Shown piece by piece: positions 1 to 64,000 of a DNA stretch of 64,000 nt; position 1 is the stretch's first letter, and every line of letters starts with the position of its first letter. The translations under genes were made by a program, and so were the position numbers. Origin of the DNA: Cytophagales bacterium WSM2-2 (GTDB taxonomy: Bacteria; Bacteroidota; Bacteroidia; Cytophagales; Cyclobacteriaceae); NCBI GenBank assembly GCA_015472025.1, contig BNHL01000001.1, positions 3,088,001 through 3,152,000 on the forward strand. The letters run 5' to 3'. Under the pieces are notes generated by a model that saw only the letters and a list, made by a program, of their open reading frames with translations, was not told the origin of the DNA and did no database searches.

Positions 1-255
1 AAACAACGCATTACTTTCACGGGCTAAAATATACAATCACAAAAGTATTGAAGTTACCCCATGTTAATTGGTACAGATGTCTCAAATGGTAGGATATTCA
101 TTTCAGTATACCGGCTTACTTAGTATACACCACATATCACGGGAGTAAAGTGCAGGCGTTACTGATCCGTTCAATTGCGGACATCAGGCTCAATCCAGCA
201 TAAATTCGTGTATATTCGTTTGCAGTCATAATTTTTTCAAGATGATTAACTACAA

Positions 256-882
256 ATGTCGAGTGAATTAAGCGAGTTGTTTCCCCAGTTCGATGCCGGG
301 CTTATTGAAGACCTGGAGAAGGTCGGGCAATTAGTAGATTTCGAAGAAGGAGATGTCCTGATAAGACCGGGACAATACCTGACCACTTCACTCTTAATCC
401 TTGATGGTCATGTTAAGATCTATCGTGAAGGTGGCGATGGCGATGAGATTTTTCTGTACTTCCTGGAGCAAGGAAATTCCTGTGCTCTTTCCATGATCTG
501 TAGCATCAATAATGAAGTAAGTTCCTTGAAGGGGGTGGCCATGACTAAGGGAAAAGCATTGTTAATCCCAGTTCAGCATATGGAACTCCTGGTAAGAGAG
601 CATCGGCAATGGATGTATTTTCTTCTGGAGACATACAGGTCAAAATTCAATGAATTGATTGAGGTGGTTGACCAAGTGGTCTTTGATTCGATGGACAAAA
701 AACTGGAGTCTTATCTTGAGCGTATGTTTGAGACTTCGGGAAATAAAATAACTATTACACATCAGGAGATTGCTAACGACCTCAACTCATCGCGGGAAGT
801 TATTTCCCGTCTGCTCAAGAAACTGGAATCACAAAAGAGAATTTCCATTTCGCGTTTTGAAATTACCCGGCTGAATTTTTGA
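256..882 (+). CDS. Crp/Fnr family transcriptional regulator
   Basis: The 208-residue protein has the usual Crp/Fnr layout. An N-terminal cyclic-nucleotide-binding-like beta-roll spans about residues 20-115, a long dimerisation helix about 120-150, and a C-terminal winged helix about 150-205. The recognition helix carries NSSREVISRLLKKLE. The N-terminal four-Cys cluster of oxygen-sensing FNR is absent; only two Cys (in NSCALSMIC) lie in the beta-roll, so the ligand is unknown. It is a single gene 150 bp upstream of an efflux operon in the same orientation. A perfect CRP-type palindrome lies between them at 971-986, so it probably controls that operon; this is inference. The ATG start at 256 has no Shine-Dalgarno sequence, as is usual in Bacteroidota. 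Confidence 0.9.
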   Translation: MSSELSELFPQFDAGLIEDLEKVGQLVDFEEGDVLIRPGQYLTTSLLILDGHVKIYREGGDGDEIFLYFLEQGNSCALSMICSINNEVSSLKGVAMTKGKALLIPVQHMELLVREHRQWMYFLLETYRSKFNELIEVVDQVVFDSMDKKLESYLERMFETSGNKITITHQEIANDLNSSREVISRLLKKLESQKRISISRFEITRLNF

Positions 883-970
883 GTTTAAAATTGATTTAAA
901 ATCCCCTCCTTACGCCCGTCAGGCTTAATAACTAATTTTTAACAACGCATTTTGTTGAAAAAACCGTGAG

Positions 971-986
971 TGTGATTCAGGTCACA
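971..986. promoter_or_regulatory. CRP/FNR-type operator upstream of efflux operon
   Basis: The sequence reads TGTGA-TTCAGG-TCACA: two perfect 5-bp half-sites separated by 6 bp, identical in form to the Escherichia coli CRP consensus. It lies 89 bp downstream of the Crp/Fnr gene stop and about 20 bp upstream of a weak -7-like TATACTTTCG at 1006-1015. Binding by the adjacent regulator is inferred, not shown. Confidence 0.55.
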
Positions 987-1015
987 TTCGGAGCTACGCG
1001 GTGCCTATACTTTCG

Positions 1016-1033
1016 TGACAAATTTAATTGTCA
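1016..1033. promoter_or_regulatory. Palindrome overlapping the tolC-like start
   Basis: TGACAA-ATTTAA-TTGTCA has perfect 6-bp arms around a 6-bp centre and ends on the first base of the ATG at 1033. It could be a second repressor-type operator or a small leader hairpin. Nothing in the sequence tells these apart. Confidence 0.35.
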
Positions 1034-2352
1034 TGACGAAAGGAATATTTTGCTTGCTAGGACTTATTCTCAGCAATAGTATCCAGGCGCAGGATACGGT
1101 GAAACTGCAGCTACACGAAGCGCTTGAGGCAGTTGCAAAGAGTAATAGTGAAATTCTACTGGCCACAATTGATCGCGCCAGCGCTGTTGCCAAATTCAAT
1201 CAAACCAACGCCATTTTTCTTCCACAGGTGAACCTTAGTTATACCGCTATGGTCACCAACAATCCATTAAATGCGTTTGGGTTCAAACTTCAACAGCAAT
1301 CGGTTGCTCAATCTGATTTCAACCCGGCATTGTTAAACGATCCACCGACTACTCAAAATTATATGGCTAAGATCGAGTTGAGTCAACCACTCATTAATCT
1401 CGACATGGTCTATCAACGCAGGGCTGCTGGGCAACAAATTGATGTTTACCATTATAAAGTAAAACGAACAAAAGAATACCTGAGGTTCGAGGTGCAGAAA
1501 GCCTATGCCTCCCTTCAACTGGCGCATCAAGCAGTAACAGTTTTAATAGAGTCGCTAAACACAGTTACTCGTCTTTATGAGTCGTCAAAAAATTATTTTG
1601 AAAAAGGCTACTTACAAAAGTCAGATTTACTCCAAGTACAGGTTCAGGTAGCTATGGTGGAGAGTAAGTTGGCTGAAGCGAAGAGCAGCGTTCGCAATGC
1701 CTCCGACTTCCTAAGTCTGTTGATGGGCGTCAAGAGCGGGCCTGTTTATGCCGTTGCTCCATTAGAGAAAAATGCTTCAGTAGACAGTATTGAAACGCAG
1801 GTGCCGGAAGACAGGGCAGATTTTAAAGTGCTGCAGTCGGCACTGCAGGCTCAAGAGTCAGTAATACGCTCAAGCAAGATTGCAGCTCTCCCCAAACTGA
1901 ATGCTTTCGCCAACTACATGTTCAATGATAAGGCAGCTTTTGGTTTCGCTTCGAATGCTTACCTGGTTGGAGCGCAGTTTTCCTGGAACCTGTTTGAAGG
2001 AACGTCCCGGCATTACAGAACAAGTGAGCAAAAATTGACACATGCAAAAATTAAACAACAGCTGAACTACCAAAAGGAACAAAGTCAATTGGAATTGAAT
2101 AGGGCTACCCGGCAGCTAAAGGATGCGCAATATGCGATACTGCAACATGAAACTTCGGTGAGGCAGACTGCTGAAGCATTGCGAATTGTACAAGACCGTT
2201 TTGATCAGGGATTAGCTTCAGCTAATGACGTATTGCGCTCTCAATCTTCTCTTTCGGAACAAAAACTGCTGCTGACTGAGTCCGTCTTCAAATACAACAC
2301 GACACTCGCGCATATCCGATTCATGGTATCTCTTTCTCAAGAAAATAATTAA
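1033..2352 (+). CDS. TolC family outer-membrane efflux channel
   Basis: The protein of about 439 residues is an outer-membrane channel of the TolC/OprM family. Its N-terminus, MTKGIFCLLGLILSNSIQAQD, is a Sec signal peptide, which is why ATG 1033 is preferred over the in-frame GTG at 1015. Two internally similar halves, each with long amphipathic helices rich in Gln, Ala, Leu and Ser, form the alpha-barrel (about residues 130-230 and 330-430); the beta-barrel strands lie between them. It is the first gene of a three-gene RND operon: the stop is 5 bp before the adaptor gene. It would connect the periplasmic adaptor and inner-membrane pump to the exterior. The substrate cannot be deduced. Confidence 0.9.
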   Translation: MTKGIFCLLGLILSNSIQAQDTVKLQLHEALEAVAKSNSEILLATIDRASAVAKFNQTNAIFLPQVNLSYTAMVTNNPLNAFGFKLQQQSVAQSDFNPALLNDPPTTQNYMAKIELSQPLINLDMVYQRRAAGQQIDVYHYKVKRTKEYLRFEVQKAYASLQLAHQAVTVLIESLNTVTRLYESSKNYFEKGYLQKSDLLQVQVQVAMVESKLAEAKSSVRNASDFLSLLMGVKSGPVYAVAPLEKNASVDSIETQVPEDRADFKVLQSALQAQESVIRSSKIAALPKLNAFANYMFNDKAAFGFASNAYLVGAQFSWNLFEGTSRHYRTSEQKLTHAKIKQQLNYQKEQSQLELNRATRQLKDAQYAILQHETSVRQTAEALRIVQDRFDQGLASANDVLRSQSSLSEQKLLLTESVFKYNTTLAHIRFMVSLSQENN

Positions 2353-2357
2353 TCCAT

Positions 2358-3449
2358 ATGAAAATTAAATTTTATCAGTCGGTAGGACTCATTGTCTTTA
2401 CCGGCATTGTACTGTCCTCTTGCGTGGACGAAAACAAAAGCGAGGAATTGCAGCATGATAGTGCGGTTGCTGTCCAGGTGGGAATTCCTGTCAGACGCTC
2501 TGACGAGAACATCGCGATCAGTGGCCAAATTGAATCGCGGGAAACAGCGATCGTCAGCACGCGTGTCATGGGATTCATTTCAAATATCCCGGTAAAACTC
2601 GGAGACCGTGTTCGAAAAGGTCAACTGCTGGTGTCCATTAGTGACAACGACATAAGAGCAAAAGTTGCTCAGGCCGAGGCCATGATCTCCGAAGCTCAGT
2701 CCGCTTTGGCGGATGCACAAAAAGACAATGAGCGATACGAAGAACTGCATCGGAAGCAAAGCGCTTCAACCAAAGAACTTGAGAATATCACTCTTCATTA
2801 TAAATCGGTACAGTCTAAGCTGGAGACGGCCCGACAAATGAAAAATGAAGCCAATGCGATGCTAGCTTACACGAATTTGATGGCTCCTTTTGATGGTGTG
2901 GTGACACAGGTCAACGCAGATTCGGGGAGTATGGCAAATCCGGGAATGCCAATACTTTCAGTGGAACGGAATGATCACCTGGTCAAAGCATATGTTTCCG
3001 AAGAAGAAGTTGGCAAATTAAAAAACGGTATGATTGCTGATGTCCTTGTCAAATCCATTGGCAAGCTACTGAAAGGAAAAATTTCGGAGATCAGTCCTTC
3101 TTCACAATTCACCGGTGGGCAGTTCCTCATAAAAATCCTTGTACTGGAAAATGAAAACGCAACCCTGTTTTCGGGAATGGATGTCAGTGTGAGTATCAGG
3201 ACGAAAGATGATGCTACCGTAGTGCGACTATTTGTGCCTGCTTCGGCTATCGTAAACAAAGATCAGTTGTCGGGCCTTTACACGGTCACCGATGACCAGA
3301 CTGCTCAATTGCGATGGCTTAAACTGGGAAAGGAATCGAATGGCGAGGTAGAAGTTCTATCGGGGCTGAGTCCCGGTGAAATGTTCATCACGCAAAGTGA
3401 AGGCAGGCTGTATAGCGGAGTAGCTGTTAAGGTGGCATCAATCAATTGA
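2358..3449 (+). CDS. RND efflux periplasmic adaptor (HlyD/MFP family lipoprotein)
   Basis: A 363-residue membrane fusion protein linking an RND pump to a TolC channel. The N-terminus ends in a lipobox (VLSSC), so it is probably a lipoprotein anchored in the inner membrane. In order it has a first barrel-sandwich half (about 50-95, with GDRVRKGQLLVSISDND), a helical hairpin (about 95-160), a second lipoyl half (about 160-195, MAPFDGVVTQVNAD), a beta-barrel (about 200-280) and a membrane-proximal domain. It lies between the channel gene (5-bp gap) and the pump gene (13-bp gap), which fixes its role. Confidence 0.93.
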   Translation: MKIKFYQSVGLIVFTGIVLSSCVDENKSEELQHDSAVAVQVGIPVRRSDENIAISGQIESRETAIVSTRVMGFISNIPVKLGDRVRKGQLLVSISDNDIRAKVAQAEAMISEAQSALADAQKDNERYEELHRKQSASTKELENITLHYKSVQSKLETARQMKNEANAMLAYTNLMAPFDGVVTQVNADSGSMANPGMPILSVERNDHLVKAYVSEEEVGKLKNGMIADVLVKSIGKLLKGKISEISPSSQFTGGQFLIKILVLENENATLFSGMDVSVSIRTKDDATVVRLFVPASAIVNKDQLSGLYTVTDDQTAQLRWLKLGKESNGEVEVLSGLSPGEMFITQSEGRLYSGVAVKVASIN

Positions 3450-3462
3450 AATTGACAACAAC

Positions 3463-6400
3463 ATGAAAGGTTTATCGGGAAGTATTGCAAAAGCTTTTAT
3501 CCAGTCAAAGCTTACACTCTTATTAATGTTTGCCTTCCTCCTTATTGGAGGATACAGTACCCTTTTCATTCCACGTGAAGAAGAGCCGCAGATTGAAGTT
3601 CCTACAGCTGACATCTTTGTACAGTACCCGGGCGCTTCGCCAAAAGAAGTGGAAGCACGCGTTTCACAGCCGCTCGAAAAAATAATTTCGAATATTAAAG
3701 GAGTGGAGTATGTGTATTCTACTTCCATGTCCGGCCAGGCTATGATCATTGCGCAGTTCTATGTAGGAGAGGATATGGAGCGATCGCTCGTAAAACTTTA
3801 CAGCGAGCTACTTAAGAATATGGACAAGATGCCCTCAGGGGTTTCGATGCCATTGATCAAAACCCGTACAGTCGATGATGTTCCGGTTCTCGGATTGACC
3901 TTGTGGAGTGAAAAGCACAATGATCACGACTTGAAACAATTGGGACAAGTACTGACTAATGAAATAAAAAAAGTACCCGATGTCGCGTCTGTCAATATTA
4001 TCGGAGGCAGGAGCCGTCAGGTAAGCGTGACGATGGATAAAGATAAAATGGTGCAAAACCGTGTTGACTTTCTGTCGGTGGCGAAACAAATTCAGGGAAG
4101 CAACATGCAATTGCAAGCCGGCAATATGGTGCGATCCGATTCGGTCTTTTTTATTGAAGCGGGAAATTTCATCAGCGAGGTGAGCGAAGTCGGGAACCTG
4201 ATCATCGGCACCAATCAAGGGAGACCTGTGTACCTGAAGCAAGTAGCCACCATTCAGGATGGGCCTGAGCGGCCTCAGCAATACGTGTTTTATGGCAATG
4301 GCCCGTCTGGTGACAAAGTAAAATTCAATTCGCAATATCTCGCAGTCACATTATCGATTTCCAAAAAGAAAGGGGCTGACGCCATGAAACTCTCCGGCCA
4401 CATCTTAAATGCGGTTGAAAAAACAAGAGGCGGATTAATTCCATCGGAAGTTCAGGTCACGGTCACGCGAAACTATGGAGAAACGGCTTCTGAAAAAGTA
4501 TCTGAACTTTTACTTCATCTCGCGGTGGCGATCATAGCTGTTTCGGGTTTTGTGATGTTGGCTATGGGATGGCGTGGCGGACTGGTTGTCTTCTTGTCGG
4601 TGCCGGTTACTTTTGCGCTGACACTGTTCAGTTATTACCTGCTGGACTATACCCTAAACCGCATCACACTTTTTGCATTGGTGTTTATCACGGGAATTGT
4701 GGTCGATGACTCAATTATCATAGCCGAGAACATGCACCGGCATTTCAAAATGAAGCGCCTGTCATTCATGAAGGCAGCGATGTTCGCGATCAATGAAGTC
4801 GGGAATCCAACAATCCTGGCAACATTCACGGTGATTGCTGCTGTGTTGCCGATGGCTTTTGTGTCGGGAATGTCCGGGCCTTACCTGAGCCCGATGCCCA
4901 TCGGAGCATCGATAGCCATGATGCTCTCACTAATTGTCGCGCTCACACTTACGCCTTACCTGGGGTATCTTTTTTTGATAGAAAAAGGACATTCGCAGAA
5001 AAAGGAATCGCTACCCGAACATTCAAAAGTCTACAAACTGTACAACGCTGTTCTTCTTCCGATGCTGGAGACACGTTGGAAGCGCTGGGCATTTATTTTA
5101 GGAACCGTAGTCGTGTTATTGGGCTCAATGTCATTCTTCTATATGAAATGGGTGACGGTAAAAATGCTTCCGTTCGACAACAAGAGTGAATTCCAGGTGG
5201 TGATTGACATGCCCGAAGGCACAACACTGGAAAGGACATATGCAGTGACTCAGGAGATAGCCACTTTTTTATCAGGCCAGGAATTGGTTAAGAATTATCA
5301 GGGGTACGTGGGCACAGCGAGCCCGATCAGTTTCAATGGACTAATTCGTCATTATGATTTGCGCACGGGACAAAATGTGGCCGACATCCAGGTGAATCTG
5401 GTACACAAAAAAGAACGAAGTATTCAAAGTCACGAGATCGTGAAGCAGCTTCGTACAGCTGTGCAATCCATTGGTAAAAAATACAAGGCGAATATTAAAA
5501 TGGTAGAAATTCCGCCCGGACCTCCCGTACTGGCAACTATTGTAGCTGAGGTCTACGGACCGGATTATTCTGAACAGATTAAAATTGCAGAGCAGCTCAA
5601 ATCGCTGGTTGCAAAAACGGAAGGAGTTGTTGACATCGACTGGATGGCGGAAGATGATCAAACCGAATTCCGGCTGGAAGTCGACAAAGATAAGGCGATG
5701 CGCTTTGGGGTAGCTCCCGCTCAAATAGCAGCGACTTTGAATGCTGCGTTGTCAAACATGCCCGTGGGCGTGCTACACGACCCTGTGTCTTACGATCCTG
5801 TAAACATTGTGTTGCAAATGAGCGATGCTGACAAAGGAAGCATGGAGGAAATCAAAAACCTGAATGTGCTCAATCACCTGGGAATACCGATGCCTATCGG
5901 GCAATTCGTTCACATTGCTAAAAGTGTAAAAGACAAAACCATCTACAGGAAAAATCAGCAACGAGTTGTTTTTGTACTTGCCGACCTTGCTGGCAGACTT
6001 GAAGGTCCCTTTTATGCTATGATGGATATTTCAGAAAAACTGAAGGGCATTAGCCTGCCGAAGGGGTATGAATTAAAAGAGTCATATCATGGGGAACCGG
6101 AACCCGGAGAGAATTATACACTGAAATGGGATGGTGAATGGCAGATCACATATGCAATGTTTCGCGACCTGGGACTTGCCTTCGCTGTAGTGCTCGTTGT
6201 TATTTATATGCTCATCGTGGGATGGTTCCAGGATTTTAAAGTACCATTTGTGATGCTTGCACCTATTCCTTTGTCAATGATTGGCATTGTGCTTGGTCAC
6301 TGGATGCTTTCTGCCTATTTCACTGCCACTTCGATGATCGGATTTATTGCGCTGGCAGGTGTGATGGTTCGCAATTCTGTTTTGCTGATCGACTTCGTCA

Positions 6401-6669
6401 ATATCCGGCTGCAAGAGGGCGTTCCTTTAAAGCAAGCAATTATCGAGGCAGGAGCTGTTCGCATCACACCCATCCTGTTAACAGCCGGAGCTGTAGCCGT
6501 TGGTGCCATTATAATTTTATTTGATCCGATATTCCAGGGATTGGCCATTTCATTCCTGGGTGGAACCATCACGTCAACATTTCTTACGTTGTTGGTCGTG
6601 CCACTGATCTATTTCAGAATGATGAGGATCAAGATGAAGACACAAAGTAATGCGAGACCGATTTTGTAA
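3463..6669 (+). CDS. RND efflux transporter permease (AcrB/HAE1-like)
   Basis: The 1068-residue pump has normal RND length and duplicated topology. TM1 lies near residues 13-32, followed by a large periplasmic porter domain. TM2-6 lie about 345-500, with TGIVVDDSIIIAEN in TM4 carrying the paired Asp of the proton relay. A second porter loop follows, and the last TM bundle lies about 880-1050. It uses proton motive force to export substrates through the adaptor and channel encoded just upstream. The acidic TM4 pair and lack of Met-rich clusters favour an organic-compound exporter of the HAE1 type over a CusA metal pump, but the substrate is not determined. Confidence 0.94.
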   Translation: MKGLSGSIAKAFIQSKLTLLLMFAFLLIGGYSTLFIPREEEPQIEVPTADIFVQYPGASPKEVEARVSQPLEKIISNIKGVEYVYSTSMSGQAMIIAQFYVGEDMERSLVKLYSELLKNMDKMPSGVSMPLIKTRTVDDVPVLGLTLWSEKHNDHDLKQLGQVLTNEIKKVPDVASVNIIGGRSRQVSVTMDKDKMVQNRVDFLSVAKQIQGSNMQLQAGNMVRSDSVFFIEAGNFISEVSEVGNLIIGTNQGRPVYLKQVATIQDGPERPQQYVFYGNGPSGDKVKFNSQYLAVTLSISKKKGADAMKLSGHILNAVEKTRGGLIPSEVQVTVTRNYGETASEKVSELLLHLAVAIIAVSGFVMLAMGWRGGLVVFLSVPVTFALTLFSYYLLDYTLNRITLFALVFITGIVVDDSIIIAENMHRHFKMKRLSFMKAAMFAINEVGNPTILATFTVIAAVLPMAFVSGMSGPYLSPMPIGASIAMMLSLIVALTLTPYLGYLFLIEKGHSQKKESLPEHSKVYKLYNAVLLPMLETRWKRWAFILGTVVVLLGSMSFFYMKWVTVKMLPFDNKSEFQVVIDMPEGTTLERTYAVTQEIATFLSGQELVKNYQGYVGTASPISFNGLIRHYDLRTGQNVADIQVNLVHKKERSIQSHEIVKQLRTAVQSIGKKYKANIKMVEIPPGPPVLATIVAEVYGPDYSEQIKIAEQLKSLVAKTEGVVDIDWMAEDDQTEFRLEVDKDKAMRFGVAPAQIAATLNAALSNMPVGVLHDPVSYDPVNIVLQMSDADKGSMEEIKNLNVLNHLGIPMPIGQFVHIAKSVKDKTIYRKNQQRVVFVLADLAGRLEGPFYAMMDISEKLKGISLPKGYELKESYHGEPEPGENYTLKWDGEWQITYAMFRDLGLAFAVVLVVIYMLIVGWFQDFKVPFVMLAPIPLSMIGIVLGHWMLSAYFTATSMIGFIALAGVMVRNSVLLIDFVNIRLQEGVPLKQAIIEAGAVRITPILLTAGAVAVGAIIILFDPIFQGLAISFLGGTITSTFLTLLVVPLIYFRMMRIKMKTQSNARPIL

Positions 6670-6704
6670 GATTCCCCATCGCTAAAACTTGATTAAATTT
6701 ATGA

Positions 6705-7298
6705 ATGGCTAGAATGCTTCTCGGAGAGAGAATAACCAGTTTAAGAAAAAGCAAAGGCATGTCTCAGGAACTTCTGGCTGAGAATTCCAACGTTTCACTT
6801 CGAACCATTCAGCGTATTGAAGCGGGCGCGGCCGCGCCACGACTTCATACGATTAAAACATTGGCTGATGCGTTGGGAGTACCGGTAGAAGAATTTATTT
6901 CAGCTCCTGAAAATAATGAGTTGAATCAAAGCGATGTTGACGGACTCATGCAGATAAACTTTTCTGCGTTAGCCGGACTTCTGATACCTCTGAGCAACAT
7001 AGTCCTGGCTGTGCTCATCTGGCAAAAGAACAAAGCACTTCCGTTGGTCAATGTGATGGGAAGAAAAATCATCAGCTTCCAGATTATCTGGACGTTGGCA
7101 ACGCTCCTGGTCGTCTTTCTTATTCCGCTTATTCAGTACAGTATCCTCAAGTCTTATGTTATTGGCCGTTTTCCGCCTACCATAATCGTGGTCTATGTCA
7201 CCATGCTTATTATGAATGTGCTGTGCATTGTGAGGGCGGCACGGCAACTCCAAAATGGAAAATCAGATATCTATACTTTCGTTCCAACGCTGTTCTGA
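6705..7298 (+). CDS. XRE-type HTH regulator with membrane domain
   Basis: A 197-residue two-part protein. Residues about 5-65 form a Cro/C1-type helix-turn-helix (GERITSLRKSKGMSQELLAENSNV begins the domain, with RTIQRIEAG as the recognition part). After a short linker, residues about 90-185 contain three to four hydrophobic helices resembling the DUF4870-type tail seen on many Bacteroidota XRE proteins. A membrane-tethered regulator is likely. It begins 35 bp after the RND pump stop, so co-transcription is possible but no shared function is evident. ATG 6705 places the HTH at the extreme N-terminus as expected. Confidence 0.85.
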   Translation: MARMLLGERITSLRKSKGMSQELLAENSNVSLRTIQRIEAGAAAPRLHTIKTLADALGVPVEEFISAPENNELNQSDVDGLMQINFSALAGLLIPLSNIVLAVLIWQKNKALPLVNVMGRKIISFQIIWTLATLLVVFLIPLIQYSILKSYVIGRFPPTIIVVYVTMLIMNVLCIVRAARQLQNGKSDIYTFVPTLF

Positions 7299-7392
7299 AC
7301 GGTTTCCGCTGTAGTTGCGCAAGAATGACGTAGTAATGGCGGCATATTTCCCGTCCAGGTCCCCCCATTTTTGCAGCGATAACATTTCTGTC

Positions 7393-8244
7393 ATGAAAAG
7401 AATACTTCCTTTTTTAGTCACGATAGTAGTCACGGCTGTTTTAACGGTTGTTACTTTTTTATTCCTCTCGGGAGATGATGATGAAGATCAGGCAAACGTT
7501 ATCAGGACAACAATCAAATCAAACATCCTGGAAGAAGAAAGGGATTTGATCGTTCACTTACCCCGCGGATATGACTCCACCAAAACCTATCCGGTGATGT
7601 ATGTACTGGACGGAGGGTCTCAGGATTGGCACATGGCCAACAAGTTTGATGTTCTAACGAAAGCGGGGTATTCCCCTGAAACAATTATTGTAGGGATACC
7701 GAACATGAGTGCAGAGAACAGAGAGAAGAACCTGACGCCTCCGTTCATGCTCAAAGACAATGATAACCCGGACAGTGGAAAAGGTGAGGCAGACAAATTC
7801 CTGAACTTCATGGAGCGAGAACTTTTTTCATTCATGGAGCACAATTACTCCGCTTCATCGATCAGGTTGATCAGTGGAAATTCACGGGGCGGACTACTGG
7901 CAATGTATTCCTTGTTATATCAACCCAACATGTTCGAGGCCAGATTTTGTTACAGTACTCCCTTTTGGCGGCAAGACAATATCCTGGTCTCTAAAGTAGC
8001 CGGCTTCTTAAAGAGCAAGGACACGCTGGAGACCTTTGTTTATATGAGTGCCGGAGAAAACGAAACAGAGAATATTAAGAACGGGCTAACGAAAATGACA
8101 AAAGCACTTAACGACAATACCCCTGCTGGACTCGTGTCCTATTCGGAATATACACCCCTTGCTACCCATCAAGACAATGCACAGATATCCGCTTCAGCAG
8201 CAATTGCGCGCTGGAGCGGATATCAAAAACAGAAAAGTAAATAA
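7393..8244 (+). CDS. Secreted/membrane-anchored esterase D-like alpha/beta hydrolase
   Basis: About 283 residues from ATG 7393; a longer reading from a TTG at 7315 adds a non-signal-like stretch and is rejected. The N-terminus (MKRILPFLVTIVVTAV...) is a signal anchor. The body is a putative esterase of the IroE/Fes/esterase D fold: YPVMYVLDGG near the oxyanion region, the nucleophile elbow GNSRGG (Ser about 164), and a likely catalytic His in PLATHQDN near the C-terminus. Such proteins hydrolyse esters of siderophores or other small acyl compounds, but the substrate here is unknown. It stands alone between the XRE gene and oppositely oriented lipoprotein genes. Confidence 0.85.
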   Translation: MKRILPFLVTIVVTAVLTVVTFLFLSGDDDEDQANVIRTTIKSNILEEERDLIVHLPRGYDSTKTYPVMYVLDGGSQDWHMANKFDVLTKAGYSPETIIVGIPNMSAENREKNLTPPFMLKDNDNPDSGKGEADKFLNFMERELFSFMEHNYSASSIRLISGNSRGGLLAMYSLLYQPNMFEARFCYSTPFWRQDNILVSKVAGFLKSKDTLETFVYMSAGENETENIKNGLTKMTKALNDNTPAGLVSYSEYTPLATHQDNAQISASAAIARWSGYQKQKSK

Positions 8245-8275
8245 ATTAGATCGAGATCCTTTGAGACTTAACCAG

Positions 8276-8719
8276 CTACTGTGCTGTAAAAATATAAACT
8301 ATCGTAATCGGAGGGCCTTGGGATGTGTCTGTAATGCTCAACTTCAGCGTAGTGGCAGAAAGCTCTGATATGGTCTCTGTTTCAGATGAACCATCCGAAT
8401 GGTTAATTCGCAGCTTTGTTTCGCCATCCTGAAAAGACCAGGTAGCGTTTTCCGTCTGCGGACTGTTAGGATCGCACTTGAGCACACTCTGATCAAAAGT
8501 CACTTTCCCATCTTTGGTAAATTTCATAAGATCGTCCTTTTCACAATCATCAATAACAGAAAAAATATCCACGCCATTGGCAGTGGCGCCTGTGGGCTTC
8601 CAGGTCTTCGCAATAAGTTCTGTTTTTGCAGAAGGTTTGGGATCATCTTTATGACAGGATGAAATTCCAGCTAAGATTAAAATGGCAACAAGACTTAGGA
8701 TGTGTACGGATTTGATCAT
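8276..8719 (-). CDS. Lipocalin-like lipoprotein, copy 2
   Basis: A 147-residue lipoprotein with signal MIKSVHILSLVAILILAGISSC, where the lipobox Cys is followed by HKDDPKPSAK. The mature part resembles lipocalin-like small Bacteroidota proteins: IAKTWKPTGA near the start of the barrel, alternating strands, and a terminal YIFTAQ. It is a tandem paralogue of the gene at 8847-9293, sharing SSCHKDDPKPSAK, the KCDP..PQT segment, ELSATT and the TAQ end. It is the third gene of a minus-strand group led by the dioxygenase-like gene. The ligand is unknown. Confidence 0.8.
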   Translation of the reverse strand: MIKSVHILSLVAILILAGISSCHKDDPKPSAKTELIAKTWKPTGATANGVDIFSVIDDCEKDDLMKFTKDGKVTFDQSVLKCDPNSPQTENATWSFQDGETKLRINHSDGSSETETISELSATTLKLSITDTSQGPPITIVYIFTAQ

Positions 8720-8846
8720 TGGATAAATTTGGTTTTCGAAATTTCCGAACTAGAAACTAAACATCAGGCCGACTTTTGTGCCAATTGATGGTAATCTTGT
8801 TTCAGTACACCTGGAAATTCTCTGCGCCTTTGTCTGGCGTGGATTG

Positions 8847-9293
8847 CTATTGAGCCGTATAGGTAAACTCAAGTTTAATAGTGGTGCCGTTCTGACTGGT
8901 CAAAACTCCTCTTTTCATAGTGGTTGCAGACAGTTCAAAAACATCGAAGAGTTCTATTGTACCACCGGCATGAACTAAAGTCAGTTTTGTATCATTGCTC
9001 GAAAGAGCCCAGGTGCCCGACGCAGTTTGAGGCTCCGCAGGATCACATTTCAGAGGGCCCTTGTCTTCCGAGAATTTCCCGTCTTTTGTAAAAATCTGCA
9101 GGTCGTCCTTGTCACAAGGAACCACATATTGAAATAAATCTGTTCCATCGATTGTATAACCCGTAAACTTCCAGGTCTTCGCAATGAACCCGGCCTTTGC
9201 AGAAGGCTTGGGGTCATCCTTATGACAGGAGGACAACCCGGCAATGATTAAAATAACAACGAGACTTAAGGCGTTCAGGAATTTAGTCATCAA
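8847..9293 (-). CDS. Lipocalin-like lipoprotein, copy 1
   Basis: A 148-residue lipoprotein with lipobox LSSC followed by HKDDPKPSAK and a small beta-rich domain beginning IAKTWKFTGY. It is clearly a tandem duplicate of the downstream gene (8276-8719), with the same signal peptide style, same Cys positions (for example KCDPAEPQT) and same C-terminus. It starts 9 bp after the stop of the secreted intradiol-dioxygenase-like protein, so the two are very likely co-transcribed. A binding or stress role at the outer membrane is plausible for lipocalin-like folds but not shown. Confidence 0.8.
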   Translation of the reverse strand: MMTKFLNALSLVVILIIAGLSSCHKDDPKPSAKAGFIAKTWKFTGYTIDGTDLFQYVVPCDKDDLQIFTKDGKFSEDKGPLKCDPAEPQTASGTWALSSNDTKLTLVHAGGTIELFDVFELSATTMKRGVLTSQNGTTIKLEFTYTAQ

Positions 9294-9302
9294 TGAATTT
9301 GT

Positions 9303-10028
9303 TTACCTGCTCTTGTGTGCCGGAATATACCTTGGCGGACCAAGCATTAAAATACTTAGCGTGGCCTCCTTCATCCCATCTTTTGCCTGTGCAAGTTGCA
9401 GTACCGGAAACTGGTTTTCTTTTGCCCACAACTTCCACTTTTTTTCTTTCATGGAAGGATCATTCGCAAAAGCCAATTGCAATTCTTTTTTGGCAAAGCT
9501 ATTAGCTGAAATATTAAAATGGATGTGTGCGGGTATGAGGCTGCTTTCATATGGAAACGGATAGTTTTTTGGCTCTATTGTTTCGAATTCAAATTTGCCG
9601 TTCTCGTCACTGACAATATACGCGAAGAGCCTCGGATCATGCTCGCTCATAATCTTGTTGACAGAGTCGGTAGGGGCATAACACCCGCGAGCGTCTGCCT
9701 GGTAAATTTCAATAGATGCATTCGCAACCGGTTTACCATTCTTGTCGACCAACTGGCCCTTGATTCTGATTTTGATCCCACGCTCACCGGGAGAAGTCAA
9801 TTTCACCTTGCCTTTAAGAGGATTAGCGTTTAATCCTTCCCGTATCTGCGTGCGCTGCTCGTCTGTCAGTTCTTTGTAGTGGTCGGCAACAGCAAATGAC
9901 GCTTCGTAGTAACCATCTGTATTTCCGTTTTTTAGTTTTTCAACGCCCTTCAGTGCATTTTGGTAAACTTGCCCGGTAGCAAGAGTGGGAAGAGTAAGGA
10001 TAAGTAGTGCCAGTATTGATCGTAACAT
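9303..10028 (-). CDS. Secreted intradiol ring-cleavage dioxygenase-like protein
   Basis: A 241-residue protein with a Sec signal (MLRSILALLILTLPTLATGQ) and a domain of the protocatechuate 3,4-dioxygenase beta-fold at about residues 85-225. The four expected non-haem Fe(III) ligands are visible in order: Tyr117 (GCYAP), Tyr156 (NYP), His168 and His170 (AHIHF). Family members cleave catechols between the hydroxyls; exported versions exist in Bacteroidota but their substrates are mostly unknown. An N-terminal part (residues 21-80) precedes the core. It leads a minus-strand group with two lipocalin-like lipoproteins. A TAACTTTG word lies only a few bases upstream of the ATG (10033-10040), which if used would give an almost leaderless mRNA. 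Confidence 0.85.
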   Translation of the reverse strand: MLRSILALLILTLPTLATGQVYQNALKGVEKLKNGNTDGYYEASFAVADHYKELTDEQRTQIREGLNANPLKGKVKLTSPGERGIKIRIKGQLVDKNGKPVANASIEIYQADARGCYAPTDSVNKIMSEHDPRLFAYIVSDENGKFEFETIEPKNYPFPYESSLIPAHIHFNISANSFAKKELQLAFANDPSMKEKKWKLWAKENQFPVLQLAQAKDGMKEATLSILMLGPPRYIPAHKSR

Positions 10029-10242
10029 CCTGCAAAGTTAGGTAATTTCAGGATGCTGGTTTTTTCGCAAATTTTTCGCACTCCGTTCAGGCAACAACTA
10101 ATTTCCTCCCCAATCTTTCAGTACTTTATTGAAAAAGTATATCGACTTAATGTAGATTAACTTTCATCACATCCCGCCTTTCTTTCTTTGCCTTGCCTAC
10201 GGATGAAGATCCTGGCGCGCATAATTAAATCTTGGTTTTCTT

Positions 10243-10287
10243 CTCAACTCAGCAGAGGCTTTGAACAAACGACTCTGCTGAGTTGAG
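10243..10287. repeat. Perfect 15-bp inverted repeat (hairpin)
   Basis: The arms CTCAACTCAGCAGAG (10243-10257) and CTCTGCTGAGTTGAG (10273-10287) are exact reverse complements around a 15-nt loop. GGTTTT follows on the + strand, so it could act as a weak terminator or leader attenuator for rightward transcription. It sits between a leftward gene start and a rightward small gene, where no complete upstream gene needs a terminator. Confidence 0.7.
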
Positions 10288-10315
10288 GGTTTTGCAATTA
10301 AAAAATGAACTGTGT

Positions 10316-10486
10316 ATGAAGGGTCTTGCTGTTTTTGTTGCTATGCTATTCGCCAATCAACCGTTTGAAGTGAATGAAAAGGATAATTTGATGATTTCAA
10401 TTAGATCCGAATACCGTCTTCGTGACAAGACAAGTAAACTGATTTCGGAAATGAACTATGTCGTTCATGACCAGGGCAACGATTAA
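10316..10486 (+). CDS. Possible small exported peptide, unknown
   Basis: From ATG 10316 the frame encodes about 56 residues: a short hydrophobic start (MKGLAVFVAMLFANQ) that looks like a weak signal peptide, then a charged tail. It follows the perfect hairpin by 28 nt and ends 12 bp before the isochorismatase-fold gene, so it could be a leader-type gene of that unit. No family is recognised, and chance occurrence is quite possible. Confidence 0.3.
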   Translation: MKGLAVFVAMLFANQPFEVNEKDNLMISIRSEYRLRDKTSKLISEMNYVVHDQGND

Positions 10487-10498
10487 AAAAAACAGCGC

Positions 10499-11107
10499 AT
10501 GAGCATAGCTAAAAAGGACAGGCCGGCATTGCTTCTCGTGGATATCCAGAAAGGATTTGACGATGTCAAGCATTGGGGTGGACGGAGAAACAACCCCGAG
10601 GCGGAAGAAAACGCGAGCACGCTCCTGGAGCTTTGGAGGGAGACCAGCCTTCCGGTCTTTCACATTCAGCATTGTTCCACTAACCCGGTGTCGCCTTTGC
10701 ATGAAACAAACCCCGGAAATCAATTCAAAGAACTGGTAAGGCCTGCCGCCGGTGAGATTATCATTAAAAAAAATGTCAACAGTGCTTTCGTGGGGACAGA
10801 ACTCAAGGAACTACTTGATCAATTGAAAATCACCAAACTGGTAATTGTTGGTTTGACCACCGATCATTGTATCTCCACCACCACGCGCATGGCCGGGAAC
10901 CTGGGCTTTGATACTTTTCTTGTTTCTGATGCTACTGCAACGTTTGGGAAAAAAGGCGTGAATGGTCAAAGCTATAGTGCTGCACTTATCCACGACACTG
11001 CATTGGCCAGTCTGCACGAAGAATTTGCAACTGTTGTTACCACTGATTTCATCATCCAAAGCATCCAGGGAAACGTAACAGTCAACCACTTTCTCCTGAT
11101 ACCTTAA
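10499..11107 (+). CDS. Isochorismatase-family cysteine hydrolase
   Basis: A 202-residue cytoplasmic hydrolase of the isochorismatase/nicotinamidase superfamily. The catalytic triad is visible: Asp15 in LLLVDIQKGF, Lys91 in IIIKKNVNSAF and the nucleophile Cys124 in TTDHCISTT, preceded by the typical VIVGLTTDHC strand. Members hydrolyse amides or vinyl ethers, so the substrate cannot be named from sequence. It carries a strong intrinsic terminator at 11145-11174. The reading frame continues past the canonical core to a short C-terminal tail. Confidence 0.88.
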   Translation: MSIAKKDRPALLLVDIQKGFDDVKHWGGRRNNPEAEENASTLLELWRETSLPVFHIQHCSTNPVSPLHETNPGNQFKELVRPAAGEIIIKKNVNSAFVGTELKELLDQLKITKLVIVGLTTDHCISTTTRMAGNLGFDTFLVSDATATFGKKGVNGQSYSAALIHDTALASLHEEFATVVTTDFIIQSIQGNVTVNHFLLIP

Positions 11108-11144
11108 GCATTTACATTTTATACCTATACCTAAACTGTTGTTT

Positions 11145-11174
11145 GCAGAGCTCCCGTCTGGCTCTGCTTTTTTT
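11145..11174 (+). terminator. Rho-independent terminator after hydrolase gene
   Basis: Stem GCAGAGC (11145-11151) pairs with GCTCTGC (11161-11167) around a 9-nt loop, followed by seven T. It is placed 37 bp after the stop of the isochorismatase-family gene. Confidence 0.85.
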
Positions 11175-11242
11175 GTATGTTGTACTGCGGTTATCAAGGT
11201 TAGCGAAACCTACCCTTACCGTTTCAGATGCTCAATCACCAA

Positions 11243-12145
11243 CTACTTCTTCAACAGCTCAGTTTCTGAAGCGAGGTAGGCGAAAGCAGGCCAGGCGGTG
11301 GTTTGAACAATTTTGCTGTACAGTTCCTTCGCCTTTTGTTTGTCTCCATTAAAGTCATACCAATTGGCCAGTCCATACATCTTAGTCACATCCTGTATGC
11401 TCAGCTTATCAGAAGGGATGCTTTCGTCCAGCAGCTCGTTTGGTTTGATCACTCCCTTGTAAAGCATTACGCGTTTGAAGTAGGCCTGCTCCTGGTCCGT
11501 CTTGTAATCGGGTGGAATAGTTGTGAGGAGTTTAGATGCTTCACTTTTCTGATTGTTGCGCATGTAGGAATTGTACAACCAGTCGGTGGTGCCTACGATC
11601 TCTTTGCTGTCGTGAGCCTGCGCCAGGCTTTTCTCAAATGCAGCAACAGCCGGTTGATATGAACCTTTCAGAAAGTAATAGACTCCTAAATGGTATTCAA
11701 TCTGGTGTTGATACGTATCGGTCTTTTTCCCCTCGGCATCAAACTCCCATACGTCAGGCTGTGCTTTTATCAGGTCCCGTGCTTTGAGCAGATCAGCTAC
11801 AGTAAGGTCCAGCCTGCGCAATGTCAGGTAGCGATGGCCGCGATGGCGCAACAGTTTGTAAGAGGAGGGAAATTTAATCAGCCCTGCGGTGTAATTATCT
11901 ACTGCTTCTTTGTAGCGGGCTGTTGCTACGAGTTGCCTCCCAATCTCAACGTAGTCATCTTCTGAAAGATTTTTTTTGGAGTTGATTGTATTAATGATGC
12001 TGTCACTCTTGGCCAGTACTTTGGCGGAAGGAGGAGGGGAGAAAAGAGGCTTGCCCGAAAGAGAAGTTGCCTGGGCATTTGCGCCTTGCCCGTTTCCCGT
12101 ATGTGAAAGCAAAAGGAAGACTAGTATTGATAAGTTAATTTTCAT
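11243..12145 (-). CDS. Exported TPR-repeat protein
   Basis: About 300 residues starting at the ATG at 12145, which gives a clean signal peptide (MKINLSILVFLLLSHTGNGQ); an upstream in-frame Met would add 17 residues before it. The mature part holds helical repeats of TPR type: YVEIGRQLVATARYKEAVDNYTAGL, a following copy with LRHRGHRYLTLRRLDLTVADLLKA (both only partly quoted), then YHLGVYYFLKGSYQPAVAAFEKSL and a C-terminal pair. TPR proteins are scaffolds and no catalytic residues are present. It faces the hydrolase gene convergently across the terminator and has no operon partner on its 3' side. Confidence 0.78.
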   Translation of the reverse strand: MKINLSILVFLLLSHTGNGQGANAQATSLSGKPLFSPPPSAKVLAKSDSIINTINSKKNLSEDDYVEIGRQLVATARYKEAVDNYTAGLIKFPSSYKLLRHRGHRYLTLRRLDLTVADLLKARDLIKAQPDVWEFDAEGKKTDTYQHQIEYHLGVYYFLKGSYQPAVAAFEKSLAQAHDSKEIVGTTDWLYNSYMRNNQKSEASKLLTTIPPDYKTDQEQAYFKRVMLYKGVIKPNELLDESIPSDKLSIQDVTKMYGLANWYDFNGDKQKAKELYSKIVQTTAWPAFAYLASETELLKK

Positions 12146-12247
12146 GGTTGGCAGTTTGAAGAGAATGAAACTACCGAATTTGAATGATGGGTGCAAGAAA
12201 GAATCTTTGTGCGGATACGTTGTGAAGATGGCCGCGCGGGAAATAGC

Positions 12248-12697
12248 TCACGGATGTTCTTGCCTTATCTTTTTATTCAAGTCTTCAGCCGTGTTGTCAC
12301 TACGCTTGAACCTAAAGCTTCTGCCGTCAGTAAAAGAAATGGTTAGCTCATCGCTATAAGGAATGCTCAGCATAGGTGTTGAGATTTCTTTGCACAGATT
12401 CTTTTTAATAAGAATTCTTTTCTTGAAGACGTGATCTATAACGATAGAATCCCCCTGAATGAAAACATAGTGGTTAACTATAATCATCAACATTTGAAGC
12501 ACGCATGTAGTTATGAAAATAGCCAGGTAGTATGCCCAGGTGGATTTTAAAAGAGCAGTAGCTCCAAAAACAATAATCAGTGCGGCATCCAGACTCAAAT
12601 AGAATTTATCGTGAGTTTTGTTTCCTGCACCAATGCGAATTAGATCTACTGCACCCATGCCAGTTTCTTTATGGTTATTGTTACTCACTAAGATCAT
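12248..12697 (-). CDS. Small two-TM membrane protein, unknown
   Basis: A 149-residue protein with two hydrophobic helices (about residues 35-52 and 54-75), then a beta-rich cytoplasmic tail reminiscent of bacterial PH-like domains (YVFIQGDSIVIDHV ... LSIPYSDELTISFTDGRSFRFKR). It lies 103 bp upstream of the TPR gene on the same strand, so co-transcription is possible. I do not recognise a specific family. The start could be residue 1 or the Met at 14. Confidence 0.6.
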   Translation of the reverse strand: MILVSNNNHKETGMGAVDLIRIGAGNKTHDKFYLSLDAALIIVFGATALLKSTWAYYLAIFITTCVLQMLMIIVNHYVFIQGDSIVIDHVFKKRILIKKNLCKEISTPMLSIPYSDELTISFTDGRSFRFKRSDNTAEDLNKKIRQEHP

Positions 12698-12832
12698 AAA
12701 GAAATTTTAAAACTGGTTGGTCAGGCAACCATAGTCGATTTGTTGCAAATGCTTTATCGAGCTCAGCAACCATACGACCCCTCTTTGGTCGACACGGTTT
12801 TCTTGGTTTATTTTCCCTATAAACATTCAATC

Positions 12833-12852
12833 CCTGCCTACCGGCAGGCAGG
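12833..12852. repeat. Short palindromic repeat of dispersed type
   Basis: CCTGCCTACCGGCAGGCAGG has 6-bp arms (CCTGCC/GGCAGG) and only one mismatched pair inside. Sequences of this form recur in intergenic DNA of many Bacteroidota, often giving PAGRQ-like residues when translated. Only one copy is in this window. Confidence 0.5.
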
Positions 12853-12892
12853 CCTCTGGGATTGTTGTTCTCACCAAAGTAAGACCCTGGAA

Positions 12893-12907
12893 GGGTCACA
12901 TGTTTAT
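12893..12907. repeat. Small perfect hairpin
   Basis: GACCCT-GGA-AGGGTC is a 6-bp perfect stem with a 3-nt loop, 40 bp from the palindrome at 12833. The two may be parts of one decayed repeat element. No T-run follows, so it is not a standard terminator. Confidence 0.4.
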
Positions 12908-13157
12908 AGCTGTGGTTCACAATGAATTTGTTCGATCCCGGATCGTATGTTTTTCTGACAATCCCTGACGCAATTGGTTTACGTTTCGGTCAACCCCGAC
13001 TGCGCACCGAAGCAATTAATCCGGGTCAATGGCTTGGTTCATCAACTTAGTTATAGTTGCCCCCTCACTTAAATAAAGGGCCGAGCCATTTATTATAAAA
13101 CTCATTAAAGTTGGATTTTGGGCTGAAAACGTGATTTTTAGAAGCTCCTCATTCATT

Positions 13158-13368
13158 GAGGCGTACGCCTCGAGCCTCGAGGAGGCCTCCCCAACCATCG
13201 AGACGTGTGCCTCGACCTTCGGGGCAAAGCGTCTTAGCCATCAAGGCGTGCGCCTCGGGCTTCGAGGCGGACTCCTCGACCGTCAAGGCGTACGCCTCAG
13301 CCATCGAGGCGGCTCCTCGGCCGTCGAGGCGATCGACTCAGGCTGCGAGGCAACTGACTTAGTCAGTC
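13158..13368. repeat. GC-rich 21-bp tandem array of palindromic units (array A)
   Basis: Ten head-to-tail units with lengths 21,21,21,22,21,21,21,20,21,22; a decayed eleventh follows. The consensus is GAGGCGTACGCCTC plus about 7 variable bases (often GACCNTC). The 14-bp core is a perfect palindrome in unit 1 (13158-13171). Unit 2 keeps pairing with an A-T and a G-C where unit 1 has C-G and T-A, and unit 9 has A-T in the centre. Because the core is palindromic, both strands can encode an EAYAS-like heptad, but frames are broken by the 20- and 22-nt units and no good start exists. The array is markedly richer in G+C than its flanks. It lies between the 3' end of the lectin-fold gene and the 5' side of the small membrane-protein gene. 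Confidence 0.85.
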
Positions 13369-13416
13369 GGCAACCCACTCGTACTCGCCTTCTCTACACT
13401 CACGAATAACCATCAA

Positions 13417-14439
13417 CTAACAACGGATATCCATCTTCTTCGTAAAATTCTTCCGTGGCGCAGTTGTCTTCTGAAAAACCTTTTGGATCCCTTCGTTGAT
13501 ATCGAAGCACGCGTTGTCTACCCAGTTGTGAAAGGCCATTGGTGCATCGGGTATGGTGTCAGCTTCCGTCACGCGCGCTACAGACTTGCCGTCAATAAAG
13601 TATTCCACGAGTTGCGGGCTCATCACAATTTTATAGTCGTGCCAGTTTTCATCGAGGGCAGGTAATGGCACAGCAGAAATTTTATCTCCGTTTACAGTGT
13701 GTGCGAAGAATCCGTTGGTCTTATTCTTCGGGTTGCCGTCACTCTGTTGCATAAACCACGCGATCTTCATCCCGAGTATGGGCACGCCATCGGTATTCCA
13801 AAATCCCCAGCCGCGTGAGCCGCCAGTCAGGTTCTCGGCTTTGATGGTGGCTGCGAATGTCACATTGTGCGAACTCGCAAAAGGAATGTTCACGAAGAGG
13901 TCGTAAATAAAATTCTGCAACTCAATCGTGTCTGTGATCTCCTCTACCGGGTAGGGGTTGGCGATCACACATGAAGGTGTCAGCGTAGTGTAAGGACTGT
14001 CATAGATCTCTGAATTAAAATAGTGCTGGTTGTCGGCAATGGGTATCGTGTTCACCAGGTAGTTTCCATCAGGAGTATTGAACTGATGATCGCCAGCCAT
14101 ATCGATGCGCTGAAACCAAAATTCAGGAGACGGGTTGGTGATAGCATATTTTATTTTGCTTTGAAAGTAGGCGTTGCTCACATAGAAGTCCCCGATTAGC
14201 ACCAGCATATAATTAAATACAAACTGAATTTCGAGAGCGAGGTCGCCTGGCGTCACCTTCGGCAGTTTCTTCAGCAGGGCCGTCAATAGCAGCACACAGA
14301 GACGCACCACTGCCACTGCGCTCAGGCCCTCTATTTTCAGGGCGCGTACAGCTGCAATCCATTCCGTCATTTTTTTCTTGTTCATCGCTGCCAGCTCCTT
14401 TTTCAGATCAGGCATCAGCGGTACGGCTTCAATCACCAC
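13417..14439 (-). CDS. Concanavalin A-like lectin/glucanase-fold protein
   Basis: About 340 residues. The C-terminal part (roughly 170-325) looks like a jelly-roll lectin/GH16-like domain: NVTFAATIKAEN, GSRGWGFWNTDG, GMKIAWFMQQSDG, then LDENWHDYKIVMSPQLVEYFIDG and a final FHNWVDN strand. The GH16 catalytic ExDxE is not evident, so binding rather than hydrolysis is likelier. The N-terminal part is helical (a hydrophobic VVRLCVLLLTALL segment about 47-60) and is not recognised. The frame stays open upstream for about 15 codons without an ATG, up to a TAG near 14500; Met9 or Met19 may be the true start. The 5' end overlaps the shortened CPBP gene on the other strand, suggesting a rearrangement junction. 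Confidence 0.6.
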   Translation of the reverse strand: MVIEAVPLMPDLKKELAAMNKKKMTEWIAAVRALKIEGLSAVAVVRLCVLLLTALLKKLPKVTPGDLALEIQFVFNYMLVLIGDFYVSNAYFQSKIKYAITNPSPEFWFQRIDMAGDHQFNTPDGNYLVNTIPIADNQHYFNSEIYDSPYTTLTPSCVIANPYPVEEITDTIELQNFIYDLFVNIPFASSHNVTFAATIKAENLTGGSRGWGFWNTDGVPILGMKIAWFMQQSDGNPKNKTNGFFAHTVNGDKISAVPLPALDENWHDYKIVMSPQLVEYFIDGKSVARVTEADTIPDAPMAFHNWVDNACFDINEGIQKVFQKTTAPRKNFTKKMDIRC

Positions 14440-14965
14440 TTTGGCAATAGGAGCGATTAACAGTGAGAATGCAAAGTTGTTTTTCCGGTTTGGTTTGGGC
14501 TACGGCCGAGAACCGGATAACCAGGAAAATGACTGGCGGCTGACAGGCCCGATCATAGCGGGCGCATTCACCATAGGCACAATAATGTATATGTCAGTCA
14601 GCGTGGTATCGCAAGGAGGCGTGATCAATTCCTCTTTCTTAAAATTGCTGCCGCTGGTACTCTTGTTCTCATTCACCAACGCATGGACGGAAGAGATCGT
14701 GAGCCGCTTCGTTATCGTGACAGGCTTATCTGGTAAAGTGAACCCGGTGGCCATCTGCTGGATATCAGGAAGCATCTTTGGCCTGGCGCATATAGGAGGA
14801 ACACCTAATGGTGTATTTGGCGTGATCGCATCGGGTGTGATGGGAGGACTCCTCGCAAAATCAGTAATAGAAACAAAGTCGATGGGTTGGGCGCTGCTTA
14901 TCCACTTCTTACAGGATGTGGTGATCTTTGGTGCCGGGGCCATGGTGCTGGCGAAAGATTACTAG
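14378..14965 (+). CDS. CPBP family intramembrane protease, apparently 5'-truncated
   Basis: The frame encodes CPBP (CAAX protease/bacteriocin-processing) motifs: motif 1 TNAWTEEIVSRF with the Glu pair, motif 2 FGLAHIGG with His, and a late IHFLQDV. Five hydrophobic helices follow residue 55. Family members usually have one to three more TM helices before motif 1 and a Met start. Here the frame opens with a TTG and poorly hydrophobic residues overlapping the opposite gene, and the first in-frame Met lies inside TM1. The 5' end therefore seems lost or replaced near 14450-14500. Whether a working protein is made is uncertain. Confidence 0.65.
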   Translation: MFIAASSFFRSGISGTASITTLAIGAINSENAKLFFRFGLGYGREPDNQENDWRLTGPIIAGAFTIGTIMYMSVSVVSQGGVINSSFLKLLPLVLLFSFTNAWTEEIVSRFVIVTGLSGKVNPVAICWISGSIFGLAHIGGTPNGVFGVIASGVMGGLLAKSVIETKSMGWALLIHFLQDVVIFGAGAMVLAKDY

Positions 14966-15010
14966 AGAGTTCACGTTCAGCTAACATTGAATAATTAACT
15001 TCACCTCCCT

Positions 15011-15301
15011 ATGATCTATCATATCACTACCTCGCAAGACTGGGAGTCGCAAAAGGATAAGCCCGACTTTCTTCCTGCTGACTATCACAAGGAAGGATTC
15101 ATTCACTGCTGCACCAGCGAACAACTGGCCGGAGTGATGGAAAGGTATTTTAAAGGCAAAACCGGATTGGCACTGCTTCACCTGGATGAATCAAAGCTGA
15201 AAGCGGAATTGAAATTTGAAGCGAGTACCAACGATGAGGAATTTCCACACCTGTATGGCGCCATCAATCGTGAGGCGATTATTGCCGTGAAGTACATTTG
15301 A
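15011..15301 (+). CDS. DUF952 family protein
   Basis: A 96-residue protein matching the DUF952 pattern throughout: MIYHITTSQDW at the N-terminus, the FIHCCTSEQL segment, LLHLDESKL, and the terminal FPHLYGAINREAI. Members are small single-domain cytoplasmic proteins of unknown function, sometimes found as fusions. It stands alone, 45 bp after the CPBP gene. Confidence 0.88.
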   Translation: MIYHITTSQDWESQKDKPDFLPADYHKEGFIHCCTSEQLAGVMERYFKGKTGLALLHLDESKLKAELKFEASTNDEEFPHLYGAINREAIIAVKYI

Positions 15302-15322
15302 GGGCTACCACCTGCATCTTTT

Positions 15323-15356
15323 TTTGACGCCACTCACTGAAAGATGTTTATCTTTC
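15323..15356 (+). promoter_or_regulatory. Candidate Bacteroidota promoter for M13 peptidase
   Basis: TTTG at 15323-15326 and TATCTTTC at 15349-15356 fit the -33 TTTG and -7 TAnnTTTG pattern with a 22-bp spacer. The element ends 19 bp before the ATG at 15376. Confidence 0.45.
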
Positions 15357-15375
15357 ATAAACACTAAAAATTTTT

Positions 15376-17394
15376 ATGAAGAAAGTTCTTTACTACTCAG
15401 TCGTCTTACTGGTATTGGCCGCCTGTAGCACTCCCGATTCTTCCAAAATGAAATTCGTGGATGTGCCGGGGATAGATTCATCTGTAAAACCCGGAGACAA
15501 TTTTTTCCGGTATGTCAATGGCAAGTGGTATGACACGGTAAAGATTGATGCCGACCAGGTAGGAGTAGGCTCTTATAGGTATCTGAATATTCCACAGAAA
15601 AAACTTTTGCAACACATACTGGACAGTGTTTCAAAAAACACCTACGCGTCAGGGACCATCGAACAGAAAGTAGGTGACTTCTATGCTTCGGGCATGGACA
15701 CGACAACTGTTAACCAGCGCGGATATGAGCCGATCAAGCCGCTGCTCGATCGCATCAATGCCATTAAAGATGTACCTGCGCTGATGAAATATGTAGCCGA
15801 TGAATTAAAGGCGGGTGATCGCTCTATCATTGAATTTGGCATCTGGCCTGATAATAAGAAGAGCAGTATCAATATTGCACATGCTACCCAGGCCGGCATC
15901 GGGTTGCCAGACAGGGAATATTATTTCAAGACGGATTCATCAACACTGGCTATACAACAGGCGTATAAAAAATACATCGCTGCATTGTTTACACTTACCG
16001 GCAGTGATGCAGCAACAGCCGCTAAAAATGTTGACATTATCTATGGGATCGAAAAACAGATTGCCAATGTGCACAAAACAAACATCGAACTCAGAGATGT
16101 AAAGACAAACTATAACCGGTTGCCGGTAGCAGTTATCGATAAGGAACAACCCAACATCGGCTGGAGTTCGCTGCTGCAAAATCTCGATGCCAAGACTGAC
16201 TCTCTGGATGTGCCGCAGCTCGCTTATTACGATAAACTGAATGCCTTACTAAAATCAGTCTCTCTCAATGACTGGAAAGTTTTTCTGAAGGCGAGTACCA
16301 TGGGCACCTATGCCAATGCCCTGAGTTCTCCATTTGTAAAGACAGCGTTTGAACTTAATAAAGCATTGTCAGGGCAGGCTGTTCAAAAACCTCGCGCATT
16401 GGTAATGGCAGAAGGCGTTGACCGTTCACTGGGAGAGGCACTGGGCCAGTTGTACGTGAAGCGGTATTTTAATGAAGACGCTAAGAAACGCGTGCTCGAC
16501 CTGGTCAATAATCTGCAAAAATCTTTCGAGAGCAGAATCAGTCAACTCGATTGGATGAGCGACAGCACCAAGAAAAAAGCAAAAGAAAAACTGTATGCTA
16601 TCACTAAGAAAATAGGTTACCCAGATAAGTGGAGAGACTACGACAAAGTGAATATTGACAGGACGAAGTATTTTGAAAATGTGATCTCCCTAAACCAGAA
16701 TGAGTACCAGTTTCAACTGGCGAAATTGAACAAGCGTGTAGATAAGACGGAATGGGGAACAACGCCATCAACAGTTACGGCATACTATAATCCATTTTAT
16801 AATGAGATCGTATTTCCAGCCGGGATTTTACAATACCCTTATTTTGATTTTAAAGCAGACGATGCTATTAACTATGGAGGTATCGGTATGGTCATCGGTC
16901 ACGAACTGACTCACGCATTTGACGACCAGGGAGCACAGTTTGACAAAGACGGCAACGTAAAGAATTGGTGGACGAAAGAAGACTATGAGAAATTCAGGGC
17001 TAAGACACAACAAGTGATTGATCTGTACAGTTCGTTTTCTGTTTTGGATGACGTTCACATCAAAGGCGCTCTGACCGTGGGAGAAAACACAGCCGACAAC
17101 GGAGGCCTGGCCATCGCGTACGATGCGTTTAAAATGACCCCACAAGGAAAAGATTCTGTTAAGATCGATGGCTACACCCCTGACCAACGTTTCTTCTTAT
17201 CGGTGGCGCGAATCTGGAGAGTGAAGACCAGGGATGCATTCATGCGCATGTATGTAAACACTGATCCACATTCGCCTGCAATGTGGCGTGTGAATGGACC
17301 GCTTACCAACTTTACTCCGTTCTACAATGCATTTAATGTGCAACAGGGAGATAAGAATTTCAAATCGGAAAGTGATAGAATAAAGATCTGGTAG
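15376..17394 (+). CDS. M13 family zinc metallopeptidase (neprilysin/PepO-like)
   Basis: A 672-residue lipoprotein endopeptidase with lipobox LAAC after MKKVLYYSVVLLVLAACS. The M13 N-terminal domain starts with the GDNFFRYVNGKWYD motif. The C-terminal catalytic domain has the zinc motif HELTH (His509, His513, catalytic Glu510) and the third ligand Glu570 in GENTADNGG. NPFYNEIVFPAGILQYPYF just before the zinc site is the usual substrate-binding block, and the protein ends in a KIW/CRVW-like tripeptide typical of the family. Length is normal. It is probably anchored in the outer membrane and degrades oligopeptides. Monocistronic. Confidence 0.95.
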   Translation: MKKVLYYSVVLLVLAACSTPDSSKMKFVDVPGIDSSVKPGDNFFRYVNGKWYDTVKIDADQVGVGSYRYLNIPQKKLLQHILDSVSKNTYASGTIEQKVGDFYASGMDTTTVNQRGYEPIKPLLDRINAIKDVPALMKYVADELKAGDRSIIEFGIWPDNKKSSINIAHATQAGIGLPDREYYFKTDSSTLAIQQAYKKYIAALFTLTGSDAATAAKNVDIIYGIEKQIANVHKTNIELRDVKTNYNRLPVAVIDKEQPNIGWSSLLQNLDAKTDSLDVPQLAYYDKLNALLKSVSLNDWKVFLKASTMGTYANALSSPFVKTAFELNKALSGQAVQKPRALVMAEGVDRSLGEALGQLYVKRYFNEDAKKRVLDLVNNLQKSFESRISQLDWMSDSTKKKAKEKLYAITKKIGYPDKWRDYDKVNIDRTKYFENVISLNQNEYQFQLAKLNKRVDKTEWGTTPSTVTAYYNPFYNEIVFPAGILQYPYFDFKADDAINYGGIGMVIGHELTHAFDDQGAQFDKDGNVKNWWTKEDYEKFRAKTQQVIDLYSSFSVLDDVHIKGALTVGENTADNGGLAIAYDAFKMTPQGKDSVKIDGYTPDQRFFLSVARIWRVKTRDAFMRMYVNTDPHSPAMWRVNGPLTNFTPFYNAFNVQQGDKNFKSESDRIKIW

Positions 17395-17421
17395 TGATTT
17401 GAATCAGGTTGTCGGTATTCG

Positions 17422-17490
17422 CGGCTAACAGCCGTTGATCGGGCAGTATTGTTCAAAAATGGCCAATCCATTTTTGACAGTCTGCCCGAT
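17422..17490. promoter_or_regulatory. Compound inverted repeats upstream of FtsX-type permease
   Basis: Two nested pairs, ATCGGGCAG...CTGCCCGAT (17438-17446/17482-17490) and TCAAAAATGG...CCATTTTTGA (17453-17462/17468-17477), form one long interrupted hairpin with a CCAAT loop. A small CGGCT-aac-AGCCG hairpin precedes it. It lies between the peptidase stop and the permease start and could be a terminator for the former, an operator for the latter, or both. Confidence 0.5.
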
Positions 17491-17586
17491 TGCATTTGGT
17501 TGAACGATTTCGCTATCGGCATTATTCTTGAGCCGGATATAACTTTTTGAGGTCTTCAAGCATCTAATACAAAAAAACCTTTCCCC

Positions 17587-20004
17587 ATGATCCTCACCCA
17601 CATCAAGTTTTTTGTGCGCGTCTTCCTGAAGGACAAGTTTTTCTCAGTACTTAATATCCTCGGCCTGGCATTGGGCATTGCTGTGGGTATTTTGCTTTTG
17701 CTTATTCTTCAGCATGACCTCAGGTTCGATAAACATTATGCCGGTTACGATCGAATCTATCGCCTGGGCGGCCACTTGCAAGCCACTGGCGTTGACGTCC
17801 AGGTAGCGCGGAGCGCCCGCGAGTTGGGCTATATCCTGAAATCAGAACTACCCGAAGTGCAGAAGGTAACGCGTGCCAATAACTGGGACCATACGCTCGT
17901 GAAGCGGGAGAAAAAAGGAGAAGAGGTAGCGCAATACGAAGAGGATGTAGTACGCACTGATTCAACTTACTTTCACGTATTCAAGCATGAGTTTATTTCA
18001 GGCGATGAAAAAACATGCCTGAACCTTCTCAGTTCAGTTGTAATTACAGAGTCTACCGCGAAGCGTTATTTCGGAAAAGATGATCCATTGAACCAGGAAT
18101 TGCTGATCGATGGTGACACCTGGAAAGTAACGGCTGTTATCAAAGACCTTCCCAAGAACACGCACCTGAAATTTGATTTCCTTCTATCAGGATTGAGCAA
18201 GAGTCGCGGATGGACGGCTGACCAGGGCCAAATCAAATCGGAAGCATTTTGGAACCCGGATGTGTATACCTATCTGGTAATGCCAGCGAACTACGACCCG
18301 CAAAATTTTGAAACGAAGTTCTCCCCGATCTTCACCAAGTATTTCAAATCCTTTGGCGACCAGGTAGGTGGGAAATACACACCCATCCTTCAGCCACTCG
18401 CTGATATTCACTTTCACTCCAAACTTGTCGCAGATGAGCCGGTAGGTAATCTTTCTTATCTCTATGCCTTCACAGGCATTGGTGCATTTATTATTCTGTT
18501 AGCCTGTATCAACTATATGAATTTGTCCACGGCCAAGTCGGTAAAACGGGCGGGAGAGATCGCGATGAAGAAAACACTGGGTTCGAGCAGGAGATTCCTT
18601 GTGCTTTCGTTTTTGGGTGAGTCCGTTTTTCTTTCGTTGGTTTCTTTACTCCTGGCGGTCACCTTTGTATTTATCGTATTGAGGGCGACTTCATTTAATT
18701 CGCTCATAGGCAAAGATCTGTCGCCGGATTTCATGAACAACCCGTTGCTGCTGCTCGGTTCGCTTGCAGTGGCATTAGGTATCGGTGTGTTGTCCGGTTT
18801 ATATCCTGCTTTCTATTTACCAAGTGTGCCGACACTGAGTGCACTCAAAGGCAGTTTCAAGAATAAGGAGTCCGGCAAGCTCTTACGCAAAGCATTAATC
18901 ACTACGCAATTCACCATTTCTATTTTCGTGGTCGTGTGTACTTTCCTGATGCGTGACCAGATTGACTACGTTCGCAATATTGATCTGGGCTTCAATAAAG
19001 AAAATGTGCTGATCCTGCCTGTTCAGGACACGCTGGTTCAAAATCAATTGACTGCGATCAAGAATGAATTCCTGAAAAATCCGAAGATCACCTCTACTAC
19101 TACTTCTTACAACGTTCCTGGGATGGGCGTAGGCGGTCCTGTGATGTGGGCGGAAGGGGAGGGAGGAATGAAGCAACAGGCCTTCAAAATAATGACTGTA
19201 GCAGATGATTACTTCAAGACGATGAACATTGAGATTGTGAAGGGTCGTGGCTTCCAGCCCGGACCCAAGATTGATGTGGAGAATACTTTTATGTGTAACC
19301 AGGCAGCAGCCAAACTGATGGGCTGGGGCGATGACCCGGTAGGGAAAAAAGTAAAATGGTTTCATGGAAAAGAAGATGGTCGTGTGATCGGTATGGTAAA
19401 GGATTTTAATTTCAACTCTTTGCACAATACTATTGAGCCACTACTGATCGTCAAATCACAAAAGGATGGAGGCTTCCTTTACCTGAAAGTAGCGGGAGAC
19501 CGTCTTCCGGAGACGATGACCTACATTCGTGAGAAGTGGAGCGGCTTTGATCCGAACCATCCGTTTGAATATTTCTTTTTAGACCAACGGTTCAATGAGC
19601 AATACAAAGCAGATGAAACTCAATACAAATTGCTCTCCGGTCTTTCTTCCATCTGCATTTTTGTTTCACTGTTAGGTTTGCTGGGACTCTCGGCCTTCAC
19701 GGCCGCTCAGCGCACCAAAGAAATAGGCATTCGCAAAGTGCATGGCGCCACCATTCCGCATATTATTTACCTGCTGTTCAAAGACATCATGTACCTGGTG
19801 CTGATCGCTGCCGTACTTGTAATACCGGCTGCGTGGTATGTGATTCAGCAATGGCTCGGCAACTTCGCTTACAAAACGGAACTAAATTATTTCACTTTTG
19901 CCCTGGTGGGTTTCCTGGCCATGGTGTTTGCATTCTTCACGGTGGCCTTCCATTCGTTGAAAACTGCACGCACTAATCCGGTGAAGTCGCTGAAGTACGA
20001 GTAG
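17587..20004 (+). CDS. ABC transporter permease, MacB/FtsX type
   Basis: An 805-residue permease with the duplicated four-plus-four TM architecture of Bacteroidota FtsX-like permeases. TM1 is near residues 20-41. A MacB-type periplasmic domain spans about 45-285. FtsX helices lie about 290-310, 345-365 and 385-410. A second TM/periplasmic domain/FtsX block lies about 430-795 and ends in the conserved TNPVKSLKYE. No ATPase gene is adjacent, so it must share one encoded elsewhere. Such permeases act in mechanotransmission or lipoprotein/peptide export. Likely monocistronic, with a compound hairpin upstream. Confidence 0.93.
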   Translation: MILTHIKFFVRVFLKDKFFSVLNILGLALGIAVGILLLLILQHDLRFDKHYAGYDRIYRLGGHLQATGVDVQVARSARELGYILKSELPEVQKVTRANNWDHTLVKREKKGEEVAQYEEDVVRTDSTYFHVFKHEFISGDEKTCLNLLSSVVITESTAKRYFGKDDPLNQELLIDGDTWKVTAVIKDLPKNTHLKFDFLLSGLSKSRGWTADQGQIKSEAFWNPDVYTYLVMPANYDPQNFETKFSPIFTKYFKSFGDQVGGKYTPILQPLADIHFHSKLVADEPVGNLSYLYAFTGIGAFIILLACINYMNLSTAKSVKRAGEIAMKKTLGSSRRFLVLSFLGESVFLSLVSLLLAVTFVFIVLRATSFNSLIGKDLSPDFMNNPLLLLGSLAVALGIGVLSGLYPAFYLPSVPTLSALKGSFKNKESGKLLRKALITTQFTISIFVVVCTFLMRDQIDYVRNIDLGFNKENVLILPVQDTLVQNQLTAIKNEFLKNPKITSTTTSYNVPGMGVGGPVMWAEGEGGMKQQAFKIMTVADDYFKTMNIEIVKGRGFQPGPKIDVENTFMCNQAAAKLMGWGDDPVGKKVKWFHGKEDGRVIGMVKDFNFNSLHNTIEPLLIVKSQKDGGFLYLKVAGDRLPETMTYIREKWSGFDPNHPFEYFFLDQRFNEQYKADETQYKLLSGLSSICIFVSLLGLLGLSAFTAAQRTKEIGIRKVHGATIPHIIYLLFKDIMYLVLIAAVLVIPAAWYVIQQWLGNFAYKTELNYFTFALVGFLAMVFAFFTVAFHSLKTARTNPVKSLKYE

Positions 20005-20089
20005 AAGTTTCTCTGATCGTATTTAAAAAGATTTCAATTGATTTTGGGAACTAGTCAGTTATTACAAACCCAAACCCGCATAACTTGAT

Positions 20090-20097
20090 TAGTTTTG
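20090..20097 (+). promoter_or_regulatory. -7 promoter element for nudK-like gene
   Basis: TAGTTTTG matches TAnnTTTG exactly and ends 26 bp before the GTG start at 20124. No clear TTTG -33 element lies at the standard distance. Confidence 0.45.
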
Positions 20098-20123
20098 CGA
20101 CCACAACTTTATAAGGCCTTAAA

Positions 20124-20702
20124 GTGATCGACAAAGTAAAAATCCTGAAGACGGAAATCTTATCCGACAATTGGTACATCTTAAGAAAGATAACTTACGA
20201 GTACGTCAAGAAAGACGGGACTACTCAAACTCAGACCAGGGAAGCTTACGACAGGGGAAATGGTGCAACCATTTTACTGTATAATAAAAATTTAAAAACA
20301 GTAATCCTCACCAGGCAATTCAGACTTCCAACGTTTGTAAATGGAAACGAGACGGGAATGTTGATTGAAGCTTGCGCTGGTCTTTTGGATAAAGACAACG
20401 CAGAAGATTGCATCAGACGGGAAACGGAAGAGGAGACAGGTTATAAAGTGACCGATGTGCGAAAGATATTCGAAGCGTACATGTCTCCCGGGTCTGTTAC
20501 CGAGATTTTATATTTTTTTATTGCGGAGTATTCAAAAGAAATGAAAGTAACGGAAGGCGGTGGCGTTGAACAAGAAGAAGAAAACATTGAAGTTTTGGAA
20601 ATAGGCATCGACCGTGCAATGGCAATGATCGCTACCGGCGAGATAAAAGACGGGAAGACAATCATGCTATTACAGTATTTAAAACTTAACAACATACTTT
20701 AG
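20124..20702 (+). CDS. nudK: GDP-mannose pyrophosphatase-like Nudix hydrolase
   Basis: A 192-residue Nudix enzyme of the NudK/ADP-ribose diphosphatase group. The Nudix helix lies at about residues 86-109 ([23 protein letters not shown]), with the REtxEExG core intact. The following [21 protein letters not shown] block and the N-terminal [10 protein letters not shown] strand are characteristic of NudK. It hydrolyses nucleotide sugars such as GDP-mannose to the sugar phosphate and nucleoside monophosphate. The start is a GTG (20124), supported by alignment of [18 protein letters not shown] with the usual NudK N-terminus. It faces the next gene convergently. Confidence 0.88.
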
Positions 20703-20736
20703 GCCGAGGAACGAACAACTAACAACCAATACGATT

Positions 20737-21717
20737 TTATTTCGTCACAATCGTTCCCATCTCCACTACTTCGAAATCAGCGGGCTTCACATTTTTCAGT
20801 TTCTGCAGATCATCATTGTCCCAACGCGAGTCAGGTGCCCCGGTCACATAAAAGCTTGTGCCGATGTCCGCAAGAATGATCCCGTATTTCTTCATGGCTT
20901 TTAAGATCACCTGGTTGGTTGCCGAATAAGTGCTCACATCGAAGTTGGCGCGAAGGCGAAGGCGCATGCCCATAGGAGTAGGGATAGCACTGTTGGCATT
21001 GGAGCCATTGACGAGATGACGAGCCGGGCTCAAATATCCTTTCATGCATTTGTCCTTGGACAATGTAAAGCGGATGGCGTGGTCAATCTCACCTGAAGCC
21101 ACTTCATCATAACGAACGAGGCATGGAAAAACAGGCAGGCCTGCGGCATCAGCTGATGTCCAACCCGCCGGACGATAGACTTCCTTCGTGAGATCAAACA
21201 CAGCCCCGGCAGATGCCTGCCAACCGTTACCAGCGACATTCGCGTTGTAGAGCTCATAAAGTTTTTTGTTATCGACATCTACAGCAATCACGTGGCTGTC
21301 TTCAGCACCGTTTCCTTCGATCGGAGCTGTTGTAGGAATAGGATAAGGGCCGGGGTCACTTTCATCCCCATAGTCGTCATCGTAGCTATCACCCTGAAAG
21401 GTGATTTGCACTTTAGGCTGTTTGTCGCACACTACAACAAAGGGGATGCCGATGGTAGCCCCATTGTAGAGACCGCTGCCAAAGTCTGCTTTTATTCCAC
21501 CCGAACCGGAAGCCAGGAAAGTGATAATGTTGTCAGAACGGGAATCTTTCTTGGCGGCAGAGATATCCGTATTGAGCGGATGAGTAGCGGGGAATATTTG
21601 GATTGTTTCCGCACTTGCGGAAGTGTTGGAACAGGCTGAGGGAGTTACGCCTTTGTCGCTCTTCGAGCAACTCAAAATACCCAACAATGTCAGACAGAGT
21701 ATCGAAAAATATTTCAT
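20737..21717 (-). CDS. Secreted lipoprotein of a widespread uncharacterised family
   Basis: A 326-residue protein with lipobox ILSC after MKYFSILCLTLLG. The mature part contains the string of motifs PYPIP..APIEG, DSHVIAVDVDNKKLYELYNA, AGAVFDL, RPAGWTSADAAGLPVFPCLVRYDEV, GEIDHAIRFTL, ARH, PMGMRLRL, KYGIILADIG and PDSRWDNDDL. From memory, close versions of this set occur in secreted hypothetical proteins of Actinobacteria and Proteobacteria. No enzyme class is established to my knowledge; repeated invariant Asp, His and Trp suggest a catalytic or carbohydrate-related role. Monocistronic, with a TAGATTTG element upstream. Confidence 0.8.
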   Translation of the reverse strand: MKYFSILCLTLLGILSCSKSDKGVTPSACSNTSASAETIQIFPATHPLNTDISAAKKDSRSDNIITFLASGSGGIKADFGSGLYNGATIGIPFVVVCDKQPKVQITFQGDSYDDDYGDESDPGPYPIPTTAPIEGNGAEDSHVIAVDVDNKKLYELYNANVAGNGWQASAGAVFDLTKEVYRPAGWTSADAAGLPVFPCLVRYDEVASGEIDHAIRFTLSKDKCMKGYLSPARHLVNGSNANSAIPTPMGMRLRLRANFDVSTYSATNQVILKAMKKYGIILADIGTSFYVTGAPDSRWDNDDLQKLKNVKPADFEVVEMGTIVTK

Positions 21718-21742
21718 GTGTAGAAGTTAAAAATTAACAGGA

Positions 21743-21750
21743 CAAATCTA
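21743..21750 (-). promoter_or_regulatory. -7 promoter element for the lipoprotein gene
   Basis: On the minus strand TAGATTTG matches TAnnTTTG exactly. It lies 25 bp upstream of the ATG at 21717, implying a leader of roughly 20 nt. Confidence 0.45.
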
Positions 21751-21892
21751 AATGCGCGCTTCTATAGTTGAAGCACCATTCATCCTATTCTAAATACAGG
21801 CTGGCGTACAATCTTGCACAGTTGGAGATACGAAATACCTGATTCTGGATTAGAACCGATAACTGAATTATCTTTCAGTTTAAATTGTGATC

Positions 21893-22378
21893 ATGATAGA
21901 CATCCGCCAGTCCACCCCTGAAGACAAAGACCAAGTTGGAGAGATACTGTTGTCCATTGTTAGAAAAGGAGATTCACTCGCCTATCCACCCACTTCGTCC
22001 AAACAGGAATTGGTTGACTACTGGTTTGCTTCTGGTAAGCGCACCTACACTGCGGTGTCTGAAGGTAAAATAGTCGGGACGTTTTTTATGCAAGACAATC
22101 AGCCGGGTCTTGGGTCGCATATTGTCAATGCGGGTTATGCCACGTTGCCCAACAATTACGGAAAAGGCGTAGGTCGCGCTATGGGGCTTTTTTCACTTGA
22201 CGAAGCGCGAAGGTTGGGCTACAAAGCCATGCAGTTCAATATTGTTGTCAAGACCAACGAACGTGCTGTTCGGCTGTGGCAGGACATCGGTTTTAAAATT
22301 ATCGGTGAAATACCTGATGCGTTTCAACACAGCACTCTTGGTTTGGTTAACGCTTACATCATGTATCAGAAACTGTGA
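21893..22378 (+). CDS. GNAT family N-acetyltransferase
   Basis: About 161 residues with the GNAT fold: MIDIRQSTPEDKDQVGEIL at the N-terminal strand-helix, KIVGTFFMQDN for strands 2-4, the acetyl-CoA loop in NNYGKGVGRAMGLFSLDEAR, and a C-terminal TNERAVRLWQDIGFKIIGEIP block. ATG 21893 is preferred over a GTG two codons earlier. It overlaps the next acetyltransferase gene by 4 bp, so they are translationally coupled. The acceptor substrate is unknown. Confidence 0.9.
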   Translation: MIDIRQSTPEDKDQVGEILLSIVRKGDSLAYPPTSSKQELVDYWFASGKRTYTAVSEGKIVGTFFMQDNQPGLGSHIVNAGYATLPNNYGKGVGRAMGLFSLDEARRLGYKAMQFNIVVKTNERAVRLWQDIGFKIIGEIPDAFQHSTLGLVNAYIMYQKL

Positions 22379-22890
22379 GGAAAATCAGTTTCGAAACGGC
22401 TACAGCAAAACATGTCTCTGCTATCGTTGAGCTCCGGAATAGTGTTGCCAACAACCTGGTCGAAAAATACGGGTCTGGCCATTGGAGTCATCAGACTACA
22501 GAAAAGGGAGTAGCGATGGGCATTACCAATACTTCGAAAGTGCTGCTCGCTTTCCTCGATGATAATTTAGTCGGTACACTCCGTCTTGCGCAAAAGAAAC
22601 CCTGGGCCATTGATGTTTCCTATTTCAGCAACTGTAAGCGTCCGCTTTATCTTGTTGATATGGCTATTGCGCCTCCCCTGCAAAAATCGGGTATAGGGAA
22701 AATGATGATCCAGGAATCTAAGAATATGGCTAAGTCCTGGCCTGCCGATGCTATTCGTCTTGATGCCTACGATGCACCTGCGGGAGCAGGAGACTTCTAC
22801 CATAAATGTGGATTTGAATCCCGGGGCAGGGTGATCTACCGAAAGGTAGCATTGCTATACTATGAGATGCTTATCAAGGAAGTGAAATAG
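22375..22890 (+). CDS. GNAT family N-acetyltransferase (second gene of pair)
   Basis: A 171-residue GNAT protein starting at a GTG embedded in the preceding gene's stop region (4-bp overlap). It shows the N-terminal FETATAKHVSAIVELRNSVA, the YLVDMAIAPPLQKSGIGKMMIQESK block with the acetyl-CoA-binding QKSGIGK loop, and a C-terminal AGDFYHKCGFESRGRVIYR. It is not a close copy of its upstream partner. The two are probably co-transcribed; the substrate is unknown. The 21-bp palindromic array begins about 80 bp downstream. Confidence 0.88.
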   Translation: MRKISFETATAKHVSAIVELRNSVANNLVEKYGSGHWSHQTTEKGVAMGITNTSKVLLAFLDDNLVGTLRLAQKKPWAIDVSYFSNCKRPLYLVDMAIAPPLQKSGIGKMMIQESKNMAKSWPADAIRLDAYDAPAGAGDFYHKCGFESRGRVIYRKVALLYYEMLIKEVK

Positions 22891-22973
22891 CTTTCTGCAC
22901 CTGAGTTATCCGCAATGTTAACCTGATAATAGAATAGCTCAATACCAATTGTTAGGTTCTCAATTCCTTTCGG

Positions 22974-23288
22974 AAACATTCCGGCATGCTGTGGAAAACT
23001 TTCCATGACATTTTGAAATGTTTCCGCACGATTTTGAAAAGTTTCCGCATGATTTGGAAAGCTTTACTTACTTCATGGAAAGCTTTCAATAGCCTGATAA
23101 AAAGTTTCCGCAACTTGTTGAAAACTTTCAATGTATTGCTGTAATGTTTACGAACCGTATTGAAAATCTTACATTAGTTATTGAAACCTTTACAGACGTT
23201 GTGTAAAGTTTTCAACAAGCCATGGAAAACCTTCAACAAGCCGTGTAAACATTTACACATGGTTTCGAAAGGCTTCCCCGACTCGAAT
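22974..23288. repeat. AT-rich 21-bp tandem array of palindromic units (array B)
   Basis: Fifteen consecutive units, each exactly 21 nt with no indels, starting at 22974 and stepping by 21. Units begin AAA in 14 of 15, and AAANNTTT is exact in 10 of 15. Many are flanked to give a 14-bp palindrome. Arms vary but stay paired: TGGAAA/TTTCCA (22992-23005), TTGAAA/TTTCAA (23118-23131), TGTAAA/TTTACA (23244-23257, extending to 7-bp arms). One frame reads as heptads K-x-F-x-x-x-x but has stops at 23142 and 23175. The array fills the gap between the second acetyltransferase and trmO, ending 24 nt before the trmO ATG. Phased A-tracts every two helical turns should also bend the DNA. Confidence 0.88.
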
Positions 23289-23312
23289 TGGTATGGAAAA
23301 CAAATTCATATA

Positions 23313-23705
23313 ATGGAAGCAACCCTGAAATTCATAGGAATAGTTAATTCCTCTCTCAAGACAATAGAGGACTGTCCTTTGCAAGAAAGCGAGAACGCGC
23401 CTGAGGCGACACTGGTTATTCACCCTGAGTTTGCAGAAGGTATCAAAAACATAAAAGCAGGTTCGGAGGTTGTATTGCTCACGTGGCTTCACCAGGCCGA
23501 CAGGTCAGTTATTAAATGCGTGCCTCGCCATAATTATGACGCGCCCAAGATTGGCGTTTTTTCAACTCGCTCACCAGATCGCCCCAATCCTATCGGACTG
23601 CATTCGGCTAAAGTCATTTCCATAAAAGACGGAATGATCAAAGTATCGGGATTGGAAGTTCTTGATCAAACTCCGCTGATCGACATCAAGCCCGTCATTC
23701 GGTAA
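23313..23705 (+). CDS. trmO: tRNA (t6A37) N6-methyltransferase TrmO
   Basis: The 130-residue protein is a YaeB/VirR-type small beta-barrel (UPF0066/TsaA-like), known as TrmO, which methylates N6-threonylcarbamoyladenosine 37 in tRNA using S-adenosylmethionine. The signature GVFSTRSPDRPNPIGLHSAK is at residues 81-100, and the end motif LEVLDQTPLIDIKPVI is intact. The start is ATG 23313. An in-frame ATG at 23181 would add 44 residues encoded entirely by the repeat array and lacks homology to the family, so it is rejected. A bidirectional terminator follows at 23728. Confidence 0.92.
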   Translation: MEATLKFIGIVNSSLKTIEDCPLQESENAPEATLVIHPEFAEGIKNIKAGSEVVLLTWLHQADRSVIKCVPRHNYDAPKIGVFSTRSPDRPNPIGLHSAKVISIKDGMIKVSGLEVLDQTPLIDIKPVIR

Positions 23706-23727
23706 GACTAAATTTTAGAGCATAAAA

Positions 23728-23753
23728 AAACCGGTGATGCGTGTCACCGGTTT
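23728..23753. terminator. Bidirectional terminator between trmO and desaturase
   Basis: AAACCGGTGA (23728-23737) pairs with TCACCGGTTT (23744-23753) around a 6-nt loop. A-runs on the left and TTT on the right allow it to serve both converging genes. Confidence 0.85.
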
Positions 23754-23774
23754 AAATATATGGACCTGTTTGTG

Positions 23775-24545
23775 TTAAGCCGCTTTTTGTACGCGCTCCA
23801 TACTAATCTCTTTGTTCTTCACTATCTGAATAATCCCAAGCTTGTTCAGCACCCGAATCACTTGATAGGTCGGGTCGATTTCATGCCAGCGAATGCCACC
23901 GAAGTTGGCACGTGCCCCGTTCTTGTGGTGATTGTTGTGATAGCTTTCACCCATCATCAGGAAGTCAACCGGCAGGAAATTCCTTGAAGTGTCTCCTACT
24001 TCGTAATTGCGATAGCCGTACTTGTGGGCAAACCAGTTAATGATAGCGCCATGAATAGGGCTCATCAGGAATTGCAAAGGCAACAATAACCACAGCCACC
24101 AGGCTGTTGCAAAGCTCCAGTAGAAAGCGACATAAAGCGCACCCCAGAACAGGCGTGAAGGCCACGAGCGAGCAATTTTATCAAAAGAATCCCAGCGAGG
24201 CACACCTTCTGTGAAACGTTTTTCAGGAACCATCTTGCCATTGGCAATAGCCGAATAAATCGTCTTGGTCTTCCACATCATATTCCAGATGGTCTCATCA
24301 TACTTGGGAGAATGCGGGTCGTTTTCCGTATCCGCGAATGCGTGATGCATGCGGTGCATAACACCGTAGCCGAAAGGGCTCAGGTAATTCGCGCCCTGAA
24401 ATATCCAGGTAAGTATAAAAAACACCTTCTCCGTGAATTTATTCATCGTGAAGGCACGATGGGAAGCATAACGGTGTAGGAAGAATGTCTGGAAGAATAA
24501 GGACAAGTACCAGTGAGCTACGAAGAAAATAAGAATTGCTTTCAT
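23775..24545 (-). CDS. Acyl-CoA/acyl-lipid delta-9 desaturase
   Basis: A 256-residue integral membrane di-iron desaturase. The three histidine boxes are present: HRYASH (residues 24-29), HRMHH (64-68) and HNNHH (203-207), with an additional His in FAHKYGYRNYE. Hydrophobic segments surround boxes 1 and 2 and residues 133-165. It is shorter at the N-terminus than eukaryotic stearoyl-CoA desaturases but typical for bacterial ones. It introduces a double bond into fatty acyl chains, adjusting membrane fluidity. Monocistronic, converging on trmO. Confidence 0.93.
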   Translation of the reverse strand: MKAILIFFVAHWYLSLFFQTFFLHRYASHRAFTMNKFTEKVFFILTWIFQGANYLSPFGYGVMHRMHHAFADTENDPHSPKYDETIWNMMWKTKTIYSAIANGKMVPEKRFTEGVPRWDSFDKIARSWPSRLFWGALYVAFYWSFATAWWLWLLLPLQFLMSPIHGAIINWFAHKYGYRNYEVGDTSRNFLPVDFLMMGESYHNNHHKNGARANFGGIRWHEIDPTYQVIRVLNKLGIIQIVKNKEISMERVQKAA

Positions 24546-25239
24546 GTTTAAAGCCAGTTATAGGTTTAAGTAAAGAACTAAGCCAAAGGGCCTTTTACTG
24601 TAAGACAAAGAAGCCTATTATTTGTGACAATAGCGTACCATTATTTATGCAAAACCCTGATTTTAGCTCAAAAGGGGACTATATTTTTCTCGAGTGCCGA
24701 GGATACATTATTTGGTACCGTACCTGAATAAGCAGATCTGCTCATAATTTGGAGTCGCACGAATGAATGACTGGGAGACCCTCTTGACTACAGCGGTTTT
24801 TCCGGTTTGATCGCCATTTGATTATTCAATGCCGGCTTTGTCTGTTGATGAAACTCTTGTTGCAACGCAGGATACATTTGTTGCTTGGCCAGGGGTTATT
24901 CTGCATAAGAAACACAACTATAGTGCCCTTTCTGGTACTTGTTTCAAGCTTATCACACAAGGAACTGCCGTGAAATTGTAACACAATATGGTATGACGAG
25001 GTAGGACATAAGTACCAGTTGTTTACACGCGAGTCTCAGCTTCGTTTCCTGACCTCCGAATACTTTTGACGTAGACTTAGGGAGGAATCGCTTGGCTCTG
25101 TAATGATGTCCTTCCAGATTAAACCTGGGCAAAATTGCAGTGCTGTGAACAAAGGGAAATCTGGAGGAACATCGATGTAGAATTGGCCAACCGCATTTCA
25201 CGATTTTGTCGCTCAGGTTTTACTTTTTAATCCAATCGT
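24546..25239. other. 694-bp intergenic region, no gene seen
   Basis: It lies between two divergently transcribed genes and so should hold both promoters. Open frames here are short, lack family resemblance and have poor starts. Visible structure is limited to a 12-bp perfect palindrome AGCAGATCTGCT (24731-24742) and an imperfect TTATT...AATAA repeat around GGTACCGTACC just before it. I see no RNA gene or riboswitch that I can name. Confidence 0.6.
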
Positions 25240-26382
25240 ATGAGAGCAGTTCTCTGTTTTCTGTTGATCGCGGCCAGTGTCGCAGCATGTCGCGAGCATG
25301 TTGCTTCTGCCGATGAACGGATTGCCGAGTTTCAACTTGAAACACTTCCTGAAGTGATTCACCCAGCGGACAATCCAGTTACCCCATCAAAACGCCTTCT
25401 TGGCAAGCTCTTATTTTACGACCCGATTTTATCCGGCGAAAAGGACATCGCCTGTGTTACCTGTCATCTTCCCAATCGCGGCTACGCAGACGGCATCGAC
25501 CTCTCAATAGGCGTTGGGGGGAAGGGGCAAGGTCCGGACCGCAGTGATTTTTCTAACGGGAGAATACCTCTTCTGGGTAGAAATTCACAAACGATTATCA
25601 ATGTGGCATACAACGGATTGATCTCGGGCAGTCAGAAATATGATCCGATGACAGCTCCTATGTTTTGGGATGGCAGAAGGAAAAGCATAGAAATTCAATG
25701 TATCGGTCCGCCTACGGTTTTCAATATCATGCTCGGTGACGCCTATTCCTCTGCGGTGACTTATGACAGTTTAGTTGCTCGTTTGAAGAAGATACCTGAG
25801 TACGAAACACTTTTTTCAGAAGCGTTCGGGACACCCAATAGTATTACAAAAGAGAATATCGCCAAAGCTATTGCCGCCTTTGAAAGGACAATTGTCAGTG
25901 CAAACAGTGCATACGACAGGTACGTCAAAGGAGACAGGAGCGCATTGACTGATGATGAGAAATTGGGTCTTCAGCTCTTCTACACAAAGGCGAATTGCGT
26001 GACCTGCCATTCAGGCCCTATGTTTTCAGATTACAATTACTACAATCTCGGTATCGCCTACAATCAAAAAAGACCTGACCCCGACAAGGGAGTTGATAAC
26101 ACGTTTGTATTCAGAACTCCGTCACTTCGAAACATCGCACTAACGGCTCCTTATATGCATGACGGGGTGCTTCAAACACTGGAGGAGGTGATGGCACACT
26201 ATGCACGTGCCACAAGCGCCAACTCCGACATAACATGGATTGACCCCAAGATTCAACCGCTTAATCTCAGTGAAAAGGAAACCGCGGCCATTATCTCATT
26301 TCTGCGAGCTCTTACGGATGACAGTTATGATCGGGAGGTGCTCACGCGTGTACCCAGCGGATTAAAACCAGGAGGGAACTAA
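25240..26382 (+). CDS. Di-haem cytochrome-c peroxidase (MauG/CcpA family) lipoprotein
   Basis: A 380-residue exported protein with lipobox SVAAC after a 17-residue signal. Two CXXCH haem sites are visible: CVTCH at residues 72-76 and CVTCH at 253-257. The GKLLFYDPILSGEKDIAC lead, FWDGR segment, AKAIAAFERTIVS and the distal PYMHDGVLQTLEEVMAHY with axial Met are standard for the family. It reduces H2O2 using electrons from cytochrome c, or oxidises a partner as MauG does. It is first in a four-gene operon with a small haem-motif lipoprotein (1-bp overlap), YceI and DUF5777 proteins, pointing to a redox process outside the cytoplasm. Confidence 0.92.
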   Translation: MRAVLCFLLIAASVAACREHVASADERIAEFQLETLPEVIHPADNPVTPSKRLLGKLLFYDPILSGEKDIACVTCHLPNRGYADGIDLSIGVGGKGQGPDRSDFSNGRIPLLGRNSQTIINVAYNGLISGSQKYDPMTAPMFWDGRRKSIEIQCIGPPTVFNIMLGDAYSSAVTYDSLVARLKKIPEYETLFSEAFGTPNSITKENIAKAIAAFERTIVSANSAYDRYVKGDRSALTDDEKLGLQLFYTKANCVTCHSGPMFSDYNYYNLGIAYNQKRPDPDKGVDNTFVFRTPSLRNIALTAPYMHDGVLQTLEEVMAHYARATSANSDITWIDPKIQPLNLSEKETAAIISFLRALTDDSYDREVLTRVPSGLKPGGN

Positions 26383-26729
26383 TGAAAACAATTGTAATCG
26401 TGGTAGTTCTTTTAGCATTCATGCGTTGCACGACACACGTAGATGAACCTGCTTCTTGTACTCCGCCTGTCATGGTGAACTACTTCACGGATGTCTACCC
26501 GATTATTGACCGGACCTGTGCACTCCCCGCATGTCACGTAAACAACTCCCTGCACGGCAATTTTAAAAATGCCAGCGAAGTAAAGAAAGCAGCTGAGAGC
26601 GGAAGACTGGAATTTATGATTGTGAGCCGCCAAATGCCGGCGGGAGATACCAGGGGCAAATCATTCCTGACTGACTGTGAGATAACAATAATAAGAACAT
26701 GGATAAAAAACGGAGCTCTGCTGAATTAA
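26382..26729 (+). CDS. Small exported haem-motif (CX4CH) protein
   Basis: A 115-residue exported protein beginning MKTIVIVVVLLAFMRC, where Cys15 may be a lipidation site. It contains YFTDVYPIIDRTCALPACHV: the CX4CH spacing found in a class of Bacteroidota cytochrome-like domains, rather than CXXCH. A Met in RQMPAGD, about 60 residues further on, could be the axial ligand, and the end IIRTWIKNGALLN is typical of such domains. Its ATG overlaps the peroxidase stop by 1 bp. Probably an electron carrier for the peroxidase, inferred from position. Confidence 0.75.
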   Translation: MKTIVIVVVLLAFMRCTTHVDEPASCTPPVMVNYFTDVYPIIDRTCALPACHVNNSLHGNFKNASEVKKAAESGRLEFMIVSRQMPAGDTRGKSFLTDCEITIIRTWIKNGALLN

Positions 26730-27289
26730 CCATTGACAGGGTGCAAACAAAAGTTTGGTTACTCATAATGCTTTGCATTACAAGTGCTATTAATGTAGCT
26801 CATGGACAGATTTATAGCGGACAGAAAGGAAAGGTGCAATTGCGTGGAGAAGCTCCGCAGGAAATCATTACGGCCGAAAGCTCAACACTGGCTGGAAAGC
26901 TCGACATCGGGTCGAAGAAATTTAATTTCAGACAACCGCTGAATACATTTTCTTTCTCGCAAGGTGAACTGCAAAAGAAACATGCCGAAGAAAGCTATTG
27001 GGAAGTGAAGCAGTTTCCGAACGCCACCTTTGCAGGAGAAATCATTAACGACATCAGCCTGGACAAAGACGGTGTCTATAATGTCACGGTCAGAGGGAAG
27101 TTCGGGATGCATGGTATCGAAAAAGAACTCAAGACTCCCGCGGTGATCACCGTTGACCAAGGTAAAATAACCCTCACCGCAAAATTTTCCATTTTTTTAT
27201 CTGACTACAATATTAAGATACCGAGACTCGTGTCCCTGAAAGTTTCGCAGGAGTTCACCGTTGATCTGTCCCTAAAAATGACCAAGTAA
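26699..27289 (+). CDS. YceI family exported protein
   Basis: Up to 196 residues; a shorter start at GTG 26741 or ATG 26768 gives a cleaner signal peptide ending AHGQ, and the longer start overlaps the preceding gene by 31 bp. The mature domain is the YceI lipocalin-like barrel: GKVQLRGEAPQEIITAESSTLAGKLDI, SYWEVKQFPNATFAGE and GKFGMHGIEKELKTPAVI are characteristic. YceI barrels bind isoprenoid or other amphipathic ligands in the periplasm. Here it is sandwiched between haem proteins and a DUF5777 protein, suggesting a ligand of an oxidative or quinone process. Confidence 0.88.
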   Translation: MDKKRSSAELTIDRVQTKVWLLIMLCITSAINVAHGQIYSGQKGKVQLRGEAPQEIITAESSTLAGKLDIGSKKFNFRQPLNTFSFSQGELQKKHAEESYWEVKQFPNATFAGEIINDISLDKDGVYNVTVRGKFGMHGIEKELKTPAVITVDQGKITLTAKFSIFLSDYNIKIPRLVSLKVSQEFTVDLSLKMTK

Positions 27290-27300
27290 AAAATGAAGCG

Positions 27301-28224
27301 ATGATTAAGATCCAACTTGAAGCCCTTGTCGTGCCAGTCTTGGTGGTGTGCTTGCTCTTTTTTCATAGCCATACGTTTTCTCAGGCTGACCCTTTGTCTC
27401 TGGACAACACCCCCTCGGAAAGTGTTCCGGTGAAAGAGGCATTCAACAGTAGCTACATTATCAACAACCAATCTTCCAATGTCCTTGAAGGCGGTCGTCT
27501 CAATTTCCTTATCCTTCATCGGTTTGGCGAACTAAGCGATGGATCATTCAATGCTTACGGACTGGACTATGCGGCCATCCGGCTTGGAGTAGAGTATGGC
27601 ATCACCGACAGACTTACAGCCGGCCTCGGACGTAGTTCGGTGGGTAAGAATTATGACAGCCATCTTAAATTCAGGTTGAAGACGCAGACCAGCGGAGGTG
27701 TGAATAATTTTCCCGTGAGTCTTGTTGCATTCTCCAGTCTCGCATTTTCTTCAGCAGAACTTCATCGTCAGAATTTGATTCAGGGGCAAAGCCAATTTAT
27801 CAACCAACTGGTCTACACTACAGAGTTGATTATCAGTCGGCAATTCTCCGAGAAATTTTCCTTCCAATTGATACCTGCAGTGGTCCACCGTAATACCGTT
27901 GCTTCGGAAAGCGATAACCATCGCGTTTATGCGTTGAGCGCTGGTGGCCGGTTAAAAGTAAGTAATCGGATGCATGTGGTTGCAGATTACGGTTACGTCT
28001 TCAATAATGACAACACTCTTGAAAATCCAGTCGCCATGGGTTTCGATATCGTGACGGGCGGCCACACCTTTCAGTTTTACCTGACGAATTCTGTGGGGAT
28101 GATCGAAAAGGAATTTTTGACTGCAACGACAGGAAAAATTAGTGAGGGCAATATCAGAATCGGATTCACAGTAAGTCGCGCTTTTATTCTAAAACAAAAA
28201 GTAAAAGGTGGAAAAATAAAATAA
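27301..28224 (+). CDS. DUF5777 family putative outer-membrane beta-barrel
   Basis: A 307-residue protein with signal peptide ending FSQA. It contains the DUF5777 hallmarks: FNSSYIINNQSSNVLEGGRLNFLILHRFGEL (partly quoted), YGLDYAAIRLGVEYGITDRLTAGLGRSS, and repeated amphipathic beta-strands to the C-terminus. It is likely a small outer-membrane barrel; the function is unknown. It starts 11 bp after the YceI gene, and this pairing with YceI and cytochrome genes is one I recall as recurrent in Bacteroidota. Confidence 0.85.
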   Translation: MIKIQLEALVVPVLVVCLLFFHSHTFSQADPLSLDNTPSESVPVKEAFNSSYIINNQSSNVLEGGRLNFLILHRFGELSDGSFNAYGLDYAAIRLGVEYGITDRLTAGLGRSSVGKNYDSHLKFRLKTQTSGGVNNFPVSLVAFSSLAFSSAELHRQNLIQGQSQFINQLVYTTELIISRQFSEKFSFQLIPAVVHRNTVASESDNHRVYALSAGGRLKVSNRMHVVADYGYVFNNDNTLENPVAMGFDIVTGGHTFQFYLTNSVGMIEKEFLTATTGKISEGNIRIGFTVSRAFILKQKVKGGKIK

Positions 28225-28242
28225 CACACAAACTCCTGTTTA

Positions 28243-28968
28243 ATGGCTTTAAAGAAAATAAAAATATACCGGGTACTCTTGCTCGCGTTTGTTGGCATCA
28301 TGGTTATGCTATCCTATGTGGGAATTCAGTTCTGTCGTCTCAAACACGCTCAATCCTATTTCGATAATCTTGATGAGGCGCTGAAAGACCCGGAGCAGGT
28401 GAAAGTATTGATTCTCAGGAATCAGAGACTTGACTCACTTCCGGCCAGGATTGGCGAGCTGACGAATATGAGAGTCTTAAATCTTGCGAACAATAATCTT
28501 GGTTCTTTGCCGGAGGCCATTGGAAACTTGTACAATCTGGAGGAACTGACAGTAGAGAATAATAAGTTAAATAGTCTCCCTGCATCAGTTCACAAGCTCA
28601 AAAGACTTAAAGTCATCAATCTCAGCAGCAATGAATTTCGCAGCCTCCCAACGGAACTGATCGGGCTCGATTCGCTCCGCAAACTCTGCCTTGCCAACAA
28701 CCGGATTCAGAATGTGATTCTGAAAGGGTGTATCAACCTTGAAGATTTGGACCTCTCGGATAATAACATCGAAGAGCTGTCGGTGTTGACGGATCAAATG
28801 CGAATCCTAAAAAAATTAGATCTCTATAATAATAAGATAACGAATATTCCAGACGACCTGTTTTCGTTGCGTGTGCTTAGCGAATTGATTTTATCAGGGA
28901 ACCCGCTCAGCGGAAATACAAGGACCAGGTATGAGAGCTTCTTAAAACGAAAAGCAACATATAAGTAA
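28243..28968 (+). CDS. Leucine-rich repeat protein with N-terminal membrane anchor
   Basis: A 241-residue protein. Residues about 9-30 form a TM anchor. Residues 55-225 are seven or so bacterial-type LRRs of about 23 residues, with recurring LxxLPxxIgxLxxLxxLxLxxNxL spacing (for example LPARIGELTNMRVLNLANNNL). No enzymatic domain. It starts 18 bp after the DUF5777 gene and 10 bp before the HAMP-GAF sensor gene, so it may be transcribed with either. LRRs mediate protein contacts, and the LRR face is probably periplasmic. Confidence 0.82.
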   Translation: MALKKIKIYRVLLLAFVGIMVMLSYVGIQFCRLKHAQSYFDNLDEALKDPEQVKVLILRNQRLDSLPARIGELTNMRVLNLANNNLGSLPEAIGNLYNLEELTVENNKLNSLPASVHKLKRLKVINLSSNEFRSLPTELIGLDSLRKLCLANNRIQNVILKGCINLEDLDLSDNNIEELSVLTDQMRILKKLDLYNNKITNIPDDLFSLRVLSELILSGNPLSGNTRTRYESFLKRKATYK

Positions 28969-28978
28969 AGCTGCGGGT

Positions 28979-30733
28979 ATGAAATTAAACTTCGTTAGTA
29001 CAGTACGCTCCAGAATAACCATCGCCTTGTTTTCACTCATTGCGATCATTGTTATTTCCGAGCTTATCGCTTACTACCGAATTAAAAAACTGCCTAACAT
29101 TTTTGTGATCAATTCGATCCGGCAGAGTCTCACCAAATTACAGAAAGACGAAGTTTCGCTCAAAGGGTTTGCAACCGAATTTATTCTTCGAGACAAAGCC
29201 AACGTAGCTTTTTTTAAAACCGGTCACAGTGAGTTTCTGGCGAGATACGAAGCGTCACTTGTTCAGGTCAATGAAGATATCAATACCATTGAAAAGCAAA
29301 CGCGTGAAGCGGGGATGTTCAATGATGCTGAAGTAGGAGCTTTTAAAAAAGTGGTGGTCAAGTACGACACTATTTTCCGGAAGATGGTGGAAAAGATCAA
29401 AGAGAGGGGAAGTAATAAGTTCGGAATAATAGGAGAGTTTGATAACGCCATCATGGATTTAGTGAGACACGATTTTGGAGTAGACAACGTTGCCATCCTG
29501 AACCTTCAACTGTACGTCAAAGAATATTTGCTTTCAGGCAATAAAGGAGCAACAAACGATGTCTCCAATGAGATTTATAATTTCTCCACAGTCATCGAAA
29601 AGTATGTGAAAGATTCGCAAGTTGAATCGGTAATAACATCTCTTTCCAAATACGAAGACTCTTTCAAGAAACTCGTGGCTGTAGATGAACAACTTGGCAC
29701 GTATACCGGAGAAGGATTGGCCAAGCAACTTTTTTCGACTACCACGATGATGGATGAAGCTGTACAGATGTCGAGCGTACAAGCTCTCATCAGTCACAAT
29801 TTCTCCTCAGTTTCATCACAAATTTATTTCAGCATTATCCTTGTTACAGCTACAGCTATTTTGATAGCAATAATCATTTCAGGATGGTTGAACCGAACCC
29901 TCGTAAAACCTTTTCGGAAGATTAAAACTGTTATTGGAGATCTTGGACTTGGAGATATTCCACCGGAATTGAGCCCGATCAAACTCAAAGAACTGAATGA
30001 GATAGTCACCGCATTAAATAGTCTCATCGCCAATATCAAAGACCATCACGAATTTGCGGATCACATTGGCAAGGGCAACTTCACAGCGGCCATCAGGAGC
30101 AGGAGTGAAAAAGATGTATTGGGTAAAGCCCTCCTGAACATGCGCGATAGTCTTCGTCATTTCGATCAGGAAAATAAACAGCGTGCCTGGGTTGCTCAGG
30201 GGATTACTCAAGTGGAGGATATTTTTCGTAAGGCAGGAGCTGATTTTAAGTCAGGCGGTAGTCATGCAGTGATCTCCAAGCTGGCCCAATATGTGAGCGC
30301 ACAATTGGCAGGACTTTATTTGATTAACGATGACTCGGCAGACAATTATATTGAACTAGTGGCGAGTTATGGTTTTGAATATGAAAAGCAGACGGAGAAG
30401 CGCATAGAAATTGGCCAGGGGTTATTGGGCCAGGCTATTGATTCAGGTGAAAGCATATACCTTTCACCTGTTCCCAAAAATTACTTTGGCCGGATTACCT
30501 CGGGGCTTGGTCAAAGCCAGCCGGTGGTTCTTCTCCTTGAACCTCTCCGGCACAACGATGTCACAGTTGGTGTGATAGAGATTGCAGGTCTTCATCCCTT
30601 TGGTGACCATCAGCGATTAGTGGTGGAAAAAATAGCGGAGGTGATTGCTTCGCATGTTTCATTTAGTAAAGTCACGGAGCAAGGCAAAGAGTTGAAGCTG
30701 GACTCCAATTTTCTTCAGACGACAGAAAAATGA
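28979..30733 (+). CDS. Membrane sensor with HAMP-like and GAF domains, no kinase
   Basis: 584 residues. TM1 lies about 12-32, a periplasmic helical sensor about 33-275 with a conserved GFATEFILRDKANVAFF block, TM2 about 280-302, a HAMP-like linker to about 360, then IGKGNF...DVLGKALLNMRDSL. A GAF domain spans about 415-565. There is no histidine kinase, cyclase or methyl-accepting output domain. Its stop overlaps the start of the next gene by 4 bp; that gene encodes a true kinase with a homologous sensor region, so the two probably form a receptor pair. The GAF ligand is unknown. Confidence 0.82.
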   Translation: MKLNFVSTVRSRITIALFSLIAIIVISELIAYYRIKKLPNIFVINSIRQSLTKLQKDEVSLKGFATEFILRDKANVAFFKTGHSEFLARYEASLVQVNEDINTIEKQTREAGMFNDAEVGAFKKVVVKYDTIFRKMVEKIKERGSNKFGIIGEFDNAIMDLVRHDFGVDNVAILNLQLYVKEYLLSGNKGATNDVSNEIYNFSTVIEKYVKDSQVESVITSLSKYEDSFKKLVAVDEQLGTYTGEGLAKQLFSTTTMMDEAVQMSSVQALISHNFSSVSSQIYFSIILVTATAILIAIIISGWLNRTLVKPFRKIKTVIGDLGLGDIPPELSPIKLKELNEIVTALNSLIANIKDHHEFADHIGKGNFTAAIRSRSEKDVLGKALLNMRDSLRHFDQENKQRAWVAQGITQVEDIFRKAGADFKSGGSHAVISKLAQYVSAQLAGLYLINDDSADNYIELVASYGFEYEKQTEKRIEIGQGLLGQAIDSGESIYLSPVPKNYFGRITSGLGQSQPVVLLLEPLRHNDVTVGVIEIAGLHPFGDHQRLVVEKIAEVIASHVSFSKVTEQGKELKLDSNFLQTTEK

Positions 30734-32679
30734 ATTTATTAAAACGGCTAAAAAGAAATTCCATCAGCGCGCAAATTGTCTTTGCCTTTTTCACACTGAC
30801 AGCATTGATTATTGCACTCGAAGCACTTGCTTATACGTGGACCAGGCAAATGCTGGAAATCAATTCGCTGAAGGAAATCTCTTCTTGCCTCAAGGAAAAT
30901 CAGATGCAAATGAAAAGCGCTTCCAATGAATTTATCCTCCGGGAGAAAGCGAATGAACACTTTTTTGCAGCAGGCACCAGCCTTTTTTTGGTGGAGTATG
31001 CAAATTCCTTACGGCAGCTAGAAAAAAACACAAATGAAATCCTGGCAAGAACTTCCCGCCTGAGTTACCTGGATCAAGCGGAATTGACAGATCTGAAAGT
31101 GAAAGCAAATTCATACAACGGAGTGTTCCTTCAGATGGTGACCAAGATCAAAACAAGGGGATTTGGAATGTACGGCCTCATAGGTGAATTTGATAAATCG
31201 ATAGAAAGTCTGTTGCAATATAATTTCGGAACAGATAAAATGGCCGTACTCAATTTACAGCTCTTCGTTAAGAACTATTTGCTTACCGGAGACGTGAACA
31301 TCAGCAATAATATTTCAAACGAAATTTATGACTTCACCATGGTCATGGAAAAACATATCCGTGACGAAGAAGTCGAAAGAGTCTCAAGAATACTATTCAA
31401 CTACGAGACTGTATTTAAGAAACTCGTGGAGGTAGATCGTGAACTTGGGATATATACCGGTAAAGGATTGCAAAGTCTTCTTTTTGCATCTGGTGATAAT
31501 TTTGACAAAGCGGTGAAACTGGAGAAAATAAATACTCGCATTAACCAGGCACATAATGAGATACTTATTAAGCTTTACTTATGTTTTTTACTGATCATTA
31601 CCGCGGCAATTGCAGCTGCCCTCAGCATTAACCGACGGCTTTACAAAACTCTCGTGGCGCCTATTCACGAAATGAAATCCATCATTACCCAGATGGGCCG
31701 TGGAGAAGTTCCCCAAACAGCTGTGCGATCTGACGTGGAAGATTTGAATGAAATGGCTTTCGCTTTGAACAACCTCGTGAAAGGAACAAAAAACTACCAG
31801 GAGTTTGCAAACGACATCGGAAAAGGGAACCTCGATACCAGTTTCGTACCGTTAAGTGACAAAGATATACTGGGAATTTCGTTGCTCACAATGCGGGAAA
31901 ATTTAAAGTTGAATATTTCAGAGCAGTACGATCGAATGCTTGAGCTCCGGCGGGTGAATGCTGAACTGGATAGTTTCACATACCATGCATCACACGACCT
32001 GAGAGCACCACTTACTTCCATCCAGGGTCTTGTTCATTTGGGTCTGAAGGAGCCTAATATTGACGGAGCTCGTTCCTATTTTGAAATGATCAGGGGAAGG
32101 GTAAATCACATGGACTCACTTCTCAAAGATCTAATCTCGATTTCATACAATAGCAAAACGGAAACAGAACATGAGCTATTCAATTTTGAGGACGAAATAA
32201 ATGTGCTGCTAAAATCGCTCGGATACCCCGAACACCAATTTGACATTCGTATTGACATTCACAATCATTTTGCATTTGTCAGCGATCCCGTTCGGATAAG
32301 AACTATCCTCGCCAATTTATTGGCAAACGCATTTAAATATTACAATCCTGAAGTGGAGAGACGATTCATAGATGTGAATGTGACCATTGACCACCGGCAT
32401 GCGGTGATCAAAATCAAAGACAACGGCATTGGAATAGATGAAAATTACAAAGAAAAGATCTATGAGATGTTTTTCAGAGCCACTACACGCTCAAGTGGAA
32501 CCGGTCTCGGGTTGTACATAGTCAAGTCTATGATTGATCGGTTAAAAGGGAAAATATCTTTCGACTCCATCTTGGGTAAGGGTACAACGTTCGAAGTTAT
32601 ACTTCCCAACCAGGCAATGCCTCTGCTTTCAACGCATAGGGGCACTGTGACAACAAGACCTTATTCAAACAGCAATTAA
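30730..32679 (+). CDS. Membrane sensor histidine kinase
   Basis: 649 residues. TM1 is about 17-37. The periplasmic domain is paralogous to the preceding protein (shared NEFILREKAN block), TM2 about 280-300, then a HAMP region and the IGKGNLDTSFVPLSDKDILG module. HisKA has phosphoacceptor His422 in YHASHDLRAPLTS. HATPase_c shows the N box (NLLANAFKYYNP), G1 (DNGIGID), F box (MFFRAT) and G2 (GTGLGLYIVKSM). No response regulator gene is adjacent, so its partner lies elsewhere or is shared. Translation is coupled to the kinase-less sensor upstream. Confidence 0.93.
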   Translation: MNLLKRLKRNSISAQIVFAFFTLTALIIALEALAYTWTRQMLEINSLKEISSCLKENQMQMKSASNEFILREKANEHFFAAGTSLFLVEYANSLRQLEKNTNEILARTSRLSYLDQAELTDLKVKANSYNGVFLQMVTKIKTRGFGMYGLIGEFDKSIESLLQYNFGTDKMAVLNLQLFVKNYLLTGDVNISNNISNEIYDFTMVMEKHIRDEEVERVSRILFNYETVFKKLVEVDRELGIYTGKGLQSLLFASGDNFDKAVKLEKINTRINQAHNEILIKLYLCFLLIITAAIAAALSINRRLYKTLVAPIHEMKSIITQMGRGEVPQTAVRSDVEDLNEMAFALNNLVKGTKNYQEFANDIGKGNLDTSFVPLSDKDILGISLLTMRENLKLNISEQYDRMLELRRVNAELDSFTYHASHDLRAPLTSIQGLVHLGLKEPNIDGARSYFEMIRGRVNHMDSLLKDLISISYNSKTETEHELFNFEDEINVLLKSLGYPEHQFDIRIDIHNHFAFVSDPVRIRTILANLLANAFKYYNPEVERRFIDVNVTIDHRHAVIKIKDNGIGIDENYKEKIYEMFFRATTRSSGTGLGLYIVKSMIDRLKGKISFDSILGKGTTFEVILPNQAMPLLSTHRGTVTTRPYSNSN

Positions 32680-32821
32680 TTCAGCCCGTATCACGCTAGC
32701 CGAGCAAGACAACGATATCTTAATGACTCTTTTCTCGCTTTTGCACCAGACGAATATATTGTCTCAATGAATGCTGAGAAGTGAAAACTTCTGGCCTCAA
32801 AATTGTTTAACTTTACTTACC

Positions 32822-33565
32822 ATGACCCCCCGACCCTTAATCCTGGCTCTTAGCCTGATAGCGGCCATTTCCAACGCTCAAGTCAGTGCAATTAAAAGCC
32901 GGTCTTCCGCTAATTCGAGATCGGACAGGAGGGGATATGGTGGCTCTTCTGCCGCTGGCAGCGGTTTTTATTTTTTTGTTGATGCGATCCGATTGTTGAG
33001 TGTTGCTCAAAGCGCCAGGCTTCAGAAATCAGATTCAGTGAGAAGGATGATTTCTTTTGAGGCATTTGCGCAAGGTACGATACAGCCTTCGAGCTATTAT
33101 TTATTCAATCCCCGCATTCGCGGAAACTGGGGTTTGTTCTCTACTGATTTCCGGATGAACTACCTGATTGAAGACAACCATGGCAGCGGTACAAATGATC
33201 TCACCACATACGACTGGCAGGTTTTGCATCTGAATCTGATCACCACGAGGAACGTCACGGCACGTGTCGGTGGTGGCACGTTGTATGAGCGTTTTGGCGA
33301 CAAGCGATCCTTTTTTGAATGGACTTCGGGTTTGTCTATTTTCTCAAATACTCAAACCATTGTTGGCAATATTGAATATCGCGTTGCAAAGGATTACGAA
33401 ACCGGGGCTATACCGCGAAGAGAAATAAACTTCTCATTAGAAAAACAGCTTTTCAGGACAGGGCTCTGGCGCGGCTATGCAACTATTGGCGGAGTCTATC
33501 AGCGTTATTACGAATCTGTTTCTGTCTGGGGATTGCAGGCAGGGCTGGCGATTCGTGTCTTTTGA
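32822..33565 (+). CDS. Exported protein, possibly outer-membrane beta-barrel, unknown
   Basis: About 247 residues from ATG 32822, giving signal peptide MTPRPLILALSLIAAISNAQ; an upstream in-frame ATG at 32771 would put 17 polar residues before it. The mature part has a Ser/Gly-rich segment, then alternating amphipathic strands (FDFRM-like blocks, VLHLNLITTRNVTARVGGG, WTSGLSIFSN, NIEYRVAKDYE) ending in an aromatic FAIRVF-like strand. This suggests a barrel, but no family is recognised. It stands alone downstream of the kinase. Confidence 0.55.
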   Translation: MTPRPLILALSLIAAISNAQVSAIKSRSSANSRSDRRGYGGSSAAGSGFYFFVDAIRLLSVAQSARLQKSDSVRRMISFEAFAQGTIQPSSYYLFNPRIRGNWGLFSTDFRMNYLIEDNHGSGTNDLTTYDWQVLHLNLITTRNVTARVGGGTLYERFGDKRSFFEWTSGLSIFSNTQTIVGNIEYRVAKDYETGAIPRREINFSLEKQLFRTGLWRGYATIGGVYQRYYESVSVWGLQAGLAIRVF

Positions 33566-33578
33566 CGCATTACCAGGA

Positions 33579-34775
33579 TTAGCTTACCCTCTTCATTGCG
33601 AGTGCAGCCACTGTTTCGCCAATTGCTAACGAAGAGGTTGCAGCAGGAGAAGGAGCATTGCAAACATTGATCACATTCTTTTCTTCGAGAATAAGGAAAT
33701 CGTCAACCAGTCCGCCATCGCGACTGCACGCCTGCGCGCGTACACCAGCACCTCCCTCGGTCAAATCACTTTCCTGAATTTCAGGAATCAGTTTTTGCAA
33801 AGCTTTTGTAAATGCGGCTTTTGAAAACGAACGATACATTTCACTCATTCCGGTACGCCAGTATTTGGCTGCCACTTTTTGGAATCCGGGCCACGCCAGC
33901 GATTCAAATAATTCGGAAAGATTGATATCCGATTTTTTATACCCCTCACGCTGAAAAGCGAGCACAGCGTTGGGTCCTGCTTCAACTCCGCCTTTCGCCA
34001 TGCGTGTAAAATGCACTCCAAGGAAGGGGAAGTTTGGATCCGGCACTGGGTAAATCAGATTCCTGACGAGGTACTCTTTCTCCTTTTTCAGTTTATAGTA
34101 TTCTCCTCTGAATGGAATGATCTTCACATTCAGATTCTTTACGGTAAGTCGTGCCACCTTATCAGAATACAAACCGGCACAATTGATAACCAGCTTTGTC
34201 GGATAGTTCGACTTATCAGTAATAACTTCGAGTGAACCCGATTGAGAATGGATGTCAGTTACTTTCTCACCGAGCTTCAACGTGGCTCCGTTTGTCGTGA
34301 GTATCTCTCCATACTTTAAGGATACTTTTGTGTAATCCACGATGCCGGTTTGCGGCACAAAGAAACCTTCGAGTCCGTTGACATGAGGTTCGTACTCCTT
34401 TAACTCCTCTTTCTTAAGTTTCTTGAAACCATCCAGCCCATTTTGTTGCCCCCGGGTGAAAAGATTTTGAAGCAAGGGTAATTCATTTGGCTCAGTGGCA
34501 ACGACAATTTTTCCGCAGAGATCAAAAGGAATTTCATTCTGCCTGCAAAAATCCAGGAGCAAATGATAACCCCGGATGCAGTTAGTCGCTTTTAAACTCC
34601 CTGGTTTGTAGTAAAGTCCCGAGTGAATAACACCACTGTTATTACCCGTCTGATGCCGGGCTAATTCCTTTTCTTTTTCAATCAATAAGATTCGGAGTGC
34701 GGGATTTGACTTTTGAATTTGTAAAGCGGTGGCAAGACCTACAATGCCTCCACCAATGACGGTTACTTCAAACAT
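33579..34775 (-). CDS. lhgO: L-2-hydroxyglutarate oxidase
   Basis: 398 residues. The FAD-binding Rossmann motif VIGGGIVGLATALQ begins at residue 6. Substrate-domain motifs typical of LhgO/YgaF follow: RHQTGNNSGVIHSGLYYKPGS (partly quoted), LYSDKVAR, GEYY, YPVPDPNFPFLGVHFTRM, GPNAVLA and the C-terminal GAGVRAQ..NVCNAPSPAATSSLAIG. It oxidises L-2-hydroxyglutarate to 2-oxoglutarate, passing electrons to the quinone pool in known members. Length is normal. It lies 30 bp downstream of a class II amidotransferase gene on the same strand, but the two have no obvious metabolic link. Confidence 0.93.
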   Translation of the reverse strand: MFEVTVIGGGIVGLATALQIQKSNPALRILLIEKEKELARHQTGNNSGVIHSGLYYKPGSLKATNCIRGYHLLLDFCRQNEIPFDLCGKIVVATEPNELPLLQNLFTRGQQNGLDGFKKLKKEELKEYEPHVNGLEGFFVPQTGIVDYTKVSLKYGEILTTNGATLKLGEKVTDIHSQSGSLEVITDKSNYPTKLVINCAGLYSDKVARLTVKNLNVKIIPFRGEYYKLKKEKEYLVRNLIYPVPDPNFPFLGVHFTRMAKGGVEAGPNAVLAFQREGYKKSDINLSELFESLAWPGFQKVAAKYWRTGMSEMYRSFSKAAFTKALQKLIPEIQESDLTEGGAGVRAQACSRDGGLVDDFLILEEKNVINVCNAPSPAATSSLAIGETVAALAMKRVS

Positions 34776-34805
34776 GTTATCGGATCAGGGACGCAAAAAT
34801 AAAAA

Positions 34806-35660
34806 TTAATCCCGGATAGGCCGGATGCGTACGTTTAAGGTTTGCTCAACAATCACAAAATGATTCGGAGGGATCATCGTCCAGTTAGGATCGTCAGTCA
34901 GTTTTTCGGAAACCACCAACACAGCCTGATCGTCATCTTCCGGGGCTTCCATGCGTGTGACACCGTCTTCCACTACATAGCGACTGCCTTCTGAGTGGTA
35001 AAGAGTTAGTGGCTCTTCTTTGGGATCACTGCAATAGCGCGTGCCCACCAGGAACAAACCATTGGTAACAACCATGTTCAGGTACGCGGGTTCTTTAATG
35101 CCGTGAGCAGCCATCAAACGCTTCAGTTCCCGGAATGTATTCTCAAATGAATCGACCACCGCTTCAGGACTCACAATTTTGTGATTCTTGAATAGTTCAT
35201 TGAGCATGAACGCAAAAATATGCTCTGAATCGGTCTGTCCTTTAATCCAATTGTAAAGTTCATCGGAAAGCGGGTGGCGCAGGTGCCGTTTGATTTTCGT
35301 AAACTCCTCCACGCCTCCGTTGTGTGCCATGAGCATGTTCTTATATTGAAACGGATGGCAATTGCTTTCGCTGACGTCACCCACGCTTGCAGCTCTTACA
35401 TGGGCGATGAGGCAATCGGTCTTGATTTTTGGGGCAATGTTGCGCAGGTTGCGATTGCTCCAGGCCGGGTTGACCGATACAAAAGTGATCGGCTCGAAAT
35501 TGAGTTCAGGTACGTACCAACCGACACCAAAGCCGTCACCATTCAACGGTTCTTCGATTTCACGGGCGTGAATACTCTGGTTAACCAATGAGTTCTTGGG
35601 TTGGTACAGAAGCTTGTCGATAATGATTGGCGTTCCCTTATAAGCCATTAACCTGCACAT
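34806..35660 (-). CDS. Class II glutamine amidotransferase (YafJ/EgtC-like)
   Basis: 284 residues. The N-terminal nucleophile is Cys2 (MCRLMAYKG) after Met removal. Other Ntn-type glutaminase motifs are NGDGFGVGWY, LIAHVRAASVGDVSESNCHPF and AHNGGVEEF. It resembles stand-alone YafJ-type proteins, which have a glutaminase-like domain without a synthetase partner. No ergothioneine genes are nearby, so an EgtC role is not supported. A TATCTTTC element lies about 17 bp upstream (35677-35684, minus strand). Confidence 0.9.
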   Translation of the reverse strand: MCRLMAYKGTPIIIDKLLYQPKNSLVNQSIHAREIEEPLNGDGFGVGWYVPELNFEPITFVSVNPAWSNRNLRNIAPKIKTDCLIAHVRAASVGDVSESNCHPFQYKNMLMAHNGGVEEFTKIKRHLRHPLSDELYNWIKGQTDSEHIFAFMLNELFKNHKIVSPEAVVDSFENTFRELKRLMAAHGIKEPAYLNMVVTNGLFLVGTRYCSDPKEEPLTLYHSEGSRYVVEDGVTRMEAPEDDDQAVLVVSEKLTDDPNWTMIPPNHFVIVEQTLNVRIRPIRD

Positions 35661-35805
35661 AGTAAATGTATTTCAGGAAAGATAATAAAAAGCATACGCA
35701 AGCCGGTTTTAGCGGTGGGATGCGACTGGAAAAATCTTTTTCGTGGCAAATCTTTTGCTATGGTAAAATAGCTGATTTTTAATAGTTTTGAGATGCTGAC
35801 GTTCA

Positions 35806-35813
35806 TACCTTTG
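35806..35813 (+). promoter_or_regulatory. -7 promoter element for yfiR-like/sensor pair
   Basis: TACCTTTG matches TAnnTTTG exactly, 32 bp upstream of the ATG at 35846. TTTG at 35787-35790 could be the -33 box, although the 15-bp spacer is short. Confidence 0.45.
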
Positions 35814-35845
35814 GGTCTGAATGCCTGAAACCCGATGTTACGCCA

Positions 35846-36352
35846 ATGAAGAAAATTGCCTTTCAGTTTGCTTTAATCCCACTTATTTGTCTACCGGCCT
35901 TTAGTCAAACCCAAAGTTTCGATACACACTCTTTATTCATGTACAGCTTCACGAGGTTCATCCAATGGCCTCCGGAAGAAAGCACAGGTGACTTTGAGAT
36001 TGTGGTTTTAGGCGATTCGCCTATAATAACTGTGCTTAAAGGCATGTCCGAGAAGAAGAAAGCAGGTACCCGGACTATAAAAGTCACTAAGATCGCTGCA
36101 ATAACCGACTTTAAAGGGGGCCACATTCTGTATGTTCCAATCGATTGGTCGGCCAAATTTTCGGAGGTTGCGGCCAAAGTAGGAGATGCACCGGTTCTTC
36201 TTGTAACAGAAAAAGCCACGGGCGCTAATCGCGGCTGTGTAAATTTTATTAATAAAGACGGACGACTCGCTTTTGAAATCAATCAGGAGCAATTTGCCAA
36301 ACATAAACTTAAAGCAGCGAGCGAACTCATGCGTCTGGCCGTTACCAACTAA
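35846..36352 (+). CDS. YfiR/DUF4154 family periplasmic protein
   Basis: 168 residues with a signal peptide ending AFSQ. The mature domain shows the DUF4154 pattern: HSLFMYSFTRFIQWPPE, FEIVVLGDSPI, GHILYVPIDWS, PVLLVTEKATGA and GCVNFINKDGRLAFEINQ. In Pseudomonas, YfiR is a periplasmic regulator that restrains the membrane cyclase YfiN. Here the next gene, 17 bp downstream, encodes a HAMP-GAF-PAS membrane sensor without a cyclase, so it may regulate that sensor instead (inference). Confidence 0.88.
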   Translation: MKKIAFQFALIPLICLPAFSQTQSFDTHSLFMYSFTRFIQWPPEESTGDFEIVVLGDSPIITVLKGMSEKKKAGTRTIKVTKIAAITDFKGGHILYVPIDWSAKFSEVAAKVGDAPVLLVTEKATGANRGCVNFINKDGRLAFEINQEQFAKHKLKAASELMRLAVTN

Positions 36353-36369
36353 TTTTTGAACTTACCCCT

Positions 36370-38355
36370 ATGGAAAAAAATAAAAAGTCGTGGCTAAATA
36401 TTCGATTGAAAATCGGTAATAAAATATTTGGCGGTTTCACTATTCTGATTGTTTTATTCGCCATCAATGCACTTATCATCTTCATCACTGTCAATACGAT
36501 TGACAAGCAGGTGGCCATGTCATCGCAAGTTGTCAACCCTTCCAAAGATGCAGTGAATGAGCTGGTTACGTTGGTGCACCGCTCAAGGATGCTGAGTGCC
36601 AACTGGGTTTTTATGCAGGTGAATGAAGAAGATAAAACTGCTTTGCGCGAAATCATTGCTCACGAATACCCTTCCCTGAAAGAGCGAATTACAAAATTGA
36701 TGGTGAATTGGGATGCTGACAGCACCTCGTCCACTTTTAAGAAAGACAGTTCGCAACGCGTCTTAATGAACAAAGCATTGGGGAAGTATGATTCACTTTT
36801 AAAAAACGCGACAGATAATATTGTTAATACCCTTAAAAGTTTCGATGACTACGAAGACTCCGCGACCAAGCTGCTCGCCGGTGACTTCATCGATCAGGTG
36901 GTAATCCCAGAGTCAAATAAGATCATTAATATTCTTCTGGCTATTAAGAAAAAGCAAGAGTTGATAGCTGAAAGCTCCACCAATACACTCGTTGCCTCTA
37001 CAGGGCGATTGCGAACAATAACAATTGTGCTCGGCTTTGCGATCATAGGTATTGGATTTCTAAGTGCCTACCTGCTTGTCCGGACGATTACACGACCTAT
37101 TAACTATATTAAAGATGTGGTCGTTAAGCTGGGTAAGGGTGAATTAGTGGATGATAAGAGGACCAAGTTTGCGAATGATGAAATTGGCGAGATGGCAGTA
37201 GCTACGGACAGTCTTGTGAATGGACTAAAAGCGACAACTGTTTTTGCTGAGAATATAGGAAACGGGAAGTATGATTCAGACTTTACTCCGTTGAGTGATC
37301 ATGATGTGCTTGGCAATGCTTTGTTGAACATGCGTGGAAATCTGGCACGGGTGGCAGAAGAAGACAAAAAGCGCAATTGGACTACCGAGGGGATGGCTAA
37401 GTTTGGCGAAATTTTAAGAAGCAACAACAGTGACCTGGAGAAACTCACGGATGAGATCATCGGTAGCCTTGTAAAATACCTGAAAGCAAACCAAGGTGCC
37501 CTGTACATTGTTGATGACACTAATGATACAGACGAAAAAACCATGTCCATGGCGTCTTGCTATGCGTGGGATAAGAAGAAGTACGTGAACCAGAAAGTGC
37601 ATATGGGCGAAGGCCTTACTGGTCAATCATGGCAGGAAGGTGATGTTATTTATCTCACCGACATTCCCTCAAATTATATCCGGATCACTTCCGGCTTAGG
37701 AGACGCTAATCCGAATGCAATTCTAATCGTGCCATTGAAAGTGAATGACCAGATTTTTGGAGTAGTAGAGCTAGCTTCATTTGGGTCGATCAAAGATTTT
37801 GAAATTGATTTTGTGAAGCGGATCGCGGAAAGTATTGCCTCAACAATTTCATCAGTGAAAGTGAATGCGAGAACGCAGCGATTGCTGGGCGAGTCACAGC
37901 AAATGACGGAGGAGATGCGTGCGCAGGAAGAAGAGATGCGTCAGAATATGGAAGAGCTTCAGGCTACCCAGGAAGAGATGCAACGCTCACAGTTGGAATC
38001 AGCTTCGGTGCTTGAAGTGATGAATAACAGCACTGCGATGATTGACTATGACTCGGAAGGAAATATCATCAATGCCAACATGAACTCCTTACGGTTGTTC
38101 GGTTATTCGTTGGAGGAAATTAAAGGTGAGCACCATAAGATTTTCGTACAACGTGAAGAGCGTGCTACGGAGGCGTATCGGAAGTTCTGGAAGGAACTGG
38201 CATCAGGTAAATCCCAACGAGGTGAGTATAAACTGTCTACCAAGACCGGAAAAGATATTTGGGTCTACGCGCAATACAGCCCTATCCTGAATCGGGAAGG
38301 CGCTGTAATGAAGATTACAGAGATCATATTCGACATAACGAAGTTCAAGAGTTAA
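36370..38355 (+). CDS. Membrane sensor HAMP-GAF-coiled coil-PAS, no output domain
   Basis: 661 residues. TM1 lies about 18-40, a four-helix periplasmic region about 41-212, TM2 about 215-238 and HAMP about 240-290. The module IGNGKYDSDFTPLSDHDVLGNALLNMRGNL shared with the two sensors at 29-32.7 kb follows (partly quoted), then GAF about 345-495. A Met/Glu/Gln-rich coiled coil (MTEEMRAQEEEMRQNMEELQ) lies about 500-540, and PAS about 545-655. The protein stops after PAS, with no kinase or cyclase. Likely co-transcribed with the YfiR-like gene. A strong terminator follows at 38375. Confidence 0.85.
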   Translation: MEKNKKSWLNIRLKIGNKIFGGFTILIVLFAINALIIFITVNTIDKQVAMSSQVVNPSKDAVNELVTLVHRSRMLSANWVFMQVNEEDKTALREIIAHEYPSLKERITKLMVNWDADSTSSTFKKDSSQRVLMNKALGKYDSLLKNATDNIVNTLKSFDDYEDSATKLLAGDFIDQVVIPESNKIINILLAIKKKQELIAESSTNTLVASTGRLRTITIVLGFAIIGIGFLSAYLLVRTITRPINYIKDVVVKLGKGELVDDKRTKFANDEIGEMAVATDSLVNGLKATTVFAENIGNGKYDSDFTPLSDHDVLGNALLNMRGNLARVAEEDKKRNWTTEGMAKFGEILRSNNSDLEKLTDEIIGSLVKYLKANQGALYIVDDTNDTDEKTMSMASCYAWDKKKYVNQKVHMGEGLTGQSWQEGDVIYLTDIPSNYIRITSGLGDANPNAILIVPLKVNDQIFGVVELASFGSIKDFEIDFVKRIAESIASTISSVKVNARTQRLLGESQQMTEEMRAQEEEMRQNMEELQATQEEMQRSQLESASVLEVMNNSTAMIDYDSEGNIINANMNSLRLFGYSLEEIKGEHHKIFVQREERATEAYRKFWKELASGKSQRGEYKLSTKTGKDIWVYAQYSPILNREGAVMKITEIIFDITKFKS

Positions 38356-38374
38356 GCACTAAGCTAAGTAAAAC

Positions 38375-38403
38375 AAAAAAACCCTCCGCCTGAGGGTTTT
38401 TTT
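38375..38403. terminator. Rho-independent terminator after sensor gene
   Basis: ACCCTC (38381-38386) pairs with GAGGGT (38392-38397) around a 5-nt loop, preceded by an A-run and followed by seven T in all. The symmetrical A/T flanks allow it to act in both directions. Confidence 0.88.
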
Positions 38404-38524
38404 GTTACCTAAACCTAAACCTATGAGAGAATTACTCTACATCGAATACCAACGGAGGATCAGTTTTAGGGTTACAAAAAATTATGGATTGGCTGATTTC
38501 TTTTGTTAAAGGATGTTAAATCCC

Positions 38525-39145
38525 TCACTTTTTCAGTTTAGCGGCAAACTGCTTTTTGAATTTCTCCACTTTCGGACGAATCACATACTGGCAGTATCCC
38601 TCATTAGGATTTAGTGCATAGTAGTTCTGGTGGTAATCTTCAGCCGAATAGAAATTAATTAACGGGCTTATTTCCGTCACGATGGGGTTCTTATAAACGT
38701 GTGACGCCTCCAGTTGTTTTTTATATTGTTCAGCTATCTTCTTTTGTTCATCATCGGTATAAAATACGGCTGAGCGGTATTGAGTTCCTTCATCTGCCCC
38801 CTGGCGGTTGAGTGTTGTTGGGTCATGCGTATTCCAGAAGACCTCCAGTAACTCCTCGAAAGAAACTTTTTTCGGATCATAAGTAATTTGAGTAACCTCA
38901 GCATGACCGGTGAGCCCGGTGCACACCTCCCGGTAACTGGGATTCTTGACTTTCCCACCGGAGTAGCCAGACACCACTTTACTCACGCCTTGCACATTTA
39001 AAAATACGGCTTCGGTACACCAGAAGCACCCGGCACCAAATGTGGCCGTCTTCAATTCGCTTGCATCCATTGTTGATTTTTTTTGAGCAACACCCGTTAA
39101 TGCCGAGATCGACAAAACGACTGCCAGAACGGTTAGTTTTTTCAT
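38525..39145 (-). CDS. msrA: Peptide-methionine (S)-S-oxide reductase MsrA, exported
   Basis: 206 residues. An N-terminal signal (MKKLTVLAVVLSISALTGVAQ) precedes the MsrA domain with catalytic Cys40 in FGAGCFWCTEA. Other family motifs are VVSGYSGG, YREVCTGLTGHAEVTQI, FWNTHDPTTLNRQGADEGTQYRS (partly quoted), and YHQNYYALNP. It reduces methionine-S-sulfoxide, here in the periplasm. No MsrB domain is fused. Separate gene with a convergent terminator on its 3' side. Confidence 0.95.
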   Translation of the reverse strand: MKKLTVLAVVLSISALTGVAQKKSTMDASELKTATFGAGCFWCTEAVFLNVQGVSKVVSGYSGGKVKNPSYREVCTGLTGHAEVTQITYDPKKVSFEELLEVFWNTHDPTTLNRQGADEGTQYRSAVFYTDDEQKKIAEQYKKQLEASHVYKNPIVTEISPLINFYSAEDYHQNYYALNPNEGYCQYVIRPKVEKFKKQFAAKLKK

Positions 39146-39223
39146 AGAACAAATTAGTAAGGCTATCTACACAAAAAAAGTTCTATCAGATGTTCGGTAA
39201 TTGTCGCCAGCGGAACAAATCAC

Positions 39224-40342
39224 TCAATATTGGGCATAAAATGATTTGAGTTGCTGCCCAAGGTTGCTCCGAAGGTTACTCATCGACTGGCTATAGAGAT
39301 TTTTCACGTCTTGCTCAGTTGGAGAGACCTCCTTGCGCTGAACCAGTGAAGGAGCACTGCCTCCAAGAGCCCGACCATCTCCGCTAAATGTCGCCCAGTC
39401 GTAATTCCAATCTGACCCACCATTGACTTGTAGTTGTTGAAGGGTACTGTTATTTGCCGCATCGGTGATAGTCACGTTCGCGGTGCTATTGGCTGAGAGG
39501 CGCTTCGTATAAAAGGTGACTTTGGCTTTCACCGTTTCCATTACGTCTTTTGGCTTCCCATCCGGTCCCTTTGTTTCGCCTACCTTAATTTGTTTCGTTT
39601 GTTCCTCGCTACGCGATGAAACGGTAGGTCTGAAATCCTGTTGATAGCCATTGAAAATGATCCTGAGGTACTGCTGTGGAGGTACGGTGTCTTTTTGGGC
39701 AATTGGTTTGAATGAAAGGAACAAACGCCCAAGGGAGCTAACTACCGGTTGAAACGTTCCATAGTTCACATTGGAGTTGTTGATCTCCTCAAAAGCAACC
39801 CGCAACGTTGCATTGAACTCAGCCTGCGTCATCATTTCTATCGACTCCCGATACCCCTGCTTGTAGTCATTCGCTTCTTTAAAATCAAAGTATGCGCTCT
39901 TATAATCGGGGCGAGTGGCCTTCATCATGAAGTTCACACCCTCATTGTAAACTTCTTCTGCTGCTTTTTCTTTCGCATCTGCTAATTCCTTAAAACGCGT
40001 TTGAGGATTGGTGATCAATTTCATTGCTCCGAGCGAAGTCTTGATCTGGTCATTCAGGAAATTAATTTTCCCATAACCGTCTACCGCATTTCTCCACTTC
40101 CTGGGGTCATCTGCCTTAATACCATTTTGAATTCCTGTTTCAATAAACTCAACTGCCAGAGGGTAGGCTGTTGTAAGTACTTCCGTAGCTTTTTTGTTAG
40201 TAGGGCTTTCACGAAGACGTTTTGTTGATTCCAGGACTGCTTCGTAATAAGCACCGTGCTTAAGAGCCGCTTTGCCGGAGGTACAGGCTTCAATAATAAC
40301 CACTGCCAGCATAAGCAGCAGAACAATTCTAAGGTTTTTCAT
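39224..40342 (-). CDS. Lipoprotein of unknown function
   Basis: 372 residues with lipobox IEAC after MKNLRIVLLLMLAVV. The N-terminal third is helical and TPR-like (KHGAYYEAVLESTKRLRESPTNKKATEVL), the middle has a long helix with RFKELADAKEKAAEEVYNEG, and the C-terminal part is beta-rich (VTFYTKRLSANSTANVTITDA). I do not recognise the family. It looks like an outer-membrane-attached protein with a repeat-type N-terminus. Single gene, 78 bp upstream of msrA on the same strand. Confidence 0.65.
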   Translation of the reverse strand: MKNLRIVLLLMLAVVIIEACTSGKAALKHGAYYEAVLESTKRLRESPTNKKATEVLTTAYPLAVEFIETGIQNGIKADDPRKWRNAVDGYGKINFLNDQIKTSLGAMKLITNPQTRFKELADAKEKAAEEVYNEGVNFMMKATRPDYKSAYFDFKEANDYKQGYRESIEMMTQAEFNATLRVAFEEINNSNVNYGTFQPVVSSLGRLFLSFKPIAQKDTVPPQQYLRIIFNGYQQDFRPTVSSRSEEQTKQIKVGETKGPDGKPKDVMETVKAKVTFYTKRLSANSTANVTITDAANNSTLQQLQVNGGSDWNYDWATFSGDGRALGGSAPSLVQRKEVSPTEQDVKNLYSQSMSNLRSNLGQQLKSFYAQY

Positions 40343-40456
40343 GGGTTGGTCTCGAGGGTTTGGGCCTCAAGATAAACATGGAAATTGAAGTAAAAAAGAT
40401 AGACCGGAATCCGCTAGCGATCCCGGAATTAATCAGATAAATATCCTATCAAGGAA

Positions 40457-41665
40457 TTATTTAATGCCAAATAGATCAATTAGCACGTCATCGAGCAAGT
40501 TTCGCCAGTTGCCCCAGCTGTGGCCTTCGTTTACTTCGCGATAGTGGTATTCGCAGCTGCTTGCTTCCAGGATATCTTTCATTTTACGGCTTTCCTTGCT
40601 GGTGTCGTTGATGAGACCCGAGGTCATTGATATCTTCATCTTTGGAGTAGAAGGATTGGAGCACAATTGATAAATCTGCGGTTTGGTCCAAAAGGCAGGC
40701 GACTGGATGCCGGCCATACCGAATACATCAGGCCGTGTAAATGCGAAATAGGTAGAAGTAAGTCCACCCATAGAAGTGCCCAGGATGGCGCGCTGCGAAC
40801 TTTCGGAGGCGAGTGGATAATCTTTTTCTACTTGTGGAATTAGCTCCTTGACAAAAAAATCTAGGTAGTCGCTGTTCATGGCGAGTTCTTTCATGCGTTT
40901 GTTGACTGAGCGATTAATGGGCTCGCGGTGGTCGATGAAAATACCTATTATAGGTTTGATTTTTTTCTCGGCAATGAGATTGTCCAACACGGTCGACATG
41001 TTCCCGAGTTTTGGATGAAGATATTCATAGCCATCAGTAACATAAATCGCAGGGAGTTTTCCCAATTTCTCGTAGCCGTTGGGCAAATAAACACTGTATG
41101 TGATTTGATACCCGAGAATTTTGCTGCTGAAGAGGATGTCTTGCTTTATCGTTCCATGAGGAAAGTCATTGTGTGTTGCTAATTCCTGACTTTCTTTCCA
41201 GGAGGGCATACGCAGTTCAGAATTTGGACTGCCTCCACCAACGCCACTCCATTGCTGGTACTGATTCTCGGGATCAAGAATATAGTTGTTGCCATCGAGG
41301 ATGAGCTTATAATCGAGCCTTGCATCTTTTGCAAATGAAGTCTTAAGAATCCAGATGCGGGTGTTGGGAATCAAAACTCCTGTGTTCTTAAAGTTCTTGT
41401 CATAACCCCACCCGTTAAAATCGCCAACCCAGGAGACGGTTTTTGCATCACCTTGATAGAGGAACGCTACCGAGTCCTCTACGATAAGAGGGATTTGATT
41501 TTGTTTGCTAAGGTCGCTCCACCATTTGTTGATTTCAGTATTCCGTTGAGCAGAATCTGCAATTGCCGCCACTTCATTCAGCTTATTCAACGTGGACTTG
41601 AACAGCGAATAGTCCTGACCGGCAACACGGAACGATATCAGGAGAAATGCAACAAGAAATTTCAT
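40457..41665 (-). CDS. Exported enterochelin-esterase-like hydrolase
   Basis: 402 residues with signal peptide ending VAGQ. Residues about 60-135 form an E-set/CBM48-like domain (VSWVGDFNGWGYDKNF). The alpha/beta hydrolase domain follows, with LPAIYVTDGYEYL, nucleophile Ser298 in LGTSMGG and His382 in NEGHSWGNW. This matches Fes/IroE-type or feruloyl-esterase-like proteins. The E-set and a position beside a starch locus could suggest a carbohydrate ester substrate, but that is conjecture. The VOC gene lies 20 bp upstream on the same strand. Confidence 0.85.
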   Translation of the reverse strand: MKFLVAFLLISFRVAGQDYSLFKSTLNKLNEVAAIADSAQRNTEINKWWSDLSKQNQIPLIVEDSVAFLYQGDAKTVSWVGDFNGWGYDKNFKNTGVLIPNTRIWILKTSFAKDARLDYKLILDGNNYILDPENQYQQWSGVGGGSPNSELRMPSWKESQELATHNDFPHGTIKQDILFSSKILGYQITYSVYLPNGYEKLGKLPAIYVTDGYEYLHPKLGNMSTVLDNLIAEKKIKPIIGIFIDHREPINRSVNKRMKELAMNSDYLDFFVKELIPQVEKDYPLASESSQRAILGTSMGGLTSTYFAFTRPDVFGMAGIQSPAFWTKPQIYQLCSNPSTPKMKISMTSGLINDTSKESRKMKDILEASSCEYHYREVNEGHSWGNWRNLLDDVLIDLFGIK

Positions 41666-41685
41666 AGCAAAATTGTTTCAGAATA

Positions 41686-42072
41686 TTAAGCAGGAATAGA
41701 ATGCAGTGCAATCCGGTTTCCTTCAGTATCCAGGAACATCGCCATGTAGCCATATTCCAGACTGATTTGGGTTTTTGGAACCATTATTTTTCCGCCGGCC
41801 TTTTCTACACGGTTCAGCACGATCTGAACGTCTGGGTTGCCATTAAGGTAAACTAGCGGGCCGTCAGTAGTTGAGGGTTTGTAAAAATCCTTGTTGAAAA
41901 CTAACGCACCGCCAACACCCATCATGTCTTCCAGTGGGAACATCCGCATCTTGATTTGAGGTGTGTCCATCGGCACCATTTTTATTTCGAAAATGGCTTC
42001 ATAGAATTTTTGTGCACGATCCAAGTCCTGCGTAGGGATTTCGAACCAACTGATAGCATTTTTGAATGTCAT
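41686..42072 (-). CDS. VOC family (glyoxalase/bleomycin-resistance fold) protein
   Basis: 128 residues with two VOC beta-alpha-beta-beta-beta modules: ISWFEIPTQDLDRAQKFYEAIF at the start, GGALVFN at mid-protein, VEKAGGKIMVPKTQIS and YMAMFLDTEGNRIALHS at the end. Putative metal ligands are limited, so an enzyme activity cannot be assigned. It lies between the esterase and the sugar-transporter gene, all on the minus strand. Confidence 0.9.
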   Translation of the reverse strand: MTFKNAISWFEIPTQDLDRAQKFYEAIFEIKMVPMDTPQIKMRMFPLEDMMGVGGALVFNKDFYKPSTTDGPLVYLNGNPDVQIVLNRVEKAGGKIMVPKTQISLEYGYMAMFLDTEGNRIALHSIPA

Positions 42073-42134
42073 GATGTTTAGAGATAGTCATTAAAGGTAC
42101 TTACTTCAAATGAATCACTCAATTAACATCGGAT

Positions 42135-43652
42135 TTATCCAACGACTACTTCATCAGATGAGCGGATCATTAGGCAAAGCAATCCAGCGATCATCATGGA
42201 GAACCCTCCGGTGACCAGAATCCAAATGGACTGCTCGTGAAAAACACTTTTAAGTAAAAAACCGAGAATTGTTCCGCAGATAATTTGGGGAATAACAATG
42301 AAGAAATTGAAGATACCCATATAGTAGCCCATCTTCTCAGCTGGTAATGATCCCGAAAGCATCGCATACGGAATAGATAAAATACTTGCCCAGGCGATCC
42401 CGATCCCTGTCATCGAAAGCAGAAGCATTTTGGGATCTGAAATGAAGTAAAAAGAAACAAGTCCTGCTCCTCCACACATGAGCGCAATCAGGTGGGTAAT
42501 CCTGCGGCTTGTATATTTTGCCAACAGCGGCAAAAAGATTGCAGCAAGAGCAGCCACGCCATTGTACATACCAAAGAGCACACCTACCCAGTCAGCGCCA
42601 TCGTTGTATTCAATCGATGTTTTATCCGTGGTGTGATAAATGAAACTGGTAACAGCGGAGGTTGTATAAATCCACATTGCGAAAAGAGCGAACCAGGAGA
42701 AAAATTGTACTACTGCCAACTGGACCATAGTCTTGGGCATGCTGAGAAAATCTTTGACCATACTCACCATTCCCAGGTATGACCTTCCCTGATGGACATA
42801 TAGCCACGCCAACAGATGAACTATTCCGAAAACTATGAGACCGACACCTAAAACAAAGAGTTCTTTTTCAGCCTGACCAACGTAGATTCCTATCGATAGC
42901 AATAATCCTGCGCCAGTCAAGGTTATCCCGATGTTCAGAAACTTCTTTCTCCAATAGTCTTCGTTGTCAATTTTTCTTTTTTCACGGTTACGCAAGCTGG
43001 CTTGAGCACCTTCTTCGGGCGGGTATTCCTTCGTACTGAAGACCGTCCACATTACGGTGGCGAATAGCATGAGCGCTCCGATGAAGAAAGAATACTTTAC
43101 CGAGTCGGGGATTACTCCCGGTTGTGCTTCATTGGAAATCCCAATCCAGTTTGTAAAGATATAAGGGAGGAATGAAGCGATGATCGCGCCACTTCCGATA
43201 AAGAAACTTTGCATGGCAAAACCGCTCGTACGTTGGGAAGGAGGGAGCATATCTCCCACAAACGCGCGAAAAGGCTCCATGCTAATATTGATCGAGGCGT
43301 CCATGATCCAAAGCGTACCGATAGCCATCCAGAGGATCGTAGCATTGGGCATGATGCAAAGCGCGAGGGAAGCAAGGACAGCGCCTATCGCAAAATAAGG
43401 TCTGCGTCTTCCCCACCGGTCACTCCAGGTGCGGTCGCTGTAAAATCCGACAATCGGCTGGATGAGAAGTCCCGTGACGGGTGCAGCCAGCCAATAAAGC
43501 GCCAGGTTGTTAGTGTTGGCGCCAAGTGTTTCAAAGATCCGACTGGTGTTTGCATTTTGAAGAGCAAATCCGAATTGGATTCCAAAGAAACCAAAGCTCA
43601 TGTTCCAGATCTGCCAAAAACTGAGTTTCGGTTTGGAAGGCGAGTGAACCAT
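42135..43652 (-). CDS. MFS sugar transporter (SLC45/GPH-like, probable maltose/maltodextrin)
   Basis: 505 residues with 12 TM helices. SLC45/GPH-type features include FWQIWNMSFGFFGIQFGFALQNANTSRI (partly quoted), the loop 2-3 motif DRTWSDRWGRRRPYFAIG and SIPYAMLSG in the second half. It is encoded 36 bp downstream of GH31 alpha-glucosidase in the same operon, so it most probably imports maltose or maltodextrins across the inner membrane for that enzyme. A LacI regulator gene and sus genes adjoin. Confidence 0.88.
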   Translation of the reverse strand: MVHSPSKPKLSFWQIWNMSFGFFGIQFGFALQNANTSRIFETLGANTNNLALYWLAAPVTGLLIQPIVGFYSDRTWSDRWGRRRPYFAIGAVLASLALCIMPNATILWMAIGTLWIMDASINISMEPFRAFVGDMLPPSQRTSGFAMQSFFIGSGAIIASFLPYIFTNWIGISNEAQPGVIPDSVKYSFFIGALMLFATVMWTVFSTKEYPPEEGAQASLRNREKRKIDNEDYWRKKFLNIGITLTGAGLLLSIGIYVGQAEKELFVLGVGLIVFGIVHLLAWLYVHQGRSYLGMVSMVKDFLSMPKTMVQLAVVQFFSWFALFAMWIYTTSAVTSFIYHTTDKTSIEYNDGADWVGVLFGMYNGVAALAAIFLPLLAKYTSRRITHLIALMCGGAGLVSFYFISDPKMLLLSMTGIGIAWASILSIPYAMLSGSLPAEKMGYYMGIFNFFIVIPQIICGTILGFLLKSVFHEQSIWILVTGGFSMMIAGLLCLMIRSSDEVVVG

Positions 43653-43688
43653 TAACGGATGGGTTGAAGATTAAATTTAACGCTTTTC

Positions 43689-46091
43689 TTACCAGGATAT
43701 CTCGAGTTTATCAGAGGAATAGTTGGTAGTTGTTGTCAACACTAACTCTTCGCCCATCGTGTCGGGATCGATGATCGGATCAAATTTTTCCAGTGGAAGG
43801 AAAAAAGAATGATTGATATGCTCTGGCTTTCTGCGCTCACCATTCACGACAACGTCAGCAGCAGAAAGGTTGTGGAATACCAGCCTCAGTTTTTCGAGCG
43901 GTGGTTGATAGGAGCCTTCCGCTTTATGCAGAACTACTTTGTTTTCTTTGGCCAGGTATTCGATTCGTCTTTTTGAAAAAGCACCCTGCTGGTAACTGAA
44001 TGTCTCACCATCATCAGTGTAGAAATTAAATTCACTCGACTGCTTCCCGGTATAGATGTGAAGGATTAACTCGTTCGTTTTCTCGGCTGTGTTCATCACC
44101 GGTTTTTGCATCGGCACAATAGAACCGGATTTGATGAAAATCGGGAGTTTGTGCACCGGGGATTCAATCATAATTTCCTGGTTGCCCGGATAGACTTTCC
44201 CAGAATGCAAATAGACCCATTCGCCCTCGGGCAAAAATACTTTTATGATCTCTTTGTAACTCTCCACGGGAGCTACAAGGATATTCGGGCCAAAAAGATA
44301 TTGATGCTGATACTGGCCATCATAAACCTGCTTGTTGTGGGTGTAGTCGATTGCCAGCGAACGCTGCACTGGCTTGCCATTTTGTGACGCCTCATGAAAG
44401 ACAGAATAAATGTAAGGCAGCAGTTGGTAGCGAAGGCGAATGTAGTTCCTGCTGATCTGCTCCACTTCCTCACCGTAGCTCCAGGGCTCGCTGTCGCGCG
44501 TGTTGATCATGGAGTGCACACGGAAGAAAGGGGAGAGGGAAGCAATAGATATCCAGCGCGCAAAAAGTTTTGAGCTTGCCTCACCGACAAATCCACCTGT
44601 ATCGTAACCTGCGTAGGCTACACCAGTCAACCCTAAACTGTTCACCAGGCGGATGCCGAGCATCATGTGTTCATCACTTGATACGTTGTCACCGGTCCAC
44701 ATTGCAGCATAGCGTTGAATACCGGCATAGCCTGAGCGTGTCAGGTTAAATGGACGTTTTCCGTTGAGCAATGCTTTTGTGCCTTCATAAGTACTACGAG
44801 CCATTTGCAAGCCAAAAACATTTCTACCCCGGCGGGTAGTTGCCTTATTTCCTTCGAAATCAAATTCAATATTCTCGGGCAGAGCATGGCCCCATGTGGC
44901 GATCTCGTTCATGTCGTTCCAGAAACCGTCAACACCTGTTTCGATATAGCATTTGAATTTCTCCGCCCACCATTGTCTTGTTTTCGGGTTGGTGAAATCC
45001 GGAAAGTGACACCAGCCGGGCCAAACCTGACCTGAATAATTTTCACCATCGGGATATTTCAGGAAGACATTTTTCGCCACACCGTCATCGTATGGCTCGT
45101 AGCCACTCTCAATCTTGATTCCGGGATCGCACATAACGACCACGTGAAATCCGGACTGCTTCAGTGAGTCAATGATCCCCTTCGGATGTGTAAATCTTTT
45201 TTTGTCCCACGTGAAAATCTTGTACCCGTCCATATAGTGGATGTCGAGTACAATGGCATCAGCTGGAATTTCCTTTTCACGGAACGTCCTGGCGATATTC
45301 AGGACTTCCTTATCGGGATAATAGCTGTACCGGCATTGCTGATAGCCCATTCCCCAAAGCGGAGGCATTTCCATCCGTCCGGTAAGCTGTGTGTATTGCT
45401 GAATGATTTCGGAGATCGTATTTCCATAAATGAAATAGTAGTTCATTTCTCCTGCATCAGCTGCAAAACTTGAAAAACGTTGATTCGAGGCTCCGAAGTT
45501 GAAAAACGTCTTGTGGGTATTGTCGAAGAAAATTCCGTAGCAAAGACCGTTATGAACACCGATATAAAATGGGATGGACGAGTAAAGAGGATCAGTGCCC
45601 GAATGGTAAGCGTAGGAGTCGGTGTTCCAGTTCTGGTAAGCCGCTCCGCGCCTGTCGAGATTACCCGTCTTTTCGCCAAGGCCGATGAAACGTTCTCCTT
45701 CTTGTAGCTTCTTATAACACGTCACCTGATCTCCAATCCAGGATACGCCAAACGTATCATCTTCATTGATTACTTTTCCATCAGGGGTTTGAAAAGAAAA
45801 TCGGGAGTTCTTTTTATTGATCACCAGCTTGCAGACCTGACTGGACATGATTAGTTGGTCTCCAGAATCACGGGCTGCTATTTTTTCGGTTCCCGGTTTT
45901 GAAATCGCTGCGTAAGAGAAATCCTCAAAGCCATTATTTCGTGTGGCCGCTACTCTGAAGACGTTGGGCGTGTATAGAGTGACTCTGAATTTGCCATTAG
46001 TTGTTTCTGCGCACAAGGCTGGCCCCTCTGATTTGAACGACTGGAGGTCGCCCAGCTGCAGACTAACAGTAGAATTGAATTGCATAGACAT
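43689..46091 (-). CDS. GH31 alpha-glucosidase, probably cytoplasmic
   Basis: 800 residues. No signal peptide is evident, so it is likely cytoplasmic. It has the N-terminal beta-sandwich, then the GH31 barrel from about residue 240, with MGYQQCRYSYYP. The nucleophile is Asp393 in GFWNDMNE and the acid/base is Asp468 in WTGDN; YAGYDTGGF and FFRVHS follow. The proximal and distal C-terminal beta domains include LFGPNILVAPV. It releases glucose from alpha-glucosides such as maltose. The operon is GH31 then the MFS transporter, and the promoter carries the LacI-type operator word. Confidence 0.93.
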   Translation of the reverse strand: MSMQFNSTVSLQLGDLQSFKSEGPALCAETTNGKFRVTLYTPNVFRVAATRNNGFEDFSYAAISKPGTEKIAARDSGDQLIMSSQVCKLVINKKNSRFSFQTPDGKVINEDDTFGVSWIGDQVTCYKKLQEGERFIGLGEKTGNLDRRGAAYQNWNTDSYAYHSGTDPLYSSIPFYIGVHNGLCYGIFFDNTHKTFFNFGASNQRFSSFAADAGEMNYYFIYGNTISEIIQQYTQLTGRMEMPPLWGMGYQQCRYSYYPDKEVLNIARTFREKEIPADAIVLDIHYMDGYKIFTWDKKRFTHPKGIIDSLKQSGFHVVVMCDPGIKIESGYEPYDDGVAKNVFLKYPDGENYSGQVWPGWCHFPDFTNPKTRQWWAEKFKCYIETGVDGFWNDMNEIATWGHALPENIEFDFEGNKATTRRGRNVFGLQMARSTYEGTKALLNGKRPFNLTRSGYAGIQRYAAMWTGDNVSSDEHMMLGIRLVNSLGLTGVAYAGYDTGGFVGEASSKLFARWISIASLSPFFRVHSMINTRDSEPWSYGEEVEQISRNYIRLRYQLLPYIYSVFHEASQNGKPVQRSLAIDYTHNKQVYDGQYQHQYLFGPNILVAPVESYKEIIKVFLPEGEWVYLHSGKVYPGNQEIMIESPVHKLPIFIKSGSIVPMQKPVMNTAEKTNELILHIYTGKQSSEFNFYTDDGETFSYQQGAFSKRRIEYLAKENKVVLHKAEGSYQPPLEKLRLVFHNLSAADVVVNGERRKPEHINHSFFLPLEKFDPIIDPDTMGEELVLTTTTNYSSDKLEISW

Positions 46092-46158
46092 GTAGATCGA
46101 CCTTCAAGTAAGCCGATTTGGTTGTGATTAACCTTACAAATGGATTGAAAAAAAACAG

Positions 46159-46170
46159 AAAACGATTGCG
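46159..46170. promoter_or_regulatory. LacI-type operator half upstream of GH31 gene
   Basis: AAAACGATTGCG, containing the 11-nt word AAACGATTGCG (46160-46170) that recurs at 47311-47321 in the LacI/susC intergenic region. It lies about 70 bp upstream of the GH31 ATG. One half (GATTGC) is well conserved; the left half is weaker. Confidence 0.5.
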
Positions 46171-46218
46171 GTAATGATTGAAACGGCACCGCAACTTATA
46201 ATTTCAGGAGCGGTTTTT

Positions 46219-47262
46219 TCATTTCGCACCTTTTTTCAGGGATGAATTGCGGATTACAAGCTTAGTCTTCAATGTTTTGATTTCGTGCACAGGTTCTCCT
46301 TTATTTTTTTCTTTCATCTCAATATGCTTGATCAGAATTCGAGCGGCTTCCTGCCCCATTTCAAAGCCAGGCTGATCAACAGTCGTTAGTGTTGGCTCTA
46401 TCAACTCACCAAAGAACCAATTGCTGAAACCAACAACGGCAATGTCTTTCGGAATTTTCAATCCTTTTTCTTTTATCGTGAGGATTGCGCCCATGGCCAG
46501 AGGGTCATTGCTCGCAAAAATTGCGTCCGGTGGATTGGATAAGGAGAAAAGTTTTTCTGCTGCACGCTTTCCTTCTTCGAATGTGCCGGCTTCGCTTTCA
46601 ACAATCCATTGAGGGTTGAGTTCAATTTTACTTTCCTTGAGAGCGTCTTCATAGCCTCTCATCCGGTCCTTGCTAATCATGAGGTTGGGTGCAGACGTCA
46701 GGTGTGCAATTTTCCGGCACCCCTGATCAACCAGGTGTAATACAGCTTCTTTTGAACCGGAGTAATCGTCTACGATAACCTTGCTACAGGCAGGGCTGTT
46801 GTACATTCTGTCATAAAGTACAATCGGCATCCCCCGGTTGATGATTGACTCGATATGATCGAAGGTCGCGGTCTCACGTGACAGTGACAGAAGCATACCA
46901 TCAACGCGGCTGTTGAAGAGTGCTTTCATGTCTGTTACTTCCCGTTGAAAGGATTCATTGGATTGCGCAAGGATGACATTGTACCCTGCCTGATATGCGA
47001 TATCTTCAATTCCACTGATCACTGTTGAGAAAAAGAAGTGCACGATCTCAGGTATGATCACGCCAATGGTATTTGTCTTTCTCTGGCGCAGGTTGAGTGC
47101 AACGATATTGGGCTGATAATTAAGTTTTTCTGCAAGCTCGTTTACCGCTTTTTTTGTCTCGGGACTTATGTCTGGATGATCTTTCAGTGCACGTGATACA
47201 GTAGAGGGAGAAATACCTAGTTCGCGGGCGATGTCTTTGATTGTAACCTGATTGAAATTCAT
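46219..47262 (-). CDS. LacI family transcriptional regulator of the starch locus
   Basis: 347 residues. The HTH is at about residues 6-28 (VTIKDIARELGISPSTVSRAL), the hinge helix YQPNIVALNLRQRKT at about 50-64, and a periplasmic-binding-protein-like effector domain runs 65-340 (TIGVIIPEIVHFFFSTVISGIE; DAIFASNDPLAMGAI). It sits between the GH31/transporter operon and divergent susC. The shared operator word in both promoters and its own upstream region suggests control of both arms and of itself. The effector is probably maltose or a related oligosaccharide (inference). It takes the place held by SusR in Bacteroides. Confidence 0.92.
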   Translation of the reverse strand: MNFNQVTIKDIARELGISPSTVSRALKDHPDISPETKKAVNELAEKLNYQPNIVALNLRQRKTNTIGVIIPEIVHFFFSTVISGIEDIAYQAGYNVILAQSNESFQREVTDMKALFNSRVDGMLLSLSRETATFDHIESIINRGMPIVLYDRMYNSPACSKVIVDDYSGSKEAVLHLVDQGCRKIAHLTSAPNLMISKDRMRGYEDALKESKIELNPQWIVESEAGTFEEGKRAAEKLFSLSNPPDAIFASNDPLAMGAILTIKEKGLKIPKDIAVVGFSNWFFGELIEPTLTTVDQPGFEMGQEAARILIKHIEMKEKNKGEPVHEIKTLKTKLVIRNSSLKKGAK

Positions 47263-47308
47263 GAATTTATTAAGTAGATTATAGAAATAAATTTACAACA
47301 ATTCAGTT

Positions 47309-47320
47309 GCAAACGATTGC
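47309..47320. promoter_or_regulatory. LacI-type operator in lacI-susC intergenic region
   Basis: GCAAACGATTGC has GCAA/TTGC arms around a central ACG-like core, the usual LacI-family layout. It lies 46 bp upstream of the regulator ATG and about 170 bp upstream of susC. TACTTTTT at 47335-47342 could be the -7 element for susC, giving a leader of roughly 140 nt. Confidence 0.6.
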
Positions 47321-47487
47321 GACCTCGATTACTGTACTTTTTACAGTGGTTTTCGTGTTTTTTAGGGTAACGCGCAGTTAATTTTGATTTAACGGGCATC
47401 ATTTTTTGGTTTCACTTGTAGGAAAGAAAAGGTGATGGTTCAAGCTTCAAAAAAACATTTATTAAAACCTAAAACCAAAATACTTTT

Positions 47488-50400
47488 ATGATCAAATTTT
47501 ATCTGTCTTTAAGCAGGTACTTGACGGTCTTCCTGGTGTGTGTAGCCTCCGCAGGTTTTGCACAACAGGTTACCGTTTCGGGAAAGGTGACCTCAGCCGA
47601 TGATGGTTCACCGATACCTGGAGTAAACGTACTTGAGAAGGGCACGTCCAATGGGAGCGTAACCGATGCAAACGGTGAGTTCAAAATTGGAGTGACATCG
47701 AACGCTACACTAGCGTTTTCCTTCGTGGGGTACAAGACACAGGAGGTATCTGTGGGTTCCCAGTCGCTCATCAATGTGGCGCTGGAGGTTGATGTCACAT
47801 CACTGAATGAAGTGGTTGTGGTTGGTTACGGTACGCAGGAGAAGAAAGACGTTACCGGTGTTGTTGCGGCTGTAGGAACAAAAGATTTCAACAGAGCTGT
47901 AATTGCTTCGCCCCAGGACATGTTGATCGGTAAAGTAGCCGGTGTACAGATCACGACTAATAATGGAGCACCCGGAAGTGGTGCCACTATCCGTATTCGT
48001 GGCGATGGTTCGGCTACCGGTAGCCGTGATCCGCTCATCGTGATCGATGGTTATCCTGTTGACAACAATGGGACCACGGGTGTTGCTAATGCAATGGCAA
48101 CGATCAACCCGAATGATATTGAAACTTTTACCGTACTTAAAGACGCTTCTGCAACTGCTATCTACGGTCTTCGCGCTGCTAATGGAGTGATCATTATTAC
48201 TACTAAGAAAGGTAAAGAAGGCAAGCCGCAGATAAGCTACAATGCGACTGTTTCTGCTTCTTCTCCGATGAAGTATTTTGATGTGATGTCAGGCGATCAG
48301 TTCAGAAAAGCAGTAGCTGACCAATTGGCTGCAGGCCTTACCGGATTGAGCACATCTGCTCAGCTTCGACTTGGAACAGCTAATACCGACTGGCAGAAGC
48401 AGGTATTCCAAACAGCTATTTCGCACGACCACAATTTGAGCGTGTCGGGGACTTACAAAAACATGCCTTACCGTGTGTCTTACGGATATACAGATCAGGA
48501 AGGTATTTTGAAGACTACCAATTTTATACGGAATTCAGTTAACGTGAATCTAAATCCATCTTTCCTTGATGGAGATTTGGTACTTAACGCAACGTTCAAA
48601 GGAATGTACACCACACAGAACTTCGGAAACACCGGAGCTGTAGGTTCTGCAGTTTCGTTTGATCCTACCCAGCCCGTTTATAATGGTAATACCAATTGGG
48701 GAGGTTATTTTACTTATACCACACTGGCAAGTACAAATCCTGATGGTTCAATCAACAAGGAAGCAGATCCAATTACGATTGGAGTATCTAACCCGGTTTC
48801 CCTGTTAAATCAAACCGATAACAGATCAAACGTTTACCGTGGAATTGGAAGTTTGAAAGTGGATTATCGCCTGAAATTCTTTCCAGCGATTAAACTGACA
48901 CTGAACACTGGTTTCGACTATTCTACATCAACTGGCCACAACAATGCGCCTTACAATGCAGCATGGACTTTCCTTAACGGTATGGGACAACGGACAGACT
49001 ATACCGGAGAAAATCGTTCACGTTTGTTTGATTTGTATGCAAACTATACCAAACAACTGAACGACCACAAGTTTGATGTTACGGCAGGATATTCTTACCA
49101 GGCATTTGAAAGATTCGGATCTAATTTTGCAAGCAGCGCTCCGCCTACACAGGCGCAGTGGGATGCAGGTGCCTACAACACCATCCCGGGATCCAAATAT
49201 TACAACGTTGCCAATCCTCCAGCCGTAAACTATACTGACTATCAGCTTGCCGCTGACGGAGTGACGCAAACTCCCCGCCAGTTTGTACCTAACCCGAACT
49301 ACCTGGTTTCATTCTTTGGCAGAGTCAACTATTCATATGCAGACAAGTACTTGTTGACAGCTTCTTTCCGTGATGATGCATCTTCACGTTTTGCTCAGAA
49401 TAACCGCTGGAAAGTATTCCCTTCTGTTGCTTTGGGATGGAAGATCAAGAGTGAATCATTCATGCAAGACTCGAGACTCATCTCTGATTTGAAACTGAGG
49501 GCGAGCTACGGAATTACGGGTAACCAGGATGTAGGAGGAACGTACCCTTACCTTGCCTTGTATCAATTGAGCAATGCCCAGGCGCAGTACCAGTTTGGTA
49601 ACTCATTTGTTAGTACCTGGAGACCTCAGCCATACGATCCGAACTTCCGCTGGGAAACAACGGCACAGACTGATATCGGAGTCGATTTCGGAATTTTGGA
49701 TAACAAAATCTCAGGTACAATCGATGTGTATCAGAAGAAGACAACCGACCTGATCAACTTCATTCCGGTTCCTGCAGGAAGTAACTTCTCCAACTACCTG
49801 ACGACAAACGTTGGCGACATGGAAAACAAAGGTATCGAGTTGACACTTCGTACTGTTGCAGTGAAGCGCCAGGATTTCGAATGGAACGTAGGCGCTAACT
49901 TCACTCACAACGAGAACAAAGTCACAAAACTCCTGAAGACCAACGACCCTACGTATGATGGTATTTTCGTCGGAGGTATTTCAGGTGGTGTAGGAACTAC
50001 CATTCAGAATATCCAGGTTGGATATCCGATCAATTCATTCCTGGTGTATCAGCAGATTTATGATGCTCAAGGCCATCCGATTGAAGGACTTTATGTTGAT
50101 AAGACCGGCAAGGGTGGCGACATCACTGCAAGCAACTCCAACAAATTCCGCTTCTTCAAACCTCAGCCCGATCTCCTCATCGGCTTAAATACCAGGATTA
50201 ATTATAAGAAATGGGATTTCTACATGCAGGGTCGCTTTAGCTTTGGCAACTATGTGTATAACAATAACCAGTCTTCTAAATCTTTCTACACTGCGATGTA
50301 CAACCAGGCTGGTTTCTTTAATAACCTGCCGACAGGCATTTCGGATACGAAATTTGTTAAGCCACAATACTATTCCAGTTATTACGTAGAGAATGCTTCC

Positions 50401-50607
50401 TTCTTCAAGATGGATAACATCAGTGTAGGATATAATCTCGACAATGTATTGGCTCAAAAAGTGAAAGCACGTGTAGGCCTGACTGTTCAGAATGCGTTCT
50501 TCGTCACGAAATACAAAGGTCTCGATCCTGAAGTGGACGGTGGCATTGATAATAATATCTACCCAAGACCTCGTACGTTTTTGTTAAGTATGAATGTTAC
50601 TTTTTAA
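47488..50607 (+). CDS. susC: SusC/RagA-family TonB-dependent outer-membrane transporter
   Basis: 1039 residues. Signal peptide ending GFAQ, a carboxypeptidase-regulatory-like beta-sandwich (VTVSGKVTSADDGSPIPGVNV, about 28-105), the SusC-type TonB-box region LNEVVVVGYGTQEKKDVTG, a plug with IRIRGDGSATGSRDPLIVIDG and DASATAIYG motifs, and a 22-strand barrel to the C-terminal FLLSMNVTF. It imports oligosaccharides through the outer membrane with SusD as the lid. The downstream SusD, E, F and GH13 genes indicate starch or maltodextrin as substrate. Confidence 0.95.
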   Translation: MIKFYLSLSRYLTVFLVCVASAGFAQQVTVSGKVTSADDGSPIPGVNVLEKGTSNGSVTDANGEFKIGVTSNATLAFSFVGYKTQEVSVGSQSLINVALEVDVTSLNEVVVVGYGTQEKKDVTGVVAAVGTKDFNRAVIASPQDMLIGKVAGVQITTNNGAPGSGATIRIRGDGSATGSRDPLIVIDGYPVDNNGTTGVANAMATINPNDIETFTVLKDASATAIYGLRAANGVIIITTKKGKEGKPQISYNATVSASSPMKYFDVMSGDQFRKAVADQLAAGLTGLSTSAQLRLGTANTDWQKQVFQTAISHDHNLSVSGTYKNMPYRVSYGYTDQEGILKTTNFIRNSVNVNLNPSFLDGDLVLNATFKGMYTTQNFGNTGAVGSAVSFDPTQPVYNGNTNWGGYFTYTTLASTNPDGSINKEADPITIGVSNPVSLLNQTDNRSNVYRGIGSLKVDYRLKFFPAIKLTLNTGFDYSTSTGHNNAPYNAAWTFLNGMGQRTDYTGENRSRLFDLYANYTKQLNDHKFDVTAGYSYQAFERFGSNFASSAPPTQAQWDAGAYNTIPGSKYYNVANPPAVNYTDYQLAADGVTQTPRQFVPNPNYLVSFFGRVNYSYADKYLLTASFRDDASSRFAQNNRWKVFPSVALGWKIKSESFMQDSRLISDLKLRASYGITGNQDVGGTYPYLALYQLSNAQAQYQFGNSFVSTWRPQPYDPNFRWETTAQTDIGVDFGILDNKISGTIDVYQKKTTDLINFIPVPAGSNFSNYLTTNVGDMENKGIELTLRTVAVKRQDFEWNVGANFTHNENKVTKLLKTNDPTYDGIFVGGISGGVGTTIQNIQVGYPINSFLVYQQIYDAQGHPIEGLYVDKTGKGGDITASNSNKFRFFKPQPDLLIGLNTRINYKKWDFYMQGRFSFGNYVYNNNQSSKSFYTAMYNQAGFFNNLPTGISDTKFVKPQYYSSYYVENASFFKMDNISVGYNLDNVLAQKVKARVGLTVQNAFFVTKYKGLDPEVDGGIDNNIYPRPRTFLLSMNVTF

Positions 50608-50622
50608 TCTCCTAAATCAGAG

Positions 50623-52200
50623 ATGACTATGAAATCACTAAAATCAATTTTCATAACAGCAGTTGTTGTGTTGCTAATGGCCTCTTGCGTTGGTGACCTT
50701 GACCCCAAGTCGCTTGGCTCAAACTCAGTGACTTCAACAACAGTATATAATACCCCGGATGACTACCTCCAGGGTCTGGCAAAATTATATGCCAGTTTCG
50801 CGGTGAGCGGGCAACAGGGACCTGCCGGAAATTCGGATATCTCCGGTTTGGACGAAGGTTTCGGTGTATACCTTCGCGAGCTTTGGAATACACAGGAATT
50901 GACAACTGATGAGGCTGTTATTGCCTGGAATGACCAGACAGTAAAAAATTTCCACTGGCAAAACTGGACTGCCAATGACGTATTCATTGCGGCAATGTAT
51001 TCACGTGCGATGTTCACCGTTTCTATATGTAATGAGTTTATTCGCGCTTCTGCGAAATCGTCAGATGCTCAGGTTAAGCAATACAATGCTGAAGCTCGTT
51101 TTGTTCGTGCCGTGGCTTACTGGCATGCGTTGGATCTCTTCGGCAACCCTCCGTTCGTGACTGAGGCAGACCTGCCGGGAGCGTATTATCCCAAGCAAAC
51201 CACTTCGGCAGATCTCTTCAACTATCTGACAAGTGAGTTAACTGCCATTGAAAGCCAACTGATGGATCCATCAGGGGTGCCTGGTGGTGCGGACTATGGA
51301 CACGCAACCAAAGGCGCTTTGTATATGCTACAGGCAAAATTGTATCTCAATGCACCCACTTATCTTGGTGCGGGCAATACGAAATACGATGAGTGTATTA
51401 CTGCTCTCAACAAGCTCTTTACTTTGAACAAATACACTTTAGCATCCAACTACTTGTTGAATTTTGCAGCTAACAATAACACAAGCCCTGAGCTGATTTT
51501 TACAATCAACTATGATGGAGCTCATACACAATCGTATGGTGGAATGGACTACATTATTCATGCAGCTATTGGCGGGTCAATGGCACCCTCAAGTTTTGGA
51601 TTGACAGGAGCGTGGGGTGGCACAAGAGTTACTTCAGCTTTGGTTAGCAAATTTGCCAATGGTGATAACAGGTCTAAATTCTACACTTCAGGTCAAAATT
51701 TAGCGATCAATGACATCGGTACTTTCACTGACGGATATGCCGTAACGAAGTTTTCGAATCGTACTATTCCGGATGGCCCCTCGGCAAGTGGAGTTCCCGA
51801 TTTCGTAGACACTGATTTCCCGATGTTCCGTTTGGCAGATGCTAACCTGATGTATGCAGAGGCAGTTTTAAGAGGAGGCAATGGTGGCAGCGCTGCAACT
51901 GCGCTGACCAAAGTAAACGATGTGCGTACTCGTGCTTTTGGCAGCGCTTCAGGAAATATCGTGGCGAGTGGGCTTACACTTGACTTCATCCTCGATGAAA
52001 GAGCGCGTGAATTGTACTGGGAAGGACACAGGAGAACTGATCTGATCCGTTTCGGACAATTTACCAATGGCACATACCATTGGCCATGGAAAGGGAACGT
52101 AGCCGCAGGAGCAGCTACTGAGTCATTCAGGAATTTATTCCCGATCCCTGCTGCTGAAAAGAGCGCTAATCCGACTTTACAACAGAACACAGGTTATTGA
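50623..52200 (+). CDS. susD: SusD/RagB-family nutrient-binding outer-membrane lipoprotein
   Basis: 525 residues with lipobox LMASC (Cys22; the Met at residue 3 may be the actual start). It has the SusD helical TPR framework (AEARFVRAVAYWHALDLFGNPPFV, GALYMLQAKLYLNA), FRLADANLMYAEAVLRGG, and a C-terminal LDERARELYWEGHRRTDLIRFGQF block. It covers the extracellular face of SusC and binds polysaccharide. It starts 15 bp after susC. Confidence 0.95.
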   Translation: MTMKSLKSIFITAVVVLLMASCVGDLDPKSLGSNSVTSTTVYNTPDDYLQGLAKLYASFAVSGQQGPAGNSDISGLDEGFGVYLRELWNTQELTTDEAVIAWNDQTVKNFHWQNWTANDVFIAAMYSRAMFTVSICNEFIRASAKSSDAQVKQYNAEARFVRAVAYWHALDLFGNPPFVTEADLPGAYYPKQTTSADLFNYLTSELTAIESQLMDPSGVPGGADYGHATKGALYMLQAKLYLNAPTYLGAGNTKYDECITALNKLFTLNKYTLASNYLLNFAANNNTSPELIFTINYDGAHTQSYGGMDYIIHAAIGGSMAPSSFGLTGAWGGTRVTSALVSKFANGDNRSKFYTSGQNLAINDIGTFTDGYAVTKFSNRTIPDGPSASGVPDFVDTDFPMFRLADANLMYAEAVLRGGNGGSAATALTKVNDVRTRAFGSASGNIVASGLTLDFILDERARELYWEGHRRTDLIRFGQFTNGTYHWPWKGNVAAGAATESFRNLFPIPAAEKSANPTLQQNTGY

Positions 52201-52216
52201 GTAGATATAAATCATA

Positions 52217-53050
52217 ATGATTATGAAAAAAATAAAATCAACGTACTTATTCCTTGCTGCCGGACTTTTCTTCGCTTCCTGCAGTAATGATGATACGAAA
52301 GTAACTTTTTTGGGAGGCGCTGCCCCAACGCTAACACCTTCATCAACGACTGCTTTAGTTTTGGCTAAAGCCAACGAGAACTACAGTGCTATTCAGTTCT
52401 CCTGGACGAACCCTGCCTATTCTTTCTCTAATGGAGCAAGCACACAGGACGTCTTTTATTCATTGCAGATCGATACCACAGGTTCAAATTTCTCAAATCC
52501 TAAAATGGTTTCAATCGCCTATACGAACGATGTATCACACACTTTTACAGTAAAGGAATTGAATACAACTCTTTCAGGATTGGAATTGCCGGACAACATG
52601 GTGCACAATTTTGAATTTAGGATCAAGGCCACCCTGGCAAATGGTAACTCACCTCAATATTCTGATGTGACCAAAGTAAAGATCACAACTTATTTGGATG
52701 TGGTTTATCCGGTTCCTGCAAAGTTGTATATCGTTGGTGATGCGACACCATCGGGCTGGACTAATGATCCTGCTCCCGGTAAACCAGATGCCTCACAAAC
52801 TTTTACTAAGGTGAATACTTATTTGTTCCAGATAAACTCCTTGGCTCTTTCTGCTAACCAGTTTTTATTTATTCCGGTTGCGGGTGATTGGACTCACAAA
52901 TACGCTTTCGATGCCCCTGGAGCTACTAACAATACTTCAGGTGATTTTTTCAAGCCCGATGCTGCAAGTAATTTTCAGGCTCCGGCTGCAGGCAATTATA
53001 AAATCACAGTCAATTTTAAGACTGGAAAGTATACACTGGATAAAATATAG
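52217..53050 (+). CDS. susE: SusE-like surface starch-binding lipoprotein
   Basis: 277 residues with lipobox FFASC. An N-terminal Ig-like SusE domain (about 25-160: AIQFSWTNPAYSFSNGASTQDVFYSLQID, partly quoted) precedes one starch-binding-like module (about 170-277: KLYIVGDATPSGWTND..., ending YKITVNFKTGKYTL). It starts 16 bp after susD and ends 3 bp before the susF-like gene. It is expected to be surface-exposed and to bind glucan, adjusting the size of products that SusC imports. Confidence 0.88.
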   Translation: MIMKKIKSTYLFLAAGLFFASCSNDDTKVTFLGGAAPTLTPSSTTALVLAKANENYSAIQFSWTNPAYSFSNGASTQDVFYSLQIDTTGSNFSNPKMVSIAYTNDVSHTFTVKELNTTLSGLELPDNMVHNFEFRIKATLANGNSPQYSDVTKVKITTYLDVVYPVPAKLYIVGDATPSGWTNDPAPGKPDASQTFTKVNTYLFQINSLALSANQFLFIPVAGDWTHKYAFDAPGATNNTSGDFFKPDAASNFQAPAAGNYKITVNFKTGKYTLDKI

Positions 53051-53053
53051 TAT

Positions 53054-54766
53054 ATGAAGAAGACATGGTTTTTTTTGATAGCGGTGATTGCCTGTGTGGC
53101 TATTGTCGTTTCGTGTACCAAGGTGGAAACTACGCCACAGTTTAAACAAAGCGATGCTACACTAACGGCATCGTCTTCAGTGAGCGCAGTGACTGCAGCG
53201 GCCAAAGATTCCCTTACTGAAGTGGCAACACTCAGTTGGAATGATCCTGGGTTTGCAGTTGGCTTGAGTCAGAGCAAATTCAGCATTGTGGTTGGAGTTA
53301 CCGGAAAAGATTTCGCAAGTTCTTTAAGCAAGAGTTTTACCGGTGTAACCAGTGGTGCTCTGTTAGGCAGAGAAATCAATGGCATGGCATTGCGACTGGG
53401 TGGTTCAGTTGGTCAATCTATTGGTCTTGATGTAAAGGTTGTTGCTTCACTTGCGAATAACAGCCAGCAAAAGACATCAAATACAATTCAAATTGGTGTA
53501 ACACCCTACGGAGACCTGGGCATAACAGCTTCCGTTAGTACAGTGAAGCCTTCTGCAGCAACTCCTGATGCCGTGGCCGTAACTTTTAATTGGAATGTAG
53601 CATTCAACGGGTACAATGGTGTAAAGAAGTATCAGATTCAATATGCTAAAACAGGTACAAGCTTTGCCAGCCCCACAACTGTGGACGTAACTGCTTACAA
53701 GCAGTCATTTTCAAACCTGGAATTAAATAAAATCGCTTTGGGCATGGGTACTCTTCCAAATGCGAATGGCGATGTTGACTTCAGAATCAAAGCAACTAAC
53801 GAAACCGGTGTTGTCATTTATTCGAATGTTGCCAAAGTCACAATTACTCCATATGCAGCAAATAATTCTGTCGGAATAATTGGTGATGCTGTTGCTCCTG
53901 GCGACTGGAGCAAGGACATTGATATGTATCGCCCGGATCCTGTTAATAAACCAGCTGAATGGACATTGACTGTCTATATGACGGGTGGTAAAAAAGTGAA
54001 ATTCCGCGCAGATGATGATTGGGTAACTAACTGGGGTGGTTCCACTTTCCCTTCAGGAACGGGTACACAGGGTGGTGCTGATATTGCCGTCACCAATTCA
54101 GGATATTACACTGTGAGTTTCAATACAGGAAGCGGAGCTTATGCTTTCACGGCAGTAGCAAGCCCTACGTATACGAATATTAGCTTGATTGGTAGCATTG
54201 TTGGTACAGCCTGGACAACAGATGTTGATCTCACTAAAGACAGCAATGATCCACATCTTTGGACAGCCACGTACACTGTAGCAAGTGATGGTGAATTGAA
54301 ATTCAGAGCCAACCATGACTGGACGACCAGCTGGGGCAGTGGATCTTTCCCTTCAGGATATTCAGCAACTTCTAATGTGCCAAACATCGCTGTGAAGGCA
54401 GGTACTTATTATATCCGCTTCAACGATGTTTCAGGAGAGTTTTTCTTCGGAAGCACTGCAAACAATAGTAATGCTCCATTCGGAAAAATTTCTGTGATTG
54501 GCGATGCCACACCTGGAGGATGGGCTGCTGATACAGAACTTGTACAAAATCCGATCAACCCTTTTAAATGGTCTGGAAAAGTAAAATTGACAGGAACTGG
54601 CACTTACGCCAAATTCCGAGCAAATGATGATTGGGCTATGAACTGGGGCGACACGAATTTCCCTGCAGGCAAGGGAGTAAAAGATGGTGCTAATATCCCA
54701 GTAACAGCTGGTACTTATCAGATCACCTTTAACTCAGCTACGGGTGAATTTACGTTCACTAACTAA
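53054..54766 (+). CDS. susF: SusF-like starch-binding lipoprotein with three tandem modules
   Basis: 570 residues with lipobox VVSC. After an N-terminal SusE/F Ig-like portion and a second beta domain (about 35-270), three related binding modules follow, each about 95 residues. They start at VGIIGDAVAPGDW, ISLIGSIVGTAW and ISVIGDATPGGW. Each repeats KFRA-x-x-DW-x-x-x-WG-x-x-x-FP-x-G, where the paired Trp and Arg/Asn are likely glucan contacts. It is followed by a strong terminator separating it from the amylase genes. Confidence 0.88.
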   Translation: MKKTWFFLIAVIACVAIVVSCTKVETTPQFKQSDATLTASSSVSAVTAAAKDSLTEVATLSWNDPGFAVGLSQSKFSIVVGVTGKDFASSLSKSFTGVTSGALLGREINGMALRLGGSVGQSIGLDVKVVASLANNSQQKTSNTIQIGVTPYGDLGITASVSTVKPSAATPDAVAVTFNWNVAFNGYNGVKKYQIQYAKTGTSFASPTTVDVTAYKQSFSNLELNKIALGMGTLPNANGDVDFRIKATNETGVVIYSNVAKVTITPYAANNSVGIIGDAVAPGDWSKDIDMYRPDPVNKPAEWTLTVYMTGGKKVKFRADDDWVTNWGGSTFPSGTGTQGGADIAVTNSGYYTVSFNTGSGAYAFTAVASPTYTNISLIGSIVGTAWTTDVDLTKDSNDPHLWTATYTVASDGELKFRANHDWTTSWGSGSFPSGYSATSNVPNIAVKAGTYYIRFNDVSGEFFFGSTANNSNAPFGKISVIGDATPGGWAADTELVQNPINPFKWSGKVKLTGTGTYAKFRANDDWAMNWGDTNFPAGKGVKDGANIPVTAGTYQITFNSATGEFTFTN

Positions 54767-54782
54767 CATGATGAACTTATAA

Positions 54783-54813
54783 AAATCAGGGGCTTCGGCC
54801 CCTGATTTGTTTT
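54783..54813 (+). terminator. Strong intrinsic terminator between susF and first GH13 gene
   Basis: An 11-bp perfect stem (AAATCAGGGGC at 54783-54793, GCCCCTGATTT at 54798-54808) closed by a TTCG tetraloop, followed by GTTTT. It sits 17 bp after the susF stop and 23 bp before the GH13 ATG, within what otherwise looks like one operon. Confidence 0.9.
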
Positions 54814-54835
54814 GCAACTAAATAAATACCGGTTG

Positions 54836-57679
54836 ATGAAGAAGATTTTTTGGATTGCGTTTACGTTCTTACCGTTGGCTGCTTTGTTTGCTCAGAAAGC
54901 AAATGTTAATCCAGCAATCTCTCCTACATTCTTCAGATACAACGATCTGATTACAGTCTCTTATGACGTAACGGGTACAAACATGGCTACCTTGACTGAT
55001 GCGTGGGTTTGGGTGTGGCTGCCAAATGCCTCAAGCATTAATGCGAAATACAACATCAATCCAGCCACAGCGGCTGCATCTGCAGCTCACTGCACTAAGT
55101 CTACTCCTTCTGGAAAAGTGATCTTTTCCGTCACATTCAAGCCATCCGATTTTTTCGCGTCAGATATTAGTACGCAAACCCAAATGGGAATCCTCCTTAA
55201 GGCAAACGATTGGCCTAATGGCCAGACGACTGATTACCTTGTCAATTTTTGGGATGGATCGTTTCAGACCAGGTTGATCTCTCCAACAGTGCAGCCCTTG
55301 TTTGTCGTGAATGGAAATGTCATTCAAGTACAAGCAGCTACTCCAATTGTGGCAGATTATTCATTTTATCTTGGTAATGTGCTGGTGGACACAAAAACCA
55401 ATGTGACCAATTATTCTTATACGTTGACTGTTAATGACTCCGTGCCATCCTATGTAGCGACAGTTAAAGCGACAGCCAATGGAACGACAAACTCCACTTC
55501 GTTCAACTATAACGTTCACAAAACAAGCCCATTGCTGGCAAGACCCAACGGCATTATTGACGGAATTAATTATAATCTCGCCGACCCGAGCAAAGCTACT
55601 TTGTGTCTTTGGGCACCGGGTAAAACATCAGTGTATGCGATAGGAGACTTTACGGATTGGAACATTCAGTCGAAATACCTGATGAATAAAGACGGTGAGC
55701 ACTTCTGGTTGGAAATAAACGGATTGACTTCAGGCACAGAATATGCATTTCAGTATTTAGTCAATGACTCTCTTAGAATTGCAGATCCTTACACAGATAA
55801 AGTTCTTGAACCTGAAGACAGCAGTATTCCTACAGCCACTTATCCGAACCTGAAAACGGTTCCAGCAAAAGCACTGAGCTCGCTTTGGTACTTTAATCAT
55901 TTCTCCGTTTTACAGACCGGGCAAACACCTTATCAATGGCAGACGACCAATTACCAAAAGCCTGCCAAAGAAAAACTCGTCATTTATGAATTGCTGATTC
56001 GCGATTTCTTTGACGATAAGAACCGAAATTTCCAGCACTTGATTGATACGATTTCATATTTCAAACGACTGGGTATTAACGCTGTCGAATTGATGCCTGT
56101 GACGGAATTCAATGGTGAGATCGGATGGGGATACAACCCCACTTCGATGTTTGCAGTGCAGAAATATTACGGCACCAAAAACAAAATGAAGGAGTTTGTA
56201 GACAAGTGTCACGCAAACGGGATAGCGGTAATTATGGATATGGTGATGAATCACCAGGACTTGCCAAATTCCTACGCAATGCTCGACTACGATTTTGTTA
56301 ATGGACACCCGAAGTCTTCCAATAAATGGTTTAATGTCTCTGCTCCACATCCTTACAGCGTATTCAATGACTTGAATCACGAAAGCAAATACACGCAGAA
56401 ATACCTCGATACTGTCAATTACTACTGGATGAAAGAATTTAAAATTGACGGTTACCGCTATGATCTGTCCAAGGGATTTACACAAACAAAATCTACTGAA
56501 GCTACGGCAGGAAATTTCGACCAATCAAGAATCAACATTTTGCAACGTATGGCAGACGTGTTGTGGTCAAAGTTTCCGGATGCTTATGTGATCCTTGAGC
56601 ATTTCGCAACAAACTCTGAAGAGACTGTTCTCGCCAACTATAGAGTAGGTGAAGGCAAGGGCATGATGCTCTGGGGAAATTTTAACTACGCTTATAGTCA
56701 GAATACCGAGGGCTTTCCTTCTGGTAACGACATCAGTGGAATGTATTATGGCAACCGTGGATGGACAGCGCCCAGGATTGTGGGTTACATGGAAAGCCAC
56801 GATGAAGAACGTGTCATGTATCGAAATCTCAACTTTGGAAATGTTTCATCTTCAGGAGGCTATTCAGTTAAAGACTTACCCACTGCACTCAAGCGGATGA
56901 AGACGGCTGCAGTTATGTTTTACACCATCCCAGGGCCAAAGATGATCTGGGAGTATGGGGAATATGGATACGACAAAAGCATCAATGCATGTCAGAATGG
57001 AACTGTAGACAATACGGGTGCATGCCGACTTGATCCAAAGCCGGTTTTAGTAACAAGCTATTTGCAGGACGACAACCGGGTAGCGTTGCAGAAGCATATT
57101 GCAGACTTGATCAGGCTTCGCAAGAATTACGATGTCTTCACGACCAAAGGAACTGCCACCATCGCACTTTCTTCATTGGTTCATCAAATGACTTTGAAAA
57201 ACACTCCATACACGGCTACACCCTCAGATTCATCGAAAATGAATGCTCAGATTGCGGCCAACTTTGATGTTAGTGCACAAATCGTGCAAGTAGCATTTTC
57301 CCATACAGGCACGTGGTACGATTACTACAATCAGGGTGCCCCAGTCAATGTTACGAGTGCTACTCTGTCCGTAACATTACAGCCTGGTGATTTTAAATTG
57401 TACACAGACGTAAAGATCAAATCAGGCGTGGTGACGTCTGTTCAGGAAGAGTTGTCATATGGGATTACACTTTTTCCTAACCCTGTTAATGGGCAACTTA
57501 GAATCGAATCGAATGTGGAGGTTGCATCTATTAACGTGCGTACCATGACCGGAACGGTTTTCACGCCTCATCGGATTGATGGCAACACTTGGGATGTAAG
57601 CACACTTTCTCCCGGCCTCTATATTGTGGAGATCGTAACTGATGCCGGTCTTGTTAGAAAAAAAATAATTAAGAATTAA
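54836..57679 (+). CDS. GH13 alpha-amylase/pullulanase-like enzyme with T9SS sorting domain
   Basis: About 947 residues from ATG 54836 (signal peptide MKKIFWIAFTFLPLAALFAQ). N-terminal beta domains (about 20-240) precede a CBM48-like E-set (about 245-330: ATLCLWAPGKTSVYAIGDFTDWN, partly quoted). The GH13 barrel follows with Asp543 nucleophile (GYRYD), Glu588 acid/base (VILEH) and Asp656 (ESHDEERV). The C-terminal 70 residues (SYGITLFPNPVNGQLRIES ... SPGLYIVEIVTDAGLVRKKIIKN) form a type A T9SS sorting domain. The enzyme is therefore expected to be secreted or surface-attached and to cut starch outside the cell. Confidence 0.92.
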   Translation: MKKIFWIAFTFLPLAALFAQKANVNPAISPTFFRYNDLITVSYDVTGTNMATLTDAWVWVWLPNASSINAKYNINPATAAASAAHCTKSTPSGKVIFSVTFKPSDFFASDISTQTQMGILLKANDWPNGQTTDYLVNFWDGSFQTRLISPTVQPLFVVNGNVIQVQAATPIVADYSFYLGNVLVDTKTNVTNYSYTLTVNDSVPSYVATVKATANGTTNSTSFNYNVHKTSPLLARPNGIIDGINYNLADPSKATLCLWAPGKTSVYAIGDFTDWNIQSKYLMNKDGEHFWLEINGLTSGTEYAFQYLVNDSLRIADPYTDKVLEPEDSSIPTATYPNLKTVPAKALSSLWYFNHFSVLQTGQTPYQWQTTNYQKPAKEKLVIYELLIRDFFDDKNRNFQHLIDTISYFKRLGINAVELMPVTEFNGEIGWGYNPTSMFAVQKYYGTKNKMKEFVDKCHANGIAVIMDMVMNHQDLPNSYAMLDYDFVNGHPKSSNKWFNVSAPHPYSVFNDLNHESKYTQKYLDTVNYYWMKEFKIDGYRYDLSKGFTQTKSTEATAGNFDQSRINILQRMADVLWSKFPDAYVILEHFATNSEETVLANYRVGEGKGMMLWGNFNYAYSQNTEGFPSGNDISGMYYGNRGWTAPRIVGYMESHDEERVMYRNLNFGNVSSSGGYSVKDLPTALKRMKTAAVMFYTIPGPKMIWEYGEYGYDKSINACQNGTVDNTGACRLDPKPVLVTSYLQDDNRVALQKHIADLIRLRKNYDVFTTKGTATIALSSLVHQMTLKNTPYTATPSDSSKMNAQIAANFDVSAQIVQVAFSHTGTWYDYYNQGAPVNVTSATLSVTLQPGDFKLYTDVKIKSGVVTSVQEELSYGITLFPNPVNGQLRIESNVEVASINVRTMTGTVFTPHRIDGNTWDVSTLSPGLYIVEIVTDAGLVRKKIIKN

Positions 57680-57688
57680 AACTTTAGC

Positions 57689-59554
57689 ATGAATTCACTT
57701 CTACGAAAGACACTCGCTGCCATTGCAGTTACAATTCCATTGTTTGCAGTATCGCAAAAACAACCGCAGCAAAACTTCGATCGTGTAGAACCACCTAACT
57801 GGTGGGTAGGGATGAAAACGCAGGAGTTCCAACTGTTATTCTACAAGCATGACTTCAGTGTTTCTGATTATGAAGTTTCTATCAATTACCCCGGAGTTAC
57901 ACTAAAAGAAAAAATCAAAGTTGAGAATCCGCACTACGTATTTCTGAAGCTCCAAGTGAGCGGTTCGGCCAAGGCCGGTATGATGCCCATTCAATTTACT
58001 CTCAACAAGAAATCATTTACATACTCGTATGCCTTGAAAGCCAAGTCAGCGGCAACTAATCGGATTCAGGGTTTCAACTCAAGTGATGTCGTGTATTTAG
58101 TTTTTCCCGATCGCTTTGCCAATGGAGACCTGAAAAACGATACGATTCCCGGTTACTTCCATGGTACGCATCGCGATAAGCCGTATGGAAGACATGGCGG
58201 TGACATCAGGGGAATTTCAGATCATCTTGACTACATCAGGGATTTGGGAATGACAGCGATCTGGATCAATCCTGTGCTGGAGAATAATCAGAAACGTGAC
58301 AGCTACCACGGTTATGCGATCACCGATTTATACAATGTTGATAAAAGATTCGGTACCAACGAAGAGTATGTGGCACTGATCGATAAAGCTCACCAGTCGG
58401 GAATCAAAATTATCCAGGACATGGTGATGAATCACATTGGCAATGAACATTGGCTGGTGAAAGATCCCCCGGAAAAGAATTGGATCCATCAGTTTCCTCA
58501 ATATACAAGTTCAAATTACCGTGGAGGTTTGATAAGCGACCCCTACAAATCAAAAGCGGATTCAATCAAGATGGTGAACGGTTGGTTTGACACAACTATG
58601 CCTGACGTTAATCAATCGGTGCCTTTGTTTGCCGATTATCTCATTCAGAATTCACTTTGGTGGATGGAGTATGCGGGTATCGATGGTATTCGCATGGATA
58701 CGTATCCTTACCCCGACAAATATTTTATGGCACGGTGGGCAAAAGTGTTGACGGACGAATACCCGAGATTTAATATCGTAGGAGAGGTTTGGTTGAATAA
58801 CATTACCTCAACGGCCTACTGGCAAAAGGGCGCAAGAAATGCTGACGGATACAACTCTTATCTACCATCTGTTACTGATTTTCCTTTTTGCTTTGCTGTG
58901 CCAAAAGCCCTGCACGAAAATGCTGGATGGGATAACGGTATGGCAAGGTTGTATGATTTATTGAGCCAGGATTTTCAATATGTTGATGCTAACTCCAACC
59001 TGACATTCTTGGATAATCATGACATGACGAGATTCTTTCTTTCCGCGGGAAAGGATATTAACAAATTCAATATGGGATTGACATTCATGCTGACTGTGAG
59101 AGGTATTCCACAAATTTATTATGGCACGGAAGCATTGATGGACGGTGATGCCAGTGTGCATCCGCAAGTGCGAAGGGACTTTCCCGGCGGCTGGGCTAAT
59201 GACGAAACCAATTTCTTTACGAATAAAAACCTGTCACCAGATCAGCAAAAGACAGTGCAGTTCATGAAAAAATTATTGAACTGGAGGAAATCGAAGGCAG
59301 TCATTCATAAAGGAAAACTGACGCACTACATTCCACAGGATAATGTCTACGTCTATTTCCGCTCACTTGGAAACGAGATCGTGATGGTAGCAATGAATGG
59401 CAATGCCAAAGAAATGAAACTCAATACTTCGCGATTTGCAGAATCTATCAAGGGCAAGATGAAAGCGAAAAATGTTCTTACAGACGAGGTGGTACAAAAT
59501 CTTGGAGAGATCACATTACCACCGATGACGGCTGTAGTGCTCGAGTTGGAGTAG
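57689..59554 (+). CDS. susA: GH13 neopullulanase/cyclomaltodextrinase-like alpha-amylase
   Basis: 621 residues with signal peptide ending VSQK, so probably periplasmic. An N-terminal beta domain (about 30-120) suits the SusA/cyclomaltodextrinase group. The barrel has DVVYLVFPDRFANGD, catalytic Asp337 (GIRMD), Glu366 (GEVW) and Asp445 (LDNHD), with the QIYYGTE and DGDASVHPQVRRDFPGGW motifs of neopullulanases. The C-terminal beta domain ends MTAVVLEL. It lacks a T9SS tail, in contrast to its upstream neighbour (9-bp gap). It would trim imported maltodextrins. Confidence 0.9.
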   Translation: MNSLLRKTLAAIAVTIPLFAVSQKQPQQNFDRVEPPNWWVGMKTQEFQLLFYKHDFSVSDYEVSINYPGVTLKEKIKVENPHYVFLKLQVSGSAKAGMMPIQFTLNKKSFTYSYALKAKSAATNRIQGFNSSDVVYLVFPDRFANGDLKNDTIPGYFHGTHRDKPYGRHGGDIRGISDHLDYIRDLGMTAIWINPVLENNQKRDSYHGYAITDLYNVDKRFGTNEEYVALIDKAHQSGIKIIQDMVMNHIGNEHWLVKDPPEKNWIHQFPQYTSSNYRGGLISDPYKSKADSIKMVNGWFDTTMPDVNQSVPLFADYLIQNSLWWMEYAGIDGIRMDTYPYPDKYFMARWAKVLTDEYPRFNIVGEVWLNNITSTAYWQKGARNADGYNSYLPSVTDFPFCFAVPKALHENAGWDNGMARLYDLLSQDFQYVDANSNLTFLDNHDMTRFFLSAGKDINKFNMGLTFMLTVRGIPQIYYGTEALMDGDASVHPQVRRDFPGGWANDETNFFTNKNLSPDQQKTVQFMKKLLNWRKSKAVIHKGKLTHYIPQDNVYVYFRSLGNEIVMVAMNGNAKEMKLNTSRFAESIKGKMKAKNVLTDEVVQNLGEITLPPMTAVVLELE

Positions 59555-59557
59555 ACG

Positions 59558-60223
59558 TTATCGTCCGCCAAAGATCGCAGTACCGATTCTTACCAGCGTA
59601 CTGCCTTCTTCCATCGCGATTTCATAGTCCTGGCTCATCCCCATGGACAGCTCTTTCATTTCTATATTGGATGATAGAGGCAATCCTTTGATTTTGTCAA
59701 AAAGATTTTTCAATGATTTGAATTCTCTTCTGACCTGGTCTTTGCTATCGGTAAAAGTGGCCATGCCCATAAGGCCGGTAATTTTTACAGAATCCAAGGC
59801 TGCGATTTTACCTGAACTGATCAACTCAATAATTTCCGTTTCGTCAAAACCGAATTTGGTTTCCTCAGTGGCAATGTGCACCTGTAACAAACAAGGGACA
59901 GTCCGGTTGTTTTTTTTTCCCTGCTTATTGATTTCTTCAAGCAGTTTAAAACTGTCTACCGAATGTATCAAAGCCACAAAAGGTGCTACCTGCTTTACCT
60001 TATTGCTTTGCAGATGGCCGATCAGGTGCCACTCAATATCCTGCGGTAATTCGGGCTGCTTGGCACACATTTCCTGGACCTTATTTTCCCCAAAAATCCG
60101 CTGACCTGCATCGTAGGCCTCTCTAATCTTTTCTACAGGGTGGGTTTTACTGACGGCAACAAGCCTGCAAACCTTACCAGTGAACCGATTTTGGAAAAAC
60201 GTAATATTATTTCTGACGCCCAT
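59558..60223 (-). CDS. YggS family pyridoxal-phosphate homeostasis protein
   Basis: About 221 residues from ATG 60223 (an upstream Met would add six). The PLP-binding Lys is in CRLVAVSKTHPVEKI. Family motifs are FGENKVQEM, EWHLIGHLQSNKVK, LLQVHIATEETKFGF, GLMGMATF and the C-terminal LSMGMSQDYEIAMEEGSTLVRIGTAIFG (partly quoted). It is a single-domain alanine racemase-like TIM barrel that binds PLP and affects amino-acid and vitamin B6 balance. It converges on the GH13 gene with only 3 bp between stops. Confidence 0.93.
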   Translation of the reverse strand: MGVRNNITFFQNRFTGKVCRLVAVSKTHPVEKIREAYDAGQRIFGENKVQEMCAKQPELPQDIEWHLIGHLQSNKVKQVAPFVALIHSVDSFKLLEEINKQGKKNNRTVPCLLQVHIATEETKFGFDETEIIELISSGKIAALDSVKITGLMGMATFTDSKDQVRREFKSLKNLFDKIKGLPLSSNIEMKELSMGMSQDYEIAMEEGSTLVRIGTAIFGGR

Positions 60224-60260
60224 TATATAAATTAGCCACAATTATAATCTGCGTAAAGTT

Positions 60261-61796
60261 ATGGCGATCATTGGAACGTTGCTCAAAAAAGGAATTAAAG
60301 TTCGCGAAAATCTTCAGCAGGAATATTCGTCCCCGTTTGACCTTCAAAAAGAAGAATTGAAGGAACTGATGATTACTGCCGCCCAGACAGAGTTTGGAAA
60401 GTACTATGATTTTGGCAAAACACTGGAACAATTCCGCAGAGGGGGCAAAGCTTTTTATGAGTCGTTTAAAAAAACTGTTCCGATTCACGACTATAATAAG
60501 ATTTATAAAGACTGGTGGCATCTCAATCATAAAGGAATCAAGAATGTTTGCTGGCCTGGCCGGGTCAAATATTTTGCCCTGAGCTCGGGTACTTCAGAGT
60601 CGGCCTCCAAGCATATTCCTGTTACCAAAGAAATGACCAAGGCCATTCAGCGCACAAGTATTCGACAGATTTTATCATTGTCAAAATATGACTTGCCTGC
60701 CTCTTTTTTTGAAGCGGGAATCCTGATGATTGGTGGTAGTACACACCTGAATAAGAAGGGCAGTTTTTTCGAAGGCGACCTCAGCGGTATTCAGGCAGCA
60801 CGTTTGCCTTTTTGGTTCCAGCACTTTTATAAACCCGGAAAAAAAATAGCCAAGAGCCGCAACTGGGACAATAAACTGAACCAGATTGTTCGCAAAGCAA
60901 AAGACTGGGATATCGGAATTGTTGTCGGGGTTCCGGCCTGGATACAAATATTGATCGAAAAAATTCTAGCCCACTATAAAGTCAAAAACATCCATGAGAT
61001 TTGGCCCAATCTTCGCGTATACGTGCACGGTGGCGTGTCCATGGATCCATACAGGAAAGGCTTTGAAAAGCTCCTGGGGCGCCCGATTTACTACATTGAA
61101 ACTTACCTGGCCTCTGAAGGGTTTGTTGCCTACCAGGCCTTGCCCAAGCGCAAAACAATGCGTCTGGTTCTCAACAATGGCCTGTTTTATGAGTTCATTC
61201 CATTCGATGACAAGAATTTCCTCCCTTCCGGAGAAATCAAACCGGATGCGGAAACACTACTGATTGACGAGGTGGAGGAAGGAAAGGAATATGCATTGAT
61301 TCTATCTACTTGTGCCGGAGCATGGCGCTATATTATTGGTGATGTGATCAAGTTTGTGTCCCTGGAGGAATCGGAAATCGCTATTACCGGAAGGACTAAA
61401 CACTTCCTCAGTTTGTGTGGAGAGCATTTGTCCGTGGACAACATGAACAAGGCCATTGAATTGGTGTCTGAAGAATTGAATGTTTCCATCAAAGAATTTA
61501 CCGTTTCCGGAATTCCACACGGCACTCTTTTTGCCCATCACTGGTACATCGGCTGCGATGACAAAGTGAGTGCGAAAGTGCTTAAAGAAAAAATCGATCA
61601 GCATTTAAAGGAACTGAACGATGACTATGCTGTTGAGCGCAGCGCAGCATTGAAAGAAGTTTTTGTTGATGTCTTACCCCTCCAAAAATTCCACGACTAC
61701 CTTGGATCGAAAGGCAAAGTCGGTGGCCAAAATAAATTTCCACGGGTGATGAAGAATGCGCAGCTGGAAGAGTGGGTAAACTTTATCAAAAACTGA
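60261..61796 (+). CDS. GH3 auxin-responsive-promoter family acyl-adenylate enzyme-like protein
   Basis: 511 residues of the GH3 (plant auxin-responsive) family within the ANL adenylating superfamily. Visible motifs are the P-loop-like ALSSGTSESASKHIPVT (about 108-124), HGGVSMDPYR, YIETYLASEGFVAYQ, and AWRYIIGDVIKF preceding the ATP-binding ITGRTKHFLSLCGEHLS. Plant members couple acyl acids to amino acids; bacterial members are uncharacterised, so the substrate is open. It overlaps the LysE-family gene by 1 bp (TGATG), so export of a conjugate is a possible link. Confidence 0.9.
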   Translation: MAIIGTLLKKGIKVRENLQQEYSSPFDLQKEELKELMITAAQTEFGKYYDFGKTLEQFRRGGKAFYESFKKTVPIHDYNKIYKDWWHLNHKGIKNVCWPGRVKYFALSSGTSESASKHIPVTKEMTKAIQRTSIRQILSLSKYDLPASFFEAGILMIGGSTHLNKKGSFFEGDLSGIQAARLPFWFQHFYKPGKKIAKSRNWDNKLNQIVRKAKDWDIGIVVGVPAWIQILIEKILAHYKVKNIHEIWPNLRVYVHGGVSMDPYRKGFEKLLGRPIYYIETYLASEGFVAYQALPKRKTMRLVLNNGLFYEFIPFDDKNFLPSGEIKPDAETLLIDEVEEGKEYALILSTCAGAWRYIIGDVIKFVSLEESEIAITGRTKHFLSLCGEHLSVDNMNKAIELVSEELNVSIKEFTVSGIPHGTLFAHHWYIGCDDKVSAKVLKEKIDQHLKELNDDYAVERSAALKEVFVDVLPLQKFHDYLGSKGKVGGQNKFPRVMKNAQLEEWVNFIKN

Positions 61797-62431
61797 TGCT
61801 GATCGCACTCAAAGGAGTTCAGATGGGTATAGTACTTGCCTTTTTAGTAGGGCCGGTTTTTTTTACCATTATTCAAACCAGCGTTGAGAAAGGATTTTGG
61901 AATGGGGCCCTCGTGGCTATTGGCGTTTCGCTATCGGATATTCTGTATGTAGCAATCTGCTACTTCGGCCTTTTTCAATTCCTGAATGATCCCAGCTCGA
62001 AAAAAAATATGGCTTATCTCGGAGGTGCCATTCTTATCGCCTTTGGACTCTACCATTTGATTGTCAAAGCGCGAAGGAGCAAGTCAGTTTCTTTTCATGC
62101 AGCGGCCGAAGCGAAGCCATTGAAGTACATTTTGAAAGGTTTCGTTATCAATGGAATTACCCCGATGGTTTTTATTTTTTGGATTGGAACGATCAGCGTG
62201 GCCACGATTGACTTTGGCTATTCCACAGGTTTTGAATTCTTCATCTTCTTTACAGCTCTCCTGGTCACCGTGCTGGCGACCGATATTACCAAGGCTTTCC
62301 TTGCAGACAAATTACGCAGACTGATAACGCACCGATTCTTAACCATCATGAATATTGTGGTTGGAATCTGCTTACTAGCATTTGGAGTTCGTCTTCTTCT
62401 GATGGCCGAGAACGGGCTGCAACTCGTCTAA
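61796..62431 (+). CDS. LysE family amino-acid exporter
   Basis: About 211 residues from ATG 61796, whose A is the last base of the upstream stop; a GTG at 61772 would add eight residues inside the GH3 gene. Six TM helices fit LysE/RhtB. The N-terminal GVQMGIVLAFLVGPVFFTIIQTSVEKGF is the family signature (partly quoted), and GFVINGITPMVFIFWIG marks the second half. It exports amino acids or derivatives. Its 3' end overlaps convergent queA by 4 bp. Confidence 0.88.
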   Translation: MLIALKGVQMGIVLAFLVGPVFFTIIQTSVEKGFWNGALVAIGVSLSDILYVAICYFGLFQFLNDPSSKKNMAYLGGAILIAFGLYHLIVKARRSKSVSFHAAAEAKPLKYILKGFVINGITPMVFIFWIGTISVATIDFGYSTGFEFFIFFTALLVTVLATDITKAFLADKLRRLITHRFLTIMNIVVGICLLAFGVRLLLMAENGLQLV

Positions 62432-63621
62432 AACTTATTACGGAAAAGAAGGGAGCTGTCACCATAGCTGAGAAAACGGTACTCATTCGTGAGAGCCTCA
62501 TTGTAAACCTTCTTCCAATTTTCTCCAATAAATGCAGCTACCAACAACATTAGTGTTGACCCTGGCTGATGAAAATTCGTAATCAAAGCATTTGCGATTT
62601 TAAAATTGTAACCGGGCAAAATGTAAATAGAAGTTTCTCCAAGGAGTTGTTCGGTTTCTTCTTTTCTCATTTTTTCAAGTACAGCATGCAGCGAGGCTGT
62701 TCTTGGAACAGGATTCAATTGATAAGCGTCATTTTGCTCAATGATAAATTCTGCACTTGGGTCTTTGATCAGTTTGACCCCATACCAGTAAATGCTTTCC
62801 AGGGTGCGCAGGGAGGTCGTACCAACAGCAACAATCTCTTTTTCTGAGAGAAGTTGCTCAATGTTTTGTTTTGTCACGACCACTTGCTCCGAGTGCATAA
62901 TGTGTTCTTTAGCATTTTCCACTTTCACAGGCTGAAATGTTCCTGCGCTGACATGGAGTGTTAGATAGGCAGTTTCTATTTTTTTCTCCCGAAGTGATGA
63001 AAAAACTTTTTCGGTGAAATGCAGCCCGGCCGTAGGAGCAGCCACAGCACCGTCTTCTTTGGAATAAACAGTTTGATAACGATTGGTATCGGATACTTCT
63101 GCTTTGCGTTTGATATACGGTGGTAATGGGATGGCACCGATTTTTTGGATTACTTCAGAAAACTGGAGAGGAAGATTCCACTCAAGTTCTACAATGGCTT
63201 TTTCACGATCGATTAGAGTGGCTTCGATCTTCAGTTGGTCGATGGCGATCTGTAGTTTGGAATTTGGTGTCCACTTCTTGAGATTTCCAATGGTACAATG
63301 CCAACGACATTTTCCACGGGCACTCATTGCTATTGCGACAACCGCAGAAGGCCAAACGGGGTGAAGTAAAAAAACCTCGATTATAGCTCCGGTATCTTTT
63401 TTAAAGAACAACCGGGCCGGGATTACTTTGGTATTGTTAAAAAAAAGAATTGAATTCTGAGGAAGAAAATCGCCTACATAAGAGAAGGTGGAATGAATGA
63501 TCTTACTTTCCTTGTAGACCAGCAATTTGGATTGGTCTCTTTCAGGCAGGGGATGCAAAGCAATTTTTTCATCGGGAAGCTCGTAAGTGTAGTCCTGAAT
63601 TGGGATGACCGGAGGATTCAT
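62428..63621 (-). CDS. queA: S-adenosylmethionine:tRNA ribosyltransferase-isomerase QueA
   Basis: 397 residues. QueA hallmarks are YELPDEKIALHPLPERDQSKLLVY near the N-terminus (partly quoted), FNNTKVIPARL, PLPPYIKRKAEVSDTNRYQTVYSKEDGAVAAPTAGLHFT (partly quoted), LHVSAGTFQPV, and the C-terminal ALITNFHQPGSTLMLLVAAFIG. It transfers and isomerises the ribosyl moiety of S-adenosylmethionine onto preQ1-tRNA, forming epoxyqueuosine. Slightly longer than the Escherichia coli enzyme, as usual in Bacteroidota. It is 29 bp downstream of paaC on the same strand. Confidence 0.95.
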   Translation of the reverse strand: MNPPVIPIQDYTYELPDEKIALHPLPERDQSKLLVYKESKIIHSTFSYVGDFLPQNSILFFNNTKVIPARLFFKKDTGAIIEVFLLHPVWPSAVVAIAMSARGKCRWHCTIGNLKKWTPNSKLQIAIDQLKIEATLIDREKAIVELEWNLPLQFSEVIQKIGAIPLPPYIKRKAEVSDTNRYQTVYSKEDGAVAAPTAGLHFTEKVFSSLREKKIETAYLTLHVSAGTFQPVKVENAKEHIMHSEQVVVTKQNIEQLLSEKEIVAVGTTSLRTLESIYWYGVKLIKDPSAEFIIEQNDAYQLNPVPRTASLHAVLEKMRKEETEQLLGETSIYILPGYNFKIANALITNFHQPGSTLMLLVAAFIGENWKKVYNEALTNEYRFLSYGDSSLLFRNKF

Positions 63622-63650
63622 TTGCGCTAACTCCTAAAAGCGTTTAAGGC

Positions 63651-64000
63651 TCACCACTCGGCCGTAGGATCAATCCGAAAGACCTCACTCATTTCATCCA
63701 GTAGCGGTTGCAGGTGCTCGGTATGTTTGCCAACCCGGCCTCCAATGATTGGAGCGACTATTTTTACATCGGGATACTGGAGTTGCGTCTTGGATATTAT
63801 CTCTTCTGTTTTTGCGAGCCAGCGTTTTTTTAATTCTTGCTCACCTGCAAAAAGACCAGATCCAATAATTTCTTTTTCATAAGATGACTCCTCAAAAATT
63901 CCCAGCGCATATGGAAAAGCAAGTTTCAAAGAGGTCTGTAATCGGCTGATACTTTCCTCCGTTGCTGAACCGAGTTGCTTAATCCAGGTGTTGGCGTGCA
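63651..64000 (-). CDS. paaC: Phenylacetyl-CoA 1,2-epoxidase structural subunit PaaC, C-terminal part
   Basis: The gene is cut by the window edge and the frame is open to position 64000. The visible 116 residues read HANTWIKQLGSATEESISRLQ, then a helical stretch, ending GGRVGKHTEHLQPLLDEMSE and RIDPTAEW. This matches the PaaC C-terminus, where GGRxGxHTEHLxxLLxEM is diagnostic. PaaC is the non-catalytic ferritin-like partner of PaaA in the ring-epoxidising complex of phenylacetate degradation. The remaining paa genes should lie just beyond the window. Confidence 0.9.
   Translation of the reverse strand, partial: HANTWIKQLGSATEESISRLQTSLKLAFPYALGIFEESSYEKEIIGSGLFAGEQELKKRWLAKTEEIISKTQLQYPDVKIVAPIIGGRVGKHTEHLQPLLDEMSEVFRIDPTAEW

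Follow-up and report, generated by a model that had tools for sequence, protein, structure and literature searches.

The window analyzed here, a 64,000-nt stretch of the genome of Cytophagales bacterium WSM2-2, contains two arrays, A and B, of tandem 21-bp units that each carry an inverted repeat. An earlier note on this DNA had described tandem arrays with a 21-bp period and dyads of about 14 bp at these two positions, and both were confirmed there. The features are as follows.

13121..13129, plus strand: boundary motif GGCTGAAAA adjoining array A, a match to RGCTGAAAA
13158..13380, no strand: array A, a tandem row of about 11 units of 21 bp with arms GAGGCG..CGCCTC and a spacer of about 7 bp, +1/-1 slips, final unit weak; unit starts at 13158, 13179, 13200, about 13222 (weak), 13243, 13264, 13285, 13306, 13326, 13347 and 13367
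13158..13171, no strand: perfect 14-bp palindrome GAGGCGTACGCCTC in array A
13417..14439, minus strand: right neighbor of array A, a 340-aa ORF with no Pfam match
22375..22890, plus strand: left neighbor of array B, GNAT acetyltransferase (PF00583, Pfam)
22971..23278, no strand: array B, 15 units in a single 21-bp register, arms TGGAAA..TTTCCA, core GAAANNTTTC
22992..23005, no strand: B unit fully matching the symmetric consensus, TGGAAAACTTTCCA
23244..23257, no strand: B unit with an alternative symmetric arm pair, TGTAAACATTTACA
23313..23705, plus strand: right neighbor of array B, TrmO-like protein (PF01980, Pfam)

The palindrome of array A extends over about 18 bp (TCGAGGCG-NN-CGCCTCGA) rather than the about 14 bp given before. 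Array B is tightly conserved only within GAAANNTTTC, and for its unit at 23139 a shift of one base rightward slightly improves the match to the consensus.

The two arrays are not isolated, as the genome contains at least ten such arrays, located between larger reading frames. By their arms they form three families: A with five members (window array A, A_3821, A_1366, A_5187, and A_2394), B with three (window array B, B_1304, and B_436), and the newly found family C with arms GAGTCA at two loci (C_2074 and C_2366). The idea of a separate consensus for every locus thus did not hold, since the arms fall into these three dispersed families and some loci are block copies of one another. The genome has ten exact GAGGCGNNCGCCTC sites, all of them within the five A arrays, and the same is true of 29 of the 32 sites with up to one mismatch; solitary A sites are therefore too scarce for an ordinary regulator with scattered operators. 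Among the neighbors of 8 of the 10 arrays, scanned with Pfam and not always on both sides, there was neither a common gene nor a candidate binding protein.

The flanks connect the families. A_1366 and C_2074 have a common flank and different arms, and B_436 and B_1304 have another flank in common. In addition, RGCTGAAAA occurs within 80 bp of five of the ten arrays (5 matches in 20 flanks of 80 bp, with 0.08 expected), namely window array A, another A array, two B arrays, and one C array; it is directed towards the array at window array A and away from it at the other four. Because of the flank common to A and C and the presence of this motif at arrays of all three families, A and B probably represent a single type of element. 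The statement that A and B have no sequence in common consequently stands for the units and fails for the flanks, where RGCTGAAAA lies beside both families. The view that one mechanism instead of descent had produced the arrays was partly supported: the common design is real, and the three dispersed families, the block copies, and the A/C flank indicate that descent is partly involved.

Chain scores of the window arrays were 30.5 (A) and 48.4 (B), as compared to at most 21.0 in order-3 Markov sequence (12 x 500 kb). As a control for random tandem repeats, the 21 columns were permuted identically across all units and the symmetry was rescored. Such permuted arrays rarely or never matched A and B: the symmetry of window array A, with units chosen by their likeness to the symmetric consensus, was reached in 0 of 1000 permutations, and window array B gave p = 0.0005. 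Elsewhere in the genome, A_3821 and A_1366 (0/2000 each), A_5187 and C_2074 (0/1000 each), A_2394 (p = 0.001), B_1304 (p = 0.0015), and B_436 (p = 0.03) behaved similarly, and C_2366 was not significant (p = 0.085). In 1.19 Mb of own stretches and the window, dyad chains within periods 15-28 occurred only at 21, at a threshold at which B_436 was missed; outside that range there were chains at 42 and two single ones, one at 37 and the other, within an A array, at 14. With a cruder gapless count, only B clearly exceeded other periods, and the slip-broken A was at background.

Rows of the same design with different arms were found in Galbibacter, Flavobacterium, and others. Of 59 unit-to-unit steps in Galbibacter, 50 measure 21 bp and another 7 measure 42 or 63 bp, and the spacer identity in four arrays is 0.29-0.36. 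Galbibacter has arms of the type C(C/G)TAAA..TTTA(G/C)G, and such arms also exist in a Chitinophagales MAG and in 3 of 395 genomes of the phylum, which come from two families (backward control 2/395). We conclude that the shared 21-bp design is real, specific for period 21 in the sampled own DNA, and recurrent with other sequences in other Bacteroidota. Neither of the outcomes named in the earlier note as refuting its reading, isolated arrays or equal symmetry in random tandem repeats, was obtained.

Wider scans gave a mixed picture. The generic pattern AAANNTTT, three times at 21 bp, matched 21 of 395 phylum genomes, equal to the 21/395 of the backward control, whose rows were counted by eye; it also picks up coding repeats and plain VNTRs. 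A viral scan with a pattern of this type gave 24 stretches, which were tabulated. From 120 named AAANNTTT stretches, we kept the 99 with at least six usable units and dropped 21, taking the phylum from the record titles. The outer consensus dyad was above permutation in 15 Bacteroidota arrays with stops in every frame (0.56 versus 0.41, p = 0.017) and in 34 open-frame Bacteroidota arrays (0.48 versus 0.28, p < 0.0005), weakly so in 44 open-frame arrays from outside the phylum (0.36 versus 0.26, p = 0.015), and not in six non-Bacteroidota arrays with stops (p = 0.35). In 1.06 Mb of named loci outside the pattern arrays, 21-bp dyad chains were present in three loci and a 22-bp chain in one, and the AT-rich contig L110 had chains at most other periods. 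When 400 kb of G418 and 400 kb of G433 were scanned agnostically, there was no 21-bp chain and there were single matches at 20 and 33; the same scan of the AT-rich G289 gave matches over many periods, with its known array being missed by the gapless scan.

Neither A nor B arrays were found in 57 relatives, 35 of them from the same genus, with mostly 12 candidates scored per genome in the case of B. In seven relatives whose B_436 locus was inspected for an empty site, neither an array nor a common upstream sequence was visible by eye, and a weak B-like match in G431 was rejected, as it is not an array. Arrays A and B had no match in plasmid and phage records.

Arms and spacers of the units differ in conservation. 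The column information of A, B, and Galbibacter was 1.45, 1.17, and 1.18 bits in the arms, 0.75, 0.44, and 0.28 bits in the spacers, and 0.25, 0.06, and 0.24 bits in the centers, with a bias favoring the arms because the units were picked by likeness to the arm consensus. In G126, the center is conserved like the arms (1.56 bits). We also compared substitutions in five homologous array pairs, three of which involve L003. The arms changed clearly more slowly than center and spacer in three of the five, with 5/115 arm versus 16/96 spacer and center substitutions (p = 0.003), 18/129 versus 35/95 (p = 7e-5), and, in the least certain alignment, 17/137 versus 52/139 (p = 1e-6). The other two pairs, with 19/121 versus 22/86 (p = 0.058) and 8/132 versus 10/120 (p = 0.32), were not significant.

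The earlier note had also described compensatory drift, which was not confirmed: within-unit co-variation had a z of +2.3 in A, -1.8 in B, and -3.3 in Galbibacter. Co-variation across the spacer was seen in L164 (z 3.7) and L131 (z 2.9), with some in G289 and L103, in a run in which units were chosen by palindromy and stray array-end units were included; the values for A, B, and Galbibacter come from a replacement run. Independently varying arms, as in B and Galbibacter, can be compatible with separate half-sites of a dimer. The unit spacing, in turn, is kept despite random-looking spacers, as seen with the 15 units of window array B in one register and likewise in Galbibacter.

At a probability of roughly 40%, we propose that these dispersed intergenic elements, at least ten in number and probably of one type, are docking platforms for a putative dimeric DNA-binding protein. 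The slower change of the arms in three of five comparisons points to the rows as candidate docking sites of such a paired protein. A length of 21 bp corresponds to two helical turns, and the putative dimers would thus line up next to one another on the same helix face, where the phasing may let adjacent dimers touch. The protein would presumably be a homodimer that reads 6-N2-6 half-sites, and selection for its binding may cause the slow arm change. The platform could serve the host, by local silencing, insulation, or nucleoid folding, or it could serve the spread of the element; as A and B were not found in the 57 relatives, a selfish or neutral element is no worse a fit than a host function. 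Among the explanations offered before, a protein reading spacing and symmetry is the best fit. Phased A-tract curvature as a common cause was rejected on composition only, as family A is GC-rich.

The arrays could instead be neutral intergenic minisatellites, in which slippage multiplied a palindromic 21-mer, recombination copied it to other loci, and the copies now decay unread. Several observations agree with this, including the failure to find A and B in the 57 relatives, the lengths of homologous arrays, whose larger differences amount to 20, 21, or 42 bases, the decay of alternate units in 42-bp higher-order patterns, and the two of five homologous pairs that lack a significant difference between arms and spacers. 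We nevertheless regard it as somewhat unlikely, as arms and spacers decay unequally in the other three pairs and in column information, unit spacing is kept though the spacers look random, and other genomes repeat the design with unrelated arms.

A non-autonomous mobile element, MITE-like or mobilized as a single-stranded hairpin, with palindromes read by a transposase, would account for the dispersed copies, for the flanks common to A_1366 and C_2074 and to B_436 and B_1304, and for the flank motif in all three families; the BrickBuilt element, with its leader, tail, and IS5-like ends (PMC4596501), is a precedent. This is unlikely in our judgment, since the flank motif is missing at five of ten arrays, inspection short of a systematic search revealed no terminal inverted repeats and no target duplications at the arrays, and recognition of hairpins would favor co-varying arms, which were not seen in B.

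Transcribed rows of small RNA hairpins, each with a 7-bp stem and a 7-nt loop, are quite improbable. Both window arrays fold better than shuffled sequences (z -5.1 and -4.7), as any palindromic array would, and L164 and L131 co-vary across the spacer; in the core of G126, G.T exceeded A.C by 26 to 2, though this is one consensus mismatch repeated many times. However, G.T pairs were not in excess over A.C pairs in A (12 versus 20 in the core, 18 versus 21 in the spacer) or B (16 versus 20 and 15 versus 21), and the window had no Rfam match at gathering scores. RNA hairpins as well as quasi-palindrome template switching predict positive within-unit co-variation, which is missing in B and Galbibacter, and both were rejected; a hairpin reading based on L164 was dropped, as its co-variation across the spacer did not generalize. 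The same prediction of arm co-variation speaks against the suggested self-templating repair or replication process.

The suggestion of decayed heptad-coding DNA, in which 21 bp would be seven codons of a coiled-coil repeat, has the slimmest chance: although 21-bp spacing preserves the frame, and one stop-free frame exists in 6 of the 10 own arrays (window array A, A_3821, A_1366, A_2394, B_1304, and C_2074) and in 78 of the 99 AAANNTTT arrays elsewhere, it is unlikely for window arrays B and A because B, like B_436, A_5187, C_2366, and four Galbibacter arrays, has stops in every one of the six frames, and because of the +/-1 slips in A.

Replication iterons, which a Rep protein reads, are helically phased direct repeats about 17-22 bp long. 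The units described here, unlike iterons, are dyads with many chromosomal copies, and no rep initiator gene was present among the neighbors of 8 of the 10 arrays (Pfam, not always both sides). CRISPR repeats measure about 21 bp or more and are separated by longer unique spacers, whereas here a 14-bp repeat alternates with a 7-bp spacer, and the scanned array neighbors had no Pfam match to cas.

The closest known system is BrickBuilt of Porphyromonas gingivalis, from the same phylum. It resembles our arrays in being an intergenic, dispersed family of imperfect tandem units in one or few species that gains and loses whole units, and it has a flanking leader and tail (PMC4596501). It differs by its 23-bp units, as compared to the 21-bp units with arms GAGGCG, GAGTCA, and TGGAAA, by a single consensus for all copies, and by IS5-like terminal repeats, and the described consensus has no arm sequence in common with the arrays (PMC4596501). 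From the published BrickBuilt consensus (PMC4596501), a perfect 12-bp palindrome of six pairs, TCTCATATGAGA, can be obtained when favorable letters are chosen at its R and Y positions; without such letter choice, a six-pair palindrome occurs in 0.6% of random 23-mer tandems. The F-plasmid centromere sopC/parS, with twelve 43-bp tandem repeats and ten 16-bp inverted repeats bound by ParB, is likewise a row of dyads, but, as far as the excerpted source describes it, one plasmid site with about twice the spacing and its own partition system, compared to ten chromosomal loci here (PMC6238139). ParA/ParB genes were not among the neighbors of 8 of the 10 arrays (Pfam, not always both sides). Dispersed non-coding satellite families exist in prokaryotes and are rare, as in Leptospira interrogans and Methanocella conradii (PMC6749651); in the sections of that survey consulted, the named dispersed families have long repeats, and palindromes, 21-bp phasing, or Bacteroidota families are not described (PMC6749651).

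It is conceivable, if doubtful, that the arrays belong to a phylum-wide class of composite chromosomal elements with a fixed boundary and an exchangeable row of palindromes spaced at exactly two helical turns, whose arms would co-evolve with a fast-evolving, putatively filament-forming dimeric protein as a species-specific lock and key. What is constant is the geometry of 21 bp with a 6-N2-6 dyad, and the sequence varies from family to family, from genome to genome, and even within a pair of copies with a common flank. As bacterial intergenic repeats are usually classed by sequence, surveys of this kind would overlook that A, B, and C are likely related. The geometry supplies a sequence-independent search rule for more arrays, and the arrays themselves allow a direct test of whether proteins read phased symmetry on chromosomes.

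Array B of the window runs from 22971 to 23278 and consists of 15 units in a single 21-bp register, and array A (13158 to 13380) has about 11 units with a few slips of +1 or -1. Tandem Repeats Finder detected array A at periods 21, 41, and 42 and just a short portion of array B. A score for chains of dyads at fixed spacing, with slips allowed, gave 48.4 for array B and 30.5 for array A, against maxima of 21.0 in order-3 Markov sequence (12 runs of 500 kb) and 21.5 in the background of the own genome (800 kb of evenly spaced stretches). In a cruder gapless count, array B exceeded the background, but array A did not. When three batches of own DNA were scanned, 21 was the single period from 15 to 28 to reach the threshold. 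Beyond this range, chains appeared at 42, with one more at 14 within an A array and another at 37.

The two arrays are not isolated, in line with the earlier note's view of A and B as one design in unrelated sequences. The genome (5.55 Mb, four contigs) contains family A at five loci, family B at three, and a third family, C; these ten arrays are a minimum, and weak arrays escape the scan.

Arrays in the genome of Cytophagales bacterium WSM2-2, named below by family and position in kb
Family A, arms GAGGCG..CGCCTC, five loci: 1366, 2394, 3101 (window), 3821, 5187
Family B, arms TGGAAA..TTTCCA, three loci: 436, 1304, 3111 (window)
Family C, left arm GAGTCA, two loci: 2074 (found without a sequence query), 2366 (found by similarity)

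An earlier similarity search had also given a 33-bp match at C_2074. The right arm of family C is mostly TGCCTC and sometimes TGACTC, so that the change from GAGGCG/CGCCTC is symmetric only in part. A set of 53 stretches of 20 kb, spread roughly evenly over the genome (1.06 Mb in total), contained one array. Judged solely by ORF calling, the arrays sit between larger ORFs, and at least nine of the ten are overlapped by small ones; a minus-strand ORF of 154 aa (extracted stretch L238, 3854-4318) passes through C_2074.

As a control, the 21 columns were permuted alike across all units, which keeps the tandem repeat and destroys the dyad. The symmetry was matched in 0 of 2000 permutations each for A_3821 and A_1366, and p was 0.0005 for window array B and 0.0015 for B_1304. 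With units picked by resemblance to the symmetric consensus, it was matched in 0 of 1000 each for window array A, A_5187, and C_2074, p was 0.001 for A_2394 and 0.03 for B_436, and the dyad of C_2366 was not above the permutations (p = 0.085). Random tandem repeats, the other ground on which the design could have been dismissed, thus fail to explain nine of the ten arrays.

A_1366 and A_3821 are 90% alike across 195 bases in different surroundings, indicating that whole arrays were copied. A right flank of about 380 bp is common to A_1366 and C_2074 despite their different arms, and its outer portion includes a repeat present elsewhere in the genome. B_436 and B_1304 have a 56-bp flank in common, whose best match beyond these two adjoins A_2394, in a search of 0.79 Mb of the genome on both strands (1.58 million positions). 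The motif RGCTGAAAA lies within 80 bp of five of the ten arrays, from all three families, with 0.08 expected, although it was spotted before being counted and the pairs A_1366/C_2074 and B_436/B_1304 are non-independent. As, in addition, its orientation beside window array A is opposite to the others, a common element behind the A, B, and C arrays is probable but not proven.

Left of array A (window 12803-12955) lies a dispersed, hairpin-rich intergenic repeat, ATAAACATTCAATCCC ... GGGTC ... TGTTTATAG, with related pieces in stretches L004, L007, and L008 and adjoining the C array in L308. A CACGCTAAGTCGCCAAGCCGCTAAGCGAATGCAAATTTTCTCTGCG-type repeat adjoins several arrays (L003 1850-2100, L238 4440-4700, L005 1760-1860) and occurs at further places in the genome.

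In the phylum, AAANNTTT three times at 21 bp occurred in 21 of 395 genomes. The backward control of this pattern is also a dyad and likewise occurred in 21 of 395, which leaves the bare pattern without value as evidence. A further scan, of named records, yielded at least 120 stretches. Among the matches listed were 21-bp dyad rows in Galbibacter mesophilus and Galbibacter sp. EGI 63066 (CCTAAA arms), in Flavobacterium sp. NRK F7 (two arm versions), and in Tannerella, Prevotellaceae, and Chitinophagales MAGs. The Tannerella and Prevotellaceae rows have a stop-free frame, and one Prevotellaceae MAG has three arm families; with MAG binning taken as given, MAGs of Treponema, Planctomycetaceae or Acidobacteria also gave matches. 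Pairs of C(C/G)TAAA..TTTA(G/C)G were found in 3 of 395 genomes from two families, each of these genomes having 4 to 12 matches, versus 2 of 395 and 1 match per genome for the backward control. The backward control TTTNNAAA three times at 21 bp had 21, 14, and 10 matches in genomes G230, G255, and G160, which possibly carry other arm families.

One Galbibacter array (L172 5826-7377) has the gene of a ParD antitoxin (PF03693) on one side and a gene of the SLATT_5 type (PF18160) on the other. Porphyromonas canoris (L168 6281-7063) has more than 30 mostly near-identical units at 22 bp with a weaker dyad. In L158 (about 2550-2780), L092 (about 500-880), and L130 (about 6980-7190), the spacer is also palindromic and both axes are symmetric; GGGGAATTCCCC adjoins AAAGCTTT, and ACCGGT adjoins AAACTTT.

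Within the units of A, B, and Galbibacter, the arms hold 1.2-1.5 bits per column, compared with 0.06-0.25 for the two central letters and 0.28-0.75 for the spacer. The values are 1.48 (arms), 0.92 (centre), and 0.60 bits (spacer) in genomes G084/G289 (11 units), and 1.43, 1.56, and 0.58 bits in G126, where the centre is not free. As these units were chosen by likeness to the arm consensus, we cross-checked five homologous array pairs. In three of them, the arms had changed less than the spacer and centre (p <= 0.003); a fourth pair was borderline (p = 0.058), and the fifth showed no such difference (p = 0.32), with L003 taking part in three of the five and several gaps in the L129-L142 alignment.

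The good RNA folding of A and B follows from the dyads themselves, and as G.T mismatches are not in excess over A.C in A or B, neither strand looks selected as RNA. Self-templating repair, one of the possibilities named in the earlier note, is unlikely as a general cause. Co-variation of the arms within units is weakly positive in A (z = +2.3) and G084/G289 (+1.5) and absent or negative in B (-1.8), Galbibacter (-3.3), and G126 (-0.8); such independent or opposed arms argue against both hairpin selection and template-switch repair as the general cause and suit separate half-sites of a dimer. Co-variation across the spacer was seen in L164 and L131 and less clearly in G289 and L103.

The nearest known kind is BrickBuilt, described in the consulted parts of its paper as 19 intergenic copies in one strain, with imperfect 23-nt units, a leader and a tail, and gain and loss of whole units; dyad symmetry is mentioned there once, in passing (PMC4596501). 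Its 23-nt consensus permits a perfect 12-bp palindrome on one reading. In the literature searched, mostly outside subscription journals, palindrome arrays with a 21-bp period were not found to be described for Bacteroidota.

B-DNA has about 10.5 bp per turn, and a 21-bp unit therefore spans two helical turns. This geometry, arms that are conserved in three of the five pairs compared, the arm independence in B, and the lack of an open frame in array B of the window are the basis for reading the arrays as phased binding sites of a putative dimeric protein, to which we assign a probability of about 0.4. Such a protein would bind the arms as a dimer, and neighbouring bound dimers may touch; judging from the part of the source consulted, the F-plasmid centromere would be a likely working analogue (PMC6238139). 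A stop-free frame runs through six of the ten own arrays, which, together with the bare pattern not exceeding its control, slightly lowered our estimate. Regulation of specific genes is unlikely, as the neighbours of eight arrays (GNAT, TrmO, TonB receptor, thioredoxin-like, AraC, HTH, methyltransferase, and others) include no gene in common and, by ORF calling, are mostly in tandem (six, with one convergent and one ambiguous).

Searches of 57 relatives gave no family A or B array, the one B-like match being no array. As the design nevertheless recurs in other genomes, the sequences of such arrays turn over fast.
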